Position numbers and translations under genes: made by a program. The notes below the pieces were generated by a model, which did not search any database, was not told where the DNA came from, and was given only the letters and a program-made list of their open reading frames with translations. Source: Spirosoma telluris (lineage in GTDB: Bacteria; Bacteroidota; Bacteroidia; Cytophagales; Spirosomataceae). Taken from it: DNA of 64,000 nucleotides. Shown here in pieces: positions 1-64,000 of the stretch; within the stretch, counting starts at the first letter, position 1; each line of letters begins with the position of its first letter. Where the stretch lies: positions 8,423,001 to 8,487,000 of the forward strand of contig QLII01000001.1 of NCBI GenBank assembly GCA_003259005.1, read 5' to 3'.

Positions 1-1
1 T

Positions 2-567
2 GATCAGCCTTTATTTTACCTGGTGTCGCTAACCTGGCCTCCACGTTTTGTGTTATTATGGGCATTTTCGGCCGCTTTTCTAACAATCGTTGCTGGCCTC
101 TTTACCGATCAGCTCTTGCCTATTCAATCCGTTAAAGTTTGGGCGCTGGGGGGCTTTTATTCATTGTCCAGGTGCCAATTCTATATCTGACGCGCCCCGA
201 TTTTCCATCGATACGTGATTGGGGACGCACCGTTCGGGGGCGTTTCTCAGGAGATAAAAATCCAGTTTACCTTCAGCCTGCCGACCTTTTTATTGTGCGG
301 TGTCTGGCCGATAAGCTCCCCCACACGGCTAATGTATTAGCATTCGATTTCCTTGTGCCTTACTTTCATCGCCAATACGGCATCTGGCCGACAGGCAAAC
401 ACTACCGCCCGGCCGATCTAGCCATAATCCCAACCGATGACTTTCAGGGACTAAGGAAGGTGCTGCCTATGACTCAACCTTACCGCGTGATTCGATTAAA
501 GAGTTATGATCTGTACGTATCTCCCTTATATGAAGCAACTGTGCAGGAGTGTATTGAAGGGAAATAG
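2..567 (+). CDS. Integral membrane protein, C-terminal part (partial, frameshifted)
   Basis: The window opens inside this gene. Frame 2 encodes hydrophobic segments rich in Leu, Val, Trp and Phe up to about base 150. Frame 1 then continues with FIVQVPILYLTRPDF and a soluble tail of about 120 residues ending at the TAG at 565-567. The frames join at a run of six G (148-153); one more G gives a single reading frame. Hydrophobic helices followed by a C-terminal soluble domain resemble polyprenyl-sugar-dependent membrane glycosyltransferases, such as the gene at 21844-23306. No catalytic motif lies in the visible part, so the function is not assigned. It converges on the haemoglobin gene, with 5 bases between the two stops once both frames are corrected. 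Confidence 0.5.
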
Positions 568-572
568 CTTGG

Positions 573-1054
573 TTAAGGCATATAAGGTCCACCGGTTTCC
601 CCCAGCCCCAGGTTGGCATAGGCGCATCGGCCGGCTCGCTGACTGATGCGGCATTTGAATTGATTACAGCCAATCGGGAGCCCCATTCCAGGTAGCCAAC
701 CAGAGCAGAACGAAATTCCGGGTCGTCGGGCAATCCAATCGTATCGGCAGTATCCAGAATTAAGTCGATCCAGCGTTTTCGTTGCGTTTCGGTCAGGTAT
801 TTGCCCAGGTGTTTATGAATCATTGCATAATGGCTTCCTTCTTCGCTACTGTATCGGGCTGGGCCACGAAAAACTTCGGCAATGAAGTGCGCCACATGTT
901 GGGCATGTTCAGGGGCCATCCCTCGAAAGACAGGCTCCAGTATTGAATCCTGATGAACACGCTGATAGAATAACGTTGTCCAGGCTTCAAACTTTTCCAT
1001 ACCGCCGGCCCACTCATATAGGGTAGGCACTGTTCCTTTTGGTTGAGTCTCCAT
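573..1054 (-). CDS. Group II truncated haemoglobin (one-base frameshift near the 3' end)
   Basis: This is a small haem protein of about 160 residues, expected to bind O2 or related ligands in the cytoplasm. Tyr30 in FYQRV fits the B10 tyrosine and His82 in HKHLGK fits the proximal F8 histidine. The typical trHb end is PTWGWGETGGPYMP. As given, the frame leaves this motif after PTWGWG and reads into the neighbouring gene to base 467. Adding one C to the five-C run at 599-603 restores the conserved tail and a stop at 573-575. I therefore take 573 as the true end and the lesion as a sequence error. Whether it carries O2, detoxifies NO or senses gas cannot be told from the sequence. Confidence 0.85.
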
Positions 1055-1152
1055 TTTTCTTTGTCATTAAGTTGTCATTGGTAGTCACCGTAGAAGAAAT
1101 GATACGGAACGATAACTTAATGACTATCAATCTAAGATAAGGCAATATAAGC

Positions 1153-1185
1153 AAAAAAAAGGCCGCACTCCGAAAAGTGCGACCT
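1153..1185 (-). terminator. Rho-independent terminator of ald
   Basis: On the minus strand the stem GTCGCACT/AGTGCGGC is followed by a run of eight T. It lies about 40 bases after the alanine dehydrogenase stop and ahead of the haemoglobin gene, so ald is probably transcribed alone. Confidence 0.8.
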
Positions 1186-1220
1186 GCGTCTGTCGATGAA
1201 TTGGTAATATTGGTAGTCGC

Positions 1221-2353
1221 TTATTGAGCTAGTTCTTCTTCGGTAAGTAACGTGTTTACATCGGTAAGCGGCAACCCGAAGGCTTCAGCAACGCCTTTGT
1301 AAACTACTTTTCCTTCCACAACATTCAGTCCCAGTTTTAGGTCTACATTGTCGCGGCATGCCTGTTGCCAGCCTTTATTGGCCAGTTGCAGCGCATAAGG
1401 CAGGGTAGCGTTCGTGAGCGCAAGAGTGCTGGTATAAGGTACAGCACCGGGCATGTTGGCTACACAATAGTGAACAACACCGTCAATGATAAATGTTGGA
1501 TTTTCGTGGGTAGTTGGGTGGCAGGTTTCAATACATCCGCCCTGGTCAACGGCTACATCGACCAATACCGTCCCGGCACGCATTTCTTTAAGCATGGCGC
1601 GGGTAATAAGATGGGAGCTTTTGCACCCGGAATCAGAACAGCACCAACTATCAGATCGCATACTTTGATCATCTCCCGAATATTGTATTCGTTCGACATC
1701 ATTGTCTGCACGTTTGGCGGCATGATATCCGACAGGTAACGTAAACGGGCCAGGCTAACATCCATGATGGTTACGTGAGCACCCAGACCAGCCGCCATCT
1801 TGGCCGCTTGTGTACCAACAATACCACCACCCAGAATCAGCACATTGGCTGGTTTTACACCCGGAACCCCACCGAGCAGAATACCCCTTCCTTTCAATGG
1901 TTTTTCGAGGTATTTAGCCCCTTCCTGAATGGCCATGCGACCCGCTACTTCCGACATAGGTACCAGCAAAGGCAGGCTACGGTCGGGACGCTCAACGGTT
2001 TCGTAGGCTAAACAAACAGCACCTTTTGCCAGCATCGCCTGCGTTAATTCTTCTGACGAGGCAAAGTGGAAATAGGTGAACAGTAATTGATTTTCTTTAA
2101 TAAGGTCGTATTCAGAAGCAATGGGCTCCTTAACCTTCATAATCATCTCAGCAATACCATACACCTCTTCGATGGTAGGAAGCATAGTGGCTCCGGCTGC
2201 AATGTATTCTTCGTCTTCGAAACCGCTACCCTCACCCGCATTAACCTGTATATAAACAACATGGCCATGTTTGCGAAGCTCGGTTACACCGGCGGGTGTT
2301 AGCGCAACGCGGTTCTCGTTGTTTTTGATTTCTTTGGGAACACCAATAACCAT
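1221..2353 (-). CDS. ald: Alanine dehydrogenase (one-base frameshift)
   Basis: Catalyses the reversible NAD-dependent oxidative deamination of L-alanine to pyruvate and ammonium in the cytoplasm. The N-terminus MVIGVPKEIKNNENRVALTP is typical of the family. Lys75 (VKEP) and His96 (FHFA) match the known active-site pair, and GGGIVG at 175-180 is the nucleotide-binding loop. The frame breaks at GAKAP; adding one C (minus strand) to the three-base run at 1613-1615 continues it as GAKAPHLIT, with VDVAVDQGG after it. The repaired length of 377 residues is normal for Ald. It is divergent from an Lrp/AsnC regulator gene, the arrangement known for ald control in other bacteria, so regulation by that neighbour is a reasonable inference. 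Confidence 0.93.
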
Positions 2354-2393
2354 AAAGACTAGCGTGGTTTGGGAGATTGTTACTTTGATCCTA

Positions 2394-2401
2394 CAAAGTT
2401 A
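2394..2401 (-). promoter_or_regulatory. Putative -7 element of the ald promoter
   Basis: TAACTTTG on the minus strand matches the Bacteroidota -7 consensus TAnnTTTG. It lies 41 bases upstream of the ald start. No clear -33 TTG is seen at the expected spacing. Confidence 0.45.
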
Positions 2402-2439
2402 AATGCGTAGTAAATGTTTTCTAGTAGTAATTGTTTTTT

Positions 2440-2480
2440 TAGGAAATTAGGTAGTTAATTTGATTTATAATAGGAAATTG
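2440..2480. promoter_or_regulatory. Phased direct repeat, candidate Lrp-type operator
   Basis: TAGGAAATT occurs at 2440-2448 and again at 2471-2479, exactly 31 bases apart, which is close to three helical turns. The pair lies between ald and the divergent Lrp-type gene, upstream of the ald -7 element. Same-face spaced sites are typical of Lrp-type octamers, but the match to an operator is inferred. Confidence 0.35.
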
Positions 2481-2528
2481 TTCTAATGAATAGCCCGTTT
2501 CAGAGGTTATTCCGTAAAAATTCCCCTT

Positions 2529-2990
2529 ATGGATATTGTTGACGCGACTGATCGGAAAATTCTGGATTTGTTACAGCAGAATGCTCACTTAACTATTCAG
2601 GATATTGGGAAGCAAATTAACCTCTCGAAAACGCCCGTTCATGAACGGATTAAGCGGCTCGAGCGGGAGGGGATTATTGACCGCTATGTGACCATTATTG
2701 ACAAGAAAAAACTGGGAAACCTCCTGATGGTGTATTGTCAGGTGACCCTCGACCGGCAAACCAGGGATTCATTCACGGCTTTTGAAGTTGATGTACGCGA
2801 GCTGCCCGAAGTATTGGAGTGCAATCGGGTATCGGGCACCTTTGATTATTTGCTGAAAATTGTGAGCCGGGATATGGACACCTATAACCATTTCTACCAG
2901 GAACAACTGTCAATTATTCCGGGTACCCTACACATCAGTAGTTTCTTTGTTATGTCAGAAATAAAAAATTCGACTGTTGTGCCGGTGTGA
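2529..2990 (+). CDS. Lrp/AsnC family transcriptional regulator
   Basis: A 153-residue DNA-binding protein. Residues 5-60 form the AsnC-type winged helix-turn-helix (LDLLQQNAHLTIQDIGKQIN, then LSKTPVHERIKRLEREGII). Residues 65-150 form the RAM ligand-binding and oligomerisation domain (VSGTFDYLLKIVSRD). The length is normal for the family. It is divergent from alanine dehydrogenase across 175 bases, so the likely job is alanine- or leucine-responsive control of ald, in the manner of AldR. That link rests on gene order alone. The small permease gene follows after 31 bases and may be cotranscribed. Confidence 0.9.
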   Translation: MDIVDATDRKILDLLQQNAHLTIQDIGKQINLSKTPVHERIKRLEREGIIDRYVTIIDKKKLGNLLMVYCQVTLDRQTRDSFTAFEVDVRELPEVLECNRVSGTFDYLLKIVSRDMDTYNHFYQEQLSIIPGTLHISSFFVMSEIKNSTVVPV

Positions 2991-3021
2991 GGTCAACGCA
3001 CTTTTTATAAATAATATCCGT

Positions 3022-3435
3022 ATGTGGTGGACCTATGCCTTACTTTCTGCACTGTTTGCAGCCCTAACAGCGATACTGGCCAAAATTGGCATTAAAGGAG
3101 TCAATACCGATTTGGCAACGGCTATTCGAACCGTTGTGATTCTGTTTGTGGCCTGGGGAATCGTGTTCTGGCGGGGAGGGCTTGACGCACTCCCTGCTTT
3201 GAGCCGTCAAAACTGGCTATTTCTGACTTTGTCTGGCGTGGCAACTGGTCTGTCCTGGATTTTTTACTTCAAAGCGCTACAAGTGGGCAAGGTCTCACAG
3301 GTGGCCCCTGTCGATAAGTTGAGCGTGGCCATCGCCATTCTGATGTCCGTTATTTTTCTGGGCGAAGTACTAACCTGGAAAGCGGCTATTGGGGCTGCGT
3401 TGATTATTGCCGGAACCCTGGTGCTGATTTTATGA
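3022..3435 (+). CDS. Small EamA-type transporter (single-domain)
   Basis: A 137-residue inner-membrane protein with five predicted helices, equal to one EamA (drug/metabolite transporter) unit. Two-domain family members have ten helices, so this one probably works as a dimer. I chose ATG 3022 (MWWTYALLSALFAALTAILA) over the upstream start at 2977, which would add a polar extension and overlap the lrp-type gene. The C-terminal ends with GEVLTWKAAIGAALIIAGTL, the common EamA ending. Its position after the Lrp-type gene hints at export of an amino acid or related compound, but the substrate is unknown. Confidence 0.75.
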   Translation: MWWTYALLSALFAALTAILAKIGIKGVNTDLATAIRTVVILFVAWGIVFWRGGLDALPALSRQNWLFLTLSGVATGLSWIFYFKALQVGKVSQVAPVDKLSVAIAILMSVIFLGEVLTWKAAIGAALIIAGTLVLIL

Positions 3436-3457
3436 TAAGCGACCTGTAAACCATAGG

Positions 3458-4405
3458 CTATTTTTTGCGCTGATAAACATAAATGGACTGTGCTGTTAAA
3501 AATGTCTTCTCTGTACCGGTATAATAAGCTGTGCCATCCAGCGACCAGCTAACTGCTTCTCCCTGCGCTTCTTTGCCCAGTGGAACCAGGCGGGGAGCCC
3601 GTTTTAAGGCATCTGGAATGGTTTCACCTGATTGACGGGTATAGTAAAAAAGCTGGGCATACATGCGAATCAACAGATATTGACCATCAGTCGATATGGC
3701 TCCTGCTGTTACATTTTCGAAAGGCAGTAGGAGAAGGGGAGTCATCATGGTAGGCTGCGTAAGCGATTGGGGGAAAGTAGCCCGGTATAGTTCCGTCCTG
3801 TCACCTTTTGAGAGAATAAACAGGTCTTTGGTAATCGGATCGACCAGAATGGCTTCGGCATTTTGGGGGCCATTGGGTAGTTGTAGCCGGATAGTGTCTG
3901 GATGAGTTACGTGCCCCACAAACGGGAATTTCTGACCAGCAATAGTGGGTTCAGGAAAACGATAAATGATCTTTTCGGGATACCGTAGCTGGTTATCGCC
4001 AATATCAGCCAGATAAATATACGTTTCGCCGGGTACTGGGCCAGGACCAACAGCGATGTCTTCCCAATCGCGATTTTCAGCTCCATCCACATAGAAGCGG
4101 GCCACAATGCTTCCATCTGGACGGATTAACTGAATCTGATTTGAATTGCCGGAATCTTCCTCTGTCCAGAGATAGCCCGGATTTCGGTGGCTCGGTGCCA
4201 GTCCCGAGGACTCAGAAAGGTCAGAATCGTCCATGACACCAATTTCGCGGGGAGGCATAAACAGGGTCGTATCCTTTTTTAGATCAAGTCGTGCGTAGCT
4301 TACCCTGGGGACTGAATCGGTAGCTGAGTGCTCAGTTACCGAATGACAACTGCTAAATAACCCTGTTAACAGAAGCTGGAGTAGAATAAATTTTGTTGCT
4401 GGCAT
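3458..4405 (-). CDS. Predicted lipoprotein with beta-propeller-like repeats
   Basis: A 315-residue protein with an N-terminal lipoprotein signal (LLLTGLFSSC, lipidated Cys20). The mature part holds motifs such as ESSGLAPSHRNPGYLWTEED, NRDWEDIAVGPG, YLADIGDNQLRYPEKIIYRF and AEAILVDPITKDLFILSKGD. The SSGLA, DWEDIA, DIGDN and EA-L-DP pattern is common in secreted Bacteroidota propeller proteins of unknown role. No catalytic residues can be named. It converges on the small permease gene (22 bases between the stops) and lies downstream of the DUF4405 gene on the same strand, about 160 bases away. Confidence 0.65.
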   Translation of the reverse strand: MPATKFILLQLLLTGLFSSCHSVTEHSATDSVPRVSYARLDLKKDTTLFMPPREIGVMDDSDLSESSGLAPSHRNPGYLWTEEDSGNSNQIQLIRPDGSIVARFYVDGAENRDWEDIAVGPGPVPGETYIYLADIGDNQLRYPEKIIYRFPEPTIAGQKFPFVGHVTHPDTIRLQLPNGPQNAEAILVDPITKDLFILSKGDRTELYRATFPQSLTQPTMMTPLLLLPFENVTAGAISTDGQYLLIRMYAQLFYYTRQSGETIPDALKRAPRLVPLGKEAQGEAVSWSLDGTAYYTGTEKTFLTAQSIYVYQRKK

Positions 4406-4414
4406 ACGTGCATT

Positions 4415-4456
4415 AATGCCCGGATGAAGCGCTTAAGGAGCTATCAACCGGGCATT
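4415..4456. repeat. Inverted repeat in the gap between lipoprotein and DUF4405 genes
   Basis: AATGCCCGG (4415-4423) and CCGGGCATT (4448-4456) can pair across a 24-base loop. There is no T-run on either side, so a terminator role is uncertain. The rest of 4406-4566 shows nothing recognisable. Confidence 0.3.
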
Positions 4457-4566
4457 CACCTTGTCCTGATGAAACAGATTATGTTCAACGGATGTGCTTA
4501 TCCTTCGCTAACGTTTGAGGTAGGCCCGTTCGTTCATCCAGGATGAAAAGTCGATTTTGCGGTTTG

Positions 4567-5310
4567 CTAACGTACGACAACCGTCGATTTCAGGGTGGTT
4601 AAAGGAGCCAGTTGTAAGGCCGCTATTTGCCAATGTCCATCGGTTTCATTCAGTACCTGGGTAAAACGTATTTGACTGGCATGGGGCAAAAGAGGGGTGG
4701 CAATCCCGGTTGCAACGATCACATGATCGTCGAGAACGGTAGTCTGTTCTACCTGTATCCTCATAGATTCGATAGGATTGCCCGGTTTCAGCGACTTAAG
4801 CAATGCCGTGCTACTCATTACATTGCCTGCCTCGTTACCAATTGATGCTTTCTTGCTTAGAAGGTGCGCTAGTTGAGTCGTGTCACGTTTGCTGATTGCC
4901 AGCGTGTAATCTGTCATGAGTTTGCGGGCAATGGAGTCAGCGCTGAGTTGGGAAAGGCCACGTTCTTTCTTTTTATCGGGTCCAAATGCCCGTTTGCCTG
5001 CATTTGCCAAGTCTTTAAAAACAGGCAAATCGGCGGCAATCCCTACCGTAAATACCAGTGTGATCAATACCGGAAGAAGCAGCTCGCGCCGGATACCACC
5101 CACCTTTCGGTTTACAGAATAGGCTTTGATCGACGCCCAGTTATTAAGAATGTGAAACACAGAGGCTGCGAAAAACAGGATGCCAAACCAGGCATGGAGG
5201 TGCTTGGCAGAAAAATAATTGCCCTGTCCCAGATAGATCATCAGGCCAGTGACAGCAAGCACCAGATAAATAGCAACAACAAATAGGCTGACCAAATTTT
5301 TAGATTTCAC
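4567..5310 (-). CDS. DUF4405-like membrane protein fused to an NTF2-like domain
   Basis: A 247-residue protein. Residues 1-95 hold three hydrophobic helices with conserved histidines (HLHAWFG and FHILNNW), the DUF4405 or cytochrome-b-like pattern that may bind haem. Residues 115-240 look like a SnoaL/DUF4440 (NTF2 fold) domain: a helix with repeated Ala and Asp, then DDHVIVATGIATPLLP and WQIAALQLAP. A paralogue with the same architecture and the same N-terminus MKSKNLVSL lies at 26632-27348. It starts 24 bases after the phosphatase gene, so it is probably the last gene of that unit. The function is unknown. Confidence 0.7.
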   Translation of the reverse strand: MKSKNLVSLFVVAIYLVLAVTGLMIYLGQGNYFSAKHLHAWFGILFFAASVFHILNNWASIKAYSVNRKVGGIRRELLLPVLITLVFTVGIAADLPVFKDLANAGKRAFGPDKKKERGLSQLSADSIARKLMTDYTLAISKRDTTQLAHLLSKKASIGNEAGNVMSSTALLKSLKPGNPIESMRIQVEQTTVLDDHVIVATGIATPLLPHASQIRFTQVLNETDGHWQIAALQLAPLTTLKSTVVVR

Positions 5311-5334
5311 GAGAATAGGTGGTTTTTTGATGCC

Positions 5335-6780
5335 TTACTTGGTCACTCTAAATGAATCGAGTTCGTTGCCGTTCACATCCACCTGGCGGATGGTTAACGT
5401 CTTTCCATCTACATCGGCCACGGTGAGTGAATGAACATTCGAGTAAAACTTATCCGTAAATTTCTGCCACGAATCAGGATCATTGTTTTGTTCGGGATTA
5501 TAGAGCGTTTGACCGCCCGCGCCCGTTACCAGATAAATGATGCCCTCGGGCGTGGTGTCTGTTTTTCCGTCAAATGTTTTGTCGAGCGTCCAGCGGCCGT
5601 TCACAACGCGTCCTCTGGCCATTTTAGCCCCCATGTTGGCTACCAGTAGAACTCCTTTTTTGTCGGGAACAAACTTGAGCGGGAAAGACCGTTGGTAATT
5701 GTGTACGTGACCTGTGAAAACCACATCGACTTTGCCCGCTTCGAAGATCGGCGATAAGAGCCGGGTGTGTTGCTGCTCAAAATGCTCTCGGGCTGAATTG
5801 AAACCCGGATGGTGGAACATTACAAACCGCCAGGTTGCATCGTTAGCACTGGCTAAATCATTGGCTATCCAATCCTGCAACGCTTTGTCGGTAAAGTCGA
5901 CGTAAGGGTTCGAGTCGATCACCGTCCAGTGGGCGTTACCATAGGTGAACGAGTAGTTCGACATTTTTAAGTAAGCATCACCTGCTGCGTCGGTGAAGGC
6001 TTTGCGGTTGTCGGCCGAAGCCGTCATAGTTGGTACAAGCGGACCGCCTTCGGTACCGGTTAGTCCGTTCAGTGGCTGATTCCAGTAGTAGTAATAAGCC
6101 AGCGCATCGGGAAATTTGTCCAGGTCGCGGGTATCGGTGTCGTGGTTGCCGGGAGCCACAATCATGGGCACCGACCGCAGCAGGGGCGCTCCCGACGAGT
6201 CGATTTGGTTCGCGTTGTAAATGGGCCAGAAGCGGGAACGGTATTCAGAAATCAACCCACGCTCATAGACTATATCGCCCGGAACGACTACGAAATCAGG
6301 CTTTGCCAGTAAAGCACGGGACGCTAGTTTTTTCTGGGCTGGTGTCTCAGCACCAATATCTGCAAAAGCCACAAATCGGTACGGCTGATCGGCCTTTTTC
6401 GAAGCCTGGCCCTCGGCGGAAAACACGACTTTCCCCGCTTTCGAAACGCGATAGATAAACTTGTTGCCAGGTATCAGGCCGGTAAACGTAGCCTTGTAAA
6501 CCAGATGTGGTTCGATACCGGACACGGCTACACGTACTGAGGTAGGGGCATCGGTTTTCATCCAGGGGGTAGCGGCTCCTGTTCGGTACTCAACCGCCCA
6601 GTCGTTGCTAGCGTCTGGGGCATGCCAAAGTAATTGAAGTGTTTCGGGCGAAGGGGTACGACCAATCTGGAGATAGGGGCGGGCGATGAAGGGTTCGTCC
6701 GTTTTTTTGTCCTGTGCCGAACAGGCCTGAGACAGCGCAATCTGTCCCAGAAGTAGCAGGAGTACAAATTTATGTTTCAT
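5335..6780 (-). CDS. Purple-acid-phosphatase-like metallophosphoesterase lipoprotein
   Basis: A 481-residue secreted phosphoesterase. The signal (MKHKFVLLLLLGQIALSQAC) ends in a Cys that may be lipidated. Residues 30-130 form an N-terminal fibronectin-like domain (PYLQIGRTPSPETLQLLWHA), as in purple acid phosphatases. The metal-binding motifs appear in order: DIG 141-143, GDIVY 168-172, GNHD 211-214, HHP 323-325 and GHVHNYQR 357-364. I chose ATG 6780 because it precedes the signal; the upstream extension to 7026 overlaps the hairpin repeat and the next gene. Expected role is release of phosphate from organic esters outside the cytoplasm. It follows a TonB receptor and a beta-helix lipoprotein on the same strand. 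Confidence 0.88.
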   Translation of the reverse strand: MKHKFVLLLLLGQIALSQACSAQDKKTDEPFIARPYLQIGRTPSPETLQLLWHAPDASNDWAVEYRTGAATPWMKTDAPTSVRVAVSGIEPHLVYKATFTGLIPGNKFIYRVSKAGKVVFSAEGQASKKADQPYRFVAFADIGAETPAQKKLASRALLAKPDFVVVPGDIVYERGLISEYRSRFWPIYNANQIDSSGAPLLRSVPMIVAPGNHDTDTRDLDKFPDALAYYYYWNQPLNGLTGTEGGPLVPTMTASADNRKAFTDAAGDAYLKMSNYSFTYGNAHWTVIDSNPYVDFTDKALQDWIANDLASANDATWRFVMFHHPGFNSAREHFEQQHTRLLSPIFEAGKVDVVFTGHVHNYQRSFPLKFVPDKKGVLLVANMGAKMARGRVVNGRWTLDKTFDGKTDTTPEGIIYLVTGAGGQTLYNPEQNNDPDSWQKFTDKFYSNVHSLTVADVDGKTLTIRQVDVNGNELDSFRVTK

Positions 6781-6808
6781 TGGCGTTTTAGGTGGAAAGG
6801 GTACTATA

Positions 6809-6879
6809 CAGAGATACACGGAAACTAAGGATACACATTGAAACCCCTGTGAATCTCCGTTAGCCTCCGTGTATCTCTG
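6809..6879. repeat. Long imperfect hairpin of the CTCTGTGTATC type
   Basis: The arms CAGAGATACACGGA (6809-6822) and TCCGTGTATCTCTG (6866-6879) pair perfectly over 14 bases, and pairing continues imperfectly for about ten more (ACTAAGGATACAC against GTGAATCTCCGTTAG). It fills the gap between two same-strand genes and has no T-run. Intergenic repeats with this short-word pattern occur in multiple copies in several bacterial phyla, so it may be a dispersed element or an RNA-stabilising hairpin. Confidence 0.6.
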
Positions 6880-6892
6880 TGTAATAACTTTT

Positions 6893-8318
6893 TTAGTGCA
6901 GGTTACCCTTGCCGTTGCTTGGGTAGCAACCCACATCTGAACTTGGGGGTGTAATTTCCGTTGAACCAAAGTTCGCGCTAACAGGCACGACAGTGAGCGG
7001 GCTGAAGGTCGTAGTGCCTTTGCCAATAGCGGGCGATGAAGCCTGTAGTCGGAAATTCCACGTTCCTACGTAACTGACATCCGATACTTTCTTGGTTGCG
7101 ACGTAGGGTAGCGGGAAGTTTACGAAGAGCGGGTTGTTTTTTTGCACAACCACCGTGCCGTCGTAAGCCTGACCAGGCTTGTAACCCGCTGGTAGAAAGG
7201 TTGATGGAGTTGGAATGTCGGTCGTTTGGGGCTTAGTGGCAAATAAAACCGGATAAATCTGGTTAGCCATCTTCAGTGAATCGACGTAGTTGTAGTTATA
7301 GCCATATTTGATATTCGCTGTATCGGCCACAACGAGTGCGTTACCTGAGTAGGACTGCGTTGCGCCTACGATTCGGGGGCCATATTTGTCGTTAACCATC
7401 AGGTTGTTATAATACGCACCTCTTGAGCCTTCCTCAAAATTGATCGAGCCGCCCGGCCATCGGCAGTCCGGCGATAACCACTGTGGACGATGGTGTTATT
7501 GTAGAAAAGAACGTTTGTCTGTGGCTGGCCGGGTTTCTGCCCATTGTTTGATGCTTTGGGCCCATTTGTAGCAGAACCAATTACCAGATTATAGGCAAAG
7601 TTACCAACCGTACCACCTTTCACATTCCAGGCTTCGCCACCCGTGAATCCACACTTTTCGAAGGTGTTCCGCATCACGTTGTATTTGCCACCAAATGGAC
7701 GCATGGGATCATCGACCGAGCCATAAATCCACGAATCTTCCATTACAACAATTCCATCGGAATTGGCCGAAGAGACTACATAGGCTTTACCGCCGTTAGC
7801 AATAAATGACACGGGCGAAGTCACCACCGTACCGCCACCAAACTCCAGGTGCGTCCACTTAATGATAATGTTTTTGAAGGTCGTTTCGCCCAGAATGCCG
7901 CCCCAGAGACCGGAGTAGGCTGGATCTTTGGTCACATCAGCGCCAAGAGCATCGGTTTTAGTCGCCGTCGGAACGGTGAAATAGATGGGTTTTTCCTGCG
8001 TACCCAGCGACAAAAACGAGCCTTTTACGATAAAACTCCATACTCCCTTGCCATCAAAATAGACCTTGGCACCCGGCTGTACAACCAGCGTATCGCCTTC
8101 GTTAATAAACACATCGCCCGTCACCCGGTAGGTTGAATCAGCCAGGAGAGTCCCTTTAACTACGCCCGACAGGGGTGTTTTCGTGCTAATAGCAGCCCTG
8201 TTTTAAAGAACGGAGCCGATACCTGCACATCTTCTGATTTACTACAACCGGTAAGCCCGGCGATTAGTCCGCCTGCTACCGCAACGGCGGCTAAACCTAA
8301 ACGAATCTGATAGTTCAT
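6893..8318 (-). CDS. Right-handed beta-helix lipoprotein (two one-base frameshifts)
   Basis: The start at 8318 gives a lipoprotein signal (MNYQIRLGLAAVAVAGGLIA, then GLTGC; Cys25). The body has beta-helix character: GDVFINEGDTLVVQPGAKVY, GTQEKPIYFT, WIYGSVDDPMRPFGGKYN and LFYNNTIVHSG. Two lesions break it, at 8196-8198 and 7452-7454. Each is repaired by adding one base to a three-base G/C run, giving TGAAISTKTPLSG and DGRGGSINFEEG at the joints. The repaired length is about 475 residues. Such proteins often accompany TonB receptors and enzymes in Bacteroidota outer-membrane loci; binding or cleaving a polymer is possible, but no catalytic site is visible. Confidence 0.72.
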
Positions 8319-8359
8319 AAGTGATAGAAAAAATTGGTAAGCAATGAAGAATAAATGCG

Positions 8360-11122
8360 TTAGTGCCTATAGCGAAACCCAATCAGGTACGATTGGCCGA
8401 ATACATCTTTCTGTACAAGAATCCGGTCCGTACGAATTTGCTCCGGCAGGTTAGCCAGTGTGTTGGGCTTCAATACCTCAGAAATGATTGGGTTATTGAG
8501 CAAATTGGTTAGCTTGGCAAAAACGGAGAACCTCTTTCCCCCCAAACGTTTCTCTGCCGAAAAGTCGACCTGCGAGGTGCCGCGTTGCCAGTAATCCAGA
8601 TTCAGATAGGGCGACACGACATTGATTCGCTTACCGGTGTAGACCCAGGCAAGTTGGGCATCGAAATTGATCCGTTGATTCTTGTAGACCAGCGATAGGT
8701 TGGCAATGTGATCGGATTGACCTTGTAGTGGACGCGTTTGCTGGGCATCGGTTACCACGGTTGACCCTTGTGCATCACGACCGTATACCCGTTTGGTGGT
8801 TGTAATGCTCGATTTTGTGAAGGTGTAGTTGCCCGTTACGCCCCAGTCACGCCAGAATTTGGAAAACACCAGTTCAGCCCCAAAGTTGGTCGCTGTGCCG
8901 AAATTAAGCGGCTGATATACCGTGTTTACATTGCTCACTACATTAAAACCGTACTCAATCGGGTCTTTAATAGTCTTGAAGAAACCACCGATCAATAGTT
9001 GCTGGCTTCCGCCCGGAAACAGTTCGTAACGTAGGTCGATGTTGTCAGCGACGGTGTGTTTCAGGTAAGGATTACCCGATTCAGTATAATAGTCGCCGGG
9101 GAAGTTTGCCGGAACGAGTTCAAAATAACCAGGACGGCTAATGCCGCGGAAGTACGAGAACCGTACATTTTCCCGGCCCGATAACTGGTATTTGAGGTGA
9201 AGGCTTGGCAGAACATCCAGGTAACTGATTTTCCCTGTCTTCCCGGTTGAGGTAACCGGCAATTGCGAAACATACGACTGATTGGTATTCTCGAATCGTA
9301 CGCCACCCACTAGTTGCCAGCGTTGGGCAAGTGTGACTTTGCCCTGCACATAACTGGCTGCGATTTGCTCTTTGGCCGTATAGTTGTTACCATTCGCACT
9401 GTCAGATAAAGCCGTTGCCGCTGGAAAGAACGACAAGGTTGCCTGGTCGATGGTTGTATAAATCTGCCGATCACCACCGGGCAATACCGTTGATAAGCTA
9501 TAATCGTTGTAATAGTTGGTTCGGTCCTTGTCGCGGTACATGCCACCTACCGACAGTTCAGCGTTCGGGAGCGGGTAATAGGTAAGGTTAAGATAACCCG
9601 TCAGGTCTCGGTCGCTGTTGCGGGTCCAGATGTAACTCACCGGGTTGATGAACTGCTTGCCATTCACCGGATTCCCGTTTAGATCAGGCTCCACTCGGTA
9701 GGTAACACCGAAACTGGCCCAGCTCGGCGTCTGGCTTTTGGCTTGCGAATACACCGCCGACCAGTTCAGCTTTAGGCGGGCATCCGTTGCTTTGCCAAGT
9801 ATAATATGATCGCCCTGCAAGGTGGCGCTATAAATATTCTGCCGCCGGAATACCGACCGTTCACTGGTGCTGATGTCGCCAAATTTGGTCAACTGATCGC
9901 CCAGAATAGTCCGGTGTTGCTTATCGTCGAGTTGCATATATAAGCCATATAAACTCAACTTATGCCGCTCCGTAAAGGCATAATCGAACTTGGCATTCAA
10001 GCCCGTCCGGGCCTGTTCATTGGAGTTGATCCGGTTATCGACCGATGTGAAAATAGGTGTGTTGGGTACTGGATCGGGGCTGGGCTGACCATTGATTGAG
10101 AAAAAAGTGGTGGTACCGCCCCGGTACGTGTGCTGATAGCTGCCGCCGAGCAGGAAGCCAAGCCGATGGTTGAAAATCCGATTGCCAATCGACAAACTGA
10201 ACAGGCCATTTACGGGCAACGACACTTTATTGTAATTGAGGGACGTGCGCGAAAACTGGGAAGGTTGCGCATAAGCCGTGTTACTCCCCATTATTTCCGA
10301 CGGGGAACGGAAGTTGATATCCTTTGTGCTGAACCCCTGAAAAGGCTGACTGCCGAAAATCTGGCTATAGCCACCCGATGCCGTGGCTGTCATAACCAAA
10401 TAATCGGGTGCCGAGCGCATAATCATATTCATAGAACCGCCAATGGCATCACCTTCCATGCTGGGTGTCAGCGCTTTGACAACTTCCAGCCGTTCGAGCA
10501 GATCGGCTGGGAAAATATCCATCGGCACGTAGCGGTTTTTGTTGTCCGGGCTGGGAATTTTGATGCCGTTCACCAGGGTGTAATTATATCGGCGATCCAT
10601 GCCCCGGATGATGGCAAACTGTCCATCGCCCGTGCCGTTCCGCACGACCGATACCCCCGATACCCGCGCCAGAACGTTGGCCACCGTAATGTCGGGCAGC
10701 AACGAAATGGCTTTGGCACCAATAATATTCAGGACATTTTCTGCCTTTTGCTCGGTTTTTCGGGTGTTGTTTTCCTGCTCCCGATCGCCCGACGCGGTTA
10801 CAACGATTTCGGCCAAATCGTGATTAGATTCAGCCAGGGAGAAGTTTTGGGTGAGTACAGACTCTGTACCGACGACAATCATTTTCTGGGTTTTCTGGTA
10901 GCTGATGTATTGCGCTACGCAGGCGTAGGTTCCGGCTGGAACACCTTTGATCACGTAGTGTCCATCGAGCCCGACCGTGCCGCCGAACTTGGTGTTTACC
11001 AGAGTAACCGTAGCGCCAATAAGAGGCTCTCCCGTTCGGGCATCCGTGATGGAGCCTTTGAGCGTAGCCGCCTGAACAGCGTGCAGACCCAGTAGGAGAA
11101 ATAGGTAAAACGTGTAGTTCAT
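8360..11122 (-). CDS. TonB-dependent outer-membrane receptor
   Basis: A 920-residue receptor. The signal peptide is MNYTFYLFLLLGLHAVQAA; I chose ATG 11122 directly before it rather than 11152. Residues 20-105 are a carboxypeptidase-regulatory-like domain (GSITDARTGEPLIGATVTLV). The plug follows at about 125-245 (ISLLPDITVANVLARVSGVS, IIRGMDRRYNYTLVNGIKIP, EGDAIGGSMNMIMRSAP). The remainder is a 22-strand-type barrel with alternating polar and aromatic strands, ending in YLIGFRYRH. It lies 42 bases upstream of the beta-helix lipoprotein gene, with the phosphatase next, so I infer a substrate containing phosphate. The substrate itself cannot be read from the sequence. Confidence 0.9.
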   Translation of the reverse strand: MNYTFYLFLLLGLHAVQAATLKGSITDARTGEPLIGATVTLVNTKFGGTVGLDGHYVIKGVPAGTYACVAQYISYQKTQKMIVVGTESVLTQNFSLAESNHDLAEIVVTASGDREQENNTRKTEQKAENVLNIIGAKAISLLPDITVANVLARVSGVSVVRNGTGDGQFAIIRGMDRRYNYTLVNGIKIPSPDNKNRYVPMDIFPADLLERLEVVKALTPSMEGDAIGGSMNMIMRSAPDYLVMTATASGGYSQIFGSQPFQGFSTKDINFRSPSEIMGSNTAYAQPSQFSRTSLNYNKVSLPVNGLFSLSIGNRIFNHRLGFLLGGSYQHTYRGGTTTFFSINGQPSPDPVPNTPIFTSVDNRINSNEQARTGLNAKFDYAFTERHKLSLYGLYMQLDDKQHRTILGDQLTKFGDISTSERSVFRRQNIYSATLQGDHIILGKATDARLKLNWSAVYSQAKSQTPSWASFGVTYRVEPDLNGNPVNGKQFINPVSYIWTRNSDRDLTGYLNLTYYPLPNAELSVGGMYRDKDRTNYYNDYSLSTVLPGGDRQIYTTIDQATLSFFPAATALSDSANGNNYTAKEQIAASYVQGKVTLAQRWQLVGGVRFENTNQSYVSQLPVTSTGKTGKISYLDVLPSLHLKYQLSGRENVRFSYFRGISRPGYFELVPANFPGDYYTESGNPYLKHTVADNIDLRYELFPGGSQQLLIGGFFKTIKDPIEYGFNVVSNVNTVYQPLNFGTATNFGAELVFSKFWRDWGVTGNYTFTKSSITTTKRVYGRDAQGSTVVTDAQQTRPLQGQSDHIANLSLVYKNQRINFDAQLAWVYTGKRINVVSPYLNLDYWQRGTSQVDFSAEKRLGGKRFSVFAKLTNLLNNPIISEVLKPNTLANLPEQIRTDRILVQKDVFGQSYLIGFRYRH

Positions 11123-11307
11123 GCTATCGAATTTTGAAGGGAGTTCGTACATCTATTCTTGCCCAATTGCGTCTTCCATTTCGCAGAAATGGGCAAAGCG
11201 TGGCCAGACAGCCTGATTCAGGGCTTTTTACGTTGAGAAATACGATACAATTGAGGGGTGTTTTTCCGCTAATAGGAGTTCAGTGCCGTTCCCTGAACAG
11301 CTTGCTT

Positions 11308-12329
11308 TTATTGCCTAGTTTGAGGTTCGTAAACATATACACCAAACGTACCGGGGGCCGGGGTTTTGCCATCTGCCAGGTAGTCAGCTCCACTTAGGTA
11401 AATGCGGTGCGTTGTACCCCGGTGTACCATTGTTTTTAGGCCAGGTTTGGTCGTAAGTGTCTGAACGATAGAATACTTGTCGGGCGAATCCTGATGAATA
11501 ATCGTCACATTCCCCTCACCGTTCGACGTCATGATGAGTTTCAGCTCTTTCTCGTACACCACGGCATCAACACCCCGCCAATGGGCAGCGTCTGGATGAT
11601 TTTACCCGTCGAAGCGTCCATAACGACGAGAGCCTGGGGTTTACGACAAACCGAGAACAGCCGATTGGTACTGGCATCGAAAGCCAGCCCCGTTGGTATG
11701 CCACCAGCGGGAGCTACCGAGTATTTGTTTTTGGGTTTGAAGGTTCTGGCGTCGAATTCGAAAATCTCGCTGGTGTCTTCATTGTTATTGAAGATGCTGC
11801 CTTTCTCGTTCGATACGGCAAATTCGGGGGCTCCGCCCATTTCTATATTTCCAACTACTTTGTCGGTGATAGCATTGATAACGACCGCGTTGCCACTACC
11901 GTTGTTGAATACAAAAATCTGTTTTGTGCCCTTATCATAGAGGACTGCATCGGGTTTCTTGCCCGTTACAGGAATCGTTTGCAGAACCTTGAAGGTGTTA
12001 TAGTCGAAAACGGTTACCGTATTGTCGGCCCCGTTTGTGATGTACCCTTTGTTCAGGTCTTTGGCCAGCCCGATCCCATGCACTCCTTTTAACCCGGTGA
12101 TTTCTCCAATCTGTTGATCGGTGGTGAGGTCAATAATATGTACCCGATCGAAGTGTGAGACGAACAGCCGCTCCCGTTCGCCATCCATTTTCAGGTAATC
12201 CCACTTGCCATCCCCCGAGGGCAGGCTGATTTTTTTAAGGAATGAATAGGTAGGTGTTGGTTGGGCCAGTGCTACTGTGGAAATACTGAAGAAGAAATAG
12301 GCAAGTAGACGTAGATGGTTAGTAAGCAT
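11308..12329 (-). CDS. YncE-like beta-propeller protein, secreted (one-base frameshift)
   Basis: About 340 residues with a signal peptide (MLTNHLRLLAYFFFSISTVA, LAQ). Propeller blades are visible as repeated motifs: HFDRVHIIDLTTDQQIGEIT, NGADNTVTVFDYNTFKVLQT and NNGSGNAVVINAITDKVVGN. The frame breaks after LPIGG; adding one G (minus strand) to the four-base run at 11573-11576 continues it as GGGVDAVVYEKELKLIMTSN. ATG 12329 is preferred because the signal peptide starts there; 12350 is an alternative. It lies upstream of the TonB receptor gene on the same strand, 185 bases away. Related propellers occur in metal and surface-binding loci; the ligand is unknown. Confidence 0.78.
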
Positions 12330-12361
12330 TCTTATCGAGGTAGTTTGCACCTAATTTTTTG

Positions 12362-12369
12362 CAAAACTA
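12362..12369 (-). promoter_or_regulatory. Putative -7 element before the YncE-like gene
   Basis: TAGTTTTG on the minus strand matches TAnnTTTG, 33 bases upstream of the chosen start at 12329. It also disfavours the start at 12350, which would leave almost no leader. No clear -33 element is seen. Confidence 0.4.
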
Positions 12370-12813
12370 ACTACCTGATTATTAGTGGGGTATCTTAATG
12401 GTAACATTCACAAAATGGTAATAATCAGGTTAAAACAATCTGTAGCAATTCTGATTTTTCTCTTTGACTGAGTTGACTGGAGGGTTCCTAATGTGCAGTA
12501 GATCAATCAAAAAGCTATTTTTTGAGGGTAGACATAGGGCGTTTTTTGATTCAGACCTATTGAATAGCCAAACAGGCTGTATTAAGAAATTATAACGGCA
12601 TGTGCGCCCCTTATTTCCTACAGAGACAGCGGATAGGTGGTTCTTTTTTATAAAAATGACACTCTATCGTGGTTTACTATTTTTATGAAAAAGCGCTGTA
12701 AGCGCAATAAATCCCTTGGAAAATTGACGATAACTTTAGAAACTGCATAAGAGTAGGAACGAACTGATTTTCGGTTTTCAGTTCAGACTCATTTATCCCT
12801 CTTTTTTATTTTC
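12370..12813. other. Intergenic region with two small hairpins
   Basis: No gene is supported in these 444 bases between divergent genes. Two inverted repeats are present: ATAAAAAT (12650-12657) with ATTTTTAT (12679-12686), and GCGCT (12693-12697) with AGCGC (12701-12705). The kelch gene promoter probably lies after these, but no full TAnnTTTG is seen. Confidence 0.4.
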
Positions 12814-13778
12814 ATGCGTACCTATTTCCTTATTTCCTTAGGTCTGCTTAGTGTAGGCTTTGCCGCTCATGCTCAGAGCTGGCAAGCCGTAACGACTCAA
12901 AATACCTGTTCAACCCGCCATGAAAATGCCGCGGCCCTTATTGGTGATAGTCTGTATGCGGTGGGTGGTCGGGGTATTAAGCCGCTGGAAGCGCTTAACC
13001 TGAAAACGCTGGTGTGGCAAACGCTACCTACTCCTCCGCTCGAAATGAACCATTTTCAGGCGATTACCTATAATGGTGAGCTGTATGTGATGGGTGCTTT
13101 TCAGGGGAAATACCCGCATGAAACGCCCATTCCGAACATCTATATTTATAGCCCAAAACAGGGAGCCTGGCGCATGGGGCCAGAGATTCCGAAAGAACGG
13201 CTTCGTGGTTCGGCAGGTGTGGTGGTTTATAAGAACAAGATTTACATGGCCTGTGGCATTATTGATGGTCACTACGATGGGCATGTGGCCTGGCTGGATG
13301 AATATGATCCGAAAACGAATACCTGGAAACGATTGCCCGATGCGCCCGCACCCGCGACCATATTAGTGCAGCTGTCGTCGATGATAAGCTCTACCTGGCG
13401 GGCGGCCGTAACTCAACGGCCCGAATCAATAAAGTGCTGGAAACCACTATTGCGGAAGTAGATGTCTATGATTTCAAAACAGGTAAGTGGACAACCCTGC
13501 CAGCGGCTTCAAATATCCCAACCCAACGTGCTGGCGGTACGGCTGTGACGCAGGGTGGCAAAGTCTGGATTATTGGCGGGGAAACGGTGCAGCTGCTGGC
13601 GCATAACGAAGCTGAAGCTCTCGACCCAAAAACCAATCAATGGACAAAAGGCCCTACGCTCAAACAAGGGCGACATGGCACGCAGGCTGTCGTTTACAAA
13701 GGGCAAATCTACATTGTCGCCGGGTCGGCCAATCATGGTGGTGGTCCGGAATTGAATACGGTTGAAGTGATGAAATAA
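12814..13778 (+). CDS. Secreted kelch-repeat protein (one-base frameshift)
   Basis: About 321 residues. The signal peptide MRTYFLISLGLLSVGFAAHA is followed by kelch blades with the typical GG and W spacing: DSLYAVGGRGIKPLEALNLK, YNGELYVMGAFQGKYP, YKNKIYMACGIIDGH, DDKLYLAGGRN, GKVWIIGGETVQLL and YKGQIYIVAGSANHGGG. This predicts a six-bladed propeller outside the cytoplasm. The frame breaks after DAPAP; one extra C in the run at 13351-13353 continues it as APRDHISAAVVDDKLYLAGG and restores blade four. The DUF1080 gene follows after 13 bases, so they are probably cotranscribed. Sugar or surface binding is a guess. Confidence 0.8.
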
Positions 13779-13791
13779 GACTTATCAGAAC

Positions 13792-14688
13792 ATGAAAAAC
13801 CTAATACATCTATTGCTGTGTCTGCTTTCAACTACGTCAATCATACAAGCTCAAGCAACGGCTGCCCGACAGGAGTGGACGCAGCTTTTCAACGGGAAAG
13901 ACCTGAAAGACTGGGAGATCAAAATTGCTGGTCAGCCGCTGAACGATAATTACAAAAATACCTTTCGGGTCGAAAACGGGATTCTGCGCATTGCCTATGA
14001 CCAATACAAAACCTTCGATGGTAAATACGGTCACATGTACTACAACAAGCCGTTTTCCTATTATCGGGTCCGGTTTACATATCGGTTCGTGGGTAACCAG
14101 ACTCCCGGTGGCGATACCTGGAACGTGCGGAATAGTGGGGTAATGGTTCATTCGCAATCGGCGGCAAGCGTATCGATTGGGCAGACGTTCCCCGTTTCGC
14201 TGGAAGTGCAGTTGTTGGGCGGGTTGGGTAAAGGGCCACGCCATACCGGAAATCTGTGCACCCCCGGCACTCAGGTATACATGCATGGGAAACTCAATCC
14301 TGAACATTGCATTGATTCGGATTCGAAAACCTACGATGGCGACCAATGGGTAACCGCTGAAGCCATCGTTCTGGGTGACTCTATTGTACACCATCTTGTT
14401 GAAGGGGACACTGTCCTGACCTACGAAAGACCCGAAGTAGGAGGGGGCTTCGTCAACGAGGGCCACGATTGGAAAGTGGCACACATCGACAATGCCAGTT
14501 ACTGGATCAGCCGGGCGAATACGCCCCTTGGCGAAGGATACATTGCTCTGCAGGCTGAGAGCCATGCCATTGATTTTAAGAAAGTAGAGGTGCTCAACTT
14601 GAAAGGCTGCATGGACCCAAAGGCCTTGAACTACAAGTCATATTACGTGAAATCGGATAACACCCAGTGTCGCTATAAGAAACGCTAG
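13792..14688 (+). CDS. DUF1080 (3-keto-disaccharide hydrolase-like) secreted protein
   Basis: A 298-residue protein with a signal peptide (MKNLIHLLLCLLSTTSIIQA). The DUF1080 (LamG-like) fold runs from about 28 to 265, with the family opening WTQLFNGKDLKDWEIKIAGQ, then NKPFSYYRVRFTYRF, NSGVMVHSQS, SLEVQLLGG and GYIALQAESHAIDFKKVEVL. Some members hydrolyse 3-keto-glycosides. The C-terminal extension GCMDPKALNYKSYY with NTQCRY resembles the Cys-bounded repeat that often sits near the end of secreted Bacteroidota proteins. It follows the kelch gene closely. Sugar processing outside the cytoplasm is the likely role; the substrate is unknown. Confidence 0.82.
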   Translation: MKNLIHLLLCLLSTTSIIQAQATAARQEWTQLFNGKDLKDWEIKIAGQPLNDNYKNTFRVENGILRIAYDQYKTFDGKYGHMYYNKPFSYYRVRFTYRFVGNQTPGGDTWNVRNSGVMVHSQSAASVSIGQTFPVSLEVQLLGGLGKGPRHTGNLCTPGTQVYMHGKLNPEHCIDSDSKTYDGDQWVTAEAIVLGDSIVHHLVEGDTVLTYERPEVGGGFVNEGHDWKVAHIDNASYWISRANTPLGEGYIALQAESHAIDFKKVEVLNLKGCMDPKALNYKSYYVKSDNTQCRYKKR

Positions 14689-14739
14689 TCGTATTTTTTT
14701 GCCATTCCGTATAGGCAAAAATAAACTTATCCCTCCTGA

Positions 14740-15896
14740 ATGAAACGCGTAACCGCCATTGATATAACCCGTGGTCTGGTAATGGTAATTATGGCCTTAG
14801 ATCATGTGCGTGATCTATTGCACCTGCCAGCAATGAGCCAGAATCCTACCGATTTAACCACAACGACGCCCGCTCTTTTCATGACCCGATGGGTGACTCA
14901 CTTGTGTGCTCCAACCTTCGTGTTTTTGTCGGGAACGTCGGCTTATTTATCCCTCAGGAAACGAAATGATGAGGCCGCCCGGCAGTTTTTACGAAAACGG
15001 GGACTGGTACTACTCCTGCTCGAACTAACGATTATCAACTTTGCCTTCTGGTTCGATATTCATTTTCACTCCCTGATGCTACAGGTTATCTATGCCATTG
15101 GGGCGGCCTACTTATCCTCTCCTTCCTTGCGAAATTGCCAGTCAGATGGGTAGGTATTATTGGCTTGGTCATCGTGTTTGCCCATAACCTACTCCAACTT
15201 GTACCGACGTTTACGAATACGGCGGCACGACTGGGGTGGGCCTTACTCTTCCGAACCGATTTCTTTCCAATCAGCCCTTCGTTTGCCTTGCTGGTTGGCT
15301 ACCCAATTATTCCCTGGTTGGGCATTATGCTTGTTGGCTTTGCCTGCGGAGCACTCATAGAGCGGCCTGTCAACGAGCGTAAGCCGATACTGTTACGCAT
15401 TGGTTTGGGCGCCTTATTCTTATTTGTTTTGCTTCGTTTCCTGAACATCTATGGTGATCCGGCTCCCTGGTCGGCGCAGAAAGACCAAGTGTTTACCATC
15501 CTGTCGTTTATCAACGTAACCAAATACCCGCCTTCGCTGCTCTACACACTCGTCACAATTGGCCCGATGCTGCTGTTCCTATCAGCTATTGATGGAACTT
15601 CGAACGGGTTCACGCGCTGGCTTACGGTGTACGGCAAAGTGCCTATGTTTTATTACATTCTGCACTGGTATCTGGTGCATATATCCATGCTGGTCATGAG
15701 CTTTCTTCAGGGTTACACCTGGGCCGATATACCGTCGGGACCGCTGAATTTTGGTCGTCCTGAAGGGGCTGGAATCTCGTTAGGGGGCGTGTATGCCGTA
15801 TGGCTTGGCTTAGTGATACTACTTTATCCGGCTTGTAAATGGTATGGCCAATACAAAGCCGAGCATCCGGAAATTGGGTGGTTACGCTACATATAA
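14740..15896 (+). CDS. DUF1624 (heparan-alpha-glucosaminide acetyltransferase-like) membrane protein (one-base frameshift)
   Basis: About 385 residues of integral membrane protein. The start MKRVTAIDITRGLVMVIMAL with DHVRDLLH is the conserved head of the DUF1624 acyltransferase family, and THLCAPTFVFLSGTSAYLS follows. Later helices include FPISPSFALLVGYPIIPWLG, PPSLLYTLVTIGPMLLFL and VPMFYYILHWYLVHISML. The frame breaks near 15100; one more G in the GGGG run at 15100-15103 joins AIGGGLLILSFLAKLPVRW. These proteins move acyl groups to sugars across a membrane, but the acceptor here is unknown. The SDR gene follows after 34 bases. Confidence 0.83.
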
Positions 15897-15930
15897 TGAA
15901 TTTGTATTACCGCTAAACGACGTTTATGTC

Positions 15931-16685
15931 ATGTTAACTCGATTTGCCAACCAGGTGGCTATTGTTACCGGCGGTGCCGATGGAATTGGGAAAGCTATTG
16001 CCAAACGAATTGCTACGGAAGGAGCAACAATTGCCCTATTCGATATAAATCACGTTCAACTCGAACGCACTGTGGCTGACTTTACCCGACAGGGATTCGC
16101 CGTGACGGGTCATGTTGTTGATATTTCGCAGGAGAGTTCAGTTGAGAAAGCCGTTCAAACCGTAGCCGAAACGGCTGGCCGACTGGATATTATTGTAAAC
16201 TCGGCGGGTATTGTGGGCCCAACCAGTACTAAAATCACGGACTATTCAGTAGCCGATTATGATCGGGTGTACCATACCAATTTGCGAGGGGCTTTTCTGA
16301 TGACTAAATATGGAATTAAAGCCATGGAACACCGTAATTATGGCCGTATTCTCCATCTGGCTTCCATTGCTGGTAAAGAAGGGAATCCATACATGACAGG
16401 CTACTCGTCGATGAAAGCGGGTGTAATTGGCCTGGTTAAAGGCATTGGAAAAGAGTATGCCGAAACGGGTATTACCGTCAATGGGCTTGCCCTGCTGTTA
16501 TCAAAACGGCTTTAAATAACGATACCGATCCCGAACAATTGGCGTATATGACGGCCAAAATACCGATGAAGCGACTAGGTACTGTTGAAGAAGTGGCCGC
16601 TATGGCTGCCTGGATTGTATCGGAGGAGGCCAGTTTTACAACGGGATTCATCTTCGATTTATCGGGTGGGCGGGCAACTTATTAA
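15931..16685 (+). CDS. Short-chain dehydrogenase/reductase (one-base frameshift)
   Basis: About 251 residues, a classical SDR. TGGADGIG at 13-20 is the NAD(P)-binding loop, NSAG takes the place of NNAG, LASIAG holds the catalytic Ser, and YSSMK is the YxxxK pair. The frame breaks at NGLA; one extra C in the run at 16490-16492 gives NGLAPAVIKTAL and then PMKRLGTVEEVAAMAAWIVS, the conserved SDR C-terminus, ending with LSGGRATY. I chose ATG 15931, since the upstream ATG at 15844 lies within the previous gene. The substrate cannot be assigned; FabG-like sequences include both fatty-acid and sugar dehydrogenases. Confidence 0.88.
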
Positions 16686-16714
16686 AGCAGACTAAATGAA
16701 AAGGTCTTCTGCTT
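16685..16714 (+). terminator. Hairpin downstream of the SDR gene
   Basis: AAGCAGA (16685-16691) pairs with TCTGCTT (16708-16714), starting at the SDR stop codon, and is followed by AAAAACTTTTTTG. It may be part of a double terminator with the next hairpin. Confidence 0.5.
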
Positions 16715-16743
16715 AAAAACTTTTTTGCGTCACTCGCGCTCCC

Positions 16744-16772
16744 GAAACCGGCATTCCGCTGGTTTCTTTTTT
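16744..16772 (+). terminator. Rho-independent terminator before the LytS gene
   Basis: GAAACC (16744-16749) pairs with GGTTTC (16761-16766) and is followed by six T. The end of the T-run overlaps the -33 element of the next promoter. Confidence 0.75.
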
Positions 16773-16799
16773 GTAATTTACTGGGGCTAGGTAGCTTTG
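16771..16799 (+). promoter_or_regulatory. Bacteroidota promoter for the lytS-lytTR pair
   Basis: TTG at 16771-16773 (-33) and TAGCTTTG at 16792-16799 (-7) are spaced by 18 bases, close to the Bacteroidota consensus. The kinase start codon lies 20 bases downstream. Confidence 0.75.
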
Positions 16800-16818
16800 T
16801 TTATAAACCTATCCTACT

Positions 16819-18006
16819 ATGTCCAATCGCTTAACGACTTCGCAAAAATGGCAGCTCGCCCTGAGCGTGTTCGTTATTTACTGGCCTATTCGTTTGTATG
16901 TCAATGGCGCAACGCTGGATTGGCTTTTTTCGCCACGGAACATACCCTTTTGGGTGCTGGAAATAAGCTTAATCATTCTGTTTCTATACGCCTGGCTTAC
17001 CGTAACAGAATGGTTGCAGCAGCGGTTCGTTAGTCGCTTTGGCGATGGGTTTCTTATTGAGTTCAAAATTCCGGCTCAAATTGCAACCTTAGTGATAGCC
17101 AGCGCACTGGCGGTTGTGTTTAATATTGGCTTTGGTACACTCTGGCGCAATTTAGATGATGTTTTGCAGCAACAGTTTGGGTTTTATCGCGAACAGGAAG
17201 CGCGCCCTCCACGTTATGTTGGTCCACCTCGTACAGAAGAAGATCGACGCAGGAGCCGGGAACAGCGTCGGCGGGTTAACAATGGCCTGACCGTAATGTC
17301 CATGCTATCTGCCTTCTACCTGGCGGCTAATCGGCGGGCTAACCGGCGATTGGAAGAAATTCAGGTGCGCGCCGAACGATTGGAGAAAGAGAATGTCCAG
17401 GCTCAGTTTGCCGCGCTCAAAAGTCAGGTAAATCCGCATTTCTTGTTCAATAGCCTGAGTATCTTATCGTCTTTAGTACATGCCGACGCTGAACTGTCCG
17501 AAAAGTTTATCGACCAGCTTTCTCGCGCGTACCGCTATATTCTGGAACAGAAAGATAACGAACGGGTGCTGTTGAAAACCGAACTGGAGTTTATTCAGGC
17601 TTATCGTTTTTTACTGAATATTCGCTTCGAGAACAAATTCGACGTGATTATCAATGTGCCCGAAGCGGATCAGACCCGGTATAGCATTGCGCCATTGACG
17701 TTGCAATTGTTAGTGGAAAACGCGGTAAAACATAATCGAATGTCCACCAAGGAACCCTTGAAAGTTTATATTCAGCTTGACAATGACTGTTTGGTGGTCA
17801 GAAATAATTTGCAACTCCGTCCACAGTCGGAAACCTCAACCGGGGTCGGCCTGCAAAATATCATTACCCGTTACGCCCTGCTTACCGACGAATCGGTTTG
17901 GGTAGGTGAGAATGAAGGCAGCTTTGTTGTGAAAATACCCTTATTACTTAATGAACGGATAAATGAAGTGGTGAGTGACCGGGCTAATGTACTGGCTAGC
18001 AAATAA
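16819..18006 (+). CDS. LytS-family sensor histidine kinase
   Basis: A 395-residue membrane kinase. Hydrophobic helices lie at about 10-30, 42-64 and 85-107, and another short one near 158-172. Residues 125-152 form an unusual Pro/Arg-rich linker (ARPPRYVGPPRTEEDRRRSR). A coiled coil (175-200) leads into the His_kinase domain FAALKSQVNPHFLFNSLSIL, with His207 as the phosphorylated residue. The ATP site follows (LQLLVENAVKHN and GVGLQNIITRY). It phosphorylates the LytTR regulator encoded 49 bases downstream. The signal is unknown; there is no large extracytoplasmic sensor domain. Confidence 0.9.
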   Translation: MSNRLTTSQKWQLALSVFVIYWPIRLYVNGATLDWLFSPRNIPFWVLEISLIILFLYAWLTVTEWLQQRFVSRFGDGFLIEFKIPAQIATLVIASALAVVFNIGFGTLWRNLDDVLQQQFGFYREQEARPPRYVGPPRTEEDRRRSREQRRRVNNGLTVMSMLSAFYLAANRRANRRLEEIQVRAERLEKENVQAQFAALKSQVNPHFLFNSLSILSSLVHADAELSEKFIDQLSRAYRYILEQKDNERVLLKTELEFIQAYRFLLNIRFENKFDVIINVPEADQTRYSIAPLTLQLLVENAVKHNRMSTKEPLKVYIQLDNDCLVVRNNLQLRPQSETSTGVGLQNIITRYALLTDESVWVGENEGSFVVKIPLLLNERINEVVSDRANVLASK

Positions 18007-18055
18007 TAGCAAACCTACTCACGCATTTATTTAGTTTGACGTTACTGATTGAAAC

Positions 18056-18832
18056 ATGAACGTAGTCATTATTGAAGACGAAAACCTGACAGCCAAACGA
18101 CTCGAAAGTTTGCTTCATAAATACGATCCTGCCATTACTGTGTTGGCCAGGATTCCGTCGGTGGCCGAAGCCGTGACATGGTTTGATGAATCAGATCAAT
18201 CGGTTGACCTGATATTCATGGACATTCACCTCGAAGATGACCTGGGCTTCCGTATTTTCGAGCAAACACAACTGACCACGCCTGTTATTTTCACGACGGC
18301 CTACGACGAATACATGATTCAGGCCTTTAAGGTCAATAGTATCGACTATTTGCTAAAACCCATCAATTACGATGAGTTGGTCGCTGCTATCGAAAAATTC
18401 AAATCGCTGAAAAAACAGTATGGGCAGAACACGTCCTCTTCCCACGATATCGAAACGCTGCTCAATCTGATTGGTAAATCGAAACAGACCGATTATAAAG
18501 ACCGGTTTATGATTACCGTCGGTACGAAAATCCGGAGTATCGAAACCAACGATGTTGCTTATTTTTATCTGGAGGAAAAAGTCGTCTTTCTCGTCACCAA
18601 GGATGGTCTGAGCCTCCCCGTCGATTACAGTTTAGATAAGCTGACTCAGTTGCTGAATCCCCGTCAGTTCTTTCGAATTAGCCGCCAGTTCCTGGTTTCG
18701 TTAGCCGCCATTCAAACTATTCATACCTTCTCGGCAGGTAAACTCAAGCTAGACTTAGTCCCCAAATCCCGTCAGGAAGTCTTCGTTAGTGGCGACCGCA
18801 TGACGGAGTTTAAAGAGTGGCTGGGTAAGTAA
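18056..18832 (+). CDS. LytTR-family response regulator
   Basis: A 258-residue response regulator. The receiver domain (1-120) has the acidic pair in IIEDEN, the phosphoacceptor Asp56 in LIFMDIHLE, and TTAYDEYMIQAFKVNSIDYL before the LKPINY lysine. Residues 150-255 form the LytTR DNA-binding domain (IETNDVAYFYLEEKVVFLVT, FRISRQFLVSLAAIQTIHTF). It is paired with the kinase upstream. The last nine codons and the stop lie inside a 28-bp sequence that is repeated exactly at 20101-20128, on the far side of the ATPase gene, so something inserted here without damaging the C-terminus. Confidence 0.92.
   Translation: MNVVIIEDENLTAKRLESLLHKYDPAITVLARIPSVAEAVTWFDESDQSVDLIFMDIHLEDDLGFRIFEQTQLTTPVIFTTAYDEYMIQAFKVNSIDYLLKPINYDELVAAIEKFKSLKKQYGQNTSSSHDIETLLNLIGKSKQTDYKDRFMITVGTKIRSIETNDVAYFYLEEKVVFLVTKDGLSLPVDYSLDKLTQLLNPRQFFRISRQFLVSLAAIQTIHTFSAGKLKLDLVPKSRQEVFVSGDRMTEFKEWLGK
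18804..18831 (+). repeat. 28-bp direct repeat, left copy
   Basis: The exact 28-base word starting CGGAGTTTAAAGAGTGG covers the end of the LytTR gene up to the second base of its stop codon. The second copy is at 20101-20128. The bases on either side of the two copies differ. Confidence 0.95.
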
Positions 18833-18863
18833 GCTATGATTTTTGGCTTTATTCTACTTTCTG

Positions 18864-18906
18864 TAATACCGTAAATTTTAAATTTTATTTTAAATTTACG
18901 GTATTA
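18864..18906. repeat. Palindrome overlapping the ATPase start codon
   Basis: TAATACCGTAAATTT (18864-18878) and AAATTTACGGTATTA (18892-18906) are perfect 15-base arms around an AT-rich 13-base centre. The last A of the right arm is the A of the ATPase ATG. It may be an operator, an RNA hairpin masking the start, or an element end. Confidence 0.85.
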
Positions 18907-20093
18907 TGATTAGGCGATTCCTAGAAAAAGAACTTCTTGAACTGATTAGTGATAGACCTGCTGTAGCCCTTGTGGGCCCTCGGCAGGTTGGCAAAACTAC
19001 CTTAGTGCGTTCCCTCACCCCCCAATTGCCAGGAGAACCGATTTACCTTGATTTAGAGTCGAACCAGGATATAAACCGGTTACAGGAGCCGGAACTATAC
19101 CTCACGGATAGACAGGATAAGCTTGTCATTGTAGATGAAGTTCAACGAATGCCAGAATTATTCCCTTTGCTTCGTTCGCTTATTGACAGACACCGGGTCG
19201 CGGGTCGATTTGTGCTCCTGGGTTCGGCATCTCCACATCTCTTACAACAAAGTTCTGAGTCATTAGCCGGACGCATCGCCTATCTAGAACTACAACCATT
19301 GATTTGGCCTGAAGTACGTGGACAGGTAACTTACCAGCAGCATTGGCTTCGGGGAGGCTACCCTGATGTCTTACTGGCTCCCTCAGATCGTCTGGCAAAT
19401 CGACGTATGAACGATTTTATTCAAGCCTATGTAGAACGAGATTTGCCCGCTTTAGGTTTAGGTGCTTCTCCGGCGCGGGTTCGAACGTTATTATCTATGT
19501 TGGTAAGCGTTCATGCTAATCTATTAAATACCTCCGAGTTATCGCGTTCATTAGGCTTAAGTGTACCAACGGTTCAGAGCTATCTTGATTTTTTAGAGAA
19601 CGCCTTTCTAATCCGCAGACTGGCCCCCTATTTCGTTAATTTAACGAAGCGGCTGGTCAAAACACCTAAATTGTATCTGCGTGATAGCGGCATGTTTCAT
19701 ACTCTGGCGGCAATCGATAGTATAGATGTGTTGACAGGTAGTTTGTACATAGGTAGTTCCTGGGAAGGTTATGTCATTCAGCAGGTATTGGCCAGTCTAT
19801 CCTATGATACACAAGCTTATTTTTATCGAACAGCCGATGGCTCAGAGTTAGATCTTGTACTAGTGCGTGGTGGCGAACCGATAATAGGTATAGAAATTAA
19901 ATACACGAACGCGCCGAAGTTGAGCCGGGGTAACTACATTGCCAGTCGCGATTTAGGCGATATTCCTCTGCTGGTTATTACCCCCTCTGCAGAAGACTTT
20001 CGTTTGAGTGAGCAGGTCCAGATATGTAGTCTAAGTACAATCTGGCAGCATCTGATTCCATTTAAGGTAATAAGTAGCTGGTTAACTGAATAG
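18906..20093 (+). CDS. DUF4143 AAA-type ATPase with C-terminal PD-(D/E)XK-like nuclease motif
   Basis: A 395-residue protein. AAA_14 domain: Walker A GPRQVGKT at 24-31, Walker B LVIVDE at 73-78, and GSAS at 106-109. A winged-helix region lies near 200-235 (LNTSELSRSLGLSVPTVQSY). The DUF4143 part carries a nuclease-like signature: DGSELDLVLV (Glu314, Asp316) and IEIK (Glu330, Lys332). Such genes are very common in bacteria and archaea, patchy in distribution and of unknown function. This copy sits alone between two exact 28-bp repeats and starts on a palindrome, which fits a mobile or recently inserted gene. Confidence 0.88.
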   Translation: MIRRFLEKELLELISDRPAVALVGPRQVGKTTLVRSLTPQLPGEPIYLDLESNQDINRLQEPELYLTDRQDKLVIVDEVQRMPELFPLLRSLIDRHRVAGRFVLLGSASPHLLQQSSESLAGRIAYLELQPLIWPEVRGQVTYQQHWLRGGYPDVLLAPSDRLANRRMNDFIQAYVERDLPALGLGASPARVRTLLSMLVSVHANLLNTSELSRSLGLSVPTVQSYLDFLENAFLIRRLAPYFVNLTKRLVKTPKLYLRDSGMFHTLAAIDSIDVLTGSLYIGSSWEGYVIQQVLASLSYDTQAYFYRTADGSELDLVLVRGGEPIIGIEIKYTNAPKLSRGNYIASRDLGDIPLLVITPSAEDFRLSEQVQICSLSTIWQHLIPFKVISSWLTE

Positions 20094-20100
20094 CTGTTCT

Positions 20101-20128
20101 CGGAGTTTAAAGAGTGGCTGGGTAAGTA
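20101..20128 (+). repeat. 28-bp direct repeat, right copy
   Basis: An exact copy of 18804-18831, lying 7 bases after the ATPase stop codon. It does not belong to any reading frame here and is a remnant of the LytTR gene end. Confidence 0.95.
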
Positions 20129-20145
20129 GTTCGGTTTGGAAACCG

Positions 20146-20153
20146 TACCTTTG
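20146..20153 (+). promoter_or_regulatory. Putative -7 element for the pseudouridine synthase gene
   Basis: TACCTTTG matches TAnnTTTG and lies only 4 bases before the ATG at 20158, so the transcript would be leaderless or nearly so. No clear -33 is seen; the expected position falls at the end of the right 28-bp repeat, which raises the possibility that the insertion changed this promoter. Confidence 0.45.
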
Positions 20154-20157
20154 TCGA

Positions 20158-21081
20158 ATGGATAATACCGACAAGCCTCGCCGACAACGCGGCCAACGTA
20201 CCGATGTCAAATTAACCGTATCGGAACCCACCGAACTGATGGCGTTTTTGACTGCTCAATTGCCCCATAAGAATCGGAATAACATCAAGTCGCTGCTCAG
20301 CAACAAGCAAATTCTGATTGACGGGAAAGTTTATACGCAATTCAATCACCCCGTAAAGCCAGGTCAGATCGTAACCGTAGCGGCTAACCGCGCTCCTCAA
20401 ACGACCCAATATCGGGGGCTTACTATTCTATACGAAGACCCAAGTATTATTGTCATTAACAAACAGGCTGGGCTGCTCTCCATGGCTACCAACAAAGAGC
20501 GGGATCGCACGGCCTACGGTATTTTAAGCGATTACCTCAAGAAAGAGAACCCTAAGAACAAAATATTCATTATCCACCGGCTCGACCGCGAGACGTCGGG
20601 CGTGATGATGTTTGCCAAGAGTGAGAAGGTACAAAAGTTAATGCAGGAATCCTGGAATGCGACCACCAAAGAGCGAACCTATGTAGCACTGGTCGAAGGC
20701 GTGCCAGAGCCGCCAACGGGTACTGTAACCTCCTTTCTGAGGGAAAGTAAAGCCCTCATTGTCTATTCGAGCCAGAATCCCGATAATGGTCAACTGGCCA
20801 TTACGAATTACTCGGTAGTAAAGACTAACAACGATTACGCTTTGCTGGAACTGGAGCTGGAAACCGGCCGCAAAAACCAGATTCGGGTGCACATGCAGGA
20901 TATTGGTCATCCTATTGTTGGCGATGCTAAATATGGCGCTACAACGGACCCCATCGGACGCCTTGGCCTGCACGCCGAAGTGCTGGCGTTTGAGCACCCT
21001 ATTACGGGCGAGGCTATGCGTTTTGAAGCCTCGATACCAAAAACGTTTTTGGGTTTGATGAAGGAAAGGGCAGAGGAATAG
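20158..21081 (+). CDS. RluA/RluD-family pseudouridine synthase
   Basis: A 307-residue enzyme that converts uridine to pseudouridine in ribosomal or transfer RNA. A basic N-terminus is followed by an S4-type RNA-binding region (about 25-80, LPHKNRNNIKSLLSNKQILI). The catalytic domain has HRLDRETSG at 140-148, with Asp143 as the catalytic aspartate, and GRKNQIRVHMQDIGHPIVGD later. The length and domain order are usual for the RluA family, but which RNA site is modified cannot be told. It converges on the GT2 gene at 21132. Confidence 0.9.
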   Translation: MDNTDKPRRQRGQRTDVKLTVSEPTELMAFLTAQLPHKNRNNIKSLLSNKQILIDGKVYTQFNHPVKPGQIVTVAANRAPQTTQYRGLTILYEDPSIIVINKQAGLLSMATNKERDRTAYGILSDYLKKENPKNKIFIIHRLDRETSGVMMFAKSEKVQKLMQESWNATTKERTYVALVEGVPEPPTGTVTSFLRESKALIVYSSQNPDNGQLAITNYSVVKTNNDYALLELELETGRKNQIRVHMQDIGHPIVGDAKYGATTDPIGRLGLHAEVLAFEHPITGEAMRFEASIPKTFLGLMKERAEE

Positions 21082-21089
21082 TCTGACCA

Positions 21090-21126
21090 TAGTTAGTGAT
21101 TGTCAATTATGAACAATCACTAACTA
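21090..21126. terminator. Bidirectional terminator hairpin
   Basis: TAGTTAGTGATTGT (21090-21103) and ACAATCACTAACTA (21113-21126) pair perfectly over 14 bases with a 9-base loop. It lies between two convergent genes. T-runs are weak on both sides. Confidence 0.7.
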
Positions 21127-21131
21127 CGATT

Positions 21132-21815
21132 TTACTTCACAATTCGATACTTCAGTAATACCCAAATGGCTTCGATGCCATCCAGCCACGAAATCTTTTT
21201 GCCTTCAGCAATGGAGCGGGGATAATAACTTATGGGTAATTCCCTGATTCGGATGCCCCGTTTCGCTACTTTAGCTGTTACCTCCGGACAGAACTCAAAA
21301 CGGGTGCATTCGAGCGGAATAGAGCGCAGGAAATTGGCCTCAAATACTTTATAGCAGGTAGGCTCGTCTGTAAGCCGTTGGTTAAAGAGAATGTTGGTCA
21401 GCAAAGTAACTACCTGGCCACCTATGTAAAAGCTATAGTACGAATGCCGATTTTCAGGTTTCAGGAAACGAGACCCATAAACCACTTTTTCCTTGCCCTC
21501 AATGATGGGTTGTATCAGGGCCGGATAATCCTGAGGCTCATATTCTAAGTCGGCGTCCTGAACAATGGCAATATCGCCAGTCATATGCTGGATCGCCGTG
21601 CGAATAGCCGCTCCTTTTCCCTGGTTTTGTTCGTGAAAAATAACCTGAATGTTCGGTATTGATCGGTAAGAATTCAGGCGTTCACGTGTACCATCCGTAG
21701 AGCCATCGTCGACAATGATAATTTCTTTCGTTACTGGAACAGCCTGGACTTTCTCGAGTAGGGTATCAATATTGTTAATCTCGTTGTAAGCAGGAATAAG
21801 AACAGATAGCAGCAT
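21132..21815 (-). CDS. GT2 family glycosyltransferase (polyprenyl-phosphate sugar synthase-like)
   Basis: A 227-residue cytoplasmic glycosyltransferase. It opens with LLSVLIPAYNEINNIDTLLE, has IIIVDDGSTDGT, and the metal-binding DxD motif in VQDADLEYEPQDYP. YGSRFL and DEPTCYKVF follow, as in dolichyl-phosphate mannose or glucose synthases that lack membrane anchors. ATG 21815 is chosen because the longer frame overlaps the upstream gene, which ends at 21844. The upstream gene encodes a membrane glycosyltransferase of the type that uses polyprenyl-phosphate sugars, so this enzyme may make its donor. Confidence 0.88.
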   Translation of the reverse strand: MLLSVLIPAYNEINNIDTLLEKVQAVPVTKEIIIVDDGSTDGTRERLNSYRSIPNIQVIFHEQNQGKGAAIRTAIQHMTGDIAIVQDADLEYEPQDYPALIQPIIEGKEKVVYGSRFLKPENRHSYYSFYIGGQVVTLLTNILFNQRLTDEPTCYKVFEANFLRSIPLECTRFEFCPEVTAKVAKRGIRIRELPISYYPRSIAEGKKISWLDGIEAIWVLLKYRIVK

Positions 21816-21843
21816 AAAGCAAATATAAGCGAAAACGATGGGT

Positions 21844-23306
21844 TTACTTTCTCCGCCAGTAGGGGAGCGGGAAGTGAGGGTCATTAACCTGAACAAAGTC
21901 CTTTTGCAGGCCCGCACGCAATTGTCGGATGGCGTGGACATTGACTGGTTTGTTCAGCGCAGTACTATCGTCAATTAAACTGGACCGATTACCGAAAATG
22001 ACAAGCTTCAGGCTCGTATCGGCTAAGGCCTGCCCGTAGGTATCGGGGTGTGACTCCAGGTAATGGGTTGTTTGCATTTCGGTAAAAATAAACGGCACGT
22101 TTGGCTCCCGATCCGATAGATAATATAAGGCCATGGCATTATCGAAGATCAGGACATGACCCATAGGCCCTGCTTTCTCCCGAATAAACGCTCCAGCGGG
22201 TTCTTCATCCCGATAGTCTTTTATGGTGATCAGGCGGTTGAGAGCAGCAGGGCGATAAAGTAACAAACTAATCAATAAAAGTGCACCAAGTCCACCACCA
22301 CTCAATACGATCAAGCGGTAAGAAACCTTCTGACGGCGAGCCTCGTAGTTGGTCAGCCACTGGTCGGTTATAAAGCCAAGGTGAAGAACAAAGAACACGG
22401 CAGCCTGAAAAAAGTAATGACTGGCCTGTGTTTTTAGCATGGTAACACAGGCAAAACAGGCTAATAATAAGGCTAGCCAGATCGCTGGTGTCTGCTGGTA
22501 GATAGTCCGGTAAGGCTGTTTCAGAACAACAATGAATGAGAGCACTAACAGGAGGAGTAGCCAACTCAGCTTGATTAAAAACTTGGTCAGAAACAGGGTG
22601 TGGGCCGGATAGCCGCCAAAGGGGTAAACATAGGTCCACTCCAGATGAGCCTCTAACCGATTGGTTGCATAAAAATAGCCTATCGACAGGAGCAAAGGGA
22701 TGGCAAAACCACCCAGTACCAACATACCCCGACCGACCATTGGCCAGAACGTTAGCCGTCCCGTAAGCCATAAAAGCAAAATAAAGGCACCAAATCCGAC
22801 CACATAAAAGGCGGCTACGCTTTTGAAGCACATGGCTATGCCGAGTAAAATACCCGCGCTAAGCCAGCGCCAGTTTTGTTTGCCACTATGGCTAACCGCC
22901 ACGGTGAATGCATTTAGACCAAAGATGGCGATCCAGCTTTCTGGCTCCAGGAAGTTCATTTCCATGAAAAAGCAACAGGCCGCTGTCAGCACTACGGTTA
23001 GTAAAGCCGCTCGTTCGCCAAATAGGCGCGCAGCCCGCCAGGAGGATACCAGCACCCCAGTAGCCAGTAAGGTAATCAAGACCGAAACACTAAGGTGATT
23101 ATAGCCCCCAGTAGATTCAGCAGTACGTTTGTAGAGGAGTAAAGCAGATAAGATTTCGACGGGATGAAGTCATACAGGTTATAGCCTTCGTTTAGTGTGC
23201 GGGCAATGATTAAGTATTCATATGCATCGTAGCCGTAACCAGAGTTATAGGCAAAAAGAAAAAAAATAGGGCAGAAAACAGCCAGAAATACTAAAAAACG
23301 CATCAT
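21844..23306 (-). CDS. GT39/PMT-like membrane glycosyltransferase (one-base frameshift)
   Basis: About 487 residues with some ten hydrophobic helices and a soluble C-terminal part. The N-terminus MMRFLVFLAVFCPIFFLFAY is followed by YGYDAYEYLIIARTLNEGYN, which resembles the first periplasmic loop of PMT-type enzymes. The frame breaks after NLLG; one more G (minus strand) in the five-base run at 23105-23109 gives NLLGGYNHLSVSVLITLLAT. It transfers sugar from a polyprenyl-phosphate donor to an unknown acceptor. The GT2 gene that may supply the donor follows after 28 bases. Confidence 0.78.
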
Positions 23307-23688
23307 AAAAACCGTTACCGCCTTAAATCAAGTTACGGATTAACCGACAAATGTACTGGTTTGCCAACAAGTCACCATGTTCTGGAAAACCTTTTTATTA
23401 ACCGTTCGCTCAGTTCTTAGGCCTTGTAGTAAGTGGTCCAATCAAGATTTTCGTGTCGATACCAGCACTGATTTGTCCGTTCAGTTGGGTAGCTACTCAT
23501 TTAAAGACAATTAGCTAAAAGTCAAAATAATAAACGTTTTTGACTTTTAGCGGTTCAGATAGGTAATCTATAGCCCTATTCTTCACAGGTCTATTTTTTG
23601 CATTCAACACCTAAAAACGGGCATTCCGCCAAATTGATTTTCTGGAGCAGGCAGGCTATTGCACCTTTGGATCATCAAATCTAATCGT
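23307..23688. other. Intergenic region with a perfect hairpin
   Basis: No gene is supported in this gap between divergent genes. GCTAAAAGTCAAAA (23514-23527) and TTTTGACTTTTAGC (23538-23551) pair perfectly over 14 bases with a 10-base loop. There is no T-run. It lies about 140 bases upstream of the receptor gene and may be an operator or an RNA hairpin. Confidence 0.55.
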
Positions 23689-26478
23689 ATGAAAACGCTA
23701 TTACTTTCTTTACTCATCGTTAGTGCAACTACCGGGTTTGCTCAGGTGTCAACAACAACGGCACCCGCGAGCACGCCACCAGCTAGTGCTACTGTTCCTG
23801 TTTCTCAGCCAGCAGTGCCGGACCCTTTCGAAAACAAGACTCCAGCCAGCACGGCTCCTGATACGTTCACGGCTCCTGCCGGTTCGACACCGAGCCGCAT
23901 TAATGCACCAACGGGTATACCGCCCCAATCGGCGTCTACGCCATCAGAAGCGGAGCCCATTGCCCGTGGAAATGGCAAAATTAGCGGGGTGCTGATGGAT
24001 TCAACGACGAACAAACCTGTTGAATTTGCTACCATTGCCTTATTGAACATCACTACGAATAAGCCCATTGACGGTACTACGGCCGATGCGAAGGGGCAGT
24101 TTACCATTGGCCGTATAGCACCTGGTAGATACCGGCTCCTCTATTCCTTCATTGGCTACAAAGACAAACGAAGCAGCATCATTACCGTTGATAAAGGCAG
24201 TGCCATAACCCTGGGTGCCGTTAAGATTTCTCCTGACGTTCGGACATTAAGCGAAGTGAACGTGGTTGGGCAAGCTGCCATGATCGAAGAAAAGGTGGAT
24301 CGGATGGTGTATAATGCCGACAAGGATCTCACGGCAAAAGGTGGCGATGCAGGGGATATTTTGCGTAAAGTACCCATGCTTTCAGTCGATCTGGACGGAA
24401 ATGTTAGCCTTCGTGGTAGTAGTAACGTTCGGGTATTGATCAATAACAAACCCTCTACCATTGTTGCCAGTAGTGTAGCCGATGCATTGAAGCAAATTCC
24501 GGCAGACATGATTAAGACCGTGGAGGTCATTACCTCACCATCGGCTAAATATGATGCAGAAGGTTCGGCTGGTATTATTAACATTGTGACGAAGAAAACG
24601 ACCCTTCAGGGCATGACGCTCGACATAAACGGGGCGCTGGCAACCGGGGCGCTAATCTTGGCGTGAATGGCAATTACCGCACCGGTAAAATGGGCTTTTC
24701 ACTTGGCGGATTTGGCCGGGCTGAATACAATGTGAAAGGCGCTTTTTTGAACGACCAGACCACCCGGTCCTACGATCTGGCAACCAATACCTACTCGGCA
24801 TCTACACGGACGCTGCAAACGGCTAATACACTGAATCAACGAATATTTGGGAATTATCAATTAGGCTGGGATTATGATATCGACAAGCGTACTTCGCTGA
24901 CGGCAAGCCTTCGTTACGGGGCTAGAAATGGCCTGAGTACTCAGAATAATCTGCTCACAACGATAACGTCGCCCAACAGTTACTTCCCCATTGTGAGTAA
25001 CCGGAATGTGGATACCAAAGATCTTTCGGGTACGGTAGATGCCAACGTGACCTATACTAAAATCTATAAACCTCAGCAGGAATTCAGTGTATTAGCTCTT
25101 TATAGCCGTAACAACCGGACGAATAGTTTTGTCGCTGACATTTTGGGTGGTACCGATTTCCAGACGATCACCTCCCGTCAGAAAAACGACAACCCCAGCT
25201 ATAACCAGGAATCGACGCTTCAGGTCGACTATCAAACCCCGATCAAAAAGAATCAGCTTCTTGAGTTTGGTGGCAAGGGTATTTTCCGTCAGGTCAACAG
25301 CCAGTACCAGTACTATGTTGCCAATGGTTCCGACGCCCCGTATATAGTTGATAACACCCGCACGGGCAACGGCCTTGATTATAATCAGAATATTGCAGCT
25401 ACGTACCTGTCTTATACCCTTACCACCAAAAGTAAGTATACCCTTAAGGCGGGAGCGCGTTACGAATACACATTCATTAACGCTACGTTCAGCAATGAAT
25501 CGGCAGGGGTAATCCAACCATCCCGAACTATGGAAATCTGGTGCCCAGCATCAACATTTCTAAAAGCCTGAAAGGGGGTAAGATTATCAAATTGGCTTAC
25601 AACCGTCGTATTCAGCGCCCGGGCATTCAATTCCTGAACCCGAACGTAAATACCGCGAACCCTACAAATATTACCAGGGTAATGTGAATTTGTCGCCAGA
25701 ATTGACTGATAATATCGAATTTGGTACCAGTGCCAATATTAAAGGATTGTATCTAAACGCCACGGTATTTGCCCGTCGGACCAACAACGAAATCACGGCA
25801 GTCCGCGATGTGCAGCAATCACTGATTAATAATGTGTTGCAGCAGGTGATTAGCACGACCTATCTGAACGTAGGCCATCAGGACGCTTATGGACTGAACC
25901 TGTTCGGTAATGGAACCCTGTTTGGTAAATTGCAACTTGGTGGCGGGCTCGATATCTACCATGTGAACCTGACCAACAACAACGTAAATCCAATTTATTC
26001 GGCCTCAAATTCGGGCTGGGTTCTGGGTGGTCGGATTATGAGTAGTCTGTCGCTGAGCAATGGCTGGGGCTTCCAGCTCTTTGGAGGTGGCCGTGGCAAT
26101 CAGGTACAATTACAGGGACAGCAGAGCGCCATGTATTTCTATAGCCTTGGGATGCGGAAAGAGTTCAATAATAAAAAGGCCAGCTTAGGACTAGCTGCGG
26201 AGAATATCTTTAATCATCCGTTCACGCAGCATTCGGAGTTGTCCTCGCCTATTCTGACGCAAATGACGCAAACGAGTTATTATAACGCCGGTGTTCGATT
26301 AACATTTAGCTACAAGCTGGGCAAAATGAGCTTCGACGCGCCACAGAAACGTCGGAAGTCGGTTGAGAACGACGATATAAAAAGTGGTGATAACGGGGGC
26401 GACAACAATGGGCCTCAGCAGCAGCAGGCAGCACCTGCTTCGGGAGGCCGGACCGGTGGTGGTCGTGGTCGACCATAA
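23689..26478 (+). CDS. Outer-membrane beta-barrel receptor, TonB-type (three one-base frameshifts)
   Basis: About 930 residues. Signal peptide MKTLLLSLLIVSATTGFAQ (start 23689), then a Pro/Ala/Thr-rich linker to about residue 95, a carboxypeptidase-regulatory domain (GKISGVLMDSTTNKPVEFAT), and a plug with LRKVPMLSVDLDGNVSLRGS, VITSPSAKYDAEGSAGIINI. The barrel of the OMP_b-brl_3 type follows. Lesions at 24646-24649, 25518-25519 and 25674-25675 are each repaired by one G or C, giving ATGGANLGVNGNYRTG, QPIPNYGNLVPSIN and NITQGNVNLSPELT. After the last strand there is a 50-residue tail rich in Gln, Gly, Pro and Arg. The ligand is unknown; no SusD-like partner is next to it. Confidence 0.85.
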
Positions 26479-26495
26479 GGATTTCCCAGATTTTT

Positions 26496-26522
26496 AGGAC
26501 GTTGGCTCATAACCAACGTCCT
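26496..26522. terminator. Hairpin after the receptor gene
   Basis: AGGACGTTGG (26496-26505) pairs with CCAACGTCCT (26513-26522) across a 7-base loop. No strong T-run follows; it is the first of two hairpins before the next promoter. Confidence 0.55.
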
Positions 26523-26550
26523 GCTTCATTAGATTAGGTTGGTGATCAAT

Positions 26551-26583
26551 TCCTCCTGCTTTGCGGGAGGAGTTTCTTTTTAT
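26551..26583 (+). terminator. Rho-independent terminator
   Basis: TCCTCC (26551-26556) pairs with GGAGGA (26566-26571) and the tract TTTCTTTTTAT follows. It ends the receptor transcript ahead of the next promoter. Confidence 0.75.
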
Positions 26584-26598
26584 AATTCTCAATCTGTT

Positions 26599-26606
26599 TA
26601 CATTTG
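26599..26606 (+). promoter_or_regulatory. Putative -7 element for the second DUF4405 gene
   Basis: TACATTTG matches TAnnTTTG and lies 25 bases before the ATG at 26632. The -33 position falls in the terminator T-run and shows no TTG. Confidence 0.5.
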
Positions 26607-26631
26607 CCTGGTCACTCACTCTATAGCTCCT

Positions 26632-27348
26632 ATGAAATCTAAAAATTTAGTTAGCCTTTCGGTTGCCGCCGTATTTTTTGTCTTAGCCATTACCGGCCTT
26701 CTCATTTACTTCGGGCAGGGGACACACGTTGTTGAACACACGCATGCCTGGTTTGGGGTTCTGTTTGTGGCTGCAGCGGTGTTTCACATTGTCAATAACT
26801 GGGCGTCGATTGTAGGGTATACGAAAAATCGGCGGACGGGTAGTATTCAAAAGGAGTTCGTCATTCCGGTTATTATTGCGGCTGTTTTTGCCCTCGGAAT
26901 TGGGTTTGATCTGCCCGTTTTTGGGAAACTGGCCAACTTTGGTAAAGGATTGTTTCGAGGTGAGCGGCCAAGGGGAGGCCCTATGGCCCAGACTAAGGTC
27001 GATTCGATTGCAAACGCTGTTGAAACCGCATATGCCATGGCTTACACTAAAGGAGACACGGGCGCATTGGCAGCTGTAATGCCTGTTAAAACGGCTTTAC
27101 TGACCGAAGCCGGAACCATTTTGAACGGCTCTGATATGCAGAAAAATATACTGAAACGGGAAAAGCCGGAGGTCATCAAAACTAAAGTTGACCGAGCCGA
27201 AGCGCTGGACGACCACATGATTTTGGTATATGGTACGGCAACAAACTCAACCGCCACAACCCCGTCTGTTTATACGCATTTACTCAAAGAGCAAGATAAA
27301 AAGTGGCAGATTATTGCCGCTCAGCGAGCGTATCCAGCGGTGCAATAG
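26632..27348 (+). CDS. DUF4405-like membrane protein fused to an NTF2-like domain (second copy)
   Basis: A 238-residue paralogue of the protein at 4567-5310, with the same order: three helices with histidines (HTHAWFG, FHIVNNWAS), then a SnoaL/DUF4440-like domain from about 110 (MAQTKVDSIANAVETAYAMA, DDHMILVYGTATNS, WQIIAAQRAYPAVQ). The first 30 residues are nearly the same in both copies. The ATG at 26632 is chosen over 26539 because it matches the paralogue start and follows a -7 element. A histidine-bearing membrane part joined to a small-ligand or association domain suggests a redox or sensing role, which is not proved. Confidence 0.72.
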   Translation: MKSKNLVSLSVAAVFFVLAITGLLIYFGQGTHVVEHTHAWFGVLFVAAAVFHIVNNWASIVGYTKNRRTGSIQKEFVIPVIIAAVFALGIGFDLPVFGKLANFGKGLFRGERPRGGPMAQTKVDSIANAVETAYAMAYTKGDTGALAAVMPVKTALLTEAGTILNGSDMQKNILKREKPEVIKTKVDRAEALDDHMILVYGTATNSTATTPSVYTHLLKEQDKKWQIIAAQRAYPAVQ

Positions 27349-27377
27349 ACTGGTTGATAGCCCAATAAATCCTACTG

Positions 27378-27413
27378 AATAGGGAAGCAATTGCCAGCTT
27401 CCCTATTTGTTTT
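27378..27413 (+). terminator. Rho-independent terminator
   Basis: AATAGGGAAGC (27378-27388) pairs perfectly with GCTTCCCTATT (27397-27407), followed by TGTTTT, 30 bases after the DUF4405 stop. Confidence 0.85.
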
Positions 27414-27638
27414 AGTAAAGCACTATTACTTCATTGCAACAGAAATACGCTAGCTTACGTACTGATTATCAGATACCAATGAGTAAATCGGCTTAATACT
27501 ATTTAATCTTTTTATTCTGCAAAATGACTAGCCGATAGTGACACCCAGAAAAAATAGATCGAATTCTGACTATATAGTAAACTCTATTGACTATTTTTCG
27601 ATTGCCTTAAGCAACGTACATTTCTAGATAAGGATTGA

Positions 27639-30172
27639 ATGACGCAATTACTACGAACGCTTGTTGTCTTTAGCCTTTTGCTGTTCGGATGGCCTTTGTG
27701 GGCAACCGCTCAGCAAACAGTCTATACAATTAATGGTCGGGTAACCGATAAGGCGACTGGCGAAGGAATCCCTTTTGCCAGTATTGCCTTAAAAGGGAAA
27801 ACGTCGGGCACAACGTCGGATGCGGATGGGCGCTACTCACTCAAAATCACCCAGCTATCCGATTCATTACTAGTCCTGAGTTTAGGTTATCGTACCGGTT
27901 CATATCCCCTTCTGAAACAGGCAAGCCAAACGATTGATGCCCAATTGACGTCCGCAGCGACGAGGCTTCAGGAGGTAAAAGTGTATGCCAAAGGGGGCGA
28001 TCCGGCCTATCGGGTTATGCGCGAGGTTGTAGGGCGAAGGGATCAGTTCAATCCGGCGCAGCTTCAGGCGTATCAATACGATAGTTACACAAAGATTGAA
28101 GCCTATATCAACAACTTCGCCCAGAAGCGTAAAAACAATAAAGGACCCGGCCCCCTCGGGCGATTACTGGGCAAACTTCCGGCCATTATCGACGAAAATG
28201 GTAAGCCGGCTGTGCCCGTGTTTATCTCCGAGACATTCTCTAATTTTTACGCCCGCATCAATCCGGAAAAAACCAAGGAATACGTTCTGAAATCGCACGT
28301 GACGGGCGTGGGGGTTACGGATGGAGGGCTGATCGCCCAATTAACGGGCGCGTCGTTTCAACAGTACAATTTTTACCGGAACGCGCTCTATATTCTTCAG
28401 AAAGACATCCCTTCGCCTTTGGGTAGTCAGTGGGAAACGGTTTATACATTCCGGTTGAAAGATACGGTTGCGCTTAACAATGCCATTTGTTACGCCATTG
28501 AGTTTACGCCAAAACGAGCAAGCGATTTAGCGTTTACGGGTACCGTTTTGATCGATACACTCCACATGGCACTGGCACAGATAGACGCCAGGGTTGATAA
28601 ACGGGCTAATATCAACTTCGTTGATGAACTGCATATTGAGCAGGATTGGGAAACGACCGCTTCGGGTCTTCGCTTTCCGACGCAGACGCAGGTGACCATT
28701 GACACCGATGAGCCAGCACCGCGGGCACCAGGGGCTCTGATCCGGTTTTTTACCTTTGCCAGCAACATCATCGAGAATAAACCGAAAGAGCTTACGTTCT
28801 ACGATCCATCTATTGAGTTGGCTGACGATTACAAAGAAACCGACACGGCTTTCTGGCAGAGTGTGCGGCCCAATTCACTCTCACCCGATGAGTTACGAGC
28901 CATGCGTGTTGTCGATTCGGTGCGAAATGTGCCGTTTGTGAAGGTGGCTGGCGAAATCATTAAGTTAGGGGTAATTGGCTATAAGCCGCTGGGCAAATGG
29001 AACGTTGAGTTGGGACCGATCCTGAATTCCTACGCCAGCAATAATGTAGAAGGGCATCGCTTTCGGCTTGGTTTGCGAACCACCACAGGTTTCAGTAAAA
29101 AGTGGCTCCTGAGTGGATACGTAGCCTATGGCACACAGGATGAACAAATTAAGTACAGTGCCAATATTGAATACATTCTGAGCCGCAAGCCCTGGACGGT
29201 CATTGGGGTGAAGCGAAGCTATGATCTGGAGCGCGTTGGCGTATCTGCTGACAACATTGGTAACAATTCACTTTTTGCAGCCTACTCACGTTTCGGCAAC
29301 ATTCGGCGACCGTATTTTCAGGAGGAAAATCTGGTGTATTTCCGGCGCGAGATGGGTCGGGGATTTACGCAAACGCTGGCCTTGCGTACCCGCAGTTTCG
29401 AGCCTTTGTTTCCATTTGCCTTTCAGCCCCAGCAGCATGATGATGATCAGACCATTCGGAGTACCTATCAAACGACCGAACTGATCTCGGAAACCCGTTT
29501 TGCTCCGGATGAGGTAATTCTTCAGAATGACAATGTACGGGTTAGTACCGGAGCCGTACGTAAGCCTATTTTTACATTACGCTATACCCTTGGTGTCCGG
29601 AATGTGCTCGATGGCGATTTTACTTATCACCGAATCGCACTGGGTATGAAGCATTCGTTCCGGATGGGGTGCTGGGTAGAACCTATTATACACTTGGGGT
29701 GGGCATTATCCCCTCTACGGTTCCTTATCCATTACTCTATACACCCCTTGGCAACGAGTCGTCGTTTTACGTAGGCAATGCCTATAACCTGATGAATTAC
29801 TTTGAGTTCGTTTGCGATCGTTGGGCTACGGTACAAGTTGAGCACAATTTCAATGGGTTGTTATTCAATCGGTTGCCTTTATTGCGCAGGCTCAAGTGGC
29901 GCGAACTTATTACGGCGAAAGTTTTGGCAGGTAGTGTTTCGTCTGATAATCTGGCTATGATTCCTGCTACCAACGCAGCAGGGCAAGCGGTTGAAGGCTT
30001 CAGTTCGCTCACTCGAACACCGTATATCGAAGTGGGCTATGGCATCGACAATATCTTTAAAGTACTTCGAGTCGATGCTATTCATCGACTTACCTATCGC
30101 GACAACCTTAGTCGAACCGGCGTTCCCGTTACGCCTTTTGCCATCAAGCTCTCTGGCTGGCTGGCGTTTTGA
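27639..30172 (+). CDS. DUF5686 outer-membrane protein with carboxypeptidase-regulatory domain (one-base frameshift)
   Basis: About 844 residues. Signal peptide near 1-25 (LLFGWPLWATAQQ), then a carboxypeptidase-regulatory-like domain (YTINGRVTDKATGEGIPFAS, LQEVKVYAKGGDPAYRVMRE) and a long DUF5686 barrel-like part (KWNVELGPILNSYASNNVEG, FRLGLRTTTGFSKKWLLSGY). The frame breaks at 29666-29669; one extra G gives FRMGVLGRTYYTLGVG, and the barrel runs on to IKLSGWLAF, a normal end with an aromatic last residue. Proteins of this type are widespread in Bacteroidota outer membranes; no ligand is known. Confidence 0.85.
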
Positions 30173-30374
30173 TGGTTTGCCATCGTAGGTAACTGGTTTT
30201 GTGAGTTATACTACTTATTCTTTTTCTTTGGTCAGTACCCTGCGAATCATCATGACGCAGGCCATAAAGAGCATGATATTCACAAAAAGGTCATCAGTAA
30301 ATTAAACACAGAAATGACTTATAGACAACAACTTAGGAGGTTAATGTACAACTCGTCAACCCACGCCAGACCGC

Positions 30375-31064
30375 ATGAATTGGTGGATATTTGTTCAATT
30401 GTACCAATGGGTTGTCATCCCGCCAAACACGCCCGCCGATTACCTGCTTTCGGATGCTGCTTTTTTTGCCCAGGCTCGTAGTCAGCAGCCATTGAATCTG
30501 GATCACCCAGACACATTATTGCTGGATGTAGCGATTTTTCAGGCTACCAACGAAGTTAGGCGCCAGTTTGGCTTATCCGCTTTTCTTTACGATCCAGGTT
30601 TATATCAGGCTGCCCGTACGCATGCGGAGTCAATGATCCAGAAACACTATTATGGTCATGATAACTTCTATAGTCTAGCTGAACTCACCTCGGCTAAACG
30701 GATTAAGAGGTATACCAATCGGTTTAATTATACCGCCGAGAATATCGGACAATACCCAACTATTGATACGCCTGACTATTTCAGTGCCCGTTACAATGGC
30801 AATACCCATCAATACGAGTACTTTGATGTAGAGACAAAAAAACTGTATCGGCCATTTAGTTATGCAGGGTATGCCCGGACAGCCGTCCAGGAATGGCTTC
30901 ATTCGCTTCATCATCGGGCTAGTCTGCTGAGTCCGTTGTATACCCATATAGGATGTGCCGCCCGCTTGTCGCCCAATCCTTATAGCGAACGTCGCCCGCC
31001 TTTTGGGCGACTTGTTCAAAATTTTGGGGCACAGTGTACGTCCCAACTGCCAACAACTCATTAG
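30375..31064 (+). CDS. CAP (SCP/PR1-like) domain protein
   Basis: A 229-residue protein. The CAP domain runs from about 50 to 220: FQATNEVRRQFGLSAFLYDP, ARTHAESMIQ (first His), YTAENIGQYP (Glu), and AVQEWLHSLHHRASLLSP with HIGCAARLS, which carries the second His. CAP proteins are secreted in most bacteria and their function is unclear. The N-terminus MNWWIFVQLYQWVVIPPN is hydrophobic but short, so export by a weak or misread signal is possible. An AGGAGG at 30335-30340 precedes a different ATG (30344) that opens only a short frame. Confidence 0.75.
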   Translation: MNWWIFVQLYQWVVIPPNTPADYLLSDAAFFAQARSQQPLNLDHPDTLLLDVAIFQATNEVRRQFGLSAFLYDPGLYQAARTHAESMIQKHYYGHDNFYSLAELTSAKRIKRYTNRFNYTAENIGQYPTIDTPDYFSARYNGNTHQYEYFDVETKKLYRPFSYAGYARTAVQEWLHSLHHRASLLSPLYTHIGCAARLSPNPYSERRPPFGRLVQNFGAQCTSQLPTTH

Positions 31065-31351
31065 CTCACACCTTTGGGGGAGTGAATAGGGTCACGTTGA
31101 ATCTATCCCTTTTGGAAAAGATGGAAAATCTGCCCTAAACAGCATCCATCTTGAGTATACTCAATCGGGATTCGCAACCAGAACAATAGGTTGATACGAA
31201 TGCAGTAGGGTAGTTAGTTAAACAACTTCTTGACCGGAAATAAAGACAAGATAAACCCTGGTGTATCCAGTAAGGAAGCCTGGAAGTAATAAATGAGGAG
31301 ATTAAGGATAAATATTCAATTAATCCGGGAAGTTCTGAGATAGGTTTTGTT

Positions 31352-31846
31352 ATGTTTGAAAAGTTAATTCATTCATATATAGTTACCCTATCAATGATAG
31401 CACCATCTCTACCTAAGAGTAGTTCCGATAAAGTAGTGTATTTGGTAGACGATGATGAAGAAGATGCTTTCCTCTTTGAGATGGCTATTCACGAAATCAT
31501 CCCTTATTGTCGGTTACGCATCTTCTATAATGGCCTGATCCTATTAGAAGTTCTGGCCGACCCAGCGGCTAAGCCACATCTCATTTTTCTGGATATGCAT
31601 ATGCCTTACCCCGACGGCCTGGAAGTACTCATGAATCTAAAAATTAATCGACAATGGGCTGATATTCCGGTTATTATGCTGACGGGTGTCGATGATACGG
31701 ATAAGATTTCGTTAGCCTATCAGCTTGGTGCCCAATCGGTGATTAATAAACCAGACTCTCACAGTAAGCTACTGGACATTGTGATGAATATTCGGGAATA
31801 CTGGTTTAAGACGGTGCGCCTGCCTGGTCATGCGTCGTTGGAATAA
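31352..31846 (+). CDS. Stand-alone receiver-domain response regulator (Rcp1-like)
   Basis: A 164-residue protein with a receiver domain only. Its motifs are VYLVDDDEEDAFLF (acidic pocket), IFLDMHMPYPDG with the phosphoacceptor Asp, MLTGVDD with the Thr, and INKPDS with the Lys. ATG 31394 (MIAPSLPKSS) is an alternative start that fits the family length better, since the first 14 residues add nothing. Single receivers of this group pass phosphate within phosphorelays; the nearest possible partner is the hybrid kinase with an Hpt domain at 33888-37812. The 3' end overlaps the convergent gene by 41 bases. Confidence 0.88.
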   Translation: MFEKLIHSYIVTLSMIAPSLPKSSSDKVVYLVDDDEEDAFLFEMAIHEIIPYCRLRIFYNGLILLEVLADPAAKPHLIFLDMHMPYPDGLEVLMNLKINRQWADIPVIMLTGVDDTDKISLAYQLGAQSVINKPDSHSKLLDIVMNIREYWFKTVRLPGHASLE

Positions 31847-32210
31847 CATGCTGCTCAATGTGCCGAAGCGATTGGAGGTAATTCTTTAGATCTTCTTCCG
31901 TGCCGAAGAGTTTGGGTTCTTTGATGGGGAGTTTGAGTTTCAGGGGCACTTTGACCAGATCTTCATAAATCCCAATAGGCTTAAGTTCATAAACCGTATT
32001 GGCCACTTTCAACTCATAAGTATCCAGAGGTTCGTCAATGACGCTCATTTCTTCAAGGCGACCATCGAAAAAGATGCGCTCAATCTGCGCCTGAAAATAG
32101 GGATAAGTAGGTCCTTTTTTGTCAGAAAGGCGTTGACCATGTTCTTGGTTGACAAATACGGTGTCACCTACTTTGAATGGCAACTCAATTGTAGTAAAAG
32201 TAATAGTCAT
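31806..32210 (-). CDS. Hypothetical protein, 134 residues
   Basis: A soluble protein with no signal peptide. Residues 10-30 read FKVGDTVFVNQEHGQRLSDK, a short SH3-like or beta-barrel pattern, and KGPTYPYFQAQIERIFFDGR and LEEMSVIDEPLDTYELKVAN follow. I do not recognise the family. The coding look is good: no rare stretches, steady codon use and a short AT-rich upstream region. Its 3' end overlaps the response regulator gene by 41 bases on the opposite strand, so one of the two C-termini may be shorter in reality. Confidence 0.6.
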   Translation of the reverse strand: MTITFTTIELPFKVGDTVFVNQEHGQRLSDKKGPTYPYFQAQIERIFFDGRLEEMSVIDEPLDTYELKVANTVYELKPIGIYEDLVKVPLKLKLPIKEPKLFGTEEDLKNYLQSLRHIEQHVIPTTHDQAGAPS

Positions 32211-32370
32211 GGCGGTAATTTTTAGGTAAAATTACAGATGAAATTACTGGCTGGCAATGGACTGGTGAGTACCACCTTGTCTTATGATTGACATTGTACA
32301 GCTTAGATTGGCACTACTACTACTATTCTGGACATTAGATAAGGGAGCCTGCAAAAAAGTTCTTTTCAAG

Positions 32371-32508
32371 ATGAACACAACAATGAAAGATCAGGAGCCA
32401 GCCGAGGGAGATTATTACGGTACAATTTACAAAGGCCCTCTTATACTCCCAATTCTTGGGATCGTAGTGGCAGTGGCACTTTGGTGGTTTTGGAAGAAAC
32501 GAAGGTAA
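32371..32508 (+). CDS. Small single-helix membrane protein, 45 residues
   Basis: MNTTMKDQEPAEGDYYGTIY precedes one hydrophobic helix, PLILPILGIVVAVALWWFW, and a basic end KKRR. The charge pattern places the C-terminus inside the cell. I chose ATG 32371 rather than 32284, as the extra 29 residues look random. No family is recognised. It converges on the lipoprotein gene across a 40-bp palindrome. Confidence 0.5.
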   Translation: MNTTMKDQEPAEGDYYGTIYKGPLILPILGIVVAVALWWFWKKRR

Positions 32509-32525
32509 TTAAACGAAGAGTTTGC

Positions 32526-32577
32526 ACAACCCAGAACTGCTCACGCGTGAGCAGTTCTGGGTTGTTAGGTTTTTATT
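32526..32577. terminator. Perfect 40-bp palindrome, bidirectional terminator
   Basis: The arms ACAACCCAGAACTGCTCACG and its exact complement meet with no loop (32526-32565), and TAGGTTTTTATTG follows on the plus strand. It separates two convergent genes. Confidence 0.85.
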
Positions 32578-33136
32578 GTCCAAACAAACCGAGGATTGTG
32601 CCAAGGGCGCCAATAAGGGCTAAAATCAGGCCGATAAAGGCAGCTGTGCCCGTACCTGCAATTAAAAGTATCAGACCTCCAATCAGCAGTACAATTCCTC
32701 CGATCAGAATCACGGGATTGGCCATCGTTTTTTCTGAATGATTGGGTGCCAGTTGCCGATTTATCTGTTTGTTAATTTTCCTGATCATTAACCGTTCCAC
32801 TACATTCATCTTATGTGGAGCAATGACGGCTTTGGACTCCAGTGTTCCATGCGTTGGCATCAGCAACATTTTGGCCTGCTTCATACGCTTAGCCAATTTT
32901 TCGTTTACTGCCAGTTTGCTGTCATTGCGAATGTAGGCATCAACTTCTGTGAGGGTTGCATTCGCCTTGGCCATCAGCTCCGTGGGCGCTGTTTCCATTT
33001 GAGGAAGTTCAACTTCGGCTGTTGCCAGCGGCTCAATAGGGCCGCGTTGAAAATAAGCAACAGGACGGCTGCAAGACGACAAGATAGCCATTCCGAGTAG
33101 AGTGGTACACAGGTATTTCGTGAATGTATTGGTCAT
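32573..33136 (-). CDS. Lipoprotein with C-terminal glycine-rich membrane helices
   Basis: A 187-residue protein. The lipobox is AILSSC (Cys22). Residues 40-125 are helical and charged (TEVDAYIRNDSKLAVNEKLA, RMKQAKMLLMPTHG). Two hydrophobic Gly-rich helices close it: PVILIGGIVLLIGGLILLIA and TAAFIGLILALIGALGTILG. A lipid anchor at one end and two membrane helices at the other is unusual for an outer-membrane lipoprotein and may mean that it stays in the inner membrane. No family is recognised. Confidence 0.65.
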   Translation of the reverse strand: MTNTFTKYLCTTLLGMAILSSCSRPVAYFQRGPIEPLATAEVELPQMETAPTELMAKANATLTEVDAYIRNDSKLAVNEKLAKRMKQAKMLLMPTHGTLESKAVIAPHKMNVVERLMIRKINKQINRQLAPNHSEKTMANPVILIGGIVLLIGGLILLIAGTGTAAFIGLILALIGALGTILGLFGQ

Positions 33137-33262
33137 GAATCACAATGGATTTGATAATAGAACCCAGTAAGTTGTCTGGGGACAGTTTAGATTTGGGTAA
33201 AGTTCTTATTCTAGTTATGACGTAGAATTAAACTACCGTTAAATCGCTTCCTGGTAAAACCA

Positions 33263-33299
33263 GCAAAAAAAATGCTGACCCTAAGTAAGGTCAGCATTT
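33263..33299 (-). terminator. Rho-independent terminator, minus strand
   Basis: AAATGCTGACC (33270-33280) pairs with GGTCAGCATTT (33289-33299). On the minus strand the stem is followed by a T-run of eight, so a minus-strand transcript ends here. Confidence 0.8.
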
Positions 33300-33513
33300 C
33301 CGCTTCTATCCACACCATCCATTTGCTCGAAAGCAAATGGCAATCAAGTAGCCAATACCCGCCAACTAGTTAGTTCGATTTGAGTCAACTTTAGGTTTCT
33401 GTTGACGCCATGCTCAGTCGACCGGTCTTCACTAAACTTCTGCTTAACCAGTGCCTGTTTACAAGTTGGCGCTGACTAATAAACTGGCTCTAGTTAGCGC
33501 GGCCAGTTTATTA
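33300..33513 (-). other. Hairpin-rich region, candidate structured RNA or 3' UTR
   Basis: No gene longer than a micro-ORF is found between 33137 and 33878. This part holds several hairpins in a row: CCATTTGCT with AGCAAATGG (33319-33340, four-base loop), GTCAAC with GTTGAC (33384-33406), and TAATAAACTGGC with GCCAGTTTATTA (33477-33513). The terminator at 33263-33299 closes the transcript on the minus strand. The last arm contains the stop codon of the 32-residue ORF. The region from 33610 to 33878 shows nothing recognisable. Confidence 0.4.
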
Positions 33514-33609
33514 TAGACTTACAATTGTCCAGGTGGTTATAATCGCCAGAACAGCCAGCGCACAGAGAATGTAGTTTAGAACGGTCGAGTGATAATTGCG
33601 AGTATTCAT
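33511..33609 (-). CDS. Possible 32-residue membrane micropeptide
   Basis: MNTRNYHSTVLNYILCALAV continues as LAIITTWTIVSL and would form one membrane helix. It opens with ATG and closes with TAA, and a strong minus-strand terminator lies about 210 bases downstream. There is no Shine-Dalgarno sequence, as is usual in this phylum. The evidence is the helix-like composition and the terminator only. Confidence 0.4.
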   Translation of the reverse strand: MNTRNYHSTVLNYILCALAVLAIITTWTIVSL

Positions 33610-33887
33610 TATAAACAGAACAAGTTAGATGGGTACGGTTTCTTCATTAGATACAGATTGGTGAAATAGATACAAAATATTTATTAAAAGGTAGGTTGGC
33701 CAGTTTTGTGACTGCCTGACCCAGCTGTGTGGCATTCAGGCTCAAGACATTCCGTTCAATCCTGAATTGTATTTTTGTTTAATATTTTTTCCTTTTAACT
33801 CTTATTTGTTACCAATAAATAAATATAAGAAATAGTATAAGAGCAATCCAGTACCTTAAATTCCTGTATGCTTAGCTAGTGAAATTT

Positions 33888-36800
33888 ATGCCTTTTCCTC
33901 CTAATGAGAATAAGCGATTAGAAGCGTTACACCGTTATCAGATTCTGGATACACTGCCTGAAAAAGCCTTCGATCGGCTAACTGAATTGGCATCGTTGAT
34001 TTGTGAGACGCCTATGTCACTCGTAACCCTACTCGATAAGGATCGGCAATGGTTCAAATCGCAGGTAGGAATTGATGGGTCAGAAACCAGCCGGGATGTT
34101 GCTTTTTGCCAGTACGCTATCATGGATACCAGTATCCTTGAAGTAGAAGATGCTGCCCAGGATGTTCGCTTTAAGGAAAATCCGTTTGTTACCGACGCGC
34201 CCAAAGTCCGGTTTTATGCCGGTTATCCCTAACCGATCCTGATGGCTATGCTTTGGGAGCCCTTTGTGTATTAGACCAGACGCCCAGAAAACTGACAGAT
34301 AATCAACAAAAAGCATTGACCATGCTGGGTGAGATGGCCATTGGGCTCATTGTTGAACATCGCCAAAAACAGGAACTGGCTTACTTTGAAAACCTCTTTA
34401 CGCTTTCCAATGATTTGATTTTTGTAGCAGGTACGGATGGATACCTCAAAAAAATCAACCCAGCTTTTGGCCACGTTTTAGGCTGGGACGAATCGTATTT
34501 ACTAAGTACATCTTTTTTTGAGTTAGTTCACCCCGATGACCAGCTAGCTACTCAGCAGGAGATCCGTCAGTTAGCAACCGGAAACACGACCACCAATTTT
34601 ACCCATCGCTTTCGATGTCAGGATGGTACCTATCGCTATCTCCAATGGGTGGCTACGCCGGAGCCTGCCACCGGTTATCTGTTTGCTATTGCGAGGGACG
34701 TTACCGAAGAAAAACAAAAGGAGTTTCAACTCTTTCAGTCGGAGAATAGATTCCGCTCATTCTTCGAGAATTCCCAGGGGCTCATGTGCATTCATGATTT
34801 GGAAGGAACACTTTTATCCGTTAATACCGCTGGGGCTCAGGCATTGGGGTATCAGCCTGAAGAGTTGATTGGCCGCCGTTTGCGAGACATCGTTCCGGAG
34901 GAGCAACATGCAGGATTTGATGCGTATCTGGCGAGTATTGGTAAAACCGGGAGAGCCAACGGTCTGATGCATACGCTTCATAAAAATGGCTCCCTGCATA
35001 TCTGGTTATTCGCCAATATTTTGGAACATGAGTTGAATGGCGATTCCTACATTATTGGAAACGCCATCGACATTACCAGACGGCACCAACTGGAAGTCGA
35101 TTTGAAGTGGACAACCCAAATGCTGGAGCAAACCAATGAGGTAGCCCGAATTGGTACCTGGGAGGCCGATTTTAGCCAGGGTACTATGTACTGGTCATCC
35201 GTTACCAAAGCCATTCACGAAGTGCCTGCCGACTTTGTGCCTTTGCTTGATTCAGGCGATACTTTCTTTAGAGGAAAAAACTATGAACTAATTGTTGAAG
35301 CCGTTGATCGATCCAGGCGTGATGGTACAGCCTTTGATATAGAACTACAGATCGTTACGGCACTTGATCGGGAGGTCTGGGTACGTATAGTAGGCAAACC
35401 AGAATCTGAAGAAGATGGATATAAGCGCCTTTACGGTACGTTTCAGGATATTGATGAAAAGAAAAAGGCAGAGCAGGCACTGGTCAACGAAAAATTACGG
35501 CTGGCAGCTTTCGTTGAACATGCTCCGGCGGCTGTAGCCATGTTCGACCAGAATATGACATATCTGGCCGTTAGTAATCGTTGGCGGGAAGATTATAAGC
35601 TAAAAAACACCGTCGTTGGCTTATCGCATTACGAGGTATTTCCAACGCTATCCGCCGACTGGAAGGCTAGATTTGCCCAGTGTCTCCATGGAGCCGTGGA
35701 AAAGAGCGATGAGTATGTCTGGCGCCCACAGGGAAGCGATAGTGACCGATATATGTGCTGGGAAATAAGGCCTTGGTATCAATATGATGGGTCTATCGGG
35801 GAGTCATAATGTCAACCCAGGATATTACCGAATCCTATCTGCAACGGGAAGAATTGAAGAGAGCCAAGCAACTGGCAGAACAGGCTAGCGTTGCCAAATC
35901 TGAATTTCTGGCCAACATGAGCCATGAAATCAGGACTCCGCTAAATGGTGTCATTGGCTTTACCGATCTGGTGCTTAGAACATCACTTAACGAAACTCAG
36001 CATCAGTACCTGTCTATTGTCGATCAATCGGCGAACGCGTTATTAAGCATTATCAACGATATTCTGGACTTTTCTAAAATTGAAGCCGGTAAGCTGGAGA
36101 TGGCGATCGAGAAAGTTGATGTCTATGAAATCAGCAGCCAGGCTGCTGATATTATTACTTATCAGGCTCAGAATAAAGGGCTTGAGATGTTACTGAATCT
36201 ACCCGCCGACTTGCCACGGTTCATTTACATAGATTCAGTACGCTTGAAGCAGATACTGGTGAATCTATTGGGCAATGCTGTTAAATTTACTGAGCAGGGA
36301 GAGATTGAACTAAAAATAACGCCATTAACCGATCCAACGCAGGATTACGTCACCTTCCGCTTTGAGGTACGGGATACGGGTATTGGTATCAAGCCCGAAA
36401 TGCAGGAGCGCATTTTCGATGCGTTCTCGCAGGAAGATGCCTCTACCACAAAAAAATACGGCGGCACGGGTCTTGGATTGACCATCTCCAACAAGCTGTT
36501 GGGCTTGATGGGAAGCCGCCTTGAGTTAGTGAGCAAACCAGGGGAGGGGAGTTGCTTTTCCTTCGATGTACGCCTTAAAACGGAAACCGGTGATGCGATA
36601 AACTGGCAGGGCATTGACCTGATTAAAAGCGTACTGATTGTGGATGATAATGAAAACAACCGTCTGATCTTACGGCAAATGTTTTTGTTAAAACAAATTC
36701 ATGTCGATGAAGCCAGCAATGGATTTGAAGCGCTCCAGTTATTAGGCAGGAATAAGCAGTATGATGTGATTCTGATGGATTACCATATGCCGTATATGGA

Positions 36801-37812
36801 TGGGCTGGAAACCATTGAAAAAATTCGGGCAAATTTTTCGTCGGCCACCGATAAGCAAACCGTAATCCTCTTACACAGCTCATCTGATGATGAACGACTC
36901 ATAAAAGCCAGCGAGTCACTAGCAATTAGTCAGCGCTTGGTGAAACCCGTTAAAATGACTGATTTGTTTCGGGCCTTATCCCGACTTGGCCAGCAGAACG
37001 ACACATCGTTGTCTGTTGTAGAGATAGACACGCCGGAGGAAGTGGTTATGCGCCCTATTAACGTGTTGCTGGTCGAGGATAATAAAGTGAACCAGTTGCT
37101 GGCTAAAACCTTAGTCGCCAAAATAGTGCCCAATGCGCAGATTTGGGAAGCGAACAATGGGCAGGAGGCAGTGGACTTATTTGCCCGACAGCAGCCCGAT
37201 TTGATTCTGATGGACATTCAGATGCCCGTCATGAATGGGTATGAGGCCACCCAGCGCATTCGGGAGTTGGAGAAAGACCGTTATGAACGCTCAATTCCAA
37301 TCATCGCTTTAACGGCTGGTACCGTGAAAGGAGAAAGGGAAAAATGTCTGGCAGCGGGTATGAACGATTTTATTACGAAACCCATCGTTGAAAAGTCGAT
37401 GGTATCGCTGTTTCAGAAATGGCTGGAAACACAACCAGTTGACTCGCAAGTAATTACTAATTCAGAGGGACCTGATGCTCACTTTGACCCTCAGGTGCTA
37501 AAGAGCATAGCAGGCGAGGATATGGATTTTATGGAGAAGTTGATTGAAGTCGCTGAAAGTGAGCTTCATAGTTCGCAGGCTGTGCTGTTAGAGCAACTAC
37601 AGGCTCAGAATCTGGACGGCTTAAAATCGGCGGGGCATAAACTGAATGGAACTGCGCTGAGTGCGGGTATGCCTAACCTGGCTAAACTAGCTTACAAGTT
37701 GGAACATCTGGACCGTTTTGATCCGAACGTAGTCCGTGAATTGATGGCTGATACGCAAGCAGAAATTAAACAGGTCATTTCCTTAATGAATGACGTCCTC
37801 AAAGCCGTGTGA
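33888..37812 (+). CDS. Hybrid sensor histidine kinase: GAF-PAS-HisKA-HATPase-REC-REC-Hpt (two one-base frameshifts)
   Basis: About 1308 residues, cytoplasmic. GAF domain at about 10-160 ([20 protein letters not shown]). Several PAS units follow ([56 protein letters not shown]). His[22 protein letters not shown]. ATPase: [28 protein letters not shown]1: [12 protein letters not shown]2: LILMDIQMP. Hpt: [12 protein letters not shown]. The frame breaks at 34227-34229 and 35798-35801; one C and one G restore [17 protein letters not shown] and [17 protein letters not shown]. The output is probably a phosphorelay to a separate regulator. ATG 33888 is preferred over the GTG at 33879. Confidence 0.9.
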
Positions 37813-37892
37813 TGATCGGGGAGTGTATAAGCCATTTATTAACCCACAGCTTTAGGTTAATAAATGGCTTATACACTCCCCGATCATCACAC
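37807..37892. terminator. Perfect 38-bp inverted repeat (bidirectional terminator or other hairpin)
   Basis: Two exact arms of 38 bases (37807-37844 and 37855-37892; each includes GTGTGATGATCGGGGAGTG or its complement) flank a 10-base loop. The left arm contains the TGA of the kinase gene. The right arm ends 11 bases before the stop of the convergent DsrE gene. Such a long perfect stem is far beyond usual terminators. A fold-back assembly artefact must be excluded. Confidence 0.9.
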
Positions 37893-37903
37893 AGTATAGA
37901 AAA

Positions 37904-38368
37904 TCAGTACGTAAACAGTCGATCACTATCCGCAGCCAGCCGAACCAGTACCGTTGGCAGGGCAAATTCGGCGGGTTTGCCATTTATATCGGCATCGGTT
38001 AGGCCACGCGCTTTCGACGACATGCCTGACAGATAGAACCGACCACCTGCCTTCGCAATACTTTCATAGTGGTCACGAAGTTTTCCTGTCCCCAGTCCAA
38101 CGACTTTATCTAACTCGCTGTCTTTGAGTAGTGTAACGGCATCGCCCGCCAGGAAAAGCGCCACGGTATGCCCTTCCTCCAGAGCTGTTTTAGCAACCAG
38201 AAAGCCTAACGCGGCCTTCGTTGCATTGTCTGGAGCACAGGTGATGTGAATCAGGAATTTCATCTTTTGGGCTGTACCGGCTGTCGGGGCTTGTGCGTGG
38301 GCGATTGCCTCCATCCAGACAATCGCGAATAGAGTGAGTAGGATTCGACGAGTGGTCATCGTCTTCAT
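37904..38368 (-). CDS. DsrE-family secreted protein
   Basis: About 154 residues. Signal peptide TTRRILLTLFAIVWMEAIAH is followed by the DsrE/DsrF-like fold from residue 30: KMKFLIHITCAPDNATKAAL, GFLVAKTALEEGHTVALFLA, DHYESIAKAGGRFYLSG. Cytoplasmic DsrE members handle sulfur or bind small ligands; this one is exported. I start at 38368; 38389 would overlap the DUF1059 gene by 14 bases and 38359 is also possible. The DUF1059 gene lies directly upstream on the same strand, so both are probably one unit. Confidence 0.75.
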   Translation of the reverse strand: MKTMTTRRILLTLFAIVWMEAIAHAQAPTAGTAQKMKFLIHITCAPDNATKAALGFLVAKTALEEGHTVALFLAGDAVTLLKDSELDKVVGLGTGKLRDHYESIAKAGGRFYLSGMSSKARGLTDADINGKPAEFALPTVLVRLAADSDRLFTY

Positions 38369-38375
38369 CAGTTGG

Positions 38376-38549
38376 CTAAACGGCTTCATGAATCAGGGGT
38401 TTGATTTGCTCCGCCATTTCTGGAGTAACCGTCACCTGATGGGCCTCCTGGGCATGTTTTGCCGCTAATTGTAATACTTCGGATTCGCTTTCTGCCTTGA
38501 TAATGCCTGGGCAATCGAAACCAACGTCTTTGCAGTGTAATTCTTTCAT
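38376..38549 (-). CDS. DUF1059 small protein, 57 residues
   Basis: MKELHCKDVGFDCPGIIKAE is the conserved DUF1059 opening with two Cys, then SESEVLQLAAKHAQEAHQVT and VTPEMAEQIKPLIHEA. The length is normal. The function of the family is unknown; a metal or redox role is suggested by the CxxxxxxxC pair. It lies 7 bases upstream of the DsrE start used here. A longer frame at 38386-38613 in another phase covers it and is not real. Confidence 0.85.
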   Translation of the reverse strand: MKELHCKDVGFDCPGIIKAESESEVLQLAAKHAQEAHQVTVTPEMAEQIKPLIHEAV

Positions 38550-38933
38550 GGCTCTTTGTAGGTAAAGGTGCTTGATTGGTGGTTTTGAGTTTGTTTTCTA
38601 GTTGGTGAACCAAAGGTATTAGAACTAAAGGGCTCGGATGAAAGGACTATATGTAAGGCGGGATTGGCTTTAAAAGTGGCAGCTTTAAGACTATAACTGG
38701 CTAACTAACTACCTGCATGAATGACTATAGATTGGGTGCGAACGGGTGATTGGGGCGTAGACCATTTATGTCCATTGGTTGGTGGGTAGAGGCTAGCTCT
38801 GTAAAATGTTAAATAACTATAAATCAGATACTTGTTAACATTTATTAACAGGGTAAACAAGTAAAGTAACCTGATTCTGACTGTAGTTTTGGCGAGTTCT
38901 TACACAAATAGTTATCGCTAAATCTCTACGTCT
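38550..38933. other. Intergenic region before the DUF2723 gene
   Basis: No gene is found. The sequence holds AAATGTTAA and TTAACATTT, which can pair over a 22-base loop near 38808-38850, and the promoter element at 38884-38891. Confidence 0.35.
38884..38891 (+). promoter_or_regulatory. Putative -7 element of the DUF2723 gene
   Basis: TAGTTTTG matches TAnnTTTG, 42 bases before the ATG at 38934. No TTG is seen at the -33 position. Confidence 0.4.
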
Positions 38934-41903
38934 ATGCTGTCATTTAAACGCCTGAACAATTGGGTTGGCTGGCTCATCTTTGCCATTGCCTTCATCACCT
39001 ACGCCATGACCGTGGAACGAACGGCCAGCTTCTGGGACTGTGGCGAGTTTATTGCCTCTTCGTTTAAACTCCAGATTCCTCACCCGCCCGGAGCACCCTT
39101 GTTCCTCTTACTGGGCCGAATTTTCTCAATGCTCTCCCTGGGTGACTTAACGCGGGTGGCTTACTGGGTCAATATGGGGTCCGTTCTGGCGAGTGCCTTC
39201 ACCATTCTTTTTCTATTCTGGACCCTTACTTTGCTGACCCGGAAGCTACTGGGAAATCGGAATGCCAGTCAGACTGAACAGGAATATAGCCTGACCGATA
39301 CACTATTGATCTTGGGTACGGGTGCCGTTGGAGCCCTGGCCTACTCCTTCTCAGATACATTCTGGTTCTCTGCCGTCGAGGCCGAAGTATACGGCATGTC
39401 GTCTTTCTTTACGGCCATTGTCGTATGGGCAGCCTTTAAATGGGAACGCATCAACGACGACGCGGCTGCGAACCGATGGTTGATTTTGATCGCCTACCTG
39501 ATCGGTTTATCCATCGGCGTTCACTTGCTGAACCTGGTTATTTTACCACCCCTAGCTCTTATTTATTATTTTAAAAAATACCCGCAACCAACCTTCTGGG
39601 GCGGGGCTACGGCACTGGGTATTGGGTTAGGTATACTAGGCATTATCAATGCGTTGATTCCGGGTTTGCCGGGAATGGCCTTTTTTGTGGAGCGTCTGTT
39701 TGTCAATACGTTAGGACTGCCTTTCAATTCGGGTGTGATTTTCTTTACGGTAGTTCTTCTGGGAGCGGTGGCCTATGGCATTATCTGGTCAGCCCGCCAG
39801 AGACGAGTTATCCTGAACACCTCGTTGCTTGGCGTAGCCTTCCTGCTGATTGGCTATGCCTCCTACATGCAGGTGTTGGTACGGGCTAGTTTTAATCCGC
39901 CCATCAACGAAAACAATCCCGACGATGTGCTCAACTTCCGGTCTTACCAGAACCGGGAACAATATGGCAGCCGCTCGCTGCTCTTTGGGCCGGTGTTTAC
40001 GGCTCGCCCGATAGATCAGAAAAAAGGAGCACCAATGTGGAAAAAGCAGGGTGACAAATACGTCATCTTCGACTATCAACCCGAGTACATTTATGCTCCC
40101 GGTGATGAAATGCTGTTCCCTCGTTTATACAGCAGTCAACTTAGTCATCCTCAATTGTATCGGCAGATGCTGGGTTTGGCCGAGGGTCAGAAACCGACGA
40201 TGGGCGATAATCTCCGGTTTCTGTTTACGTACCAGCTAAACCATATGTGGTGGCGCTACCTGATGTGGAATTTTGCAGGTCGGGAAAGCGATGAAGAAGG
40301 TGCCGGTTATCTGTTACCCTGGTCATCGGATCAGCAGGTGCCCGATCTGCTGAAAGCCAACAAAGCCCACGACAACTTTTACATGCTGCCGTTTCTATTG
40401 GGGCTTTTCGGTCTATTGTTTCAGTACGTTCGTCGACGGCACGATTTCCTCATCATTGGTTTATTGTTTTTGCTAACGGGCATCGGTCTTCAGGTTTTCC
40501 TGAACTCACCCCCTTCTGAACCCCGCGAACGTGATTATATCTATGTCGGGTCCTATTACTTTTTTGCGATCTGGCTTGGTTTGGGTGTATTGGCCCTTGT
40601 GGAGGGGTTGCGCACGCTTCTGGTCCGGTTTAAATCGGTTACGTTTCGTAACGAATTTGTGATCGGCATGTGCCTTCTGGTACCGGTCATGATGTGCGTG
40701 AAAAGCTGGGATAATCATAACCGGAATCACCGCTTTCACTCGGTTGATTTTGCCAAAAATATGCTTAACTCCTGCGCACCCAATGCCATCCTGTTTACTG
40801 AGGGTGACAATGACACCTTTCCACTCTGGTATGTGCAGGAAGTAGAAAGTTTCCGGCGCGATGTGCGGGTGTGTAACCTGAGTTTGCTGGGTACTGAGTG
40901 GTACATTCAACAGATGAAGCGCAAAACGTATGAGTCCGATGCGGTGCCGATGTCGCTGGAATTCGATCAGTTTAACAAGGGCAAAAATGATATTGTGCCG
41001 TTCTATGAGATCGCCGGCGTAAAAAACGGGATTGATTTAAAACAATACATCAACCTGATCAAGACCAATAACCCGGCCATTCAGGTGCCCCTGACTACCG
41101 GCGAGATGACAAATATTTTGCCCTCATCGGTTCTGTTTCTGCCGATTGATAAGCAGGCCGTCGATCAGGCAAAATTCGTTCCGCCCTCGCTACGTCCCCT
41201 CCTGAAAGATACCCTACAGTGGACATTGGGCAAAAAGGATCTGTTCAAGCCCGATCTGGTCATGCTCGACATGATTGCCACCAACAACTGGCAACGACCC
41301 ATTTATTTTTCGAGCACACTTGCCAATGATCATTACCTGAATCTAAAGAATTATATGCAATTGGAAGGCTATACCTATCGCCTGATGCCCGTTGCCGTAC
41401 CGGGAGCTACAGATGGGTACGTCAACTCAGAACTCATGTATACCAACATGATGAAGAAAACCTTCTGGCGGGAATTTGACAACCCGAGTGTTTATTACGA
41501 TGAAACCTACAAAGGCCCCCCCGTTATCTCAGCAAGACTAGCTTTTTTCCGACTGGCCGATCAGTTGATCCGCGAAGGGAAGGTCGATAAAGCCCGTCAG
41601 GTTCTCGATTACTCATTGAAGGTCATGCCGGATAAGAGTATTCCATATGATCAGATTTCTTCCAATTATGTCCGGTTCCTATTTGCCGTGAATGATACCC
41701 AGAAAGCCCTGACGATTGCTGATACGATGGCTACCCGTGCCGATCAAAATCTTAACTATGCCCGGAGCAGCCAGGGACGCAGCCCCAATGCAGATTTATA
41801 CATACTCCAAACAATAGTGGAAGCTTGTAAGGAAGCGAAACAGCCAGCAGCCGCTATGAAGTATGAGGCAATCTTTCAAAAGCACCTCAATATCTTTGGT
41901 TGA
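38934..41903 (+). CDS. DUF2723 membrane protein (GT117/TMEM260-like)
   Basis: A 989-residue protein. The first 330 residues hold many helices with the family head: SFWDCGEFIASSFKLQIPHP (Asp in an extracytoplasmic loop) and PGAPLFLLLGRIFSMLSLGD. After about residue 600 it is largely soluble (NHNRNHRFHSVDFAKNMLNS, TEGDNDTFPLWYVQEVESFR) with TPR-like helices near the end (KVDKARQVLDYSLKVMPDKS). Relatives act as O-linked glycosyltransferases using polyprenyl-phosphate sugars or are placed in that clan. The protein is intact and of usual length. Bacteroidota carry one or more copies; role in protein O-glycosylation is probable, not shown. Confidence 0.85.
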   Translation: MLSFKRLNNWVGWLIFAIAFITYAMTVERTASFWDCGEFIASSFKLQIPHPPGAPLFLLLGRIFSMLSLGDLTRVAYWVNMGSVLASAFTILFLFWTLTLLTRKLLGNRNASQTEQEYSLTDTLLILGTGAVGALAYSFSDTFWFSAVEAEVYGMSSFFTAIVVWAAFKWERINDDAAANRWLILIAYLIGLSIGVHLLNLVILPPLALIYYFKKYPQPTFWGGATALGIGLGILGIINALIPGLPGMAFFVERLFVNTLGLPFNSGVIFFTVVLLGAVAYGIIWSARQRRVILNTSLLGVAFLLIGYASYMQVLVRASFNPPINENNPDDVLNFRSYQNREQYGSRSLLFGPVFTARPIDQKKGAPMWKKQGDKYVIFDYQPEYIYAPGDEMLFPRLYSSQLSHPQLYRQMLGLAEGQKPTMGDNLRFLFTYQLNHMWWRYLMWNFAGRESDEEGAGYLLPWSSDQQVPDLLKANKAHDNFYMLPFLLGLFGLLFQYVRRRHDFLIIGLLFLLTGIGLQVFLNSPPSEPRERDYIYVGSYYFFAIWLGLGVLALVEGLRTLLVRFKSVTFRNEFVIGMCLLVPVMMCVKSWDNHNRNHRFHSVDFAKNMLNSCAPNAILFTEGDNDTFPLWYVQEVESFRRDVRVCNLSLLGTEWYIQQMKRKTYESDAVPMSLEFDQFNKGKNDIVPFYEIAGVKNGIDLKQYINLIKTNNPAIQVPLTTGEMTNILPSSVLFLPIDKQAVDQAKFVPPSLRPLLKDTLQWTLGKKDLFKPDLVMLDMIATNNWQRPIYFSSTLANDHYLNLKNYMQLEGYTYRLMPVAVPGATDGYVNSELMYTNMMKKTFWREFDNPSVYYDETYKGPPVISARLAFFRLADQLIREGKVDKARQVLDYSLKVMPDKSIPYDQISSNYVRFLFAVNDTQKALTIADTMATRADQNLNYARSSQGRSPNADLYILQTIVEACKEAKQPAAAMKYEAIFQKHLNIFG

Positions 41904-41945
41904 TCTTCTGGATTCTATTGTGCGAATAGTCATCAGACATAAAAC

Positions 41946-41975
41946 AGCAGCCCTGCCGGTTACGGCAGGGCTGCT
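41946..41975. terminator. Strong hairpin between convergent genes
   Basis: AGCAGCCCTGCCG (41946-41958) pairs perfectly with CGGCAGGGCTGCT (41963-41975) over a 4-base loop. T-richness follows on the minus side (GTTTTATG), so it may stop transcripts from both genes. Confidence 0.8.
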
Positions 41976-42097
41976 TGCATAGGTTGGTAGTTGAAAAGCA
42001 TTCCCCAAGGCATTTCTCCAAACCCATTTGATCACGATACGTAGGTGACTCGCAAAACGTTGCGTACCCTTACTACAGGAAATGCATTATCAGGCCA

Positions 42098-44335
42098 TTA
42101 TTTCGTTTTTTGCGAGGACTGGAGTTGATTCTCCAACCGTTGAATGCGCCGATTTTGTTGATTTAACTGCTCACTCTTTTGACGATCTGCCTTTTTTAGC
42201 TCAAGTAGATATAAGGTCAGTTCTTCTACTTTCTCCAGCAGTTTAGCATTCATCTTTACCAGGTCGACACCTTCCCGAACCACCTGCTCTGCCGACGGTA
42301 TACCGGGCAAATGACCATGCTGGCCAATGTAAGCAGCTACTGATTCCAGCGGTTTGAGTTGGTAGGTGGGTTCAAAAACTTTATCACTCCATTCGTTCGT
42401 GCTGTTAATTCGTAGCAGATAACGGGCTTTAACCACATCGCCCTGTTCATTAACCGTCAGAAATTGATCGGTAGCGCCTGTAGCAGGGCTATTCGCCGTC
42501 AACTGGGTTAATCGAAAACCACTGGCATCAGGAGTTTCGCCAACTACTTCCAGGCGGGCCATCGGTGATGATGTACCAATGCCCACATTCGCCTTGTTGC
42601 CCAGCACTACGGCATGGCTAACACCTACCCTGGCATCTGCGCCAATGGCCGTAGCATGGCTTAGGTTCTGCGCCAGTACGTCGGTTCCCGAGCCTAAGAG
42701 CATATTATGCGAGCCCTTGTCGGACTGCCCTGTGTTATACCCTAAATAGACGTTGTCATTTCCATCCTGATTGGTTGGACCAGCTCCGTTCCCTATAATG
42801 GTATTATGACTGCCCGTAGCCGTACCCCGACCAGCACTTACCCCCATAAACGTATTTCCTTTGCCCGTAGTCGTTGTTAAACCTGACTGGTAGCCAACGA
42901 ATGTATTCGAATCGGCAACCGCATTATAACCCGCCTGGTAGCCCAAATAGGTGCTTTTTTGTCCTGTCAAATTCGTGAATCCAGCTTTGGAGCCCAGCAT
43001 GACATTACCGTCAATGTTATTATTGAATCCGGCACTGTCGCCAATAATCACATTCTTATTGGCTGTTACGCCTTTGCTGGCGGCCCGAAGCCCAACCGAC
43101 ACATTATTAGACCCGGTCGTATTTCGGAGGCCGGTTGAGATGCCTAGAAACGTGTTGCCCGAACCGGTCGTATTGAACGAACCCGTATTTCCACCCATAA
43201 ACGCATTACTGGACCCTGTTGTATTCTCATAACCCGCCGAGCTCCCAATAAACGTATTCGTAGATCCTGTTGTATTCGTATAGCCCGCATTGGTACCGAT
43301 GAATGCGTTTTGGGAGCCCGTCGTATTAGCCTGACCCGCATACGAACCTGCAAACGCGTTAAAGCTACCTGTGGTATTCGCCTGTCCTGCATTGACACCA
43401 ACCAGCGTATTTCCTGTGCCTGTTGTATTGGCATAGCCTGCATTGTTCCCCAGAAAGGTACTTCCCGCCCCTGTCGTATTCGCATACCCGGCTGCATTAC
43501 CAATAAAGGTATTTCCGAAGCCCGTAGTAGTGTTGTAGCCAGCCGTATAGCCTAAAAAAGCATTCTGATAACCGGTAGTTGTACTATAGCCGGATGAATA
43601 GCCAACAAACGCATTTTGAGTGCCGGTTGAATTTAGGATGCCCGAGTTACCACCAATAAATGTATTGTTAATTCCGGTTGTCGTAGCCTGGCCAGCTACA
43701 CTACCGATAAACGTATTCCCCGAAGCAGTCGTCGTATTATAGCCCGCCCGATACCCTACATACGCATTGCTGGAACCCGCCGAATTAGAATAACCAGCAT
43801 CACTCCCAATGAAGGTATTATAATAGCCAGTATTATTGGTATAGCCCGAATTGTTCCCGAAAAAGGAGTTGTTGTAGCCTATCGTATTTAATTTGCCTGA
43901 CCCATTCCCGATAAATGCGTTAAAGCTTGCGGTTGTAGTCGAAGAACCAGCCTCATACCCCATAAACGTGTTCCGGTTCCCTATCGTAATGGCCTGACCG
44001 GATAGTGACCCTATAAGGGTATTATAGTTTCCTACCGTGCTGGATATGCCTGCATGATGCCCCATAAAGGTGTTGTCCATCCCCATAGTGTTATACTTCC
44101 CGGCACCATTACCTACGAATGTATTTTCGAAGCCTGCCGTGTTCGATAAGCCTGATTGAAAGCCATAAAAAGCATTAAAATAACCTGTTAATGTACCATT
44201 CCCGGCAGACGGTCCAACAATCGTATTATAGGTACCCGGAGAAGATGCATTGGGGGAGGTTGTCACGTAGTTTGTTTGGGCTAGTAGCAGTCTTGTTGTG
44301 CAGCTAAAAAAAGCTATGTATAAGGCTATTCGCAT
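42098..44335 (-). CDS. Repeat-rich surface protein with 17-residue repeats and coiled-coil C-terminus
   Basis: About 745 residues. Signal peptide MRIALYIAFFSCTTRLLLAQ (start 44335). From about residue 35 to 540 there are about 30 units of 17 residues with the pattern xxNTFxGxxAGxxNTTG (such as SGNTFIGSVAGQATTTG). The repeated Asn, Gly and Thr fit a left-handed beta-helix stalk, as in trimeric adhesin heads or tail fibres. Then comes VGIGTSSPMARLEVVGE and a tail WSDKVFEPTYQLKPLESVAA, VDLVKMNAKLLEKVEELTLY with a coiled coil. This tail is found in many Bacteroidota fibre-like proteins. Expected outside the cell; an adhesin or fibre role is inferred. Confidence 0.75.
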   Translation of the reverse strand: MRIALYIAFFSCTTRLLLAQTNYVTTSPNASSPGTYNTIVGPSAGNGTLTGYFNAFYGFQSGLSNTAGFENTFVGNGAGKYNTMGMDNTFMGHHAGISSTVGNYNTLIGSLSGQAITIGNRNTFMGYEAGSSTTTASFNAFIGNGSGKLNTIGYNNSFFGNNSGYTNNTGYYNTFIGSDAGYSNSAGSSNAYVGYRAGYNTTTASGNTFIGSVAGQATTTGINNTFIGGNSGILNSTGTQNAFVGYSSGYSTTTGYQNAFLGYTAGYNTTTGFGNTFIGNAAGYANTTGAGSTFLGNNAGYANTTGTGNTLVGVNAGQANTTGSFNAFAGSYAGQANTTGSQNAFIGTNAGYTNTTGSTNTFIGSSAGYENTTGSSNAFMGGNTGSFNTTGSGNTFLGISTGLRNTTGSNNVSVGLRAASKGVTANKNVIIGDSAGFNNNIDGNVMLGSKAGFTNLTGQKSTYLGYQAGYNAVADSNTFVGYQSGLTTTTGKGNTFMGVSAGRGTATGSHNTIIGNGAGPTNQDGNDNVYLGYNTGQSDKGSHNMLLGSGTDVLAQNLSHATAIGADARVGVSHAVVLGNKANVGIGTSSPMARLEVVGETPDASGFRLTQLTANSPATGATDQFLTVNEQGDVVKARYLLRINSTNEWSDKVFEPTYQLKPLESVAAYIGQHGHLPGIPSAEQVVREGVDLVKMNAKLLEKVEELTLYLLELKKADRQKSEQLNQQNRRIQRLENQLQSSQKTK
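42700..44250 (-). repeat. Tandem 51-bp coding repeats
   Basis: About 30 diverged 51-base units encode the 17-residue repeats of the gene at 42098-44335. The period is steady, apart from two units lacking one codon. Similarity between neighbours is highest in the central part (about 42950-43550), where NTTG motifs occur in a row, which suggests recent expansion there. Confidence 0.85.
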
Positions 44336-44756
44336 ACAGAAAAAAGATAAAGCTTGCCAATCAGATATAAGTTGAGCCAAATAAAGAGTTAATAGAATGA
44401 GCTCTATATGTTACTCTCTTGAGGTAACAGCAAACATCTGGCCAAAAATATATTTACAGCTTTACGAATATGAATAAATAGATGAAGATATGGCTAAACT
44501 TACTGGGTGGCTGAAAAGGGCGAGTAAATGCCTAATTTCTATGGGAATGAAAAGCCTGTTAACAGCCATACAGTTGGCCGTTTGCTAGTAAGTATTGGAA
44601 AATTTTATGATCTGGACAGATTGTTGCTAACTAGTTTTTACGCCACTTCCTGTCGATAACCACGTAAAGCCAAGTGACTAATAGTCAAACCAGGGTAACT
44701 GCCCTATTTAATTACCTCCGTAGACGTACATATTTTTCAAACAATACTTATGTCTT
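44336..44756. other. Intergenic region between divergent genes
   Basis: No gene is supported. One small hairpin, TGTTAC (44409-44414) with GTAACA (44424-44429), is visible. No full promoter consensus is found for the gene at 44757. Confidence 0.35.
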
Positions 44757-46696
44757 ATGCCTTTCGACACATATGCTACAGCCTTGAATGCTGATTTTAC
44801 CCCCAATCCAGCAATTCCAAGCGATACCTATGCAACAGCCTCGAACGCCGATTTTACCCCCAATCCAAACGCAGCGGTGCAGATGGTTGTGGCAAATCCG
44901 GAGCTATTTACCCCTGGTGTCGAGTGGAATGCGCTTGGCAAAGCCCGAATTGTAAACACCGTACAATTGAATATTGGGCAGGGAGAGTGGGCCTTTTATT
45001 TTATTGGGGGAATGCCACCCATAACGAGCCTGCCAACGACCTACGACTTTAGTCCGGGTGATAGCATTTCTATTATAATGACCGTTGCACAGGTAGCAAC
45101 GGCGCCTTATAATTGGAATAGGAAAGCATTTGTTCACCTCATTTTAGGTAATGATCCTCCTCCTACCTATCAGCCAGTTCTGCCATATAGAGTAACCAGG
45201 CCCCCCTGGCTTGCTCCAACTGATATCTGGTTGGCCAGAGGTATGAAAGACGCACCGACTCTGTCCTTACCAGATAACAAGGTTTTTGCCATTGTTCGAA
45301 AGCGAACAGATATTACCTCTGACAGCATCGTTACCTTCAAGCGAGGGGGGTGCAAGCTGTAATGGACAGTAATCTGCCTGATAATCAGCGAATCAATTGG
45401 ACTCATAGCAAAAATCTGCAAACACCGGGGGCACCCCCTCCTTACACGGGTGATGGGTATGGAGGGCAAAGTCTGAGTAATGACGATATGATTAGGGCTA
45501 GTAATAGTATACCATGTGCTCTGTTTGAGGCTAATGAGCTTCAGGAGGGTATCTATGGGATGCCTAACTATTCTCCACAATATTATCAATGGTATGCTGC
45601 ACGCATGCAAAAGTATAGAGATCCTCAGGCAAATCCACTAGGCTTACCCTTTCGGGATTTTGGAACCTATGGGGGAGATGCCAACTATAATGGTGACCCG
45701 TGGAATTTCCAGGTACCTGGTGGCGGAGATACATCTCCTACTGATCCGGTGTTTAAACAGAAGATTAGTAGTATTGATGCCGCCCGTCAATCCTGCAATT
45801 ATTTTTTCCCGCTGGCCGGGCTTGAAGCCATGGGTGTTGGGGCCATTATTAAACACTATGCCGATCAGCCCGATTATGCGAGTCGATATTATAATAAAGC
45901 CTTTGCCGCTGAAGTCATGGCAAAGGGTATTAATGATACGCCTGCGGGAATTCCCCCAAGTCAATTGATTTACTTAGACTGGGGGAAGGTCGAAGGACTT
46001 GGTGTTGAAAATGGGAGCTTACACAATGGTTACTACTTTACTCGTTCGGTAAGTAACCTGGGCGTTGTGAAAACGGATAGGCATCCTCAGGTTGACTATG
46101 ACTGGCAGGTAGGAAATATCTTTGGGGTTGGCTTTTGCCGTACAATCGGCTATATCATTTTTGATGAACGAAGCGTGAATGATCAATTTGGGACTAACCC
46201 TAACGAAGTGAAGGCCAGAGATCCTGACACGAGCCCAACAACCTGGCAATGGCAACCAACAACACCAGGCACACCAGCGCCTATTACGCCGGCAGGGTAT
46301 CCAACTGAACCGTGCCGTTGGCATGACGCAGGTTTTGAAGCCGCTTACTATTATTTTCAGTGTAGCCGAACAGAAGGAGCCCCCTGGCAATACTGCCGAT
46401 ATCAATTTAAGGCTTCAGGAGAATGGGTTGAACCCGAAACTGACGGAACCACTATTCTTGAACATGCAGCCGCATTCGATGGACCCTATGGCACGGGACC
46501 CAGTGCCCGGCGTGGTCGCCCCGATGCTATGTTCAGGATTAAAGATAATGCGGTGGACGTTTGGGTTTTTGACCCTAGTCGAGGTAAAAATAGTTACGAA
46601 ACAATCATTCTGAATCCGACTCCCAATGTCCTGATAGAGGTGAACCTACAAGGGAGTAAACTAGCCTTGTTTAATACCGTTGAGTTCTTTTTCTAA
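44757..46696 (+). CDS. Hypothetical protein, 646 residues, no recognised family (one-base frameshift)
   Basis: No signal peptide and no membrane helix are seen. The N-terminus holds a tandem repeat, DTYATALNADFTPNP and DTYATASNADFTPNP, 19 residues apart. Later parts are rich in Trp, Tyr, Pro and Gly (GMPNYSPQYYQWYAARMQKY, QVDYDWQVGNIFGVGFCRTI), which is usual in carbohydrate-active or surface proteins. The frame breaks at 45345-45350; a seventh G gives FKRGGVQAVMDSNLPDN. The gene at 46725 follows after 28 bases and encodes a carbohydrate-binding-type domain, so a joint role in glycan binding is possible. I cannot name a function. Confidence 0.6.
44766..44867 (+). repeat. Tandem 57-bp repeat in the N-terminal coding part
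   Basis: Two copies 57 bases apart (44766-44810 and 44823-44867) encode DTYATAxNADFTPNP with a few third-position changes. Confidence 0.85.
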
Positions 46697-46724
46697 CAAA
46701 TCCAACCGAATAACTACATCCTGT

Positions 46725-47335
46725 ATGGCACTAGGTACACAACTTATAAAAATTCGTCGCACCACCGATGGACAGGTGCTTTATCTGGCGACTACACTTC
46801 GTAATACATCCGATTTTCCCCTAAATGGTGCTGGTCAGGCGGCTTTTGAGGCTGCTGTCAATGCCGGTAGTTTTACACTGACGGTCGATAATGGGGCCAT
46901 TATTCCGGCAGGTACAGTACCTCCTCTGATAAAACCCGGAGTCGTAACTGGCGCTGCTTTTTCGCAAAAGATACAGGCCGAAGATGCAGCAGGGACAGGT
47001 ACATCGTCTGGGCCGTCGGGGATGACAATATGCGTGGCCCCTATAGTACCAGCAGTGAGTACTTAGTTTATACGATAACGGGTGCACCAGCCACAGCACC
47101 TAATTACAAGCTGGCTCTACGCTACCAGACAAGCACCCAGGCAGCAGGTGTTGCCAGCCTTATAATTAACGGAGGGGCTCCGGTGGATTTTCCCATTGAA
47201 GGAACTGATGGCGGAAAGCGTACCTACAATGCAATGATTTCGCTGACGCCGGGTAACAATACCATTCGGATTCAGGGCAAATCGGGTGCCGCATTTTTTC
47301 AGGATTATATTATCGTTACACGCCCTGCCGGTTGA
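46725..47335 (+). CDS. Protein with a CBM6/CBM35-like domain (one-base frameshift)
   Basis: About 203 residues. Residues 1-75 are of unknown type (GTQLIKIRRTTDGQVLYLAT). From about residue 83 the sequence matches the jelly-roll carbohydrate-binding pattern: KIQAEDAAGTGTS, MRGPYSTSSEYLVYTITG, YKLALRYQTSTQAAGVASLI, NTIRIQGKSGAAFFQDYIIV. The frame breaks at 47018-47021; one more G gives SGPSGDDNMRGPYSTS, which restores the domain. No signal peptide is present at ATG 46725 (MALGTQLIK). It follows the 646-residue gene and precedes a small membrane protein gene. Confidence 0.72.
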
Positions 47336-47515
47336 CCGTGTTTTCTAAATCTGGTGAATGGCAGGCCGGTAAGGCAGCGCAACAAAGAATCAACCAACAG
47401 ATGCTTATAAACAGTGAGTTATCTCCTTTGATATGCCCGTTATTAGTTTAGACTGGGAGACACCTGCCCAGCTACCTACTTTCGGGAGCCATTTAGTTAC
47501 GCAAACTCACTGCAA

Positions 47516-47787
47516 ATGCTCCGATTTATTTATCAGGTCGCTGGCTTCGGCCTCGTCTATACCTTAATTCTGGTGGCTACGATTCCTTTTCTGGTTTACT
47601 GGGGAAGGCCAAGCCCTGGCAAATGTTCGTGCAATTCCTGATGGAGTTTCCCGTCGACAATGAAAAAATAGGAGTCTTTTCCCTTCCCGGCATGGTCGCG
47701 GTTATGTTTTTAAATGGGCTACTATGGGGTCTTGCATTGGTTGGTCTTCTTCGACTTGGGCTCCTTTTCTGGGAATTGACTTCCTAA
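47516..47787 (+). CDS. Small membrane protein, 90 residues (one-base frameshift)
   Basis: MLRFIYQVAGFGLVYTLILV leads a first helix, and GMVAVMFLNGLLWGLALVGL forms a second. The frame breaks at the four-G run 47601-47604; one more G joins LVYWGKAKPWQMFVQFLMEF. A stop at 47785-47787 then closes it. No family is recognised. Neither half is long enough to be noticed alone, so this gene is easy to miss. The 180 bases between it and the previous gene show nothing. Confidence 0.55.
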
Positions 47788-47902
47788 CGGACCAACTGCT
47801 AGAGCTTGTTCATTGTAGATTCTATAATGCTATTGGTCCAGATTATCAACACAATAGGGTCAAAAGAATTAATTGAAACTATTTTGCCGCAGCATAAGTC
47901 AT

Positions 47903-48778
47903 TTACTCTCCTGCTGCTGCTGTTGCCGTGGAGCTACCAGACCGTAGACGAGCTACCCGAATGCCAGAAAGTTGCTTATGCCACAGTACATAGTCGCTGA
48001 TGGGGTAGGGGGTAATCACCACTGCACCCTGGTCTGACGATGCGTGGAGTAGGTGCATGCGTCCGTCAGGCTGACGAATGGCAAGGCCCACATGCTTCAT
48101 GTCTAAACCTGGCCGGGCGGCTGTAAGCATCACAATGTCGCCTTCACGAAGTTGCGTTTCGGCCTGTCGGATATTTTTTTTCGGAATAAATGAAAAGGCC
48201 TTCTGGCTTAACGACGCTTCGGTTTGGGCAACCTGTTTAAAAACGACAGGGTCATTCAAATGTGGATATTTATAGGTCGAGTTGGTCATATATGACACAG
48301 ACTTAGCCACTGAAATACTGCCTGGTAAATCATGAGTTACATCTGTGACAAGCCCTTTGCGTTCGTTATCGCGAAGCCAGTCGGAGAAATAATGTAACCG
48401 ACTGGCATAGCCATCAATCTGTCCAGCCCGATAACGGAGCTTGGTCAGGTATTTACGGAAAGTTTGTTCGAATAGGGCTTGATTTTGCTTGTCGGTTACG
48501 TCTTGCCAGGTCAATGAAAGCGCCAGAACCGTCTCCAGATAGGTAGTACAGTCAAACTCAAGTACATTGACAACCAACTGCTCAGTCGGATTCACATCCA
48601 GCGTATGCGGAACATAGGGTTTTCCAATGAACTGCTTACCAATATTGATCGTCGTTTCAGTCGCTGTTTTACCACCCACAACCGTCAGTGAGTGTAGATT
48701 GGTTGATAAAACAAGCTCCTGAGCTTGCCCAACCAGCGAAGTTAACATCAAGAAAAAAGCAGTAAACAGTTTTAGCAT
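47903..48778 (-). CDS. DUF1460 (NlpC/P60-like amidase) secreted protein
   Basis: A 291-residue protein with a signal peptide (MLKLFTAFFLMLTSLVGQAQ). The DUF1460 domain has FDCTTYLETVLAL with the likely catalytic Cys77, REGDIVMLTAARPGLDMKHV with the His near 230, and GLAIRQPDGRMHLLHASSDQ. The DUF1460 family includes N-acetylmuramoyl-L-alanine amidase-like cysteine hydrolases that act on peptidoglycan fragments. Length is normal. It ends in a low-complexity SSTATAAAGE tail. It lies 63 bases downstream of the GH13 gene on the same strand, with no obvious link to starch use. Confidence 0.82.
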   Translation of the reverse strand: MLKLFTAFFLMLTSLVGQAQELVLSTNLHSLTVVGGKTATETTINIGKQFIGKPYVPHTLDVNPTEQLVVNVLEFDCTTYLETVLALSLTWQDVTDKQNQALFEQTFRKYLTKLRYRAGQIDGYASRLHYFSDWLRDNERKGLVTDVTHDLPGSISVAKSVSYMTNSTYKYPHLNDPVVFKQVAQTEASLSQKAFSFIPKKNIRQAETQLREGDIVMLTAARPGLDMKHVGLAIRQPDGRMHLLHASSDQGAVVITPYPISDYVLWHKQLSGIRVARLRSGSSTATAAAGE

Positions 48779-48841
48779 AGGTGGGTATGAGTTTCTGACT
48801 GATGCCTATTGACGAAGCAAAGCCCGAAAAGTACCATGAAT

Positions 48842-50596
48842 TTACGATTTAATTTCCAGCACACGTACAGCCCTTGGCGGTAAAAGTATAGGTACACCCG
48901 CTAAACCGACTGTTTCAATCTGCGTATCACTGATAAAAATGTCGCCGAACTGATACGTACCAAGCGGGTCTAATCCCATCGCACCAAAAGCATTAGTAGG
49001 AATCATAACGGTCGTTTCGTAGGTTGAAAAATTAGAAAAATTACAGATAATCAAAAGTTTCTGACGTTCGGTATAGCGGAGGTAGCTATAGATCTGGTGG
49101 GCGTCATAACCCGCACTCTGGCCGTTATCATTAGCGTATTGCAAGTCGTAAAAATAGCCGTTCTGAATGGCATCGGAGCCGCTGACAAGGTAGTTTAATT
49201 GCTGATAAAACGACCGCAATCGGCGTTGATCCTCGGTTAAGCCATTACCATCATAACGTCCCTGATTAACATACCCCTGCCAGTCGGCCATTCCCCAGTA
49301 GTCGAAAATGGTGGTGCGTCCATCATCTCCACTGAAGCCCTCGATACCCTCTGCCCGAACGCCAATTTCCTGCCCGAAGTAAAGTAGCATAGGGCCGGTG
49401 TGCATGGTGGCCAGTAGGGTCATGCCCGGTATGGCTGCCCACGGGTCGTTGGCAAAGAAACGGGAGGCAATACGCTGTTCATCATGCGTTTCCAGAAACC
49501 GTAGCATATGCTGAGCGAAGTCGCCGGATTCCTGCTGCCACACGCGGGTAAGGTCGTAGCAGGAGCCATGATTCTCCATGAGTCGCCGAACCGCATCATA
49601 CAACCCCACTTTATCGTATAGGTAATCGAAACCTCCCCCGAAAATGAAGGAACGGTATAGACCTGGATCGTAAATTTCGGCGATGAAAATCATTCGGGGA
49701 TAGCGCTGCTTCACACGGCTGATGGCCCATTGCCAGAACTCAACTGGCACTAAATGGGCCATATCGCACCGAAAGCCATCTATGCCTTTGTCAGACCAGA
49801 ATAGCAGAATATCAAGCATTTGGTGCCAGGTCGCTGGAACTGGATCAAAATGACAACTCCCATCGAATATATTGAAACCGTAATTGAGCTTAACTGTTTC
49901 ATACCAGTCATTAATGTCGGGAGTGGCTGTGATCGACCCACTTCCCGTCACTTTCGCCGGGAATTCATGAATGGCCGCAACAGAAGGGGAGCCGCTTTGG
50001 CTGGTTGGGGGCACAAATAGTTGCCCTGGCAAATAATAAAAATTGTTTTTTGTGGAGAAGGCAGCCATTGTATCATCGTTCTGGCCAAGATCAAAAACGT
50101 CCGCCGGTTTCACATCAGACTGATATTGGCGGGCAACGTGATTCGGAATAAAGTCGATGATAACCTTCAGGCCATGGGCGTGTGTACGCTGGACAAGCGC
50201 ATCGAACTCAGCCATACGATCGGGTACACTGACAGCCAGATCGGGGTCAACATCATAATAGTCCTTAACGGCATAGGGTGATCCCGCTCGCCCTTTCACT
50301 ACGGCTGGATCGTCAGCACGAATTCCTTCGGCCGAGTAATCGGTTTGCGTTGCGTGTTCAAGAATACCGGTAAACCAGATATGCGACGCCCCAAACTGTC
50401 GAATGGATTTTAGAGCGGCATCATTGATATCATTAAATTTTCCGACACCATTCTCGTCACGACTTCCGTTTATCTGGTTCGTGATGGTCTGATTGCCAAA
50501 CAGGCGCGTAAAAATCTGGTAAATAATCAGTTTGTCCATCACCGGGACAACAGATGCGGTATACATAGGTTGGCTTAATTCAGGTTTGAGGAACAA
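48842..50596 (-). CDS. GH13 family enzyme, no signal peptide
   Basis: A 584-residue alpha-amylase-family protein. Conserved regions are present: DFIPNHV 148-154, GFRCDMAH 274-281 (nucleophile Asp278), FIAEIYDP 304-311 (acid/base Glu307) and LETHDEQ 368-374. The C-terminal domain is a beta sandwich (RQKLLIICNFSNFSTYETTV). No signal peptide is visible, so it works in the cytoplasm or reaches the periplasm by another route. Starts at 50539 (MDKLIIYQIFTRLFGN) or 50566 are as likely as 50596, since the first 19 residues are not part of the fold. It is divergent from a secreted GH13 enzyme across about 100 bases. Maltodextrin or trehalose-type substrates are plausible. Confidence 0.87.
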   Translation of the reverse strand: MFLKPELSQPMYTASVVPVMDKLIIYQIFTRLFGNQTITNQINGSRDENGVGKFNDINDAALKSIRQFGASHIWFTGILEHATQTDYSAEGIRADDPAVVKGRAGSPYAVKDYYDVDPDLAVSVPDRMAEFDALVQRTHAHGLKVIIDFIPNHVARQYQSDVKPADVFDLGQNDDTMAAFSTKNNFYYLPGQLFVPPTSQSGSPSVAAIHEFPAKVTGSGSITATPDINDWYETVKLNYGFNIFDGSCHFDPVPATWHQMLDILLFWSDKGIDGFRCDMAHLVPVEFWQWAISRVKQRYPRMIFIAEIYDPGLYRSFIFGGGFDYLYDKVGLYDAVRRLMENHGSCYDLTRVWQQESGDFAQHMLRFLETHDEQRIASRFFANDPWAAIPGMTLLATMHTGPMLLYFGQEIGVRAEGIEGFSGDDGRTTIFDYWGMADWQGYVNQGRYDGNGLTEDQRRLRSFYQQLNYLVSGSDAIQNGYFYDLQYANDNGQSAGYDAHQIYSYLRYTERQKLLIICNFSNFSTYETTVMIPTNAFGAMGLDPLGTYQFGDIFISDTQIETVGLAGVPILLPPRAVRVLEIKS

Positions 50597-50612
50597 GGCA
50601 GGTTAGCCTCCG

Positions 50613-50620
50613 CAAAACTA
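50613..50620 (-). promoter_or_regulatory. Putative -7 element for the cytoplasmic GH13 gene
   Basis: TAGTTTTG on the minus strand matches TAnnTTTG, 16 bases before the start at 50596. That short leader would favour one of the later starts (50566 or 50539). Confidence 0.4.
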
Positions 50621-50696
50621 TGGCCTTTTTCAACTAAAATCTTGGGTTAATTTTACGTTCTTGTTGCATTATTCTTAGTTAAGTCAATTGCTACCT

Positions 50697-52571
50697 ATGA
50701 AAAGATTCTTTTTTACACTCCAGATCGCTTTGTGGTTGGTTTTTACCAGCGTATTTGCACAAAATGCGCTGATTCAGCGGGTTAATCCTACCAACTGGTG
50801 GATAGGCATGAAAAACCCAAATCTACAACTATTGGTATACGGCCCGAATGCCGGAACGCTCGCCTATTCGCTCAACTATCCGGGGGTGAAACTGGTCAAA
50901 GCACATACCGTCGAAAATCCTAATTATGCCTTTCTGGATCTGGTCATCGCCCCCACAGCTAAACCAGGTAAGATTGCTATTGTGGGTAAGCATGGCAATC
51001 AGACCCTCACCCAATCGTTTGAGTTGAAAGCCCGCGACGCCAGTCCTAAAGGACAGGGGGTGACGTCGGCAGACTTTATCTATTTAGCCATGCCCGACCG
51101 CTTTGCCAACGGCGATCCAGGCAACGACAAATTTGCAGATATGGCCGATCCCAACGCCGACCGAACTAACCCTTTTTACCGGCATGGGGGTGATCTGGCG
51201 GGTGCTGCTCAACGGCTCAATTACCTGAAAGATCTGGGGGTTACAGCCGTTTGGTTTACGCCTGTACTCGAGAATAATCAACCGCTCACGAATGAAGGTG
51301 GAGTTATGCGTTCGGCCTATCATGGGTATGGATTCACCGATCATTATGCGGTAGATCGGCGTCTGGGAGGCAACGATGCCTATAAAGCCTTTGTCAGGCA
51401 GGCGCACGCAGCCGGTATGAAAGTAGTGCAGGATGCCGTCTATAACCACTGTGGGATTAACCACTGGTTTATTAAAGACATGCCCAGCAAAGACTGGCTT
51501 CACCAATGGCCAGCTTATACGAATACGTCCTATAAATACCAGCCCATCACCGATCCACACGGTGCCGAAAGTGATCGAAAGGTGACCCTCGATGGATGGT
51601 TTGTTCCATTCCTGCCCGATCTGAATCAGCGTAATCCGTTTGTGGCTAATTTCCTGATTCAGCATGCGATCTGGTCGGTCGAAAACTTTGGCGTAGATGC
51701 CTGGCGCATTGATACCTACATGTATAATGACCAGCCATTTATGAACCGCTGCAATCAGGCTTTGCTGACTGAATACCCTAAAATTCACATTTTCGGCGAA
51801 TCGTGGGTCAATAACGTAGTCGATCAGGCGTACTATACCCGCAATAAAATTGAATTCCCCTTTAAGTCGAATCAACCTGGTGGACTCGATTTTGTCGTCT
51901 ATGCCGCTATGAACGATGCCCTGAAGCAAAAATTCAGTTGGGACGATGGAGTGAATCGATTCTATCAGGCTCTGGCGCAGGATGCCGTATATGTAGATCC
52001 TGGCAAATTGGTAACCTTCCTGGATAACCATGATACAGATCGGTATCTGTCGGTGATTGGCGACGATTTCGAGAAGTACAAAATTGGTTTAACCTGGCTG
52101 CTGACAACACGGGGTATCCCATCGATGTATTATGGCACCGAGATTTTGATGAAGAACTTTAAAGACCCTTCGGATGCCGAGGTTCGACGTGATTTTCCGG
52201 GCGGATTCCCGGGCGATAAAGACAATAAATTCGAGACCGCCGGGCGTACTGATCGTGAAAATGAAGCCTACCAGTTTGTTCGGAGGTTAGCTACTTACCG
52301 ACGAGATAACCCTGTGCTGCACAGGGGTAAACTGATGCAGTTTCTACCTCAGGAAGGGACTTATGTGTATTTTCGGTACGATGGTACTAAAACCGTGATG
52401 GTGGCCACCAATACCAATGAAAAAGAAATTTTGCTTGATACGACCCGCTTCATAGAACGAATGAAGGGCTTTACTTCAGCACGGGATATACTGACTGACC
52501 AGAAGTTGACCGATTTGAAAAATATAAAGCTACCGGCTAAAACCGCGATGGTCTTAGAATTGATGAACTAA
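50697..52571 (+). CDS. Secreted cyclomaltodextrinase/neopullulanase-like GH13 enzyme (SusA-like)
   Basis: A 624-residue protein. Signal peptide MKRFFFTLQIALWLVFTSVF, AQ (start 50697). Residues 25-115 are the N-terminal cyclomaltodextrinase domain (RVNPTNWWIGMKNPNLQLLV). The catalytic barrel has DAVYNHCG, FGVDAWRIDTY (nucleophile near 337), HIFGESW (acid/base near 367) and VTFLDNHDTDRY (near 443). The end (about 545-624) is the usual C-terminal sandwich. It cleaves starch-derived oligosaccharides or cyclodextrins in the periplasm. The AraC-type gene follows after 9 bases, so it may control this locus. Confidence 0.9.
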   Translation: MKRFFFTLQIALWLVFTSVFAQNALIQRVNPTNWWIGMKNPNLQLLVYGPNAGTLAYSLNYPGVKLVKAHTVENPNYAFLDLVIAPTAKPGKIAIVGKHGNQTLTQSFELKARDASPKGQGVTSADFIYLAMPDRFANGDPGNDKFADMADPNADRTNPFYRHGGDLAGAAQRLNYLKDLGVTAVWFTPVLENNQPLTNEGGVMRSAYHGYGFTDHYAVDRRLGGNDAYKAFVRQAHAAGMKVVQDAVYNHCGINHWFIKDMPSKDWLHQWPAYTNTSYKYQPITDPHGAESDRKVTLDGWFVPFLPDLNQRNPFVANFLIQHAIWSVENFGVDAWRIDTYMYNDQPFMNRCNQALLTEYPKIHIFGESWVNNVVDQAYYTRNKIEFPFKSNQPGGLDFVVYAAMNDALKQKFSWDDGVNRFYQALAQDAVYVDPGKLVTFLDNHDTDRYLSVIGDDFEKYKIGLTWLLTTRGIPSMYYGTEILMKNFKDPSDAEVRRDFPGGFPGDKDNKFETAGRTDRENEAYQFVRRLATYRRDNPVLHRGKLMQFLPQEGTYVYFRYDGTKTVMVATNTNEKEILLDTTRFIERMKGFTSARDILTDQKLTDLKNIKLPAKTAMVLELMN

Positions 52572-52580
52572 AATCCTCTT

Positions 52581-52976
52581 ATGACTTTCTACCATCAGCA
52601 ACTGATAAAAATCAGGGACGAAGTTTACCCGGATGCCTATGTATGCAAACGGATAGGTGAGGCCAAACGATTCATGGACAGGGAGTTGGAGTGCAGTATG
52701 AGTCTTGCCGATATTGCTGAAGAGGCTTCTTTTTCAACCTTTCATTTTATTCGACTTTTTAAAAGACTGTATGGCCAAACGCCGTATCAATACTTAATAG
52801 CCGCTCGAATTGCGAAGGCAAAAAGACTGTTGCTGAGCGGCAAGACAGTTAAGGATGTTTGTTTCTCGGTTGGGTTTGAAAGCACAAGTTCGTTTACAGG
52901 GCTCTTTAAAAAGCTTACTGGCTCAACACCTACCGCATTCAAGAATAAGTATGTTAAGCAGAAGAGTGGCTACTAG
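52581..52976 (+). CDS. AraC-family regulator without sensor domain
   Basis: A 131-residue protein made almost only of the AraC DNA-binding domain: residues 25-125 hold two helix-turn-helix units (MSLADIAEEASFSTFHFIRL, FKRLYGQTPYQYLIAARIAK and VKDVCFSVGFESTSSFTGLF). The first 22 residues are a short lead. Without a ligand-binding domain it must be controlled by its level or by a partner. It lies 9 bases after the amylase gene. Target genes are unknown; local starch genes are a fair guess. Confidence 0.85.
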   Translation: MTFYHQQLIKIRDEVYPDAYVCKRIGEAKRFMDRELECSMSLADIAEEASFSTFHFIRLFKRLYGQTPYQYLIAARIAKAKRLLLSGKTVKDVCFSVGFESTSSFTGLFKKLTGSTPTAFKNKYVKQKSGY

Positions 52977-53158
52977 ATGGCCTTTTAAAAGTGCCTCATA
53001 GTAGACTAATCGCCAATAGAATATTATGGAAAGAGCAATTTTCAAGAAGTGAATTGAGGAGCCTTTGTCGATTTTTGCTACAATAGTCAGTGAAGCCAAT
53101 GATGCCACCTGCTTTTAGTAAAAATTTTTTTCAAAAAATTATCTCAATTCGAGCAGCC

Positions 53159-53542
53159 ATGAAAATTAAAGTAACCAGCCTACTGGTTGACGACCAGGAA
53201 AAAGCCCTGAAATTTTATACAGATGTATTAGGGTTTATCAAAAAAACAGAGATTCCCATGGGCGACCATAAGTGGTTAACGGTTGTCTCAAATGAAGAGA
53301 GAGATGGTGTTGAATTACTCCTTGAACCAATGGCATTTTCACCTGCTGTTGTCTACCAAAAAGCATTGTTTGAGGCTGGAATTCCGTTAACGGCTTTTAA
53401 TGTAGATGATGTTCAAACGGAATATGAACGATTAGTGAAATTAGGGGTTACGTTTAGTATGCCGCCAACAAGGATGGGGCCAGCAACGCTTGCTGTTTTT
53501 GATGATACGTGTGGTAATCATATTCAGATTATTCAGGTATAA
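53159..53542 (+). CDS. VOC (glyoxalase/bleomycin resistance) family protein
   Basis: A 127-residue protein with two beta-alpha-beta-beta-beta units: KVTSLLVDDQEKALKFYTDV, LGFIKKTEIPMGDHKWLTVV and IPLTAFNVDDVQTEYERLVK, TCGNHIQIIQV. Metal-binding positions of the superfamily are partly visible (Glu in ELLLEP, His or Glu near the end). ATG 53159 is chosen as it opens the fold; 53090 would add an unlike extension. Members isomerise or cleave small molecules or bind drugs, and the substrate here is not evident. It stands alone, downstream of the AraC gene by about 180 bases. Confidence 0.85.
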   Translation: MKIKVTSLLVDDQEKALKFYTDVLGFIKKTEIPMGDHKWLTVVSNEERDGVELLLEPMAFSPAVVYQKALFEAGIPLTAFNVDDVQTEYERLVKLGVTFSMPPTRMGPATLAVFDDTCGNHIQIIQV

Positions 53543-53858
53543 TCATAAGACTTTCAGCCGACTTATAGGGTAACTTAACGAGTTTATTTGTTTGACAATT
53601 GAGTATAACGACAGTTTTGTTTTATTGCTTAATAGTCCTGTTAGCCCGTTGGTATAAACGAGAGGGATCGAAAATGTATTCATGTTTACCAGGAATGTGA
53701 GTAATGATGCTATCTATACAATGGTACCCGTTAAATAATGTTTAGGACAGAATATCTCTGGCTTATAAAATTTTTCTTGTCCTAAATGTCTTTTTTAAGA
53801 TATTTGGAACATTATTAATAGTCGGTAGTTAAATTATTTAAACTTTGAGTTCACGATT
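53543..53858. other. Intergenic region with a long-loop inverted repeat
   Basis: No gene is supported. TTTAGGACA (53741-53749) and TGTCCTAAA (53778-53786) pair across a 28-base AT-rich loop, and TGTCTTTTTT follows. It may be an operator pair before the T9SS cargo gene. Confidence 0.4.
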
Positions 53859-54919
53859 ATGATCAGGAAACTTTTACTTTTAGTCTTATTGGGCATATGT
53901 GGCGGTTATGCGGCCTTTGCGCAGGACCCTTCTGCAACTGGGGTTGTCTTTAGCCCAACCCCTCTCCAGACTAGCCAAGCGGCCAGTATTACTTTTAGCT
54001 TTGGTAATGGGAGTTCCGCTGATATCCCTACAAGTGCTACGGCTACCTATACCCTTGATATACCAAAATATGTTGGGGTAGTTTCATATAGCATTACAGT
54101 GCCTTCTGGCTCAACGAACACGGTCGGTAATCTGGTGGTAACACAAACCAGCAGCGCTACCAGTACGATTCTAACGGTTAAAAACCCGGCAACTCCAATT
54201 CCGGGTAATGCTATCTATGATCTGGTCGTATCTGTAATTGGTGTTAATCCTACGCCAACCCCGCCCCCTACTACGCGTGTGCGGGAAATGCATCATCTAC
54301 TGGACTGGATGCTACGAATGTCACAGATAATGATAATACCAATGCGCAATTTACTGTTACAGGGCCTATGCCTGTAGCACTGGTTTCCTTTACGGCCAAG
54401 GTTCAGGAAGATCGTACCGTTGGGCTGGCCTGGACAACCTCGCTGGAAACTAATAACAAGGGATTTCTAATCGAGCGTAGTAAGGACCTGACCCGCTTTG
54501 AGAAAGTAGGCGAAGTGACCGAGATTGGTGCCAACAGCAACGCCCTCAAATCCTATCATCTGACCGACTTTACGCCATATCAGGGCACCAGCTACTATCG
54601 CTTGACCCAGATTGATCTGGATGGTAAGACAACCGTTTTCCAGGACAAGGTGGTCTCGGTTGTGTTGCGGGATGGCGCTTATGGTGTATTTCCTAATCCA
54701 GTAATCAATGATCAACAGTTTCGGCTGAGTCTGGATGAGCCTGAGACGGCAGTAATTAATTTCTACGGAGTAGATGGCCGGACAATGCCTTTCCAGAAAG
54801 TAGGGGTAGAGTCGGGAAATCTGTTGATGAAAGTGACGGGTAAACTCTCGAGTGGGGTGTACATTCTGACGGTGGGTGAACGGGGGCAGCTTCGCAAGCA
54901 TCGTTTAGTGGTCGAGTAG
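53859..54919 (+). CDS. Secreted protein with type IX secretion sorting tail (one-base frameshift)
   Basis: About 353 residues. The signal peptide ends at GGYAAFAQ, then a beta-rich domain (residues 25-130: SATGVVFSPTPLQTSQAASI, YSITVPSGSTNTVGNLVV). After the frame break near 54283-54285, one more G joins GNASSTGLDATNVTDNDNTN and AQFTVTGPMPVALVSFTAKV. The C-terminal 85 residues are a type A T9SS tail (YGVFPNPVINDQQFRLSLDE, VDGRTMPFQKV, GVYILTVGERGQLRKHRLVV). It is exported across the outer membrane and probably lipidated or released. No catalytic domain is seen, so binding or structural roles are likely. Confidence 0.78.
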
Positions 54920-55000
54920 ACAGCTCACCCAAATTGTCCGAGTTCACCTTGTGGTGTCTTGGTCATCAAGAAGGTTTCACAACATTTAATTCCCTGGCAA

Positions 55001-55147
55001 ATGAAAACAAAGTACAATCATATATCGACGAATTCGCCGAAAAAGGCGTATCAAACTCCCCGCGTGAAATCGCTGGGCAATGTGAAGAAGCTCACCCTAA
55101 AGACCGGTTCAAACACCGATACTTTTGGAGGTTCCTTTGCCCCTTAA
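55001..55147 (+). CDS. Orphan lasso-peptide-like RiPP precursor, 48 residues
   Basis: MKTKYNHISTNSPKKAYQTP continues as RVKSLGNVKKLTLKTG and a 12-residue end. The leader matches the lasso recognition pattern YxxPxL-x3-G-x5-T in spacing: Tyr17, Pro20, Val22, Gly26 and Thr32. Counting from Thr32 as position -2, the core starts at Lys34 and has Asp40 at core position 7, where lasso rings close. A canonical first residue would be Gly, so Lys34 is odd. Precursors of this leader type are common in Bacteroidota and are often orphan. No peptidase, PqqD-like protein or asparagine-synthetase-like cyclase is encoded within this window. Confidence 0.6.
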   Translation: MKTKYNHISTNSPKKAYQTPRVKSLGNVKKLTLKTGSNTDTFGGSFAP

Positions 55148-55242
55148 TTAGCAACCGTTTGGTTAAGCACATTTTTAACGTTCGAACACCGTTATCTTTG
55201 GTAGTTCCTTCGTATAAAAAAATAAACAAGTAGTTTCTACTA

Positions 55243-55279
55243 ACAAAGCCCGGCTGCACTAATAGCAGTCGGGCTTTGT
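55243..55279. terminator. Rho-independent-like hairpin after the precursor gene
   Basis: ACAAAGCCCGGCTGC (55243-55257) pairs with GCAGTCGGGCTTTGT (55265-55279), with one G-T pair. A TATCTTTG (-7 like) lies at 55193-55200, so a very short separate transcript is possible, but there is no -33. Confidence 0.7.
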
Positions 55280-55404
55280 GATTCGCAGCAAAATCCGCAC
55301 ATAGATTGCTTAAGGCTAACCAAACGCGCCATTTTTCCAGTTCACATTATTTCCTTGCAGCATAACCATAAGCTCTTTGTAATACCTTTCTAATTCCTCC
55401 GTAC

Positions 55405-55722
55405 TTATCCCTTAGCTGCAATATTGGGAGTCGAGGTCTCTATTATTAGCTTAACAATTTCGCGCCAGAACCTACGTAAATACCAGTTAAGTTGTTGGGG
55501 AGTATAATCAAATCCTTCAAATTCCCGTATCAGGCTTTCTCGTGAATAAGGGTCTGCCTGTTTAAGAACAGCTTTAAGTGCGGTGTAAACCTGATAAAGC
55601 TCGTCGTCGCTAAAGTCTTTCCCCCATTTACGGGGTAAAATCCCTGGGAAAACTGGCTTTGAGGCAAAAAGGGTTTTTATATATTCTTTCAATAGAGCGG
55701 ATTGATTATTTTGTGAAATCAT
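55405..55722 (-). CDS. Hypothetical protein, 105 residues
   Basis: A soluble, helical protein: MISQNNQSALLKEYIKTLFA, PRKWGKDFSDDELYQVYTAL, KAVLKQADPYSRESLIREFE, QLNWYLRRFWREIVKLIIET. ATG 55722 is preferred over 55749, which has an unlike lead. No family is recognised. It lies between the RiPP-like precursor and an insertion sequence; the sequence upstream of it up to the IS is only about 137 bases, so its old promoter region may be partly replaced. Confidence 0.5.
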   Translation of the reverse strand: MISQNNQSALLKEYIKTLFASKPVFPGILPRKWGKDFSDDELYQVYTALKAVLKQADPYSRESLIREFEGFDYTPQQLNWYLRRFWREIVKLIIETSTPNIAAKG

Positions 55723-55859
55723 GGTAGTAGTAAATTTTATACCAGTCAAATCACTAAAATCTTGCCAATCATGAAAAAGAGTATAACAGCTAGCTGGTAA
55801 TTTTTTGAAAAAGTAAAACTGTTTTTTCTGTCAACACATTAGACTTGATAATTGAGAAG

Positions 55860-56850
55860 TTGGTATCATGATGCCCACATGCCCGTGCGAGGAGCGTACT
55901 TTCGGAAAGGGCTTTTTACTCGCAGGTTATGTAAAGCACAGCCAATGCTGACCATCCGATCCCGAACATCATAGAATTTCAATCGGATTCGCTCTTTGAG
56001 TATGCGTAGGCGTTTGAGGCCAGCAATGGCGTGTTCGATCACAACTCGTTCCTTGGAAATATGGCGATTCACTTCTTTTTGTTGGTCGGTAAGGCTGGCC
56101 CCCCGCGGCTTTTTAGTCGGCTGAAGGATGGTGACTCCAGCCGGATTATAACCTTGGTAACCAGTATCTTGCCGTAGTTTTATGCCCACAATCCAAGTCA
56201 GTTGCTCTTCATCTAGGAGGGCTTTATCATGCGTTTTTCCCTCATAAGTAGGGCTTACGTAGAGAAGTTCACTGGCTTGGTCGCTGACGATCTCGTTTTT
56301 GCTGGTGTGGGCTTTGCTTTTACCCGAATAGTCTTCTTTCTGGGCCTCATAATCGGTCTTGCGCTCAATAGGGCGTTCGGTAGCATCGTGATTAAAGGTA
56401 TCATCGGGGTGGTTTTGTAATTGCTTGACCAGTCCTTCACTATCACGGGCAGGACTCAGGCCCATTTTATGAAGCGTCTCATCTAGAAGCCGTTGCAATA
56501 TTTTTACTAGACTCGATACCTTGGCTTGGGAGAGGTCATAGACCGCTCCATGAAACTCCTGTAATTGATTGCCTTTCAGATAAGTGAGTAGGAATAATAG
56601 TTTATCGCTGCTGGTGGGCAATTTTTCATCCTGATGAGGTTTGAAAGCGGGTAACTTCCGTTTTTTGCCTTCGTAGGTATGATAGCGGAAATAGCGCTCA
56701 CAAATGGGCGAAAAGTGTTTCAGCAGATAGTCGAATTCGCCACCTTTCAAGCTGGTCAGAGCGAGTAGTCGGCGCTCGTTTGCTTTTATCTCGTCATACT
56801 TTAGCATAAGCAAAATTACAAACTCGTGCATGCACACGTTACAATACCAA
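55860..56850 (-). mobile_element. Insertion sequence, IS5-like (DDE_Tnp_4 type)
   Basis: A transposase gene fills about 990 bases. Both ends start with TTGGTAT (55860-55866, and 56844-56850 on the other strand), and CATGC and CG also agree at matching offsets, giving imperfect terminal inverted repeats of about 24 bases. No clear target-site duplication is seen. The exact ends are approximate. Confidence 0.75.
55866..56837 (-). CDS. IS5-family-like DDE transposase
   Basis: A 323-residue transposase. A helix-turn-helix N-terminus (LLFLLTYLKGNQLQEFHGAV, YDLSQAKVSSLVKILQRL) precedes the DDE catalytic part: NHDATERPIERKTD with the first Asp, DTGYQGYNPAGVTILQPTKK with the second, and ERVVIEHAIAGLKRLRILKE with the Glu. 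ATG 56807 (MLKYDEIKANERR) is a better start than 56837. The frame is intact, so the element may be active. The stop codon overlaps the left terminal repeat. Confidence 0.85.
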   Translation of the reverse strand: MCMHEFVILLMLKYDEIKANERRLLALTSLKGGEFDYLLKHFSPICERYFRYHTYEGKKRKLPAFKPHQDEKLPTSSDKLLFLLTYLKGNQLQEFHGAVYDLSQAKVSSLVKILQRLLDETLHKMGLSPARDSEGLVKQLQNHPDDTFNHDATERPIERKTDYEAQKEDYSGKSKAHTSKNEIVSDQASELLYVSPTYEGKTHDKALLDEEQLTWIVGIKLRQDTGYQGYNPAGVTILQPTKKPRGASLTDQQKEVNRHISKERVVIEHAIAGLKRLRILKERIRLKFYDVRDRMVSIGCALHNLRVKSPFRKYAPRTGMWAS

Positions 56851-56960
56851 AATTTGACTAATAACCTTTATTACTTTATGCTGATTTAGGCAGTAGCCTA
56901 CAAAACAGCGAAGACTGAAAATAGATAATATTTGAGCAAGTAGCCTCTATAAAGCAGAAA

Positions 56961-56998
56961 CAAAAATGGCCCTTCAGGTCTTCTGAGGGCCATTTTTG
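56961..56998 (-). terminator. Terminator of the WecA-like gene
   Basis: AAAAATGGCCCT and AGGGCCATTTTT form the outer stem of 12 bases, with CAG and CTG inside. It lies 23 bases after the stop of the minus-strand gene at 57021 and ends in five T. Confidence 0.85.
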
Positions 56999-57020
56999 TG
57001 CTGATTCGATTTTTTTTGTT

Positions 57021-58229
57021 CTATAAATAATCAACGATACGTTTACCCGTAATTCCGTTTTGCAATTCCCTGCGTAAGACAGCCCGACGACGACGTGGGT
57101 GAGTTGACACATATTTCACCCGCATTTTGAGGGTAAAACTTACCAGCATATAAACACCAAACAGGCAACCCAAAATTATAATTGAGAGCGTATTAGAGAT
57201 GTTTCGATGCAGTAAAAGGAACGTAATAGTGTTAAATAAAGAGGCTCCACAAAGCACAGCAGTGGCACCAATATGCGAAAGGCCATTATCTAATAGAATA
57301 TGGTGCATGTGGTTCCTATCGGCAGAAAAAGGAGAGCGACCCGCCAGAATCCTGACCAGAAATACCCGCAAGGTATCGAAAATTGGTACAATCAGAATAA
57401 CAATGGCAATTATGGGTGCGTTGAAAAAAGCAGTCGGTTCATATCGGTAGGATGCATTAAGGCTAACAAACCGAACGGCAAAGAAGGCAAGCATGAAACC
57501 AATGATCAGCGAGCCCGTATTTCCCATAAAAATTTTACTGGTTTTTGAGAAATTAAACCGTAAAAAACCAAGCAATGCACCCGTCAATGTAAATGCTAAA
57601 CAAGCCATTGTAAAATGATTTGTCAGTAGAAACCAGCCACCAAATGTTCCGCTGGCAATCGTGGCTATACCACCCGCCAGTCCGTCAATCCCATCAATCA
57701 GGTTTATAGCATTCGTTAGCGTAATGAAAATAAAGCACGTTAACAATATACCCACAACTAAGTCGATATGATGAAAACCCATTATGCCATATAGATAGTC
57801 GACGCGAAGATCACCGAAGAGAATAAGTATCATAGCCGCCAACACTTGAAACATAAGCTTTTTGGCCGGGTCAATGCCAACCAGGTCGTCCTTAATACCG
57901 ATGAAAAACAGGATGGTCATGCCAACAATTGACAGATTCGTCTGGTAAATTTCGGTCTGATCAATACTAGGCCATAAGAAATAGGCGATTAATATTGCGG
58001 CAAAGATGGCAATGCCACCAAAGGTTGGCGTAGGAGTAGAGTGTGAGCGACGTTCGCCCGGTTTCTCCATGAGCGATTTCAACTCAGAAATCTTAATGAT
58101 AACAGGAATCGCAACAACCGAAACAAAACAGGCAACTAGAAAAGCAAGTATGCACTGATAGAGCCCGAGTGTAAACAGATCGTCGCTGAATTTATGTTGT
58201 AAATAGGCAATAAATAAATCAATATTCAT
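57021..58229 (-). CDS. WecA/TagO-like undecaprenyl-phosphate sugar-1-phosphate transferase
   Basis: A 402-residue inner-membrane enzyme with about ten helices that starts surface-glycan synthesis by putting a HexNAc-1-phosphate on undecaprenyl phosphate. Motifs: HSTPTPTFGGIAIF, GIKDDLVGIDPAKKLM (Asp pair), NAINLIDGIDGLAGG, FMGNTGSLIIGF and RNHMHHILLD, the order of the MraY/WecA family. It is the first gene of the cluster for surface polysaccharide seen from 57 to 64 kb, with a WcaF-like acetyltransferase and GT2 genes next. Sugar specificity is not shown. Confidence 0.9.
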   Translation of the reverse strand: MNIDLFIAYLQHKFSDDLFTLGLYQCILAFLVACFVSVVAIPVIIKISELKSLMEKPGERRSHSTPTPTFGGIAIFAAILIAYFLWPSIDQTEIYQTNLSIVGMTILFFIGIKDDLVGIDPAKKLMFQVLAAMILILFGDLRVDYLYGIMGFHHIDLVVGILLTCFIFITLTNAINLIDGIDGLAGGIATIASGTFGGWFLLTNHFTMACLAFTLTGALLGFLRFNFSKTSKIFMGNTGSLIIGFMLAFFAVRFVSLNASYRYEPTAFFNAPIIAIVILIVPIFDTLRVFLVRILAGRSPFSADRNHMHHILLDNGLSHIGATAVLCGASLFNTITFLLLHRNISNTLSIIILGCLFGVYMLVSFTLKMRVKYVSTHPRRRRAVLRRELQNGITGKRIVDYL

Positions 58230-58397
58230 AAGGCAGGACGTTTAGATATTGTTTCCCTTTTTGGGTTTTCCTAAACAATTCGTCGAGTAACGCTACCTGG
58301 GCCGGGATTAATTAGTCGATTTCGGCGCGGAAAGGAGCGTAAAAATTACCGCTTTAGCTAATCATACAGATAAAATTTGATTTAACGGTCTTCGTTA

Positions 58398-59168
58398 TTA
58401 TTTGTCAAGTGCTTCGGGTGGTTTGCTAACATACTGTTTTAGCTTTCGTAATGGCTTTAACCAGAAGGTAAAAAAGTAAGGTGTTAGGCCATTAAGCTTC
58501 CAGGCTAACTTATCTTCCCGATTGGCTCGCAAACGGTTCTGTAAACTACTGTTACTAATTCCTCCCGCCCGCATCACAATTGTTACTTCATCCATGTAAG
58601 CGAGTTTGGCTTTATTTTTGTGAATGAACCGTAGCAGTAATTCATAATCCGCTGCACTTTTCATATCGAGCCGGAATGTACCATATTGTTCATAGAGCCA
58701 TCGCTTCGCAAAGAAGGAAAGGTGCCCTGGCATCCAGCCCCATAAAAACGCATTCTCACCATACCAGCCTGAACGCCAGTATCGCTTAAGTATTTTCGGA
58801 TTAGTACGATCCACATACAACATATCGCCATAAACGGCATCGCTATCGGTACGCTTGAAGGTTGCCACCATGTTTTCGATGACGCGATTATGTCGGTAAA
58901 AATCGTCCGCATTCAGTAGCCCAATTACCTCGCCAGTAGCTAAGCCGATACCTTTATTCATGGCATCATATAAACCTTTATCAGGTTCCGATATAAAGCG
59001 CGCAACTTTCGTGCCGTATGATTGGACAATTTCTACAGTACCATCTGTCGATTGCCCGTCAACAATAATGTATTCAATATCCGAATAGGTCTGATTCAGA
59101 ATTGACTCGATGCAGTCCCGAATAAACGCTGCGCCGTTATAAACAACCGTTATGATAGAGACTTTCAC
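58398..59168 (-). CDS. GT2 family glycosyltransferase
   Basis: A 256-residue cytoplasmic enzyme: VSIITVVYNGAAFIRDCIES, IEYIIVDGQSTDGT, DKGLYDAMNKGIGLATGEVI and LLNADDFYRHNRV with the DxD-like NADD site, then PGHLSFFAKRWLYEQYGTF. Similar enzymes add sugars in colanic-acid or O-antigen type clusters. Its start overlaps the acetyltransferase stop by 4 bases (59165-59168), a sign of translational coupling. It is 168 bases upstream of the WecA-like gene. Confidence 0.88.
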   Translation of the reverse strand: MKVSIITVVYNGAAFIRDCIESILNQTYSDIEYIIVDGQSTDGTVEIVQSYGTKVARFISEPDKGLYDAMNKGIGLATGEVIGLLNADDFYRHNRVIENMVATFKRTDSDAVYGDMLYVDRTNPKILKRYWRSGWYGENAFLWGWMPGHLSFFAKRWLYEQYGTFRLDMKSAADYELLLRFIHKNKAKLAYMDEVTIVMRAGGISNSSLQNRLRANREDKLAWKLNGLTPYFFTFWLKPLRKLKQYVSKPPEALDK

Positions 59169-59761
59169 GCTGAAATAATTCGTTGCCGGACATACACGGC
59201 CGGGTTACCCTGATAAATACCATATGCATTCAGTGAATGCGTAGCTACTGAATTGACCGATAGTACGGCATGAGATTCGCAGCGAACACCCGCACATACA
59301 ACGGCTTTGGCTCCAATCCAGACACCATCGGCCAGCGTAATGGGCCGAGTGGTCAGATCGAAGGTTGAAAGTCGATAATTGTGATTTCCGGTTAGCAGCA
59401 TGGCCCCCTGAGAAAGACAGGCGTTGTCGCCGATAACTACTTCACTAAGATTGTCAATCCAAACCTTTTCACCAATCCAGACGTAATTACCCACCTGAAG
59501 TAACCAGGGATATTTAATATTGACGGCTGGTTTTATCATAACGTGATGCCCAATCTTTGCCCCAAATAACCGCAGAACAGCTACTCTAAGACTGGTTGGG
59601 ATTGGCAAATAGGTGTTCACAAAGAAGGAATTTACAATAAACCACAGCACCAACCGCCAGCGTGGACCGTGATCATACCAGCTATTGTCGAACCGGGATA
59701 AATCAGTTTTGCCAAGGGGTTGATCTGTTGATACGGAGGTTTTTTTCTGGTCTGATTCCAT
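59165..59761 (-). CDS. WcaF-like sugar acetyltransferase (left-handed beta helix)
   Basis: A 198-residue acyltransferase. The family head TDLSRFDNSWYDHGPRWRLV is followed by LRLFGAKIGHHVMIKPAVNI and hexapeptide repeats (VGNYVWIGEKVWIDNLSEVV, IGDNACLSQGAMLLTG), then NHNYRLSTFDL with the catalytic His. It transfers acetyl from acetyl-CoA to a sugar of the exported glycan. It is coupled to the next gene by a 4-base overlap and follows the GT2 gene at 59780 after 18 bases. Confidence 0.88.
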   Translation of the reverse strand: MESDQKKTSVSTDQPLGKTDLSRFDNSWYDHGPRWRLVLWFIVNSFFVNTYLPIPTSLRVAVLRLFGAKIGHHVMIKPAVNIKYPWLLQVGNYVWIGEKVWIDNLSEVVIGDNACLSQGAMLLTGNHNYRLSTFDLTTRPITLADGVWIGAKAVVCAGVRCESHAVLSVNSVATHSLNAYGIYQGNPAVYVRQRIISA

Positions 59762-59779
59762 AAAGGGACTGCGGTCGAT

Positions 59780-60712
59780 TTAAGACTGACTTGCCTGTTG
59801 TGGGCGGGTGGGCCGGAGATCTTTGCCATACTCTGTCCGGAAGTAGTCAATCAGGGCTTCTTTGTCATTCCCAACCCGAAGATGTACCTCCATCAGTTTG
59901 GCATCCACCAGAAAGCGATACCAAAGGCCTTGCAGAAAACACCAGGCAAACCCCGCTCGGCCATCCAGAAAGCCTAAGCGTATAAAGTAACGGTAAATAA
60001 AATAGAGAACTGGTCGGGTGAACAGAGGCAGTGATGCGTATTTCTCCTTTAAAAACCGCATACGCTGGTCCTGAGTGCCAAAGAAACGCGCTTCTACCGT
60101 ATCAGCCTGATCGAAATGATACCTGTAATTCAGTAGATTAATCATTTCCAGGATTGTGTAGTGATTATGTTTCTGCGTCCACCAGGTCAGGTTATTCAGG
60201 TTATGATCAACTATGTCATGCTCGAAATGAATGGGGTCTCCTTTGGTGAGCTTTATATGTTCATCATGCCAGACCTGCTCACAAAACCCGTCGCCCCGTC
60301 GCCATAACCGCATAAGCCAAATAGGGTAAAAACTACCATGACGTATCCAGCGATTCAGGAAAAAGACCCGGCGCTTTACATGGATACCACCTACCTCAGC
60401 TGGTAACCCCACTAAGCGACGATTAATTTCATCGGCTAATTCAGGCATTACATATTCATCAGCATCCATCCGCATTTGCCAGGCGGTCTTGAATGGCGAG
60501 TGCTCAATGCCAAAATTGAATTGAGTGGCATAATTGACCCAGGCATTCTGTACCACAACTGCGCCCAGCGAACGGGCGATTTCAACCGTCCGATCCGTTG
60601 AAAAGGAATCAACAATGAATATTTTGTCCGTAAACGAAAACAAACTCTGTAAACATCGAGTAATGTGTTTTTCTTCGTTATAGGTCAGAATGATGACAGA
60701 TACGTCACTCAT
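59780..60712 (-). CDS. GT2 family glycosyltransferase (WaaE/KdtX-like)
   Basis: A 310-residue protein. MSDVSVIILTYNEEKHITRC is followed by KIFIVDSFSTDRTVEIARSL, WQMRMDADEYVMPELADEIN with the DxD site, and FFLNRWIRHGSFYPIWLMRL. The C-terminal part has RPVLYFIYRYFIRLGFLDGR and likely rests on the membrane. ATG 60712 is preferred to 60733. Relatives add heptose or glucose in LPS or polysaccharide cores. It is divergent from the esterase gene across 133 bases, and begins the four-gene minus-strand run down to 57021. Confidence 0.88.
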   Translation of the reverse strand: MSDVSVIILTYNEEKHITRCLQSLFSFTDKIFIVDSFSTDRTVEIARSLGAVVVQNAWVNYATQFNFGIEHSPFKTAWQMRMDADEYVMPELADEINRRLVGLPAEVGGIHVKRRVFFLNRWIRHGSFYPIWLMRLWRRGDGFCEQVWHDEHIKLTKGDPIHFEHDIVDHNLNNLTWWTQKHNHYTILEMINLLNYRYHFDQADTVEARFFGTQDQRMRFLKEKYASLPLFTRPVLYFIYRYFIRLGFLDGRAGFAWCFLQGLWYRFLVDAKLMEVHLRVGNDKEALIDYFRTEYGKDLRPTRPQQASQS

Positions 60713-60845
60713 ACTTTTTATGGCTACTGGCACGATATATGCCCTGTTTTAATTCGTTCCTGAGAAAAAGCCGTATTTTTATGGCCCCGTTCTTAACTTA
60801 ATAAGTTACGCAATATTATAACTTTTTTTATACGGGACAAAGCCG

Positions 60846-62831
60846 ATGAAGAGACTTTACGTAGCCCTTGTATTGTTTTTGTCATATTTTTGCTCGTTCG
60901 GGCAGGTGGTTTTTGATCAAGTGCCTCGTGACTTGCAACTTTATCCCCGTGATGCAAACAACCAGGCAGAAGTTGTTATAAGTGGTAAGATGAGTGCTAC
61001 AGGTTATACTAAAATTGGTATGCAGGTACGGCGCGAAGGTGTATTATCTAAAGTGATTAGCCAAACGTTCGTTCCAACAGCTAGTAATTCAACGTTCAAA
61101 CTGTCTTCCATAATTAAGGCTGAGCCCGCTGAATATGGGTTTCGGGTATTTGTTTATAAGGGCGCTGATTCTACACTAGTTGCCGATCGAAAACGGATTG
61201 TTTGTGGGGATGTTTATATATTTCATGGTCAGTCGAATGCATTGGCGCTGGCGGGCCTGGATACCTATTACTCCGTTAACTTCGATGACAAATACCTTCG
61301 GAATGCTTCCTATATAGGCACTCCTGCTGATATGGCCTGGTATCCTGCAAAGCAGCCCTATGGCAGTGTGGGTGGATTAGCGTTAACTATTCAACGACTG
61401 ATTTTGCAAACCTATGGTATCCCAACCTGTGTGTTGAATGGTGCCCAGGGCGGAACGGCTATTGCCGCTCTGATGGCTCGTAACCCAGCCAACCATGCTG
61501 ATCCCACTACGCTTTATGGTAATCTGCTTTATCGGGCACAGTGGGCAGGAGTGGCCAAACAGGCTAAGGCCATTATCTGGCGGCAAGGCGAAGAAGATGC
61601 TGGAAGCGGAATTCCCGGTTATGGCGGAAAATTTACAACCCTGTATAATCAGTTTAGGGAAGATTATGGTGATATGCGTATTTACGTTGGGCAGATAAAC
61701 ATTCTGAACAACAAAGATCAACAGGATAGTACCGCGGCTTTGCGGGATTTTCAACGACGTACCAAGTACTTATTCAAAAATGTGGAGACTATCGCTACCG
61801 TAGGAACTCCTGGTTATCAGGGGGTTCACTATGAACCATTAGCTTATCAGCGACTTGCCTTTGAACAGTTCAGACAGATTGCCCGTGATATTTATGGCTC
61901 GAAAGATACGCTTCAGATTAATTCGCCTGATGTCAAAAAAGTGTTTTACAATACACGGAAAGATTCCATCACGTTAGTATTCGATGATCAGATGCAGATG
62001 GTCTGGAAGAGTGATACCGCTTTTTATAACTTTGCTTTAGGTACCAAAATCTATGGTCGTGAGCAGAAAGATTACTTCTATTTAGATAGTAAGGCTGGGT
62101 TGCTGGCTGGTGGTTTAGCAAAAGGAAATCGAGTCATTCTAGGACTTAAACAGCCTGCTACTGCCAAAACATTACGCTACCTGCCCGCTTTTTTCTCTGA
62201 TAATTTCTCGGACTATTATGATGGGCCAGTCCTCAAAAATACACGCGATATGCGCGCATTCTCGTTTGATGGGGTGGCTATTGCTGATGCGATTACAACC
62301 GTAACCACACTGGCAGCCAAGCCTGTATCAGACAAACAGATTCAACTGAACTGGTCCGCATCGGCAACAGCGCAAACTCAGATTCTGGAACGATCGGATG
62401 GTTCTACAGCCAACTTCAAACAAATTGCCTCCCTTGCGGGTACAGTAGCAACTTATACGGATACAACCGTGCCTGATCCCTACGGGACCTACTATTACCG
62501 GCAGCGGTCGTTTAGCAGTACATCAGAATCGCTCTATAGTAATATCGTTATAGCAAGGCCATTGATATTAGGTCTGGAGCCTATCGAGCCGCTGATTAAG
62601 CTCTATCCGAACCCACTGAGTAACGATAGAATTCTACATGTGGAGGCTAACCAGGTTACCTTCACCGGACTCCTGTTGCGTGATATGCTGGGTCGAGTGG
62701 TGAAAAGCTGGCAAGGAACAGTCAGAAATACACTTTCGCTTGAGCTAACCAATCTGGAAGCCGGATTGTACATTGCCAATGTGCAAACCTCAGATGGGCA
62801 AACGCTCAATCGGAAAATAGTGATCCGTTAA
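60846..62831 (+). CDS. Sialate O-acetylesterase-like (SASA) protein with T9SS tail
   Basis: A 661-residue secreted protein. Signal peptide MKRLYVALVLFLSYFCSFGQ. The esterase domain starts at VCGDVYIFHGQSNALALAG, with the catalytic Ser130 in GQSN, and has IIWRQGEEDAG and the later GVHYEPLAYQ (probable His). A fibronectin-type domain follows (TTVTTLAAKPVSDKQIQLNW), and the last 80 residues form a type A T9SS tail (IKLYPNPLSNDRILHVEANQ, LEAGLYIANVQTSDGQ). It removes acyl groups from sugars outside the cell and is displayed or released through type IX secretion. It lies among polysaccharide genes. Confidence 0.88.
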   Translation: MKRLYVALVLFLSYFCSFGQVVFDQVPRDLQLYPRDANNQAEVVISGKMSATGYTKIGMQVRREGVLSKVISQTFVPTASNSTFKLSSIIKAEPAEYGFRVFVYKGADSTLVADRKRIVCGDVYIFHGQSNALALAGLDTYYSVNFDDKYLRNASYIGTPADMAWYPAKQPYGSVGGLALTIQRLILQTYGIPTCVLNGAQGGTAIAALMARNPANHADPTTLYGNLLYRAQWAGVAKQAKAIIWRQGEEDAGSGIPGYGGKFTTLYNQFREDYGDMRIYVGQINILNNKDQQDSTAALRDFQRRTKYLFKNVETIATVGTPGYQGVHYEPLAYQRLAFEQFRQIARDIYGSKDTLQINSPDVKKVFYNTRKDSITLVFDDQMQMVWKSDTAFYNFALGTKIYGREQKDYFYLDSKAGLLAGGLAKGNRVILGLKQPATAKTLRYLPAFFSDNFSDYYDGPVLKNTRDMRAFSFDGVAIADAITTVTTLAAKPVSDKQIQLNWSASATAQTQILERSDGSTANFKQIASLAGTVATYTDTTVPDPYGTYYYRQRSFSSTSESLYSNIVIARPLILGLEPIEPLIKLYPNPLSNDRILHVEANQVTFTGLLLRDMLGRVVKSWQGTVRNTLSLELTNLEAGLYIANVQTSDGQTLNRKIVIR

Positions 62832-62895
62832 GGAACAGATGCGACCTTTCCGCTGGAATACGTAGTTTTGTGGCATTACCATTAGCCAACAGTTT

Positions 62896-63659
62896 ATGCG
62901 CCTTGTGATTCTTACGCAGGATGATCCATTTTACCTCGCTCGCAATATTGATTACCTCCTGAAAAAACTGCCGCCTTATGCCGAAGTAGTAGCAACAGTC
63001 GTGTTCGATGTGTCGCCGTTCGGTAAACGGGAGAGCTTCAGCGAGAAGATGAAAAAGACATATGACATCTTTGGTCTGCCTTTTTTCATTCGTTATGGGA
63101 CCAAATTTGTGCTGTCAAAGTTAGATGCCCGAAACAATGTTCGGAAAACCCTGGCTGATCGAAACATCCCGTTGATTCACTTCGACGGTAATATCAACAA
63201 GGACGAAAATCTGGAGAAAATACGTGCTTATAAGCCCGATTTGCTCGTGTCGATTGCTGGTAACCAGATATTTAAACGTAAACTGTTAGACGTTGCTACC
63301 TACGGTTGTATTAACCTGCATACGGCTTTGTTGCCCAAGTACCGTGGCCTGATGCCTTCTTTCTGGGTGCTGAAGAATGGGGAAACGCATACGGGGTATC
63401 TGTATTTTTTGTAGATGAGGGCATCGACAGCGGCCCGATTCTGGTTCAGGACAAGCTGGCTATTGGCAACATGAGTCAGGCCGAATTGATTGATGTGACC
63501 AAGAAAATGGGCATGGATGCTATCCTAAAGTCGATCGACAAAATTCATTCGGGTAAGTACACCCTCATTGAGAATGATGCCTCGCAAATGACTTATTTTA
63601 CCTTTCCCACCCGCGAAGACGTTAAAGCCTTCCGTGCAGCCGGGAAACGATTTTACTAA
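62896..63659 (+). CDS. Formyltransferase-like protein (one-base frameshift)
   Basis: About 254 residues. MRLVILTQDDPFYLARNIDY opens it; LLVSIAGNQIFKRKLLDVAT and INLHTALLPKYRGLMPSFWV form the folate-dependent formyltransferase site, with the His of LHTALLP and the YRG motif. The frame breaks at 63393-63396; one more G gives HTGVSVFFVDEGIDSGPILV, the rest of the conserved site. It lacks the C-terminal domain of methionyl-tRNA formyltransferases. In this context it may formylate an amino sugar of the surface glycan. That role is inferred from the neighbours. Confidence 0.8.
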
Positions 63660-63760
63660 AAGAGGGAGGAAGGGGAGAAGGGAGGAATGGGACAAAAGAT
63701 TAACGATTTCTTCTTTCCCTCTCTTCCCATTAATCCCGCTCCTCCCTTTCCTCCTTTCTT
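63657..63760. repeat. Polypurine/polypyrimidine imperfect inverted repeat
   Basis: A purine-rich stretch after the formyltransferase stop (GAGGGAGGAAGGGGAGAAGG) and a pyrimidine-rich stretch (CTCCTCCCTTTCCTCC) before the next ATG can pair imperfectly over about 34 bases. It could act as a terminator, or as a weak triplex-forming region. Confidence 0.55.
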
Positions 63761-64000
63761 ATGAATATCCTGACGTTTGATATTGAAGAGTGGTTTCATA
63801 TTCTGGATAATGACTCAACCCGGACGGAGTCGGAGTGGAGTCGATATGAGAGTCGTATTCATCAGAATATGGATCTTATTTTTCAGCTTCTGGATGAAAC
63901 AAACAGCCGGGCTACTTTTTTTTGTCTGGGTTGGGTGGCCGATAAACATCCCGATGTGATTCGGAGGATCGATGCAGCTGGTTATGAAATTGCAACTCAT
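63761..64000 (+). CDS. Polysaccharide deacetylase-like protein (partial, N-terminal part)
   Basis: The first 80 codons of a NodB-like deacetylase: [20 protein letters not shown] with the catalytic Asp in TFDIEEW, then [20 protein letters not shown] and [18 protein letters not shown], where the window ends. The EEWFH form is typical of the group found in exopolysaccharide clusters. It lies 101 bases after the formyltransferase gene and is cut by the window edge. It is likely to deacetylate HexNAc residues of the surface glycan. Confidence 0.8.

Follow-up and report, generated by a model that had tools for sequence, protein, structure and literature searches.

The window analyzed here, a 64,000-nucleotide stretch of the Spirosoma telluris genome, carries a lone AAA_14-DUF4143 ATPase gene between a LytTR response regulator gene (lytTR) and the gene of an RluA-family pseudouridine synthase (Table 1). 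A word of 28 bp flanks the ATPase gene in two identical copies with a start-to-start spacing of 1297, as the first-pass annotation had described. The left copy consists of the last codons of lytTR, and the right copy starts 7 bases 3′ of the ATPase stop codon. The annotation had let the repeat cover the 3′ end of lytTR; it falls one base short of completing the lytTR stop codon. Between the repeats there is a single ORF of at least 80 aa, the AAA_14-DUF4143 gene, and the end of lytTR is intact, in agreement with the earlier description of a one-gene unit that preserves its host gene. The insert holds no transposase gene, and there is no integrase gene between the two repeats. Terminal inverted repeats at both ends of the insert are absent, with a palindrome on the 5′ side only, and there is no antitoxin–toxin gene pair, the repeats enclosing one gene.

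Table 1 Features of the insertion site in the window.
Feature	Positions	Strand	Basis
LytTR response regulator gene, host gene with duplicated 3′ end	18056..18832	+	Pfam Response_reg and LytTR over cut-off
Left 28-bp repeat copy (last lytTR codons)	18804..18831	+	exact repeat; upstream flank matches relatives
Insert leader of 32 bp, with the A that completes the lytTR TAA stop	18832..18863	+	sequence; empty-site comparison
Near-perfect palindrome, 20-nt arms, 3-nt loop, closing on the ATPase start-codon A; probable operator	18864..18906	+	arms 95% complementary
AAA_14-DUF4143 ATPase-nuclease gene, 395 aa, PADLOC PDC-S01	18906..20093	+	Pfam, PADLOC, AlphaFold2
Likely winged helix-turn-helix region, residues 201-235	19506..19610	+	PF01022 HTH_5 below cut-off; model helices
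C-terminal PD-(D/E)XK nuclease domain (predicted), residues 278-395	19737..20090	+	domain model; McrBC matches; conservation
7-bp tail, ATPase stop to right repeat	20094..20100	+	sequence
Right 28-bp repeat copy, with the old lytTR stop and spacer after it	20101..20128	+	exact repeat; downstream flank as in the G031 and G011 empty sites
RluA-family pseudouridine synthase gene, right neighbor	20158..21081	+	Pfam PF00849; TIGR00005 over cut-off

The 64-kb window has no other exact direct repeat of at least 20 bp whose copies lie 250 bp to 8 kb from each other. The same count over 800 kb of this genome gives 13 merged repeats, or about 1 per 62 kb. Eight of them measure 20–27 bp and five are longer, some with imperfect stretches; neither of the two that were inspected (24 bp and 52 bp) is a gene cassette. 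Repeats as such thus occur in this genome, but 28 exact bases lie well outside what random matching would produce.

Comparison with other species of the genus reveals the site without its insert. lytTR-like DNA is present in all 36 genus genomes, at one genome per species, so that the comparisons are between species. The 35 loci besides the window were fetched wide, and 34 of them have downstream DNA (none at L067; 0.8 kb at L060 and 1.2 kb at L040). In congeners G031 and G011 the sequence ...GTAAGTAG-TTCGG... runs straight into the pseudouridine synthase gene, as it does after the right copy in the window. lytTR of these two species has the same TAG stop and a spacer similar to that found 3′ of the right copy, while the left copy in the window now ends in TAA. 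This single-copy empty site settles that an insertion has taken place at the lytTR–pseudouridine synthase junction, as had been proposed. No DUF4143 match was found in the DNA, up to 9 kb long, 3′ of lytTR in any of the 34 congeneric loci (tblastn, E 0.01, with the window as the positive control), and of 35 loci scored the window alone has the lytTR end twice. Two outcomes had been named in advance as refuting an insertion, an ATPase gene at this place in all relatives and an assembly duplication. The first does not hold, as two relatives show the empty site; the second is improbable, as the ATPase gene has no second close copy in its own genome, which makes a collapsed repeat unlikely. The lytTR and pseudouridine synthase genes lie at least 584 bp apart in 18 of the 34 loci, and no other congener has the exact 28-mer (27/28 at most). 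A DUF4143 homolog of any kind occurs in 27 of the 36 genus genomes, which agrees with the patchy distribution noted earlier.

A decayed palindrome of the window class lies 21 bp after the lytTR stop in G023 (L035), with no ATPase gene there. It scores 23, against a maximum of 13 in 100 shuffles, and the next locus reaches 12. A palindrome-bearing cargo may have stood at the lytTR end in this other lineage as well; if the insertion were shared by descent, the exactness of the 28-bp copies in the window would be surprising.

The expectation that other DUF4143 genes would also have flanking repeats holds for a minority of them. We took 121 genus and family loci from the best-scoring matches, a non-random set with partly orthologous sites; 115 had a clear gene and 112 enough flank. 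Repeats were scored in flanks of 350 + 200 bases against a null of upstream–downstream pairs from different loci. Ten of the 112 loci pass p ≤ 0.001, where 0.11 are expected, and 11 score at least 14.5. Seven cases are strong (L085, L148, L104, L128, L168, L092 and the window itself, L001), or 6 of 111 if the window is left out. The four weakest (L137, L138, L185 and L172), with AT-rich, gapped or short repeats, could be chance matches. No flanking repeat is seen at the remaining 101 of 112 genes, and none at the second DUF4143 gene of the S. telluris genome (L002, 28% identity, score 9.0). The controls show none: 0 of 252 ordinary ORFs (from 35 orthologous neighborhoods and the window, and hence non-independent; Fisher p 1.6e-6) and 0 of 29 DinB genes (one of 30 fetched was dropped). 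In the strong cases the copies are 1.30–1.45 kb apart, so that each repeated unit is one gene, and the repeats measure 28, 39–50, 50–60, 61, 71, 135 and 148 bp. They lie on or next to the 3′ ends of lytTR and of glutamine synthetase, patatin-like, CitMHS-type transporter and RNase HII genes (Pfam), and otherwise at an intergenic site after a gene and at the start of one unnamed ORF.

Fixed element ends were considered and rejected, as homologs at 76–79% identity share with the window only the palindrome and the gene; the insert unit has no conserved 3′ end (both by eye). In a broad multi-phylum set (74 usable of 80 loci) seven loci pass p ≤ 0.001, of which only L313 and L297 are strong; the hit at L266 was dropped, its repeat being the palindrome of a truncated tandem DUF4143 gene. 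Homologs are encoded by 392 of 72,556 plasmid records and 11 of 50,697 phage records. Flanking repeats are absent at all eight plasmid copies examined from these 392 records. Carriage by viruses was set aside on the phage count and on the absence of one exact cross-phylum palindrome pattern from viral_contigs. DUF4143 genes are also found after glutamine synthetase in G022, G001, G007 and G035 (L218, L219, L225 and L228), and a decayed glutamine synthetase duplicate remains in G007. Sphingobium offers a candidate empty site, and G100 holds a distant partial copy.

The same host-gene ends are used by small toxin-like loci. After RNase HII, the place of a DUF4143 gene in G004, both G007 and G018 have two-gene loci of this kind; G088 has one after the patatin-like gene, the place of a DUF4143 gene in G100. 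The second genes belong to RelE (PF06296, 28.8 bits, cut-off 27) and ParE (PF05016, 42.8 bits, cut-off 23). The first genes of the pairs tested match no Pfam family, so the label “antitoxin” comes from the gene arrangement. At L192, L201 and L249, RelE/ParE-type pairs stand after RNase HII and the patatin-like gene, each with a duplicated host 3′ end. The pairs behind RNase HII in G007 and G018 are homologous but differ in the length of their duplications; the two G018 copies differ at 1 of 70 positions. Among 29 genus RelE-type loci (30 fetched, L401 dropped), nine score at least 14.5 and eight at least 22, in flanks of 380 + 220 bases that are slightly larger than those used for DUF4143. The count is 7 of 27 without L381 and L382, the loci that prompted the search, and L400, L409 and L410 reach a null p of 0.006–0.007 only. 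Surveys of the sites themselves, up to 1.5 kb downstream, cover 30 loci each for RNase HII and glutamine synthetase and find repeats at three and two of them, respectively.

At L403, another of these RelE-type loci, the repeat is the end of a carbon–nitrogen hydrolase gene. The repeat at L399 (G024), whose upstream copy has small gaps, resembles what we take to be the 5′ end of the DNA polymerase III alpha gene. L404 and L397 (wide, L452 and L453) are homologous loci in unrelated flanks with similar direct repeats of ~100 bp; the comparison indicates that the repeat here moved with the pair or is a dispersed sequence, and is not a copy of the present host end. These repeats contain a terminator-like hairpin, and a tyrosine recombinase gene neighbors L453. 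After RNase HII in G010 (L190), a suspected inverted copy turned out to be a long downstream hairpin, an inverted repeat with arms of ~40 nt; a similar hairpin lies 3′ of the duplicate in G007 (L192).

The palindrome at the ATPase start codon is a recurrent companion of these genes. An inverted repeat scoring at least 12 is found upstream of the start in 74 of 114 genus and family DUF4143 genes, compared with 11 of 114 downstream, 0 of 114 after shuffling, and 9 of 242 ordinary genes (Fisher p 1e-36 vs ordinary genes). The broad multi-phylum set gives 15 of 75, compared with 2 of 75 downstream and none after shuffling. In 41 of the 74 family genes and 18 of 28 others the palindrome is centered within the 5-base bin around −20. 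The 46 bases upstream of 77 genes from many phyla carry 10.3 bits, as opposed to 1.3 bits in the sequence beyond them (3.6 and 1.1 bits, respectively, in the family set). At the sequence level the half-sites are conserved across phyla, with the consensus TTGcAAaT...AATTgCAaGG before ATG. A genome-wide repeat is ruled out, as the window class of palindrome occurs at two places in the 36 genomes, both at ATPase genes. Inside some arms there is a TAnnTTTG, presumably promoter-like in Bacteroidota. At L266:1750-2010 a truncated DUF4143 gene stands directly before a second one, each with its own palindrome. A weak HTH_5 match (PF01022, residues 201-235, E 0.00091, 19.5 bits, below the cut-off of 22) and helices of the model in this region (189-201, 209-216 and 220-232) make it likely that the protein binds the palindrome itself. 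The palindrome is probably an operator for this helix-turn-helix and would serve putative autorepression.

The window protein matches AAA_14 with 92.4 bits (cut-off 27), DUF4143 with 148.8 bits (cut-off 28.1) and the PADLOC profile PDC-S01 with E 1.2e-90. The AlphaFold2 model of the full 395-aa protein has a pLDDT of 95.1; that of the nuclease domain has 93.8, with McrBC entries among its best matches. Residues E287, E314, D316, E330 and K332 of the domain are conserved (52 sequences), and the PD-(D/E)XK core fold with its conserved acidic residues and ExK is present. The models show a STAND-like ATPase joined to a predicted PD-(D/E)XK nuclease that is closest to McrC; the PD-(D/E)XK-like C-terminus read earlier from the letters is thereby supported by the domain model and the McrBC matches. 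By its profile the gene is a candidate anti-phage gene, and the protein probably acts as a defense or addiction module. A bolder reading would see in PDC-S01 a one-gene self-recognizing module, with the helix-turn-helix reading the palindrome for self-repression and, through the ATPase and nuclease, for processing palindrome-bearing DNA, by which the module would control how it is kept and how it spreads across phyla; we regard this as an improbable reading.

The origin of the second gene end can be addressed where the copies differ. G004 and G005 form a second empty-site pair, and both RNase HII copies of G004 share a base that is absent from its near relative G005; the extra copy in G004 thus came from the host's own lineage. 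The copies at L148 differ at 4, 1 and 22 first, second and third codon positions (22 of 27 at third positions, binomial p 4e-7) and those at L168 at 1, 2 and 8 (p 0.009). Such third-position differences argue that both copies evolved as coding sequence and that another lineage probably supplied one of them; the congeners did not single out a native copy in either pair. At L085, most rows of the comparison place the extra glutamine synthetase end at a greater distance from the congeners than the gene's own end.

A mixture of own-lineage and probably foreign-lineage copies fits the integration, by one crossover, of ligated circles bearing a gene end, whether the donor is near or far, and the different duplication lengths in G007 and G018 are as random circle joints would give. 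We therefore favor, at about even confidence, the view that the insert is a self-contained one-gene passenger that arrived in this way and did not move itself. A piece of DNA carrying a lytTR end and the ATPase gene with its palindrome would have arrived and been ligated into a circle; one recombination with the resident lytTR end would then put the cargo between two lytTR ends. The insertion step would not be encoded by the ATPase gene, as toxin-antitoxin-like pairs appear to share the route, and the protein would probably repress its own gene through the palindrome. The alternative given in the first-pass annotation, an insert bringing along its own copy of the target, comes close to this preferred view and may hold. 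In the available part of PMC3240628, an E. coli conjugation test yielded a lacZ-end duplication in 56 of 60 clones, which was attributed to circles containing a piece of the gene end that had integrated by a single crossover; the duplications measured 109–950 bp in 14 sequenced clones. Several observations count against the single crossover. Among the 34 loci there is no congener with an intact ATPase gene after lytTR that could be the donor, and the donor would have to be very close, given that the 28-mer is exact in no other congener. A stretch of 28 bp is near the lower limit for RecA-type recombination. The shared base in G004 fits a duplication of the host's own DNA equally well. The 101 of 112 DUF4143 genes and the eight of eight plasmid copies without repeats also weigh against it, as do the repeats at unrelated flanks in L404 and L397.

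A true target duplication would have a trans-acting enzyme nick the host DNA with a stagger of at least 28 bases, the cargo being joined and the gaps filled to leave two identical host copies. The identity of the copies in the window, the single difference in 70 between the RNase HII copies of G018 and the lineage-specific base shared by the G004 copies all agree with it, and long, variable duplications are described for restriction-modification (RM) genes in the available parts of PMC3031569 and PMC1643837. However, the copies at L148 and L168 differ mainly at third codon positions, the lengths vary from 28 to 148 bp in a unit without a transposase, and the unequal repeats of the homologous pairs in G007 and G018 would need repeated hits on one gene end. 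We consider target duplication possible where the copies are exact but rather unlikely overall. Homology-facilitated illegitimate recombination, or template switching, would place one junction by homology in the gene end and the other illegitimately within the resident end. It could yield both variable lengths and diverged copies, and it is reported in naturally competent bacteria (PMC3240628, available part). The outcome described for it is an insertion coupled with deletion, however, and in the E. coli test it apparently accounts for the other 4 of 60 clones against the 56 single-crossover duplications; for the window we find it unlikely.

A self-mobile gene, whose ATPase-nuclease would recognize its own palindrome and move its own gene, would explain why the palindrome has a set place at the 5′ end and keeps its half-sites across phyla, why a predicted nuclease domain is present, and why a one-gene unit lies between repeats. 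The earlier suggestion that the gene itself makes the duplication belongs here, and we have set it aside: toxin-antitoxin-like pairs without ATPase or nuclease show the same duplications at the same gene ends, the palindrome has no counterpart at the 3′ end, which is not conserved, most copies lack a repeat, and a start-codon palindrome together with a helix-turn-helix is well explained by autoregulation. Self-mobility thus appears very unlikely to us. Chance or an assembly artefact, for which the frequency of repeats of at least 20 bp in this genome might be invoked, is hardly credible in view of 28 exact bases on a gene end and an empty site in two relatives.

The freshest part of this work is the start-codon palindrome. 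The repeats mark the smallest unit that was acquired and kept, one gene with its palindrome and no partner gene, which makes tests of function simple, and the palindrome offers a concrete site for autoregulation or self-recognition. The sharing of sites with toxin-antitoxin-like pairs suggests a host recombination route for small defense or addiction genes that have no mobile element of their own, and gene-end duplications are a searchable mark of such arrivals. PDC-S01 is given as the fourth most common defense system across prokaryotes, with validation pending for most candidates of this kind, in the available part of PMC12988326. A Thermus gene with a DUF4143 domain is tabulated among genes changed by plasmid presence in PMC4406477. 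Our literature search, which covered few subscription papers, found no paper linking DUF4143 or PDC-S01 with target duplication or a start-codon palindrome.

The site is best compared with insertion with long target duplication: in both, cargo stands against an empty site between long, variable direct repeats of the target. Single-copy empty sites (G031 and G011; G004 vs G005) and variable target repeats are found here as well. That mode of insertion was reportedly described by Nobusato, Kobayashi and co-workers for the RM genes of Helicobacter pylori. The differences are that a lone PDC-S01 gene or a toxin-antitoxin-like pair takes the place of the RM genes, that species and not strains are compared, and that some copies look foreign. 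With PDC-S01 the window protein shares the profile, and an ATPase with a PD-(D/E)XK domain is also stated in the available text of PMC12988326, which in that part gives neither a mode of insertion nor a start-codon palindrome. McrBC is a further comparison for the nuclease domain, which the model places closest to McrC. The RelE/ParE-type loci of the same genus and family occupy the same host-gene ends with similar flanking duplications, but they are small two-gene loci without ATPase or nuclease. In contrast to a transposon or insertion sequence, the unit has no transposase, a duplication of variable length and a palindrome at the 5′ side only; and unlike an integrase-driven island at a gene 3′ end, it has no integrase between its repeats.
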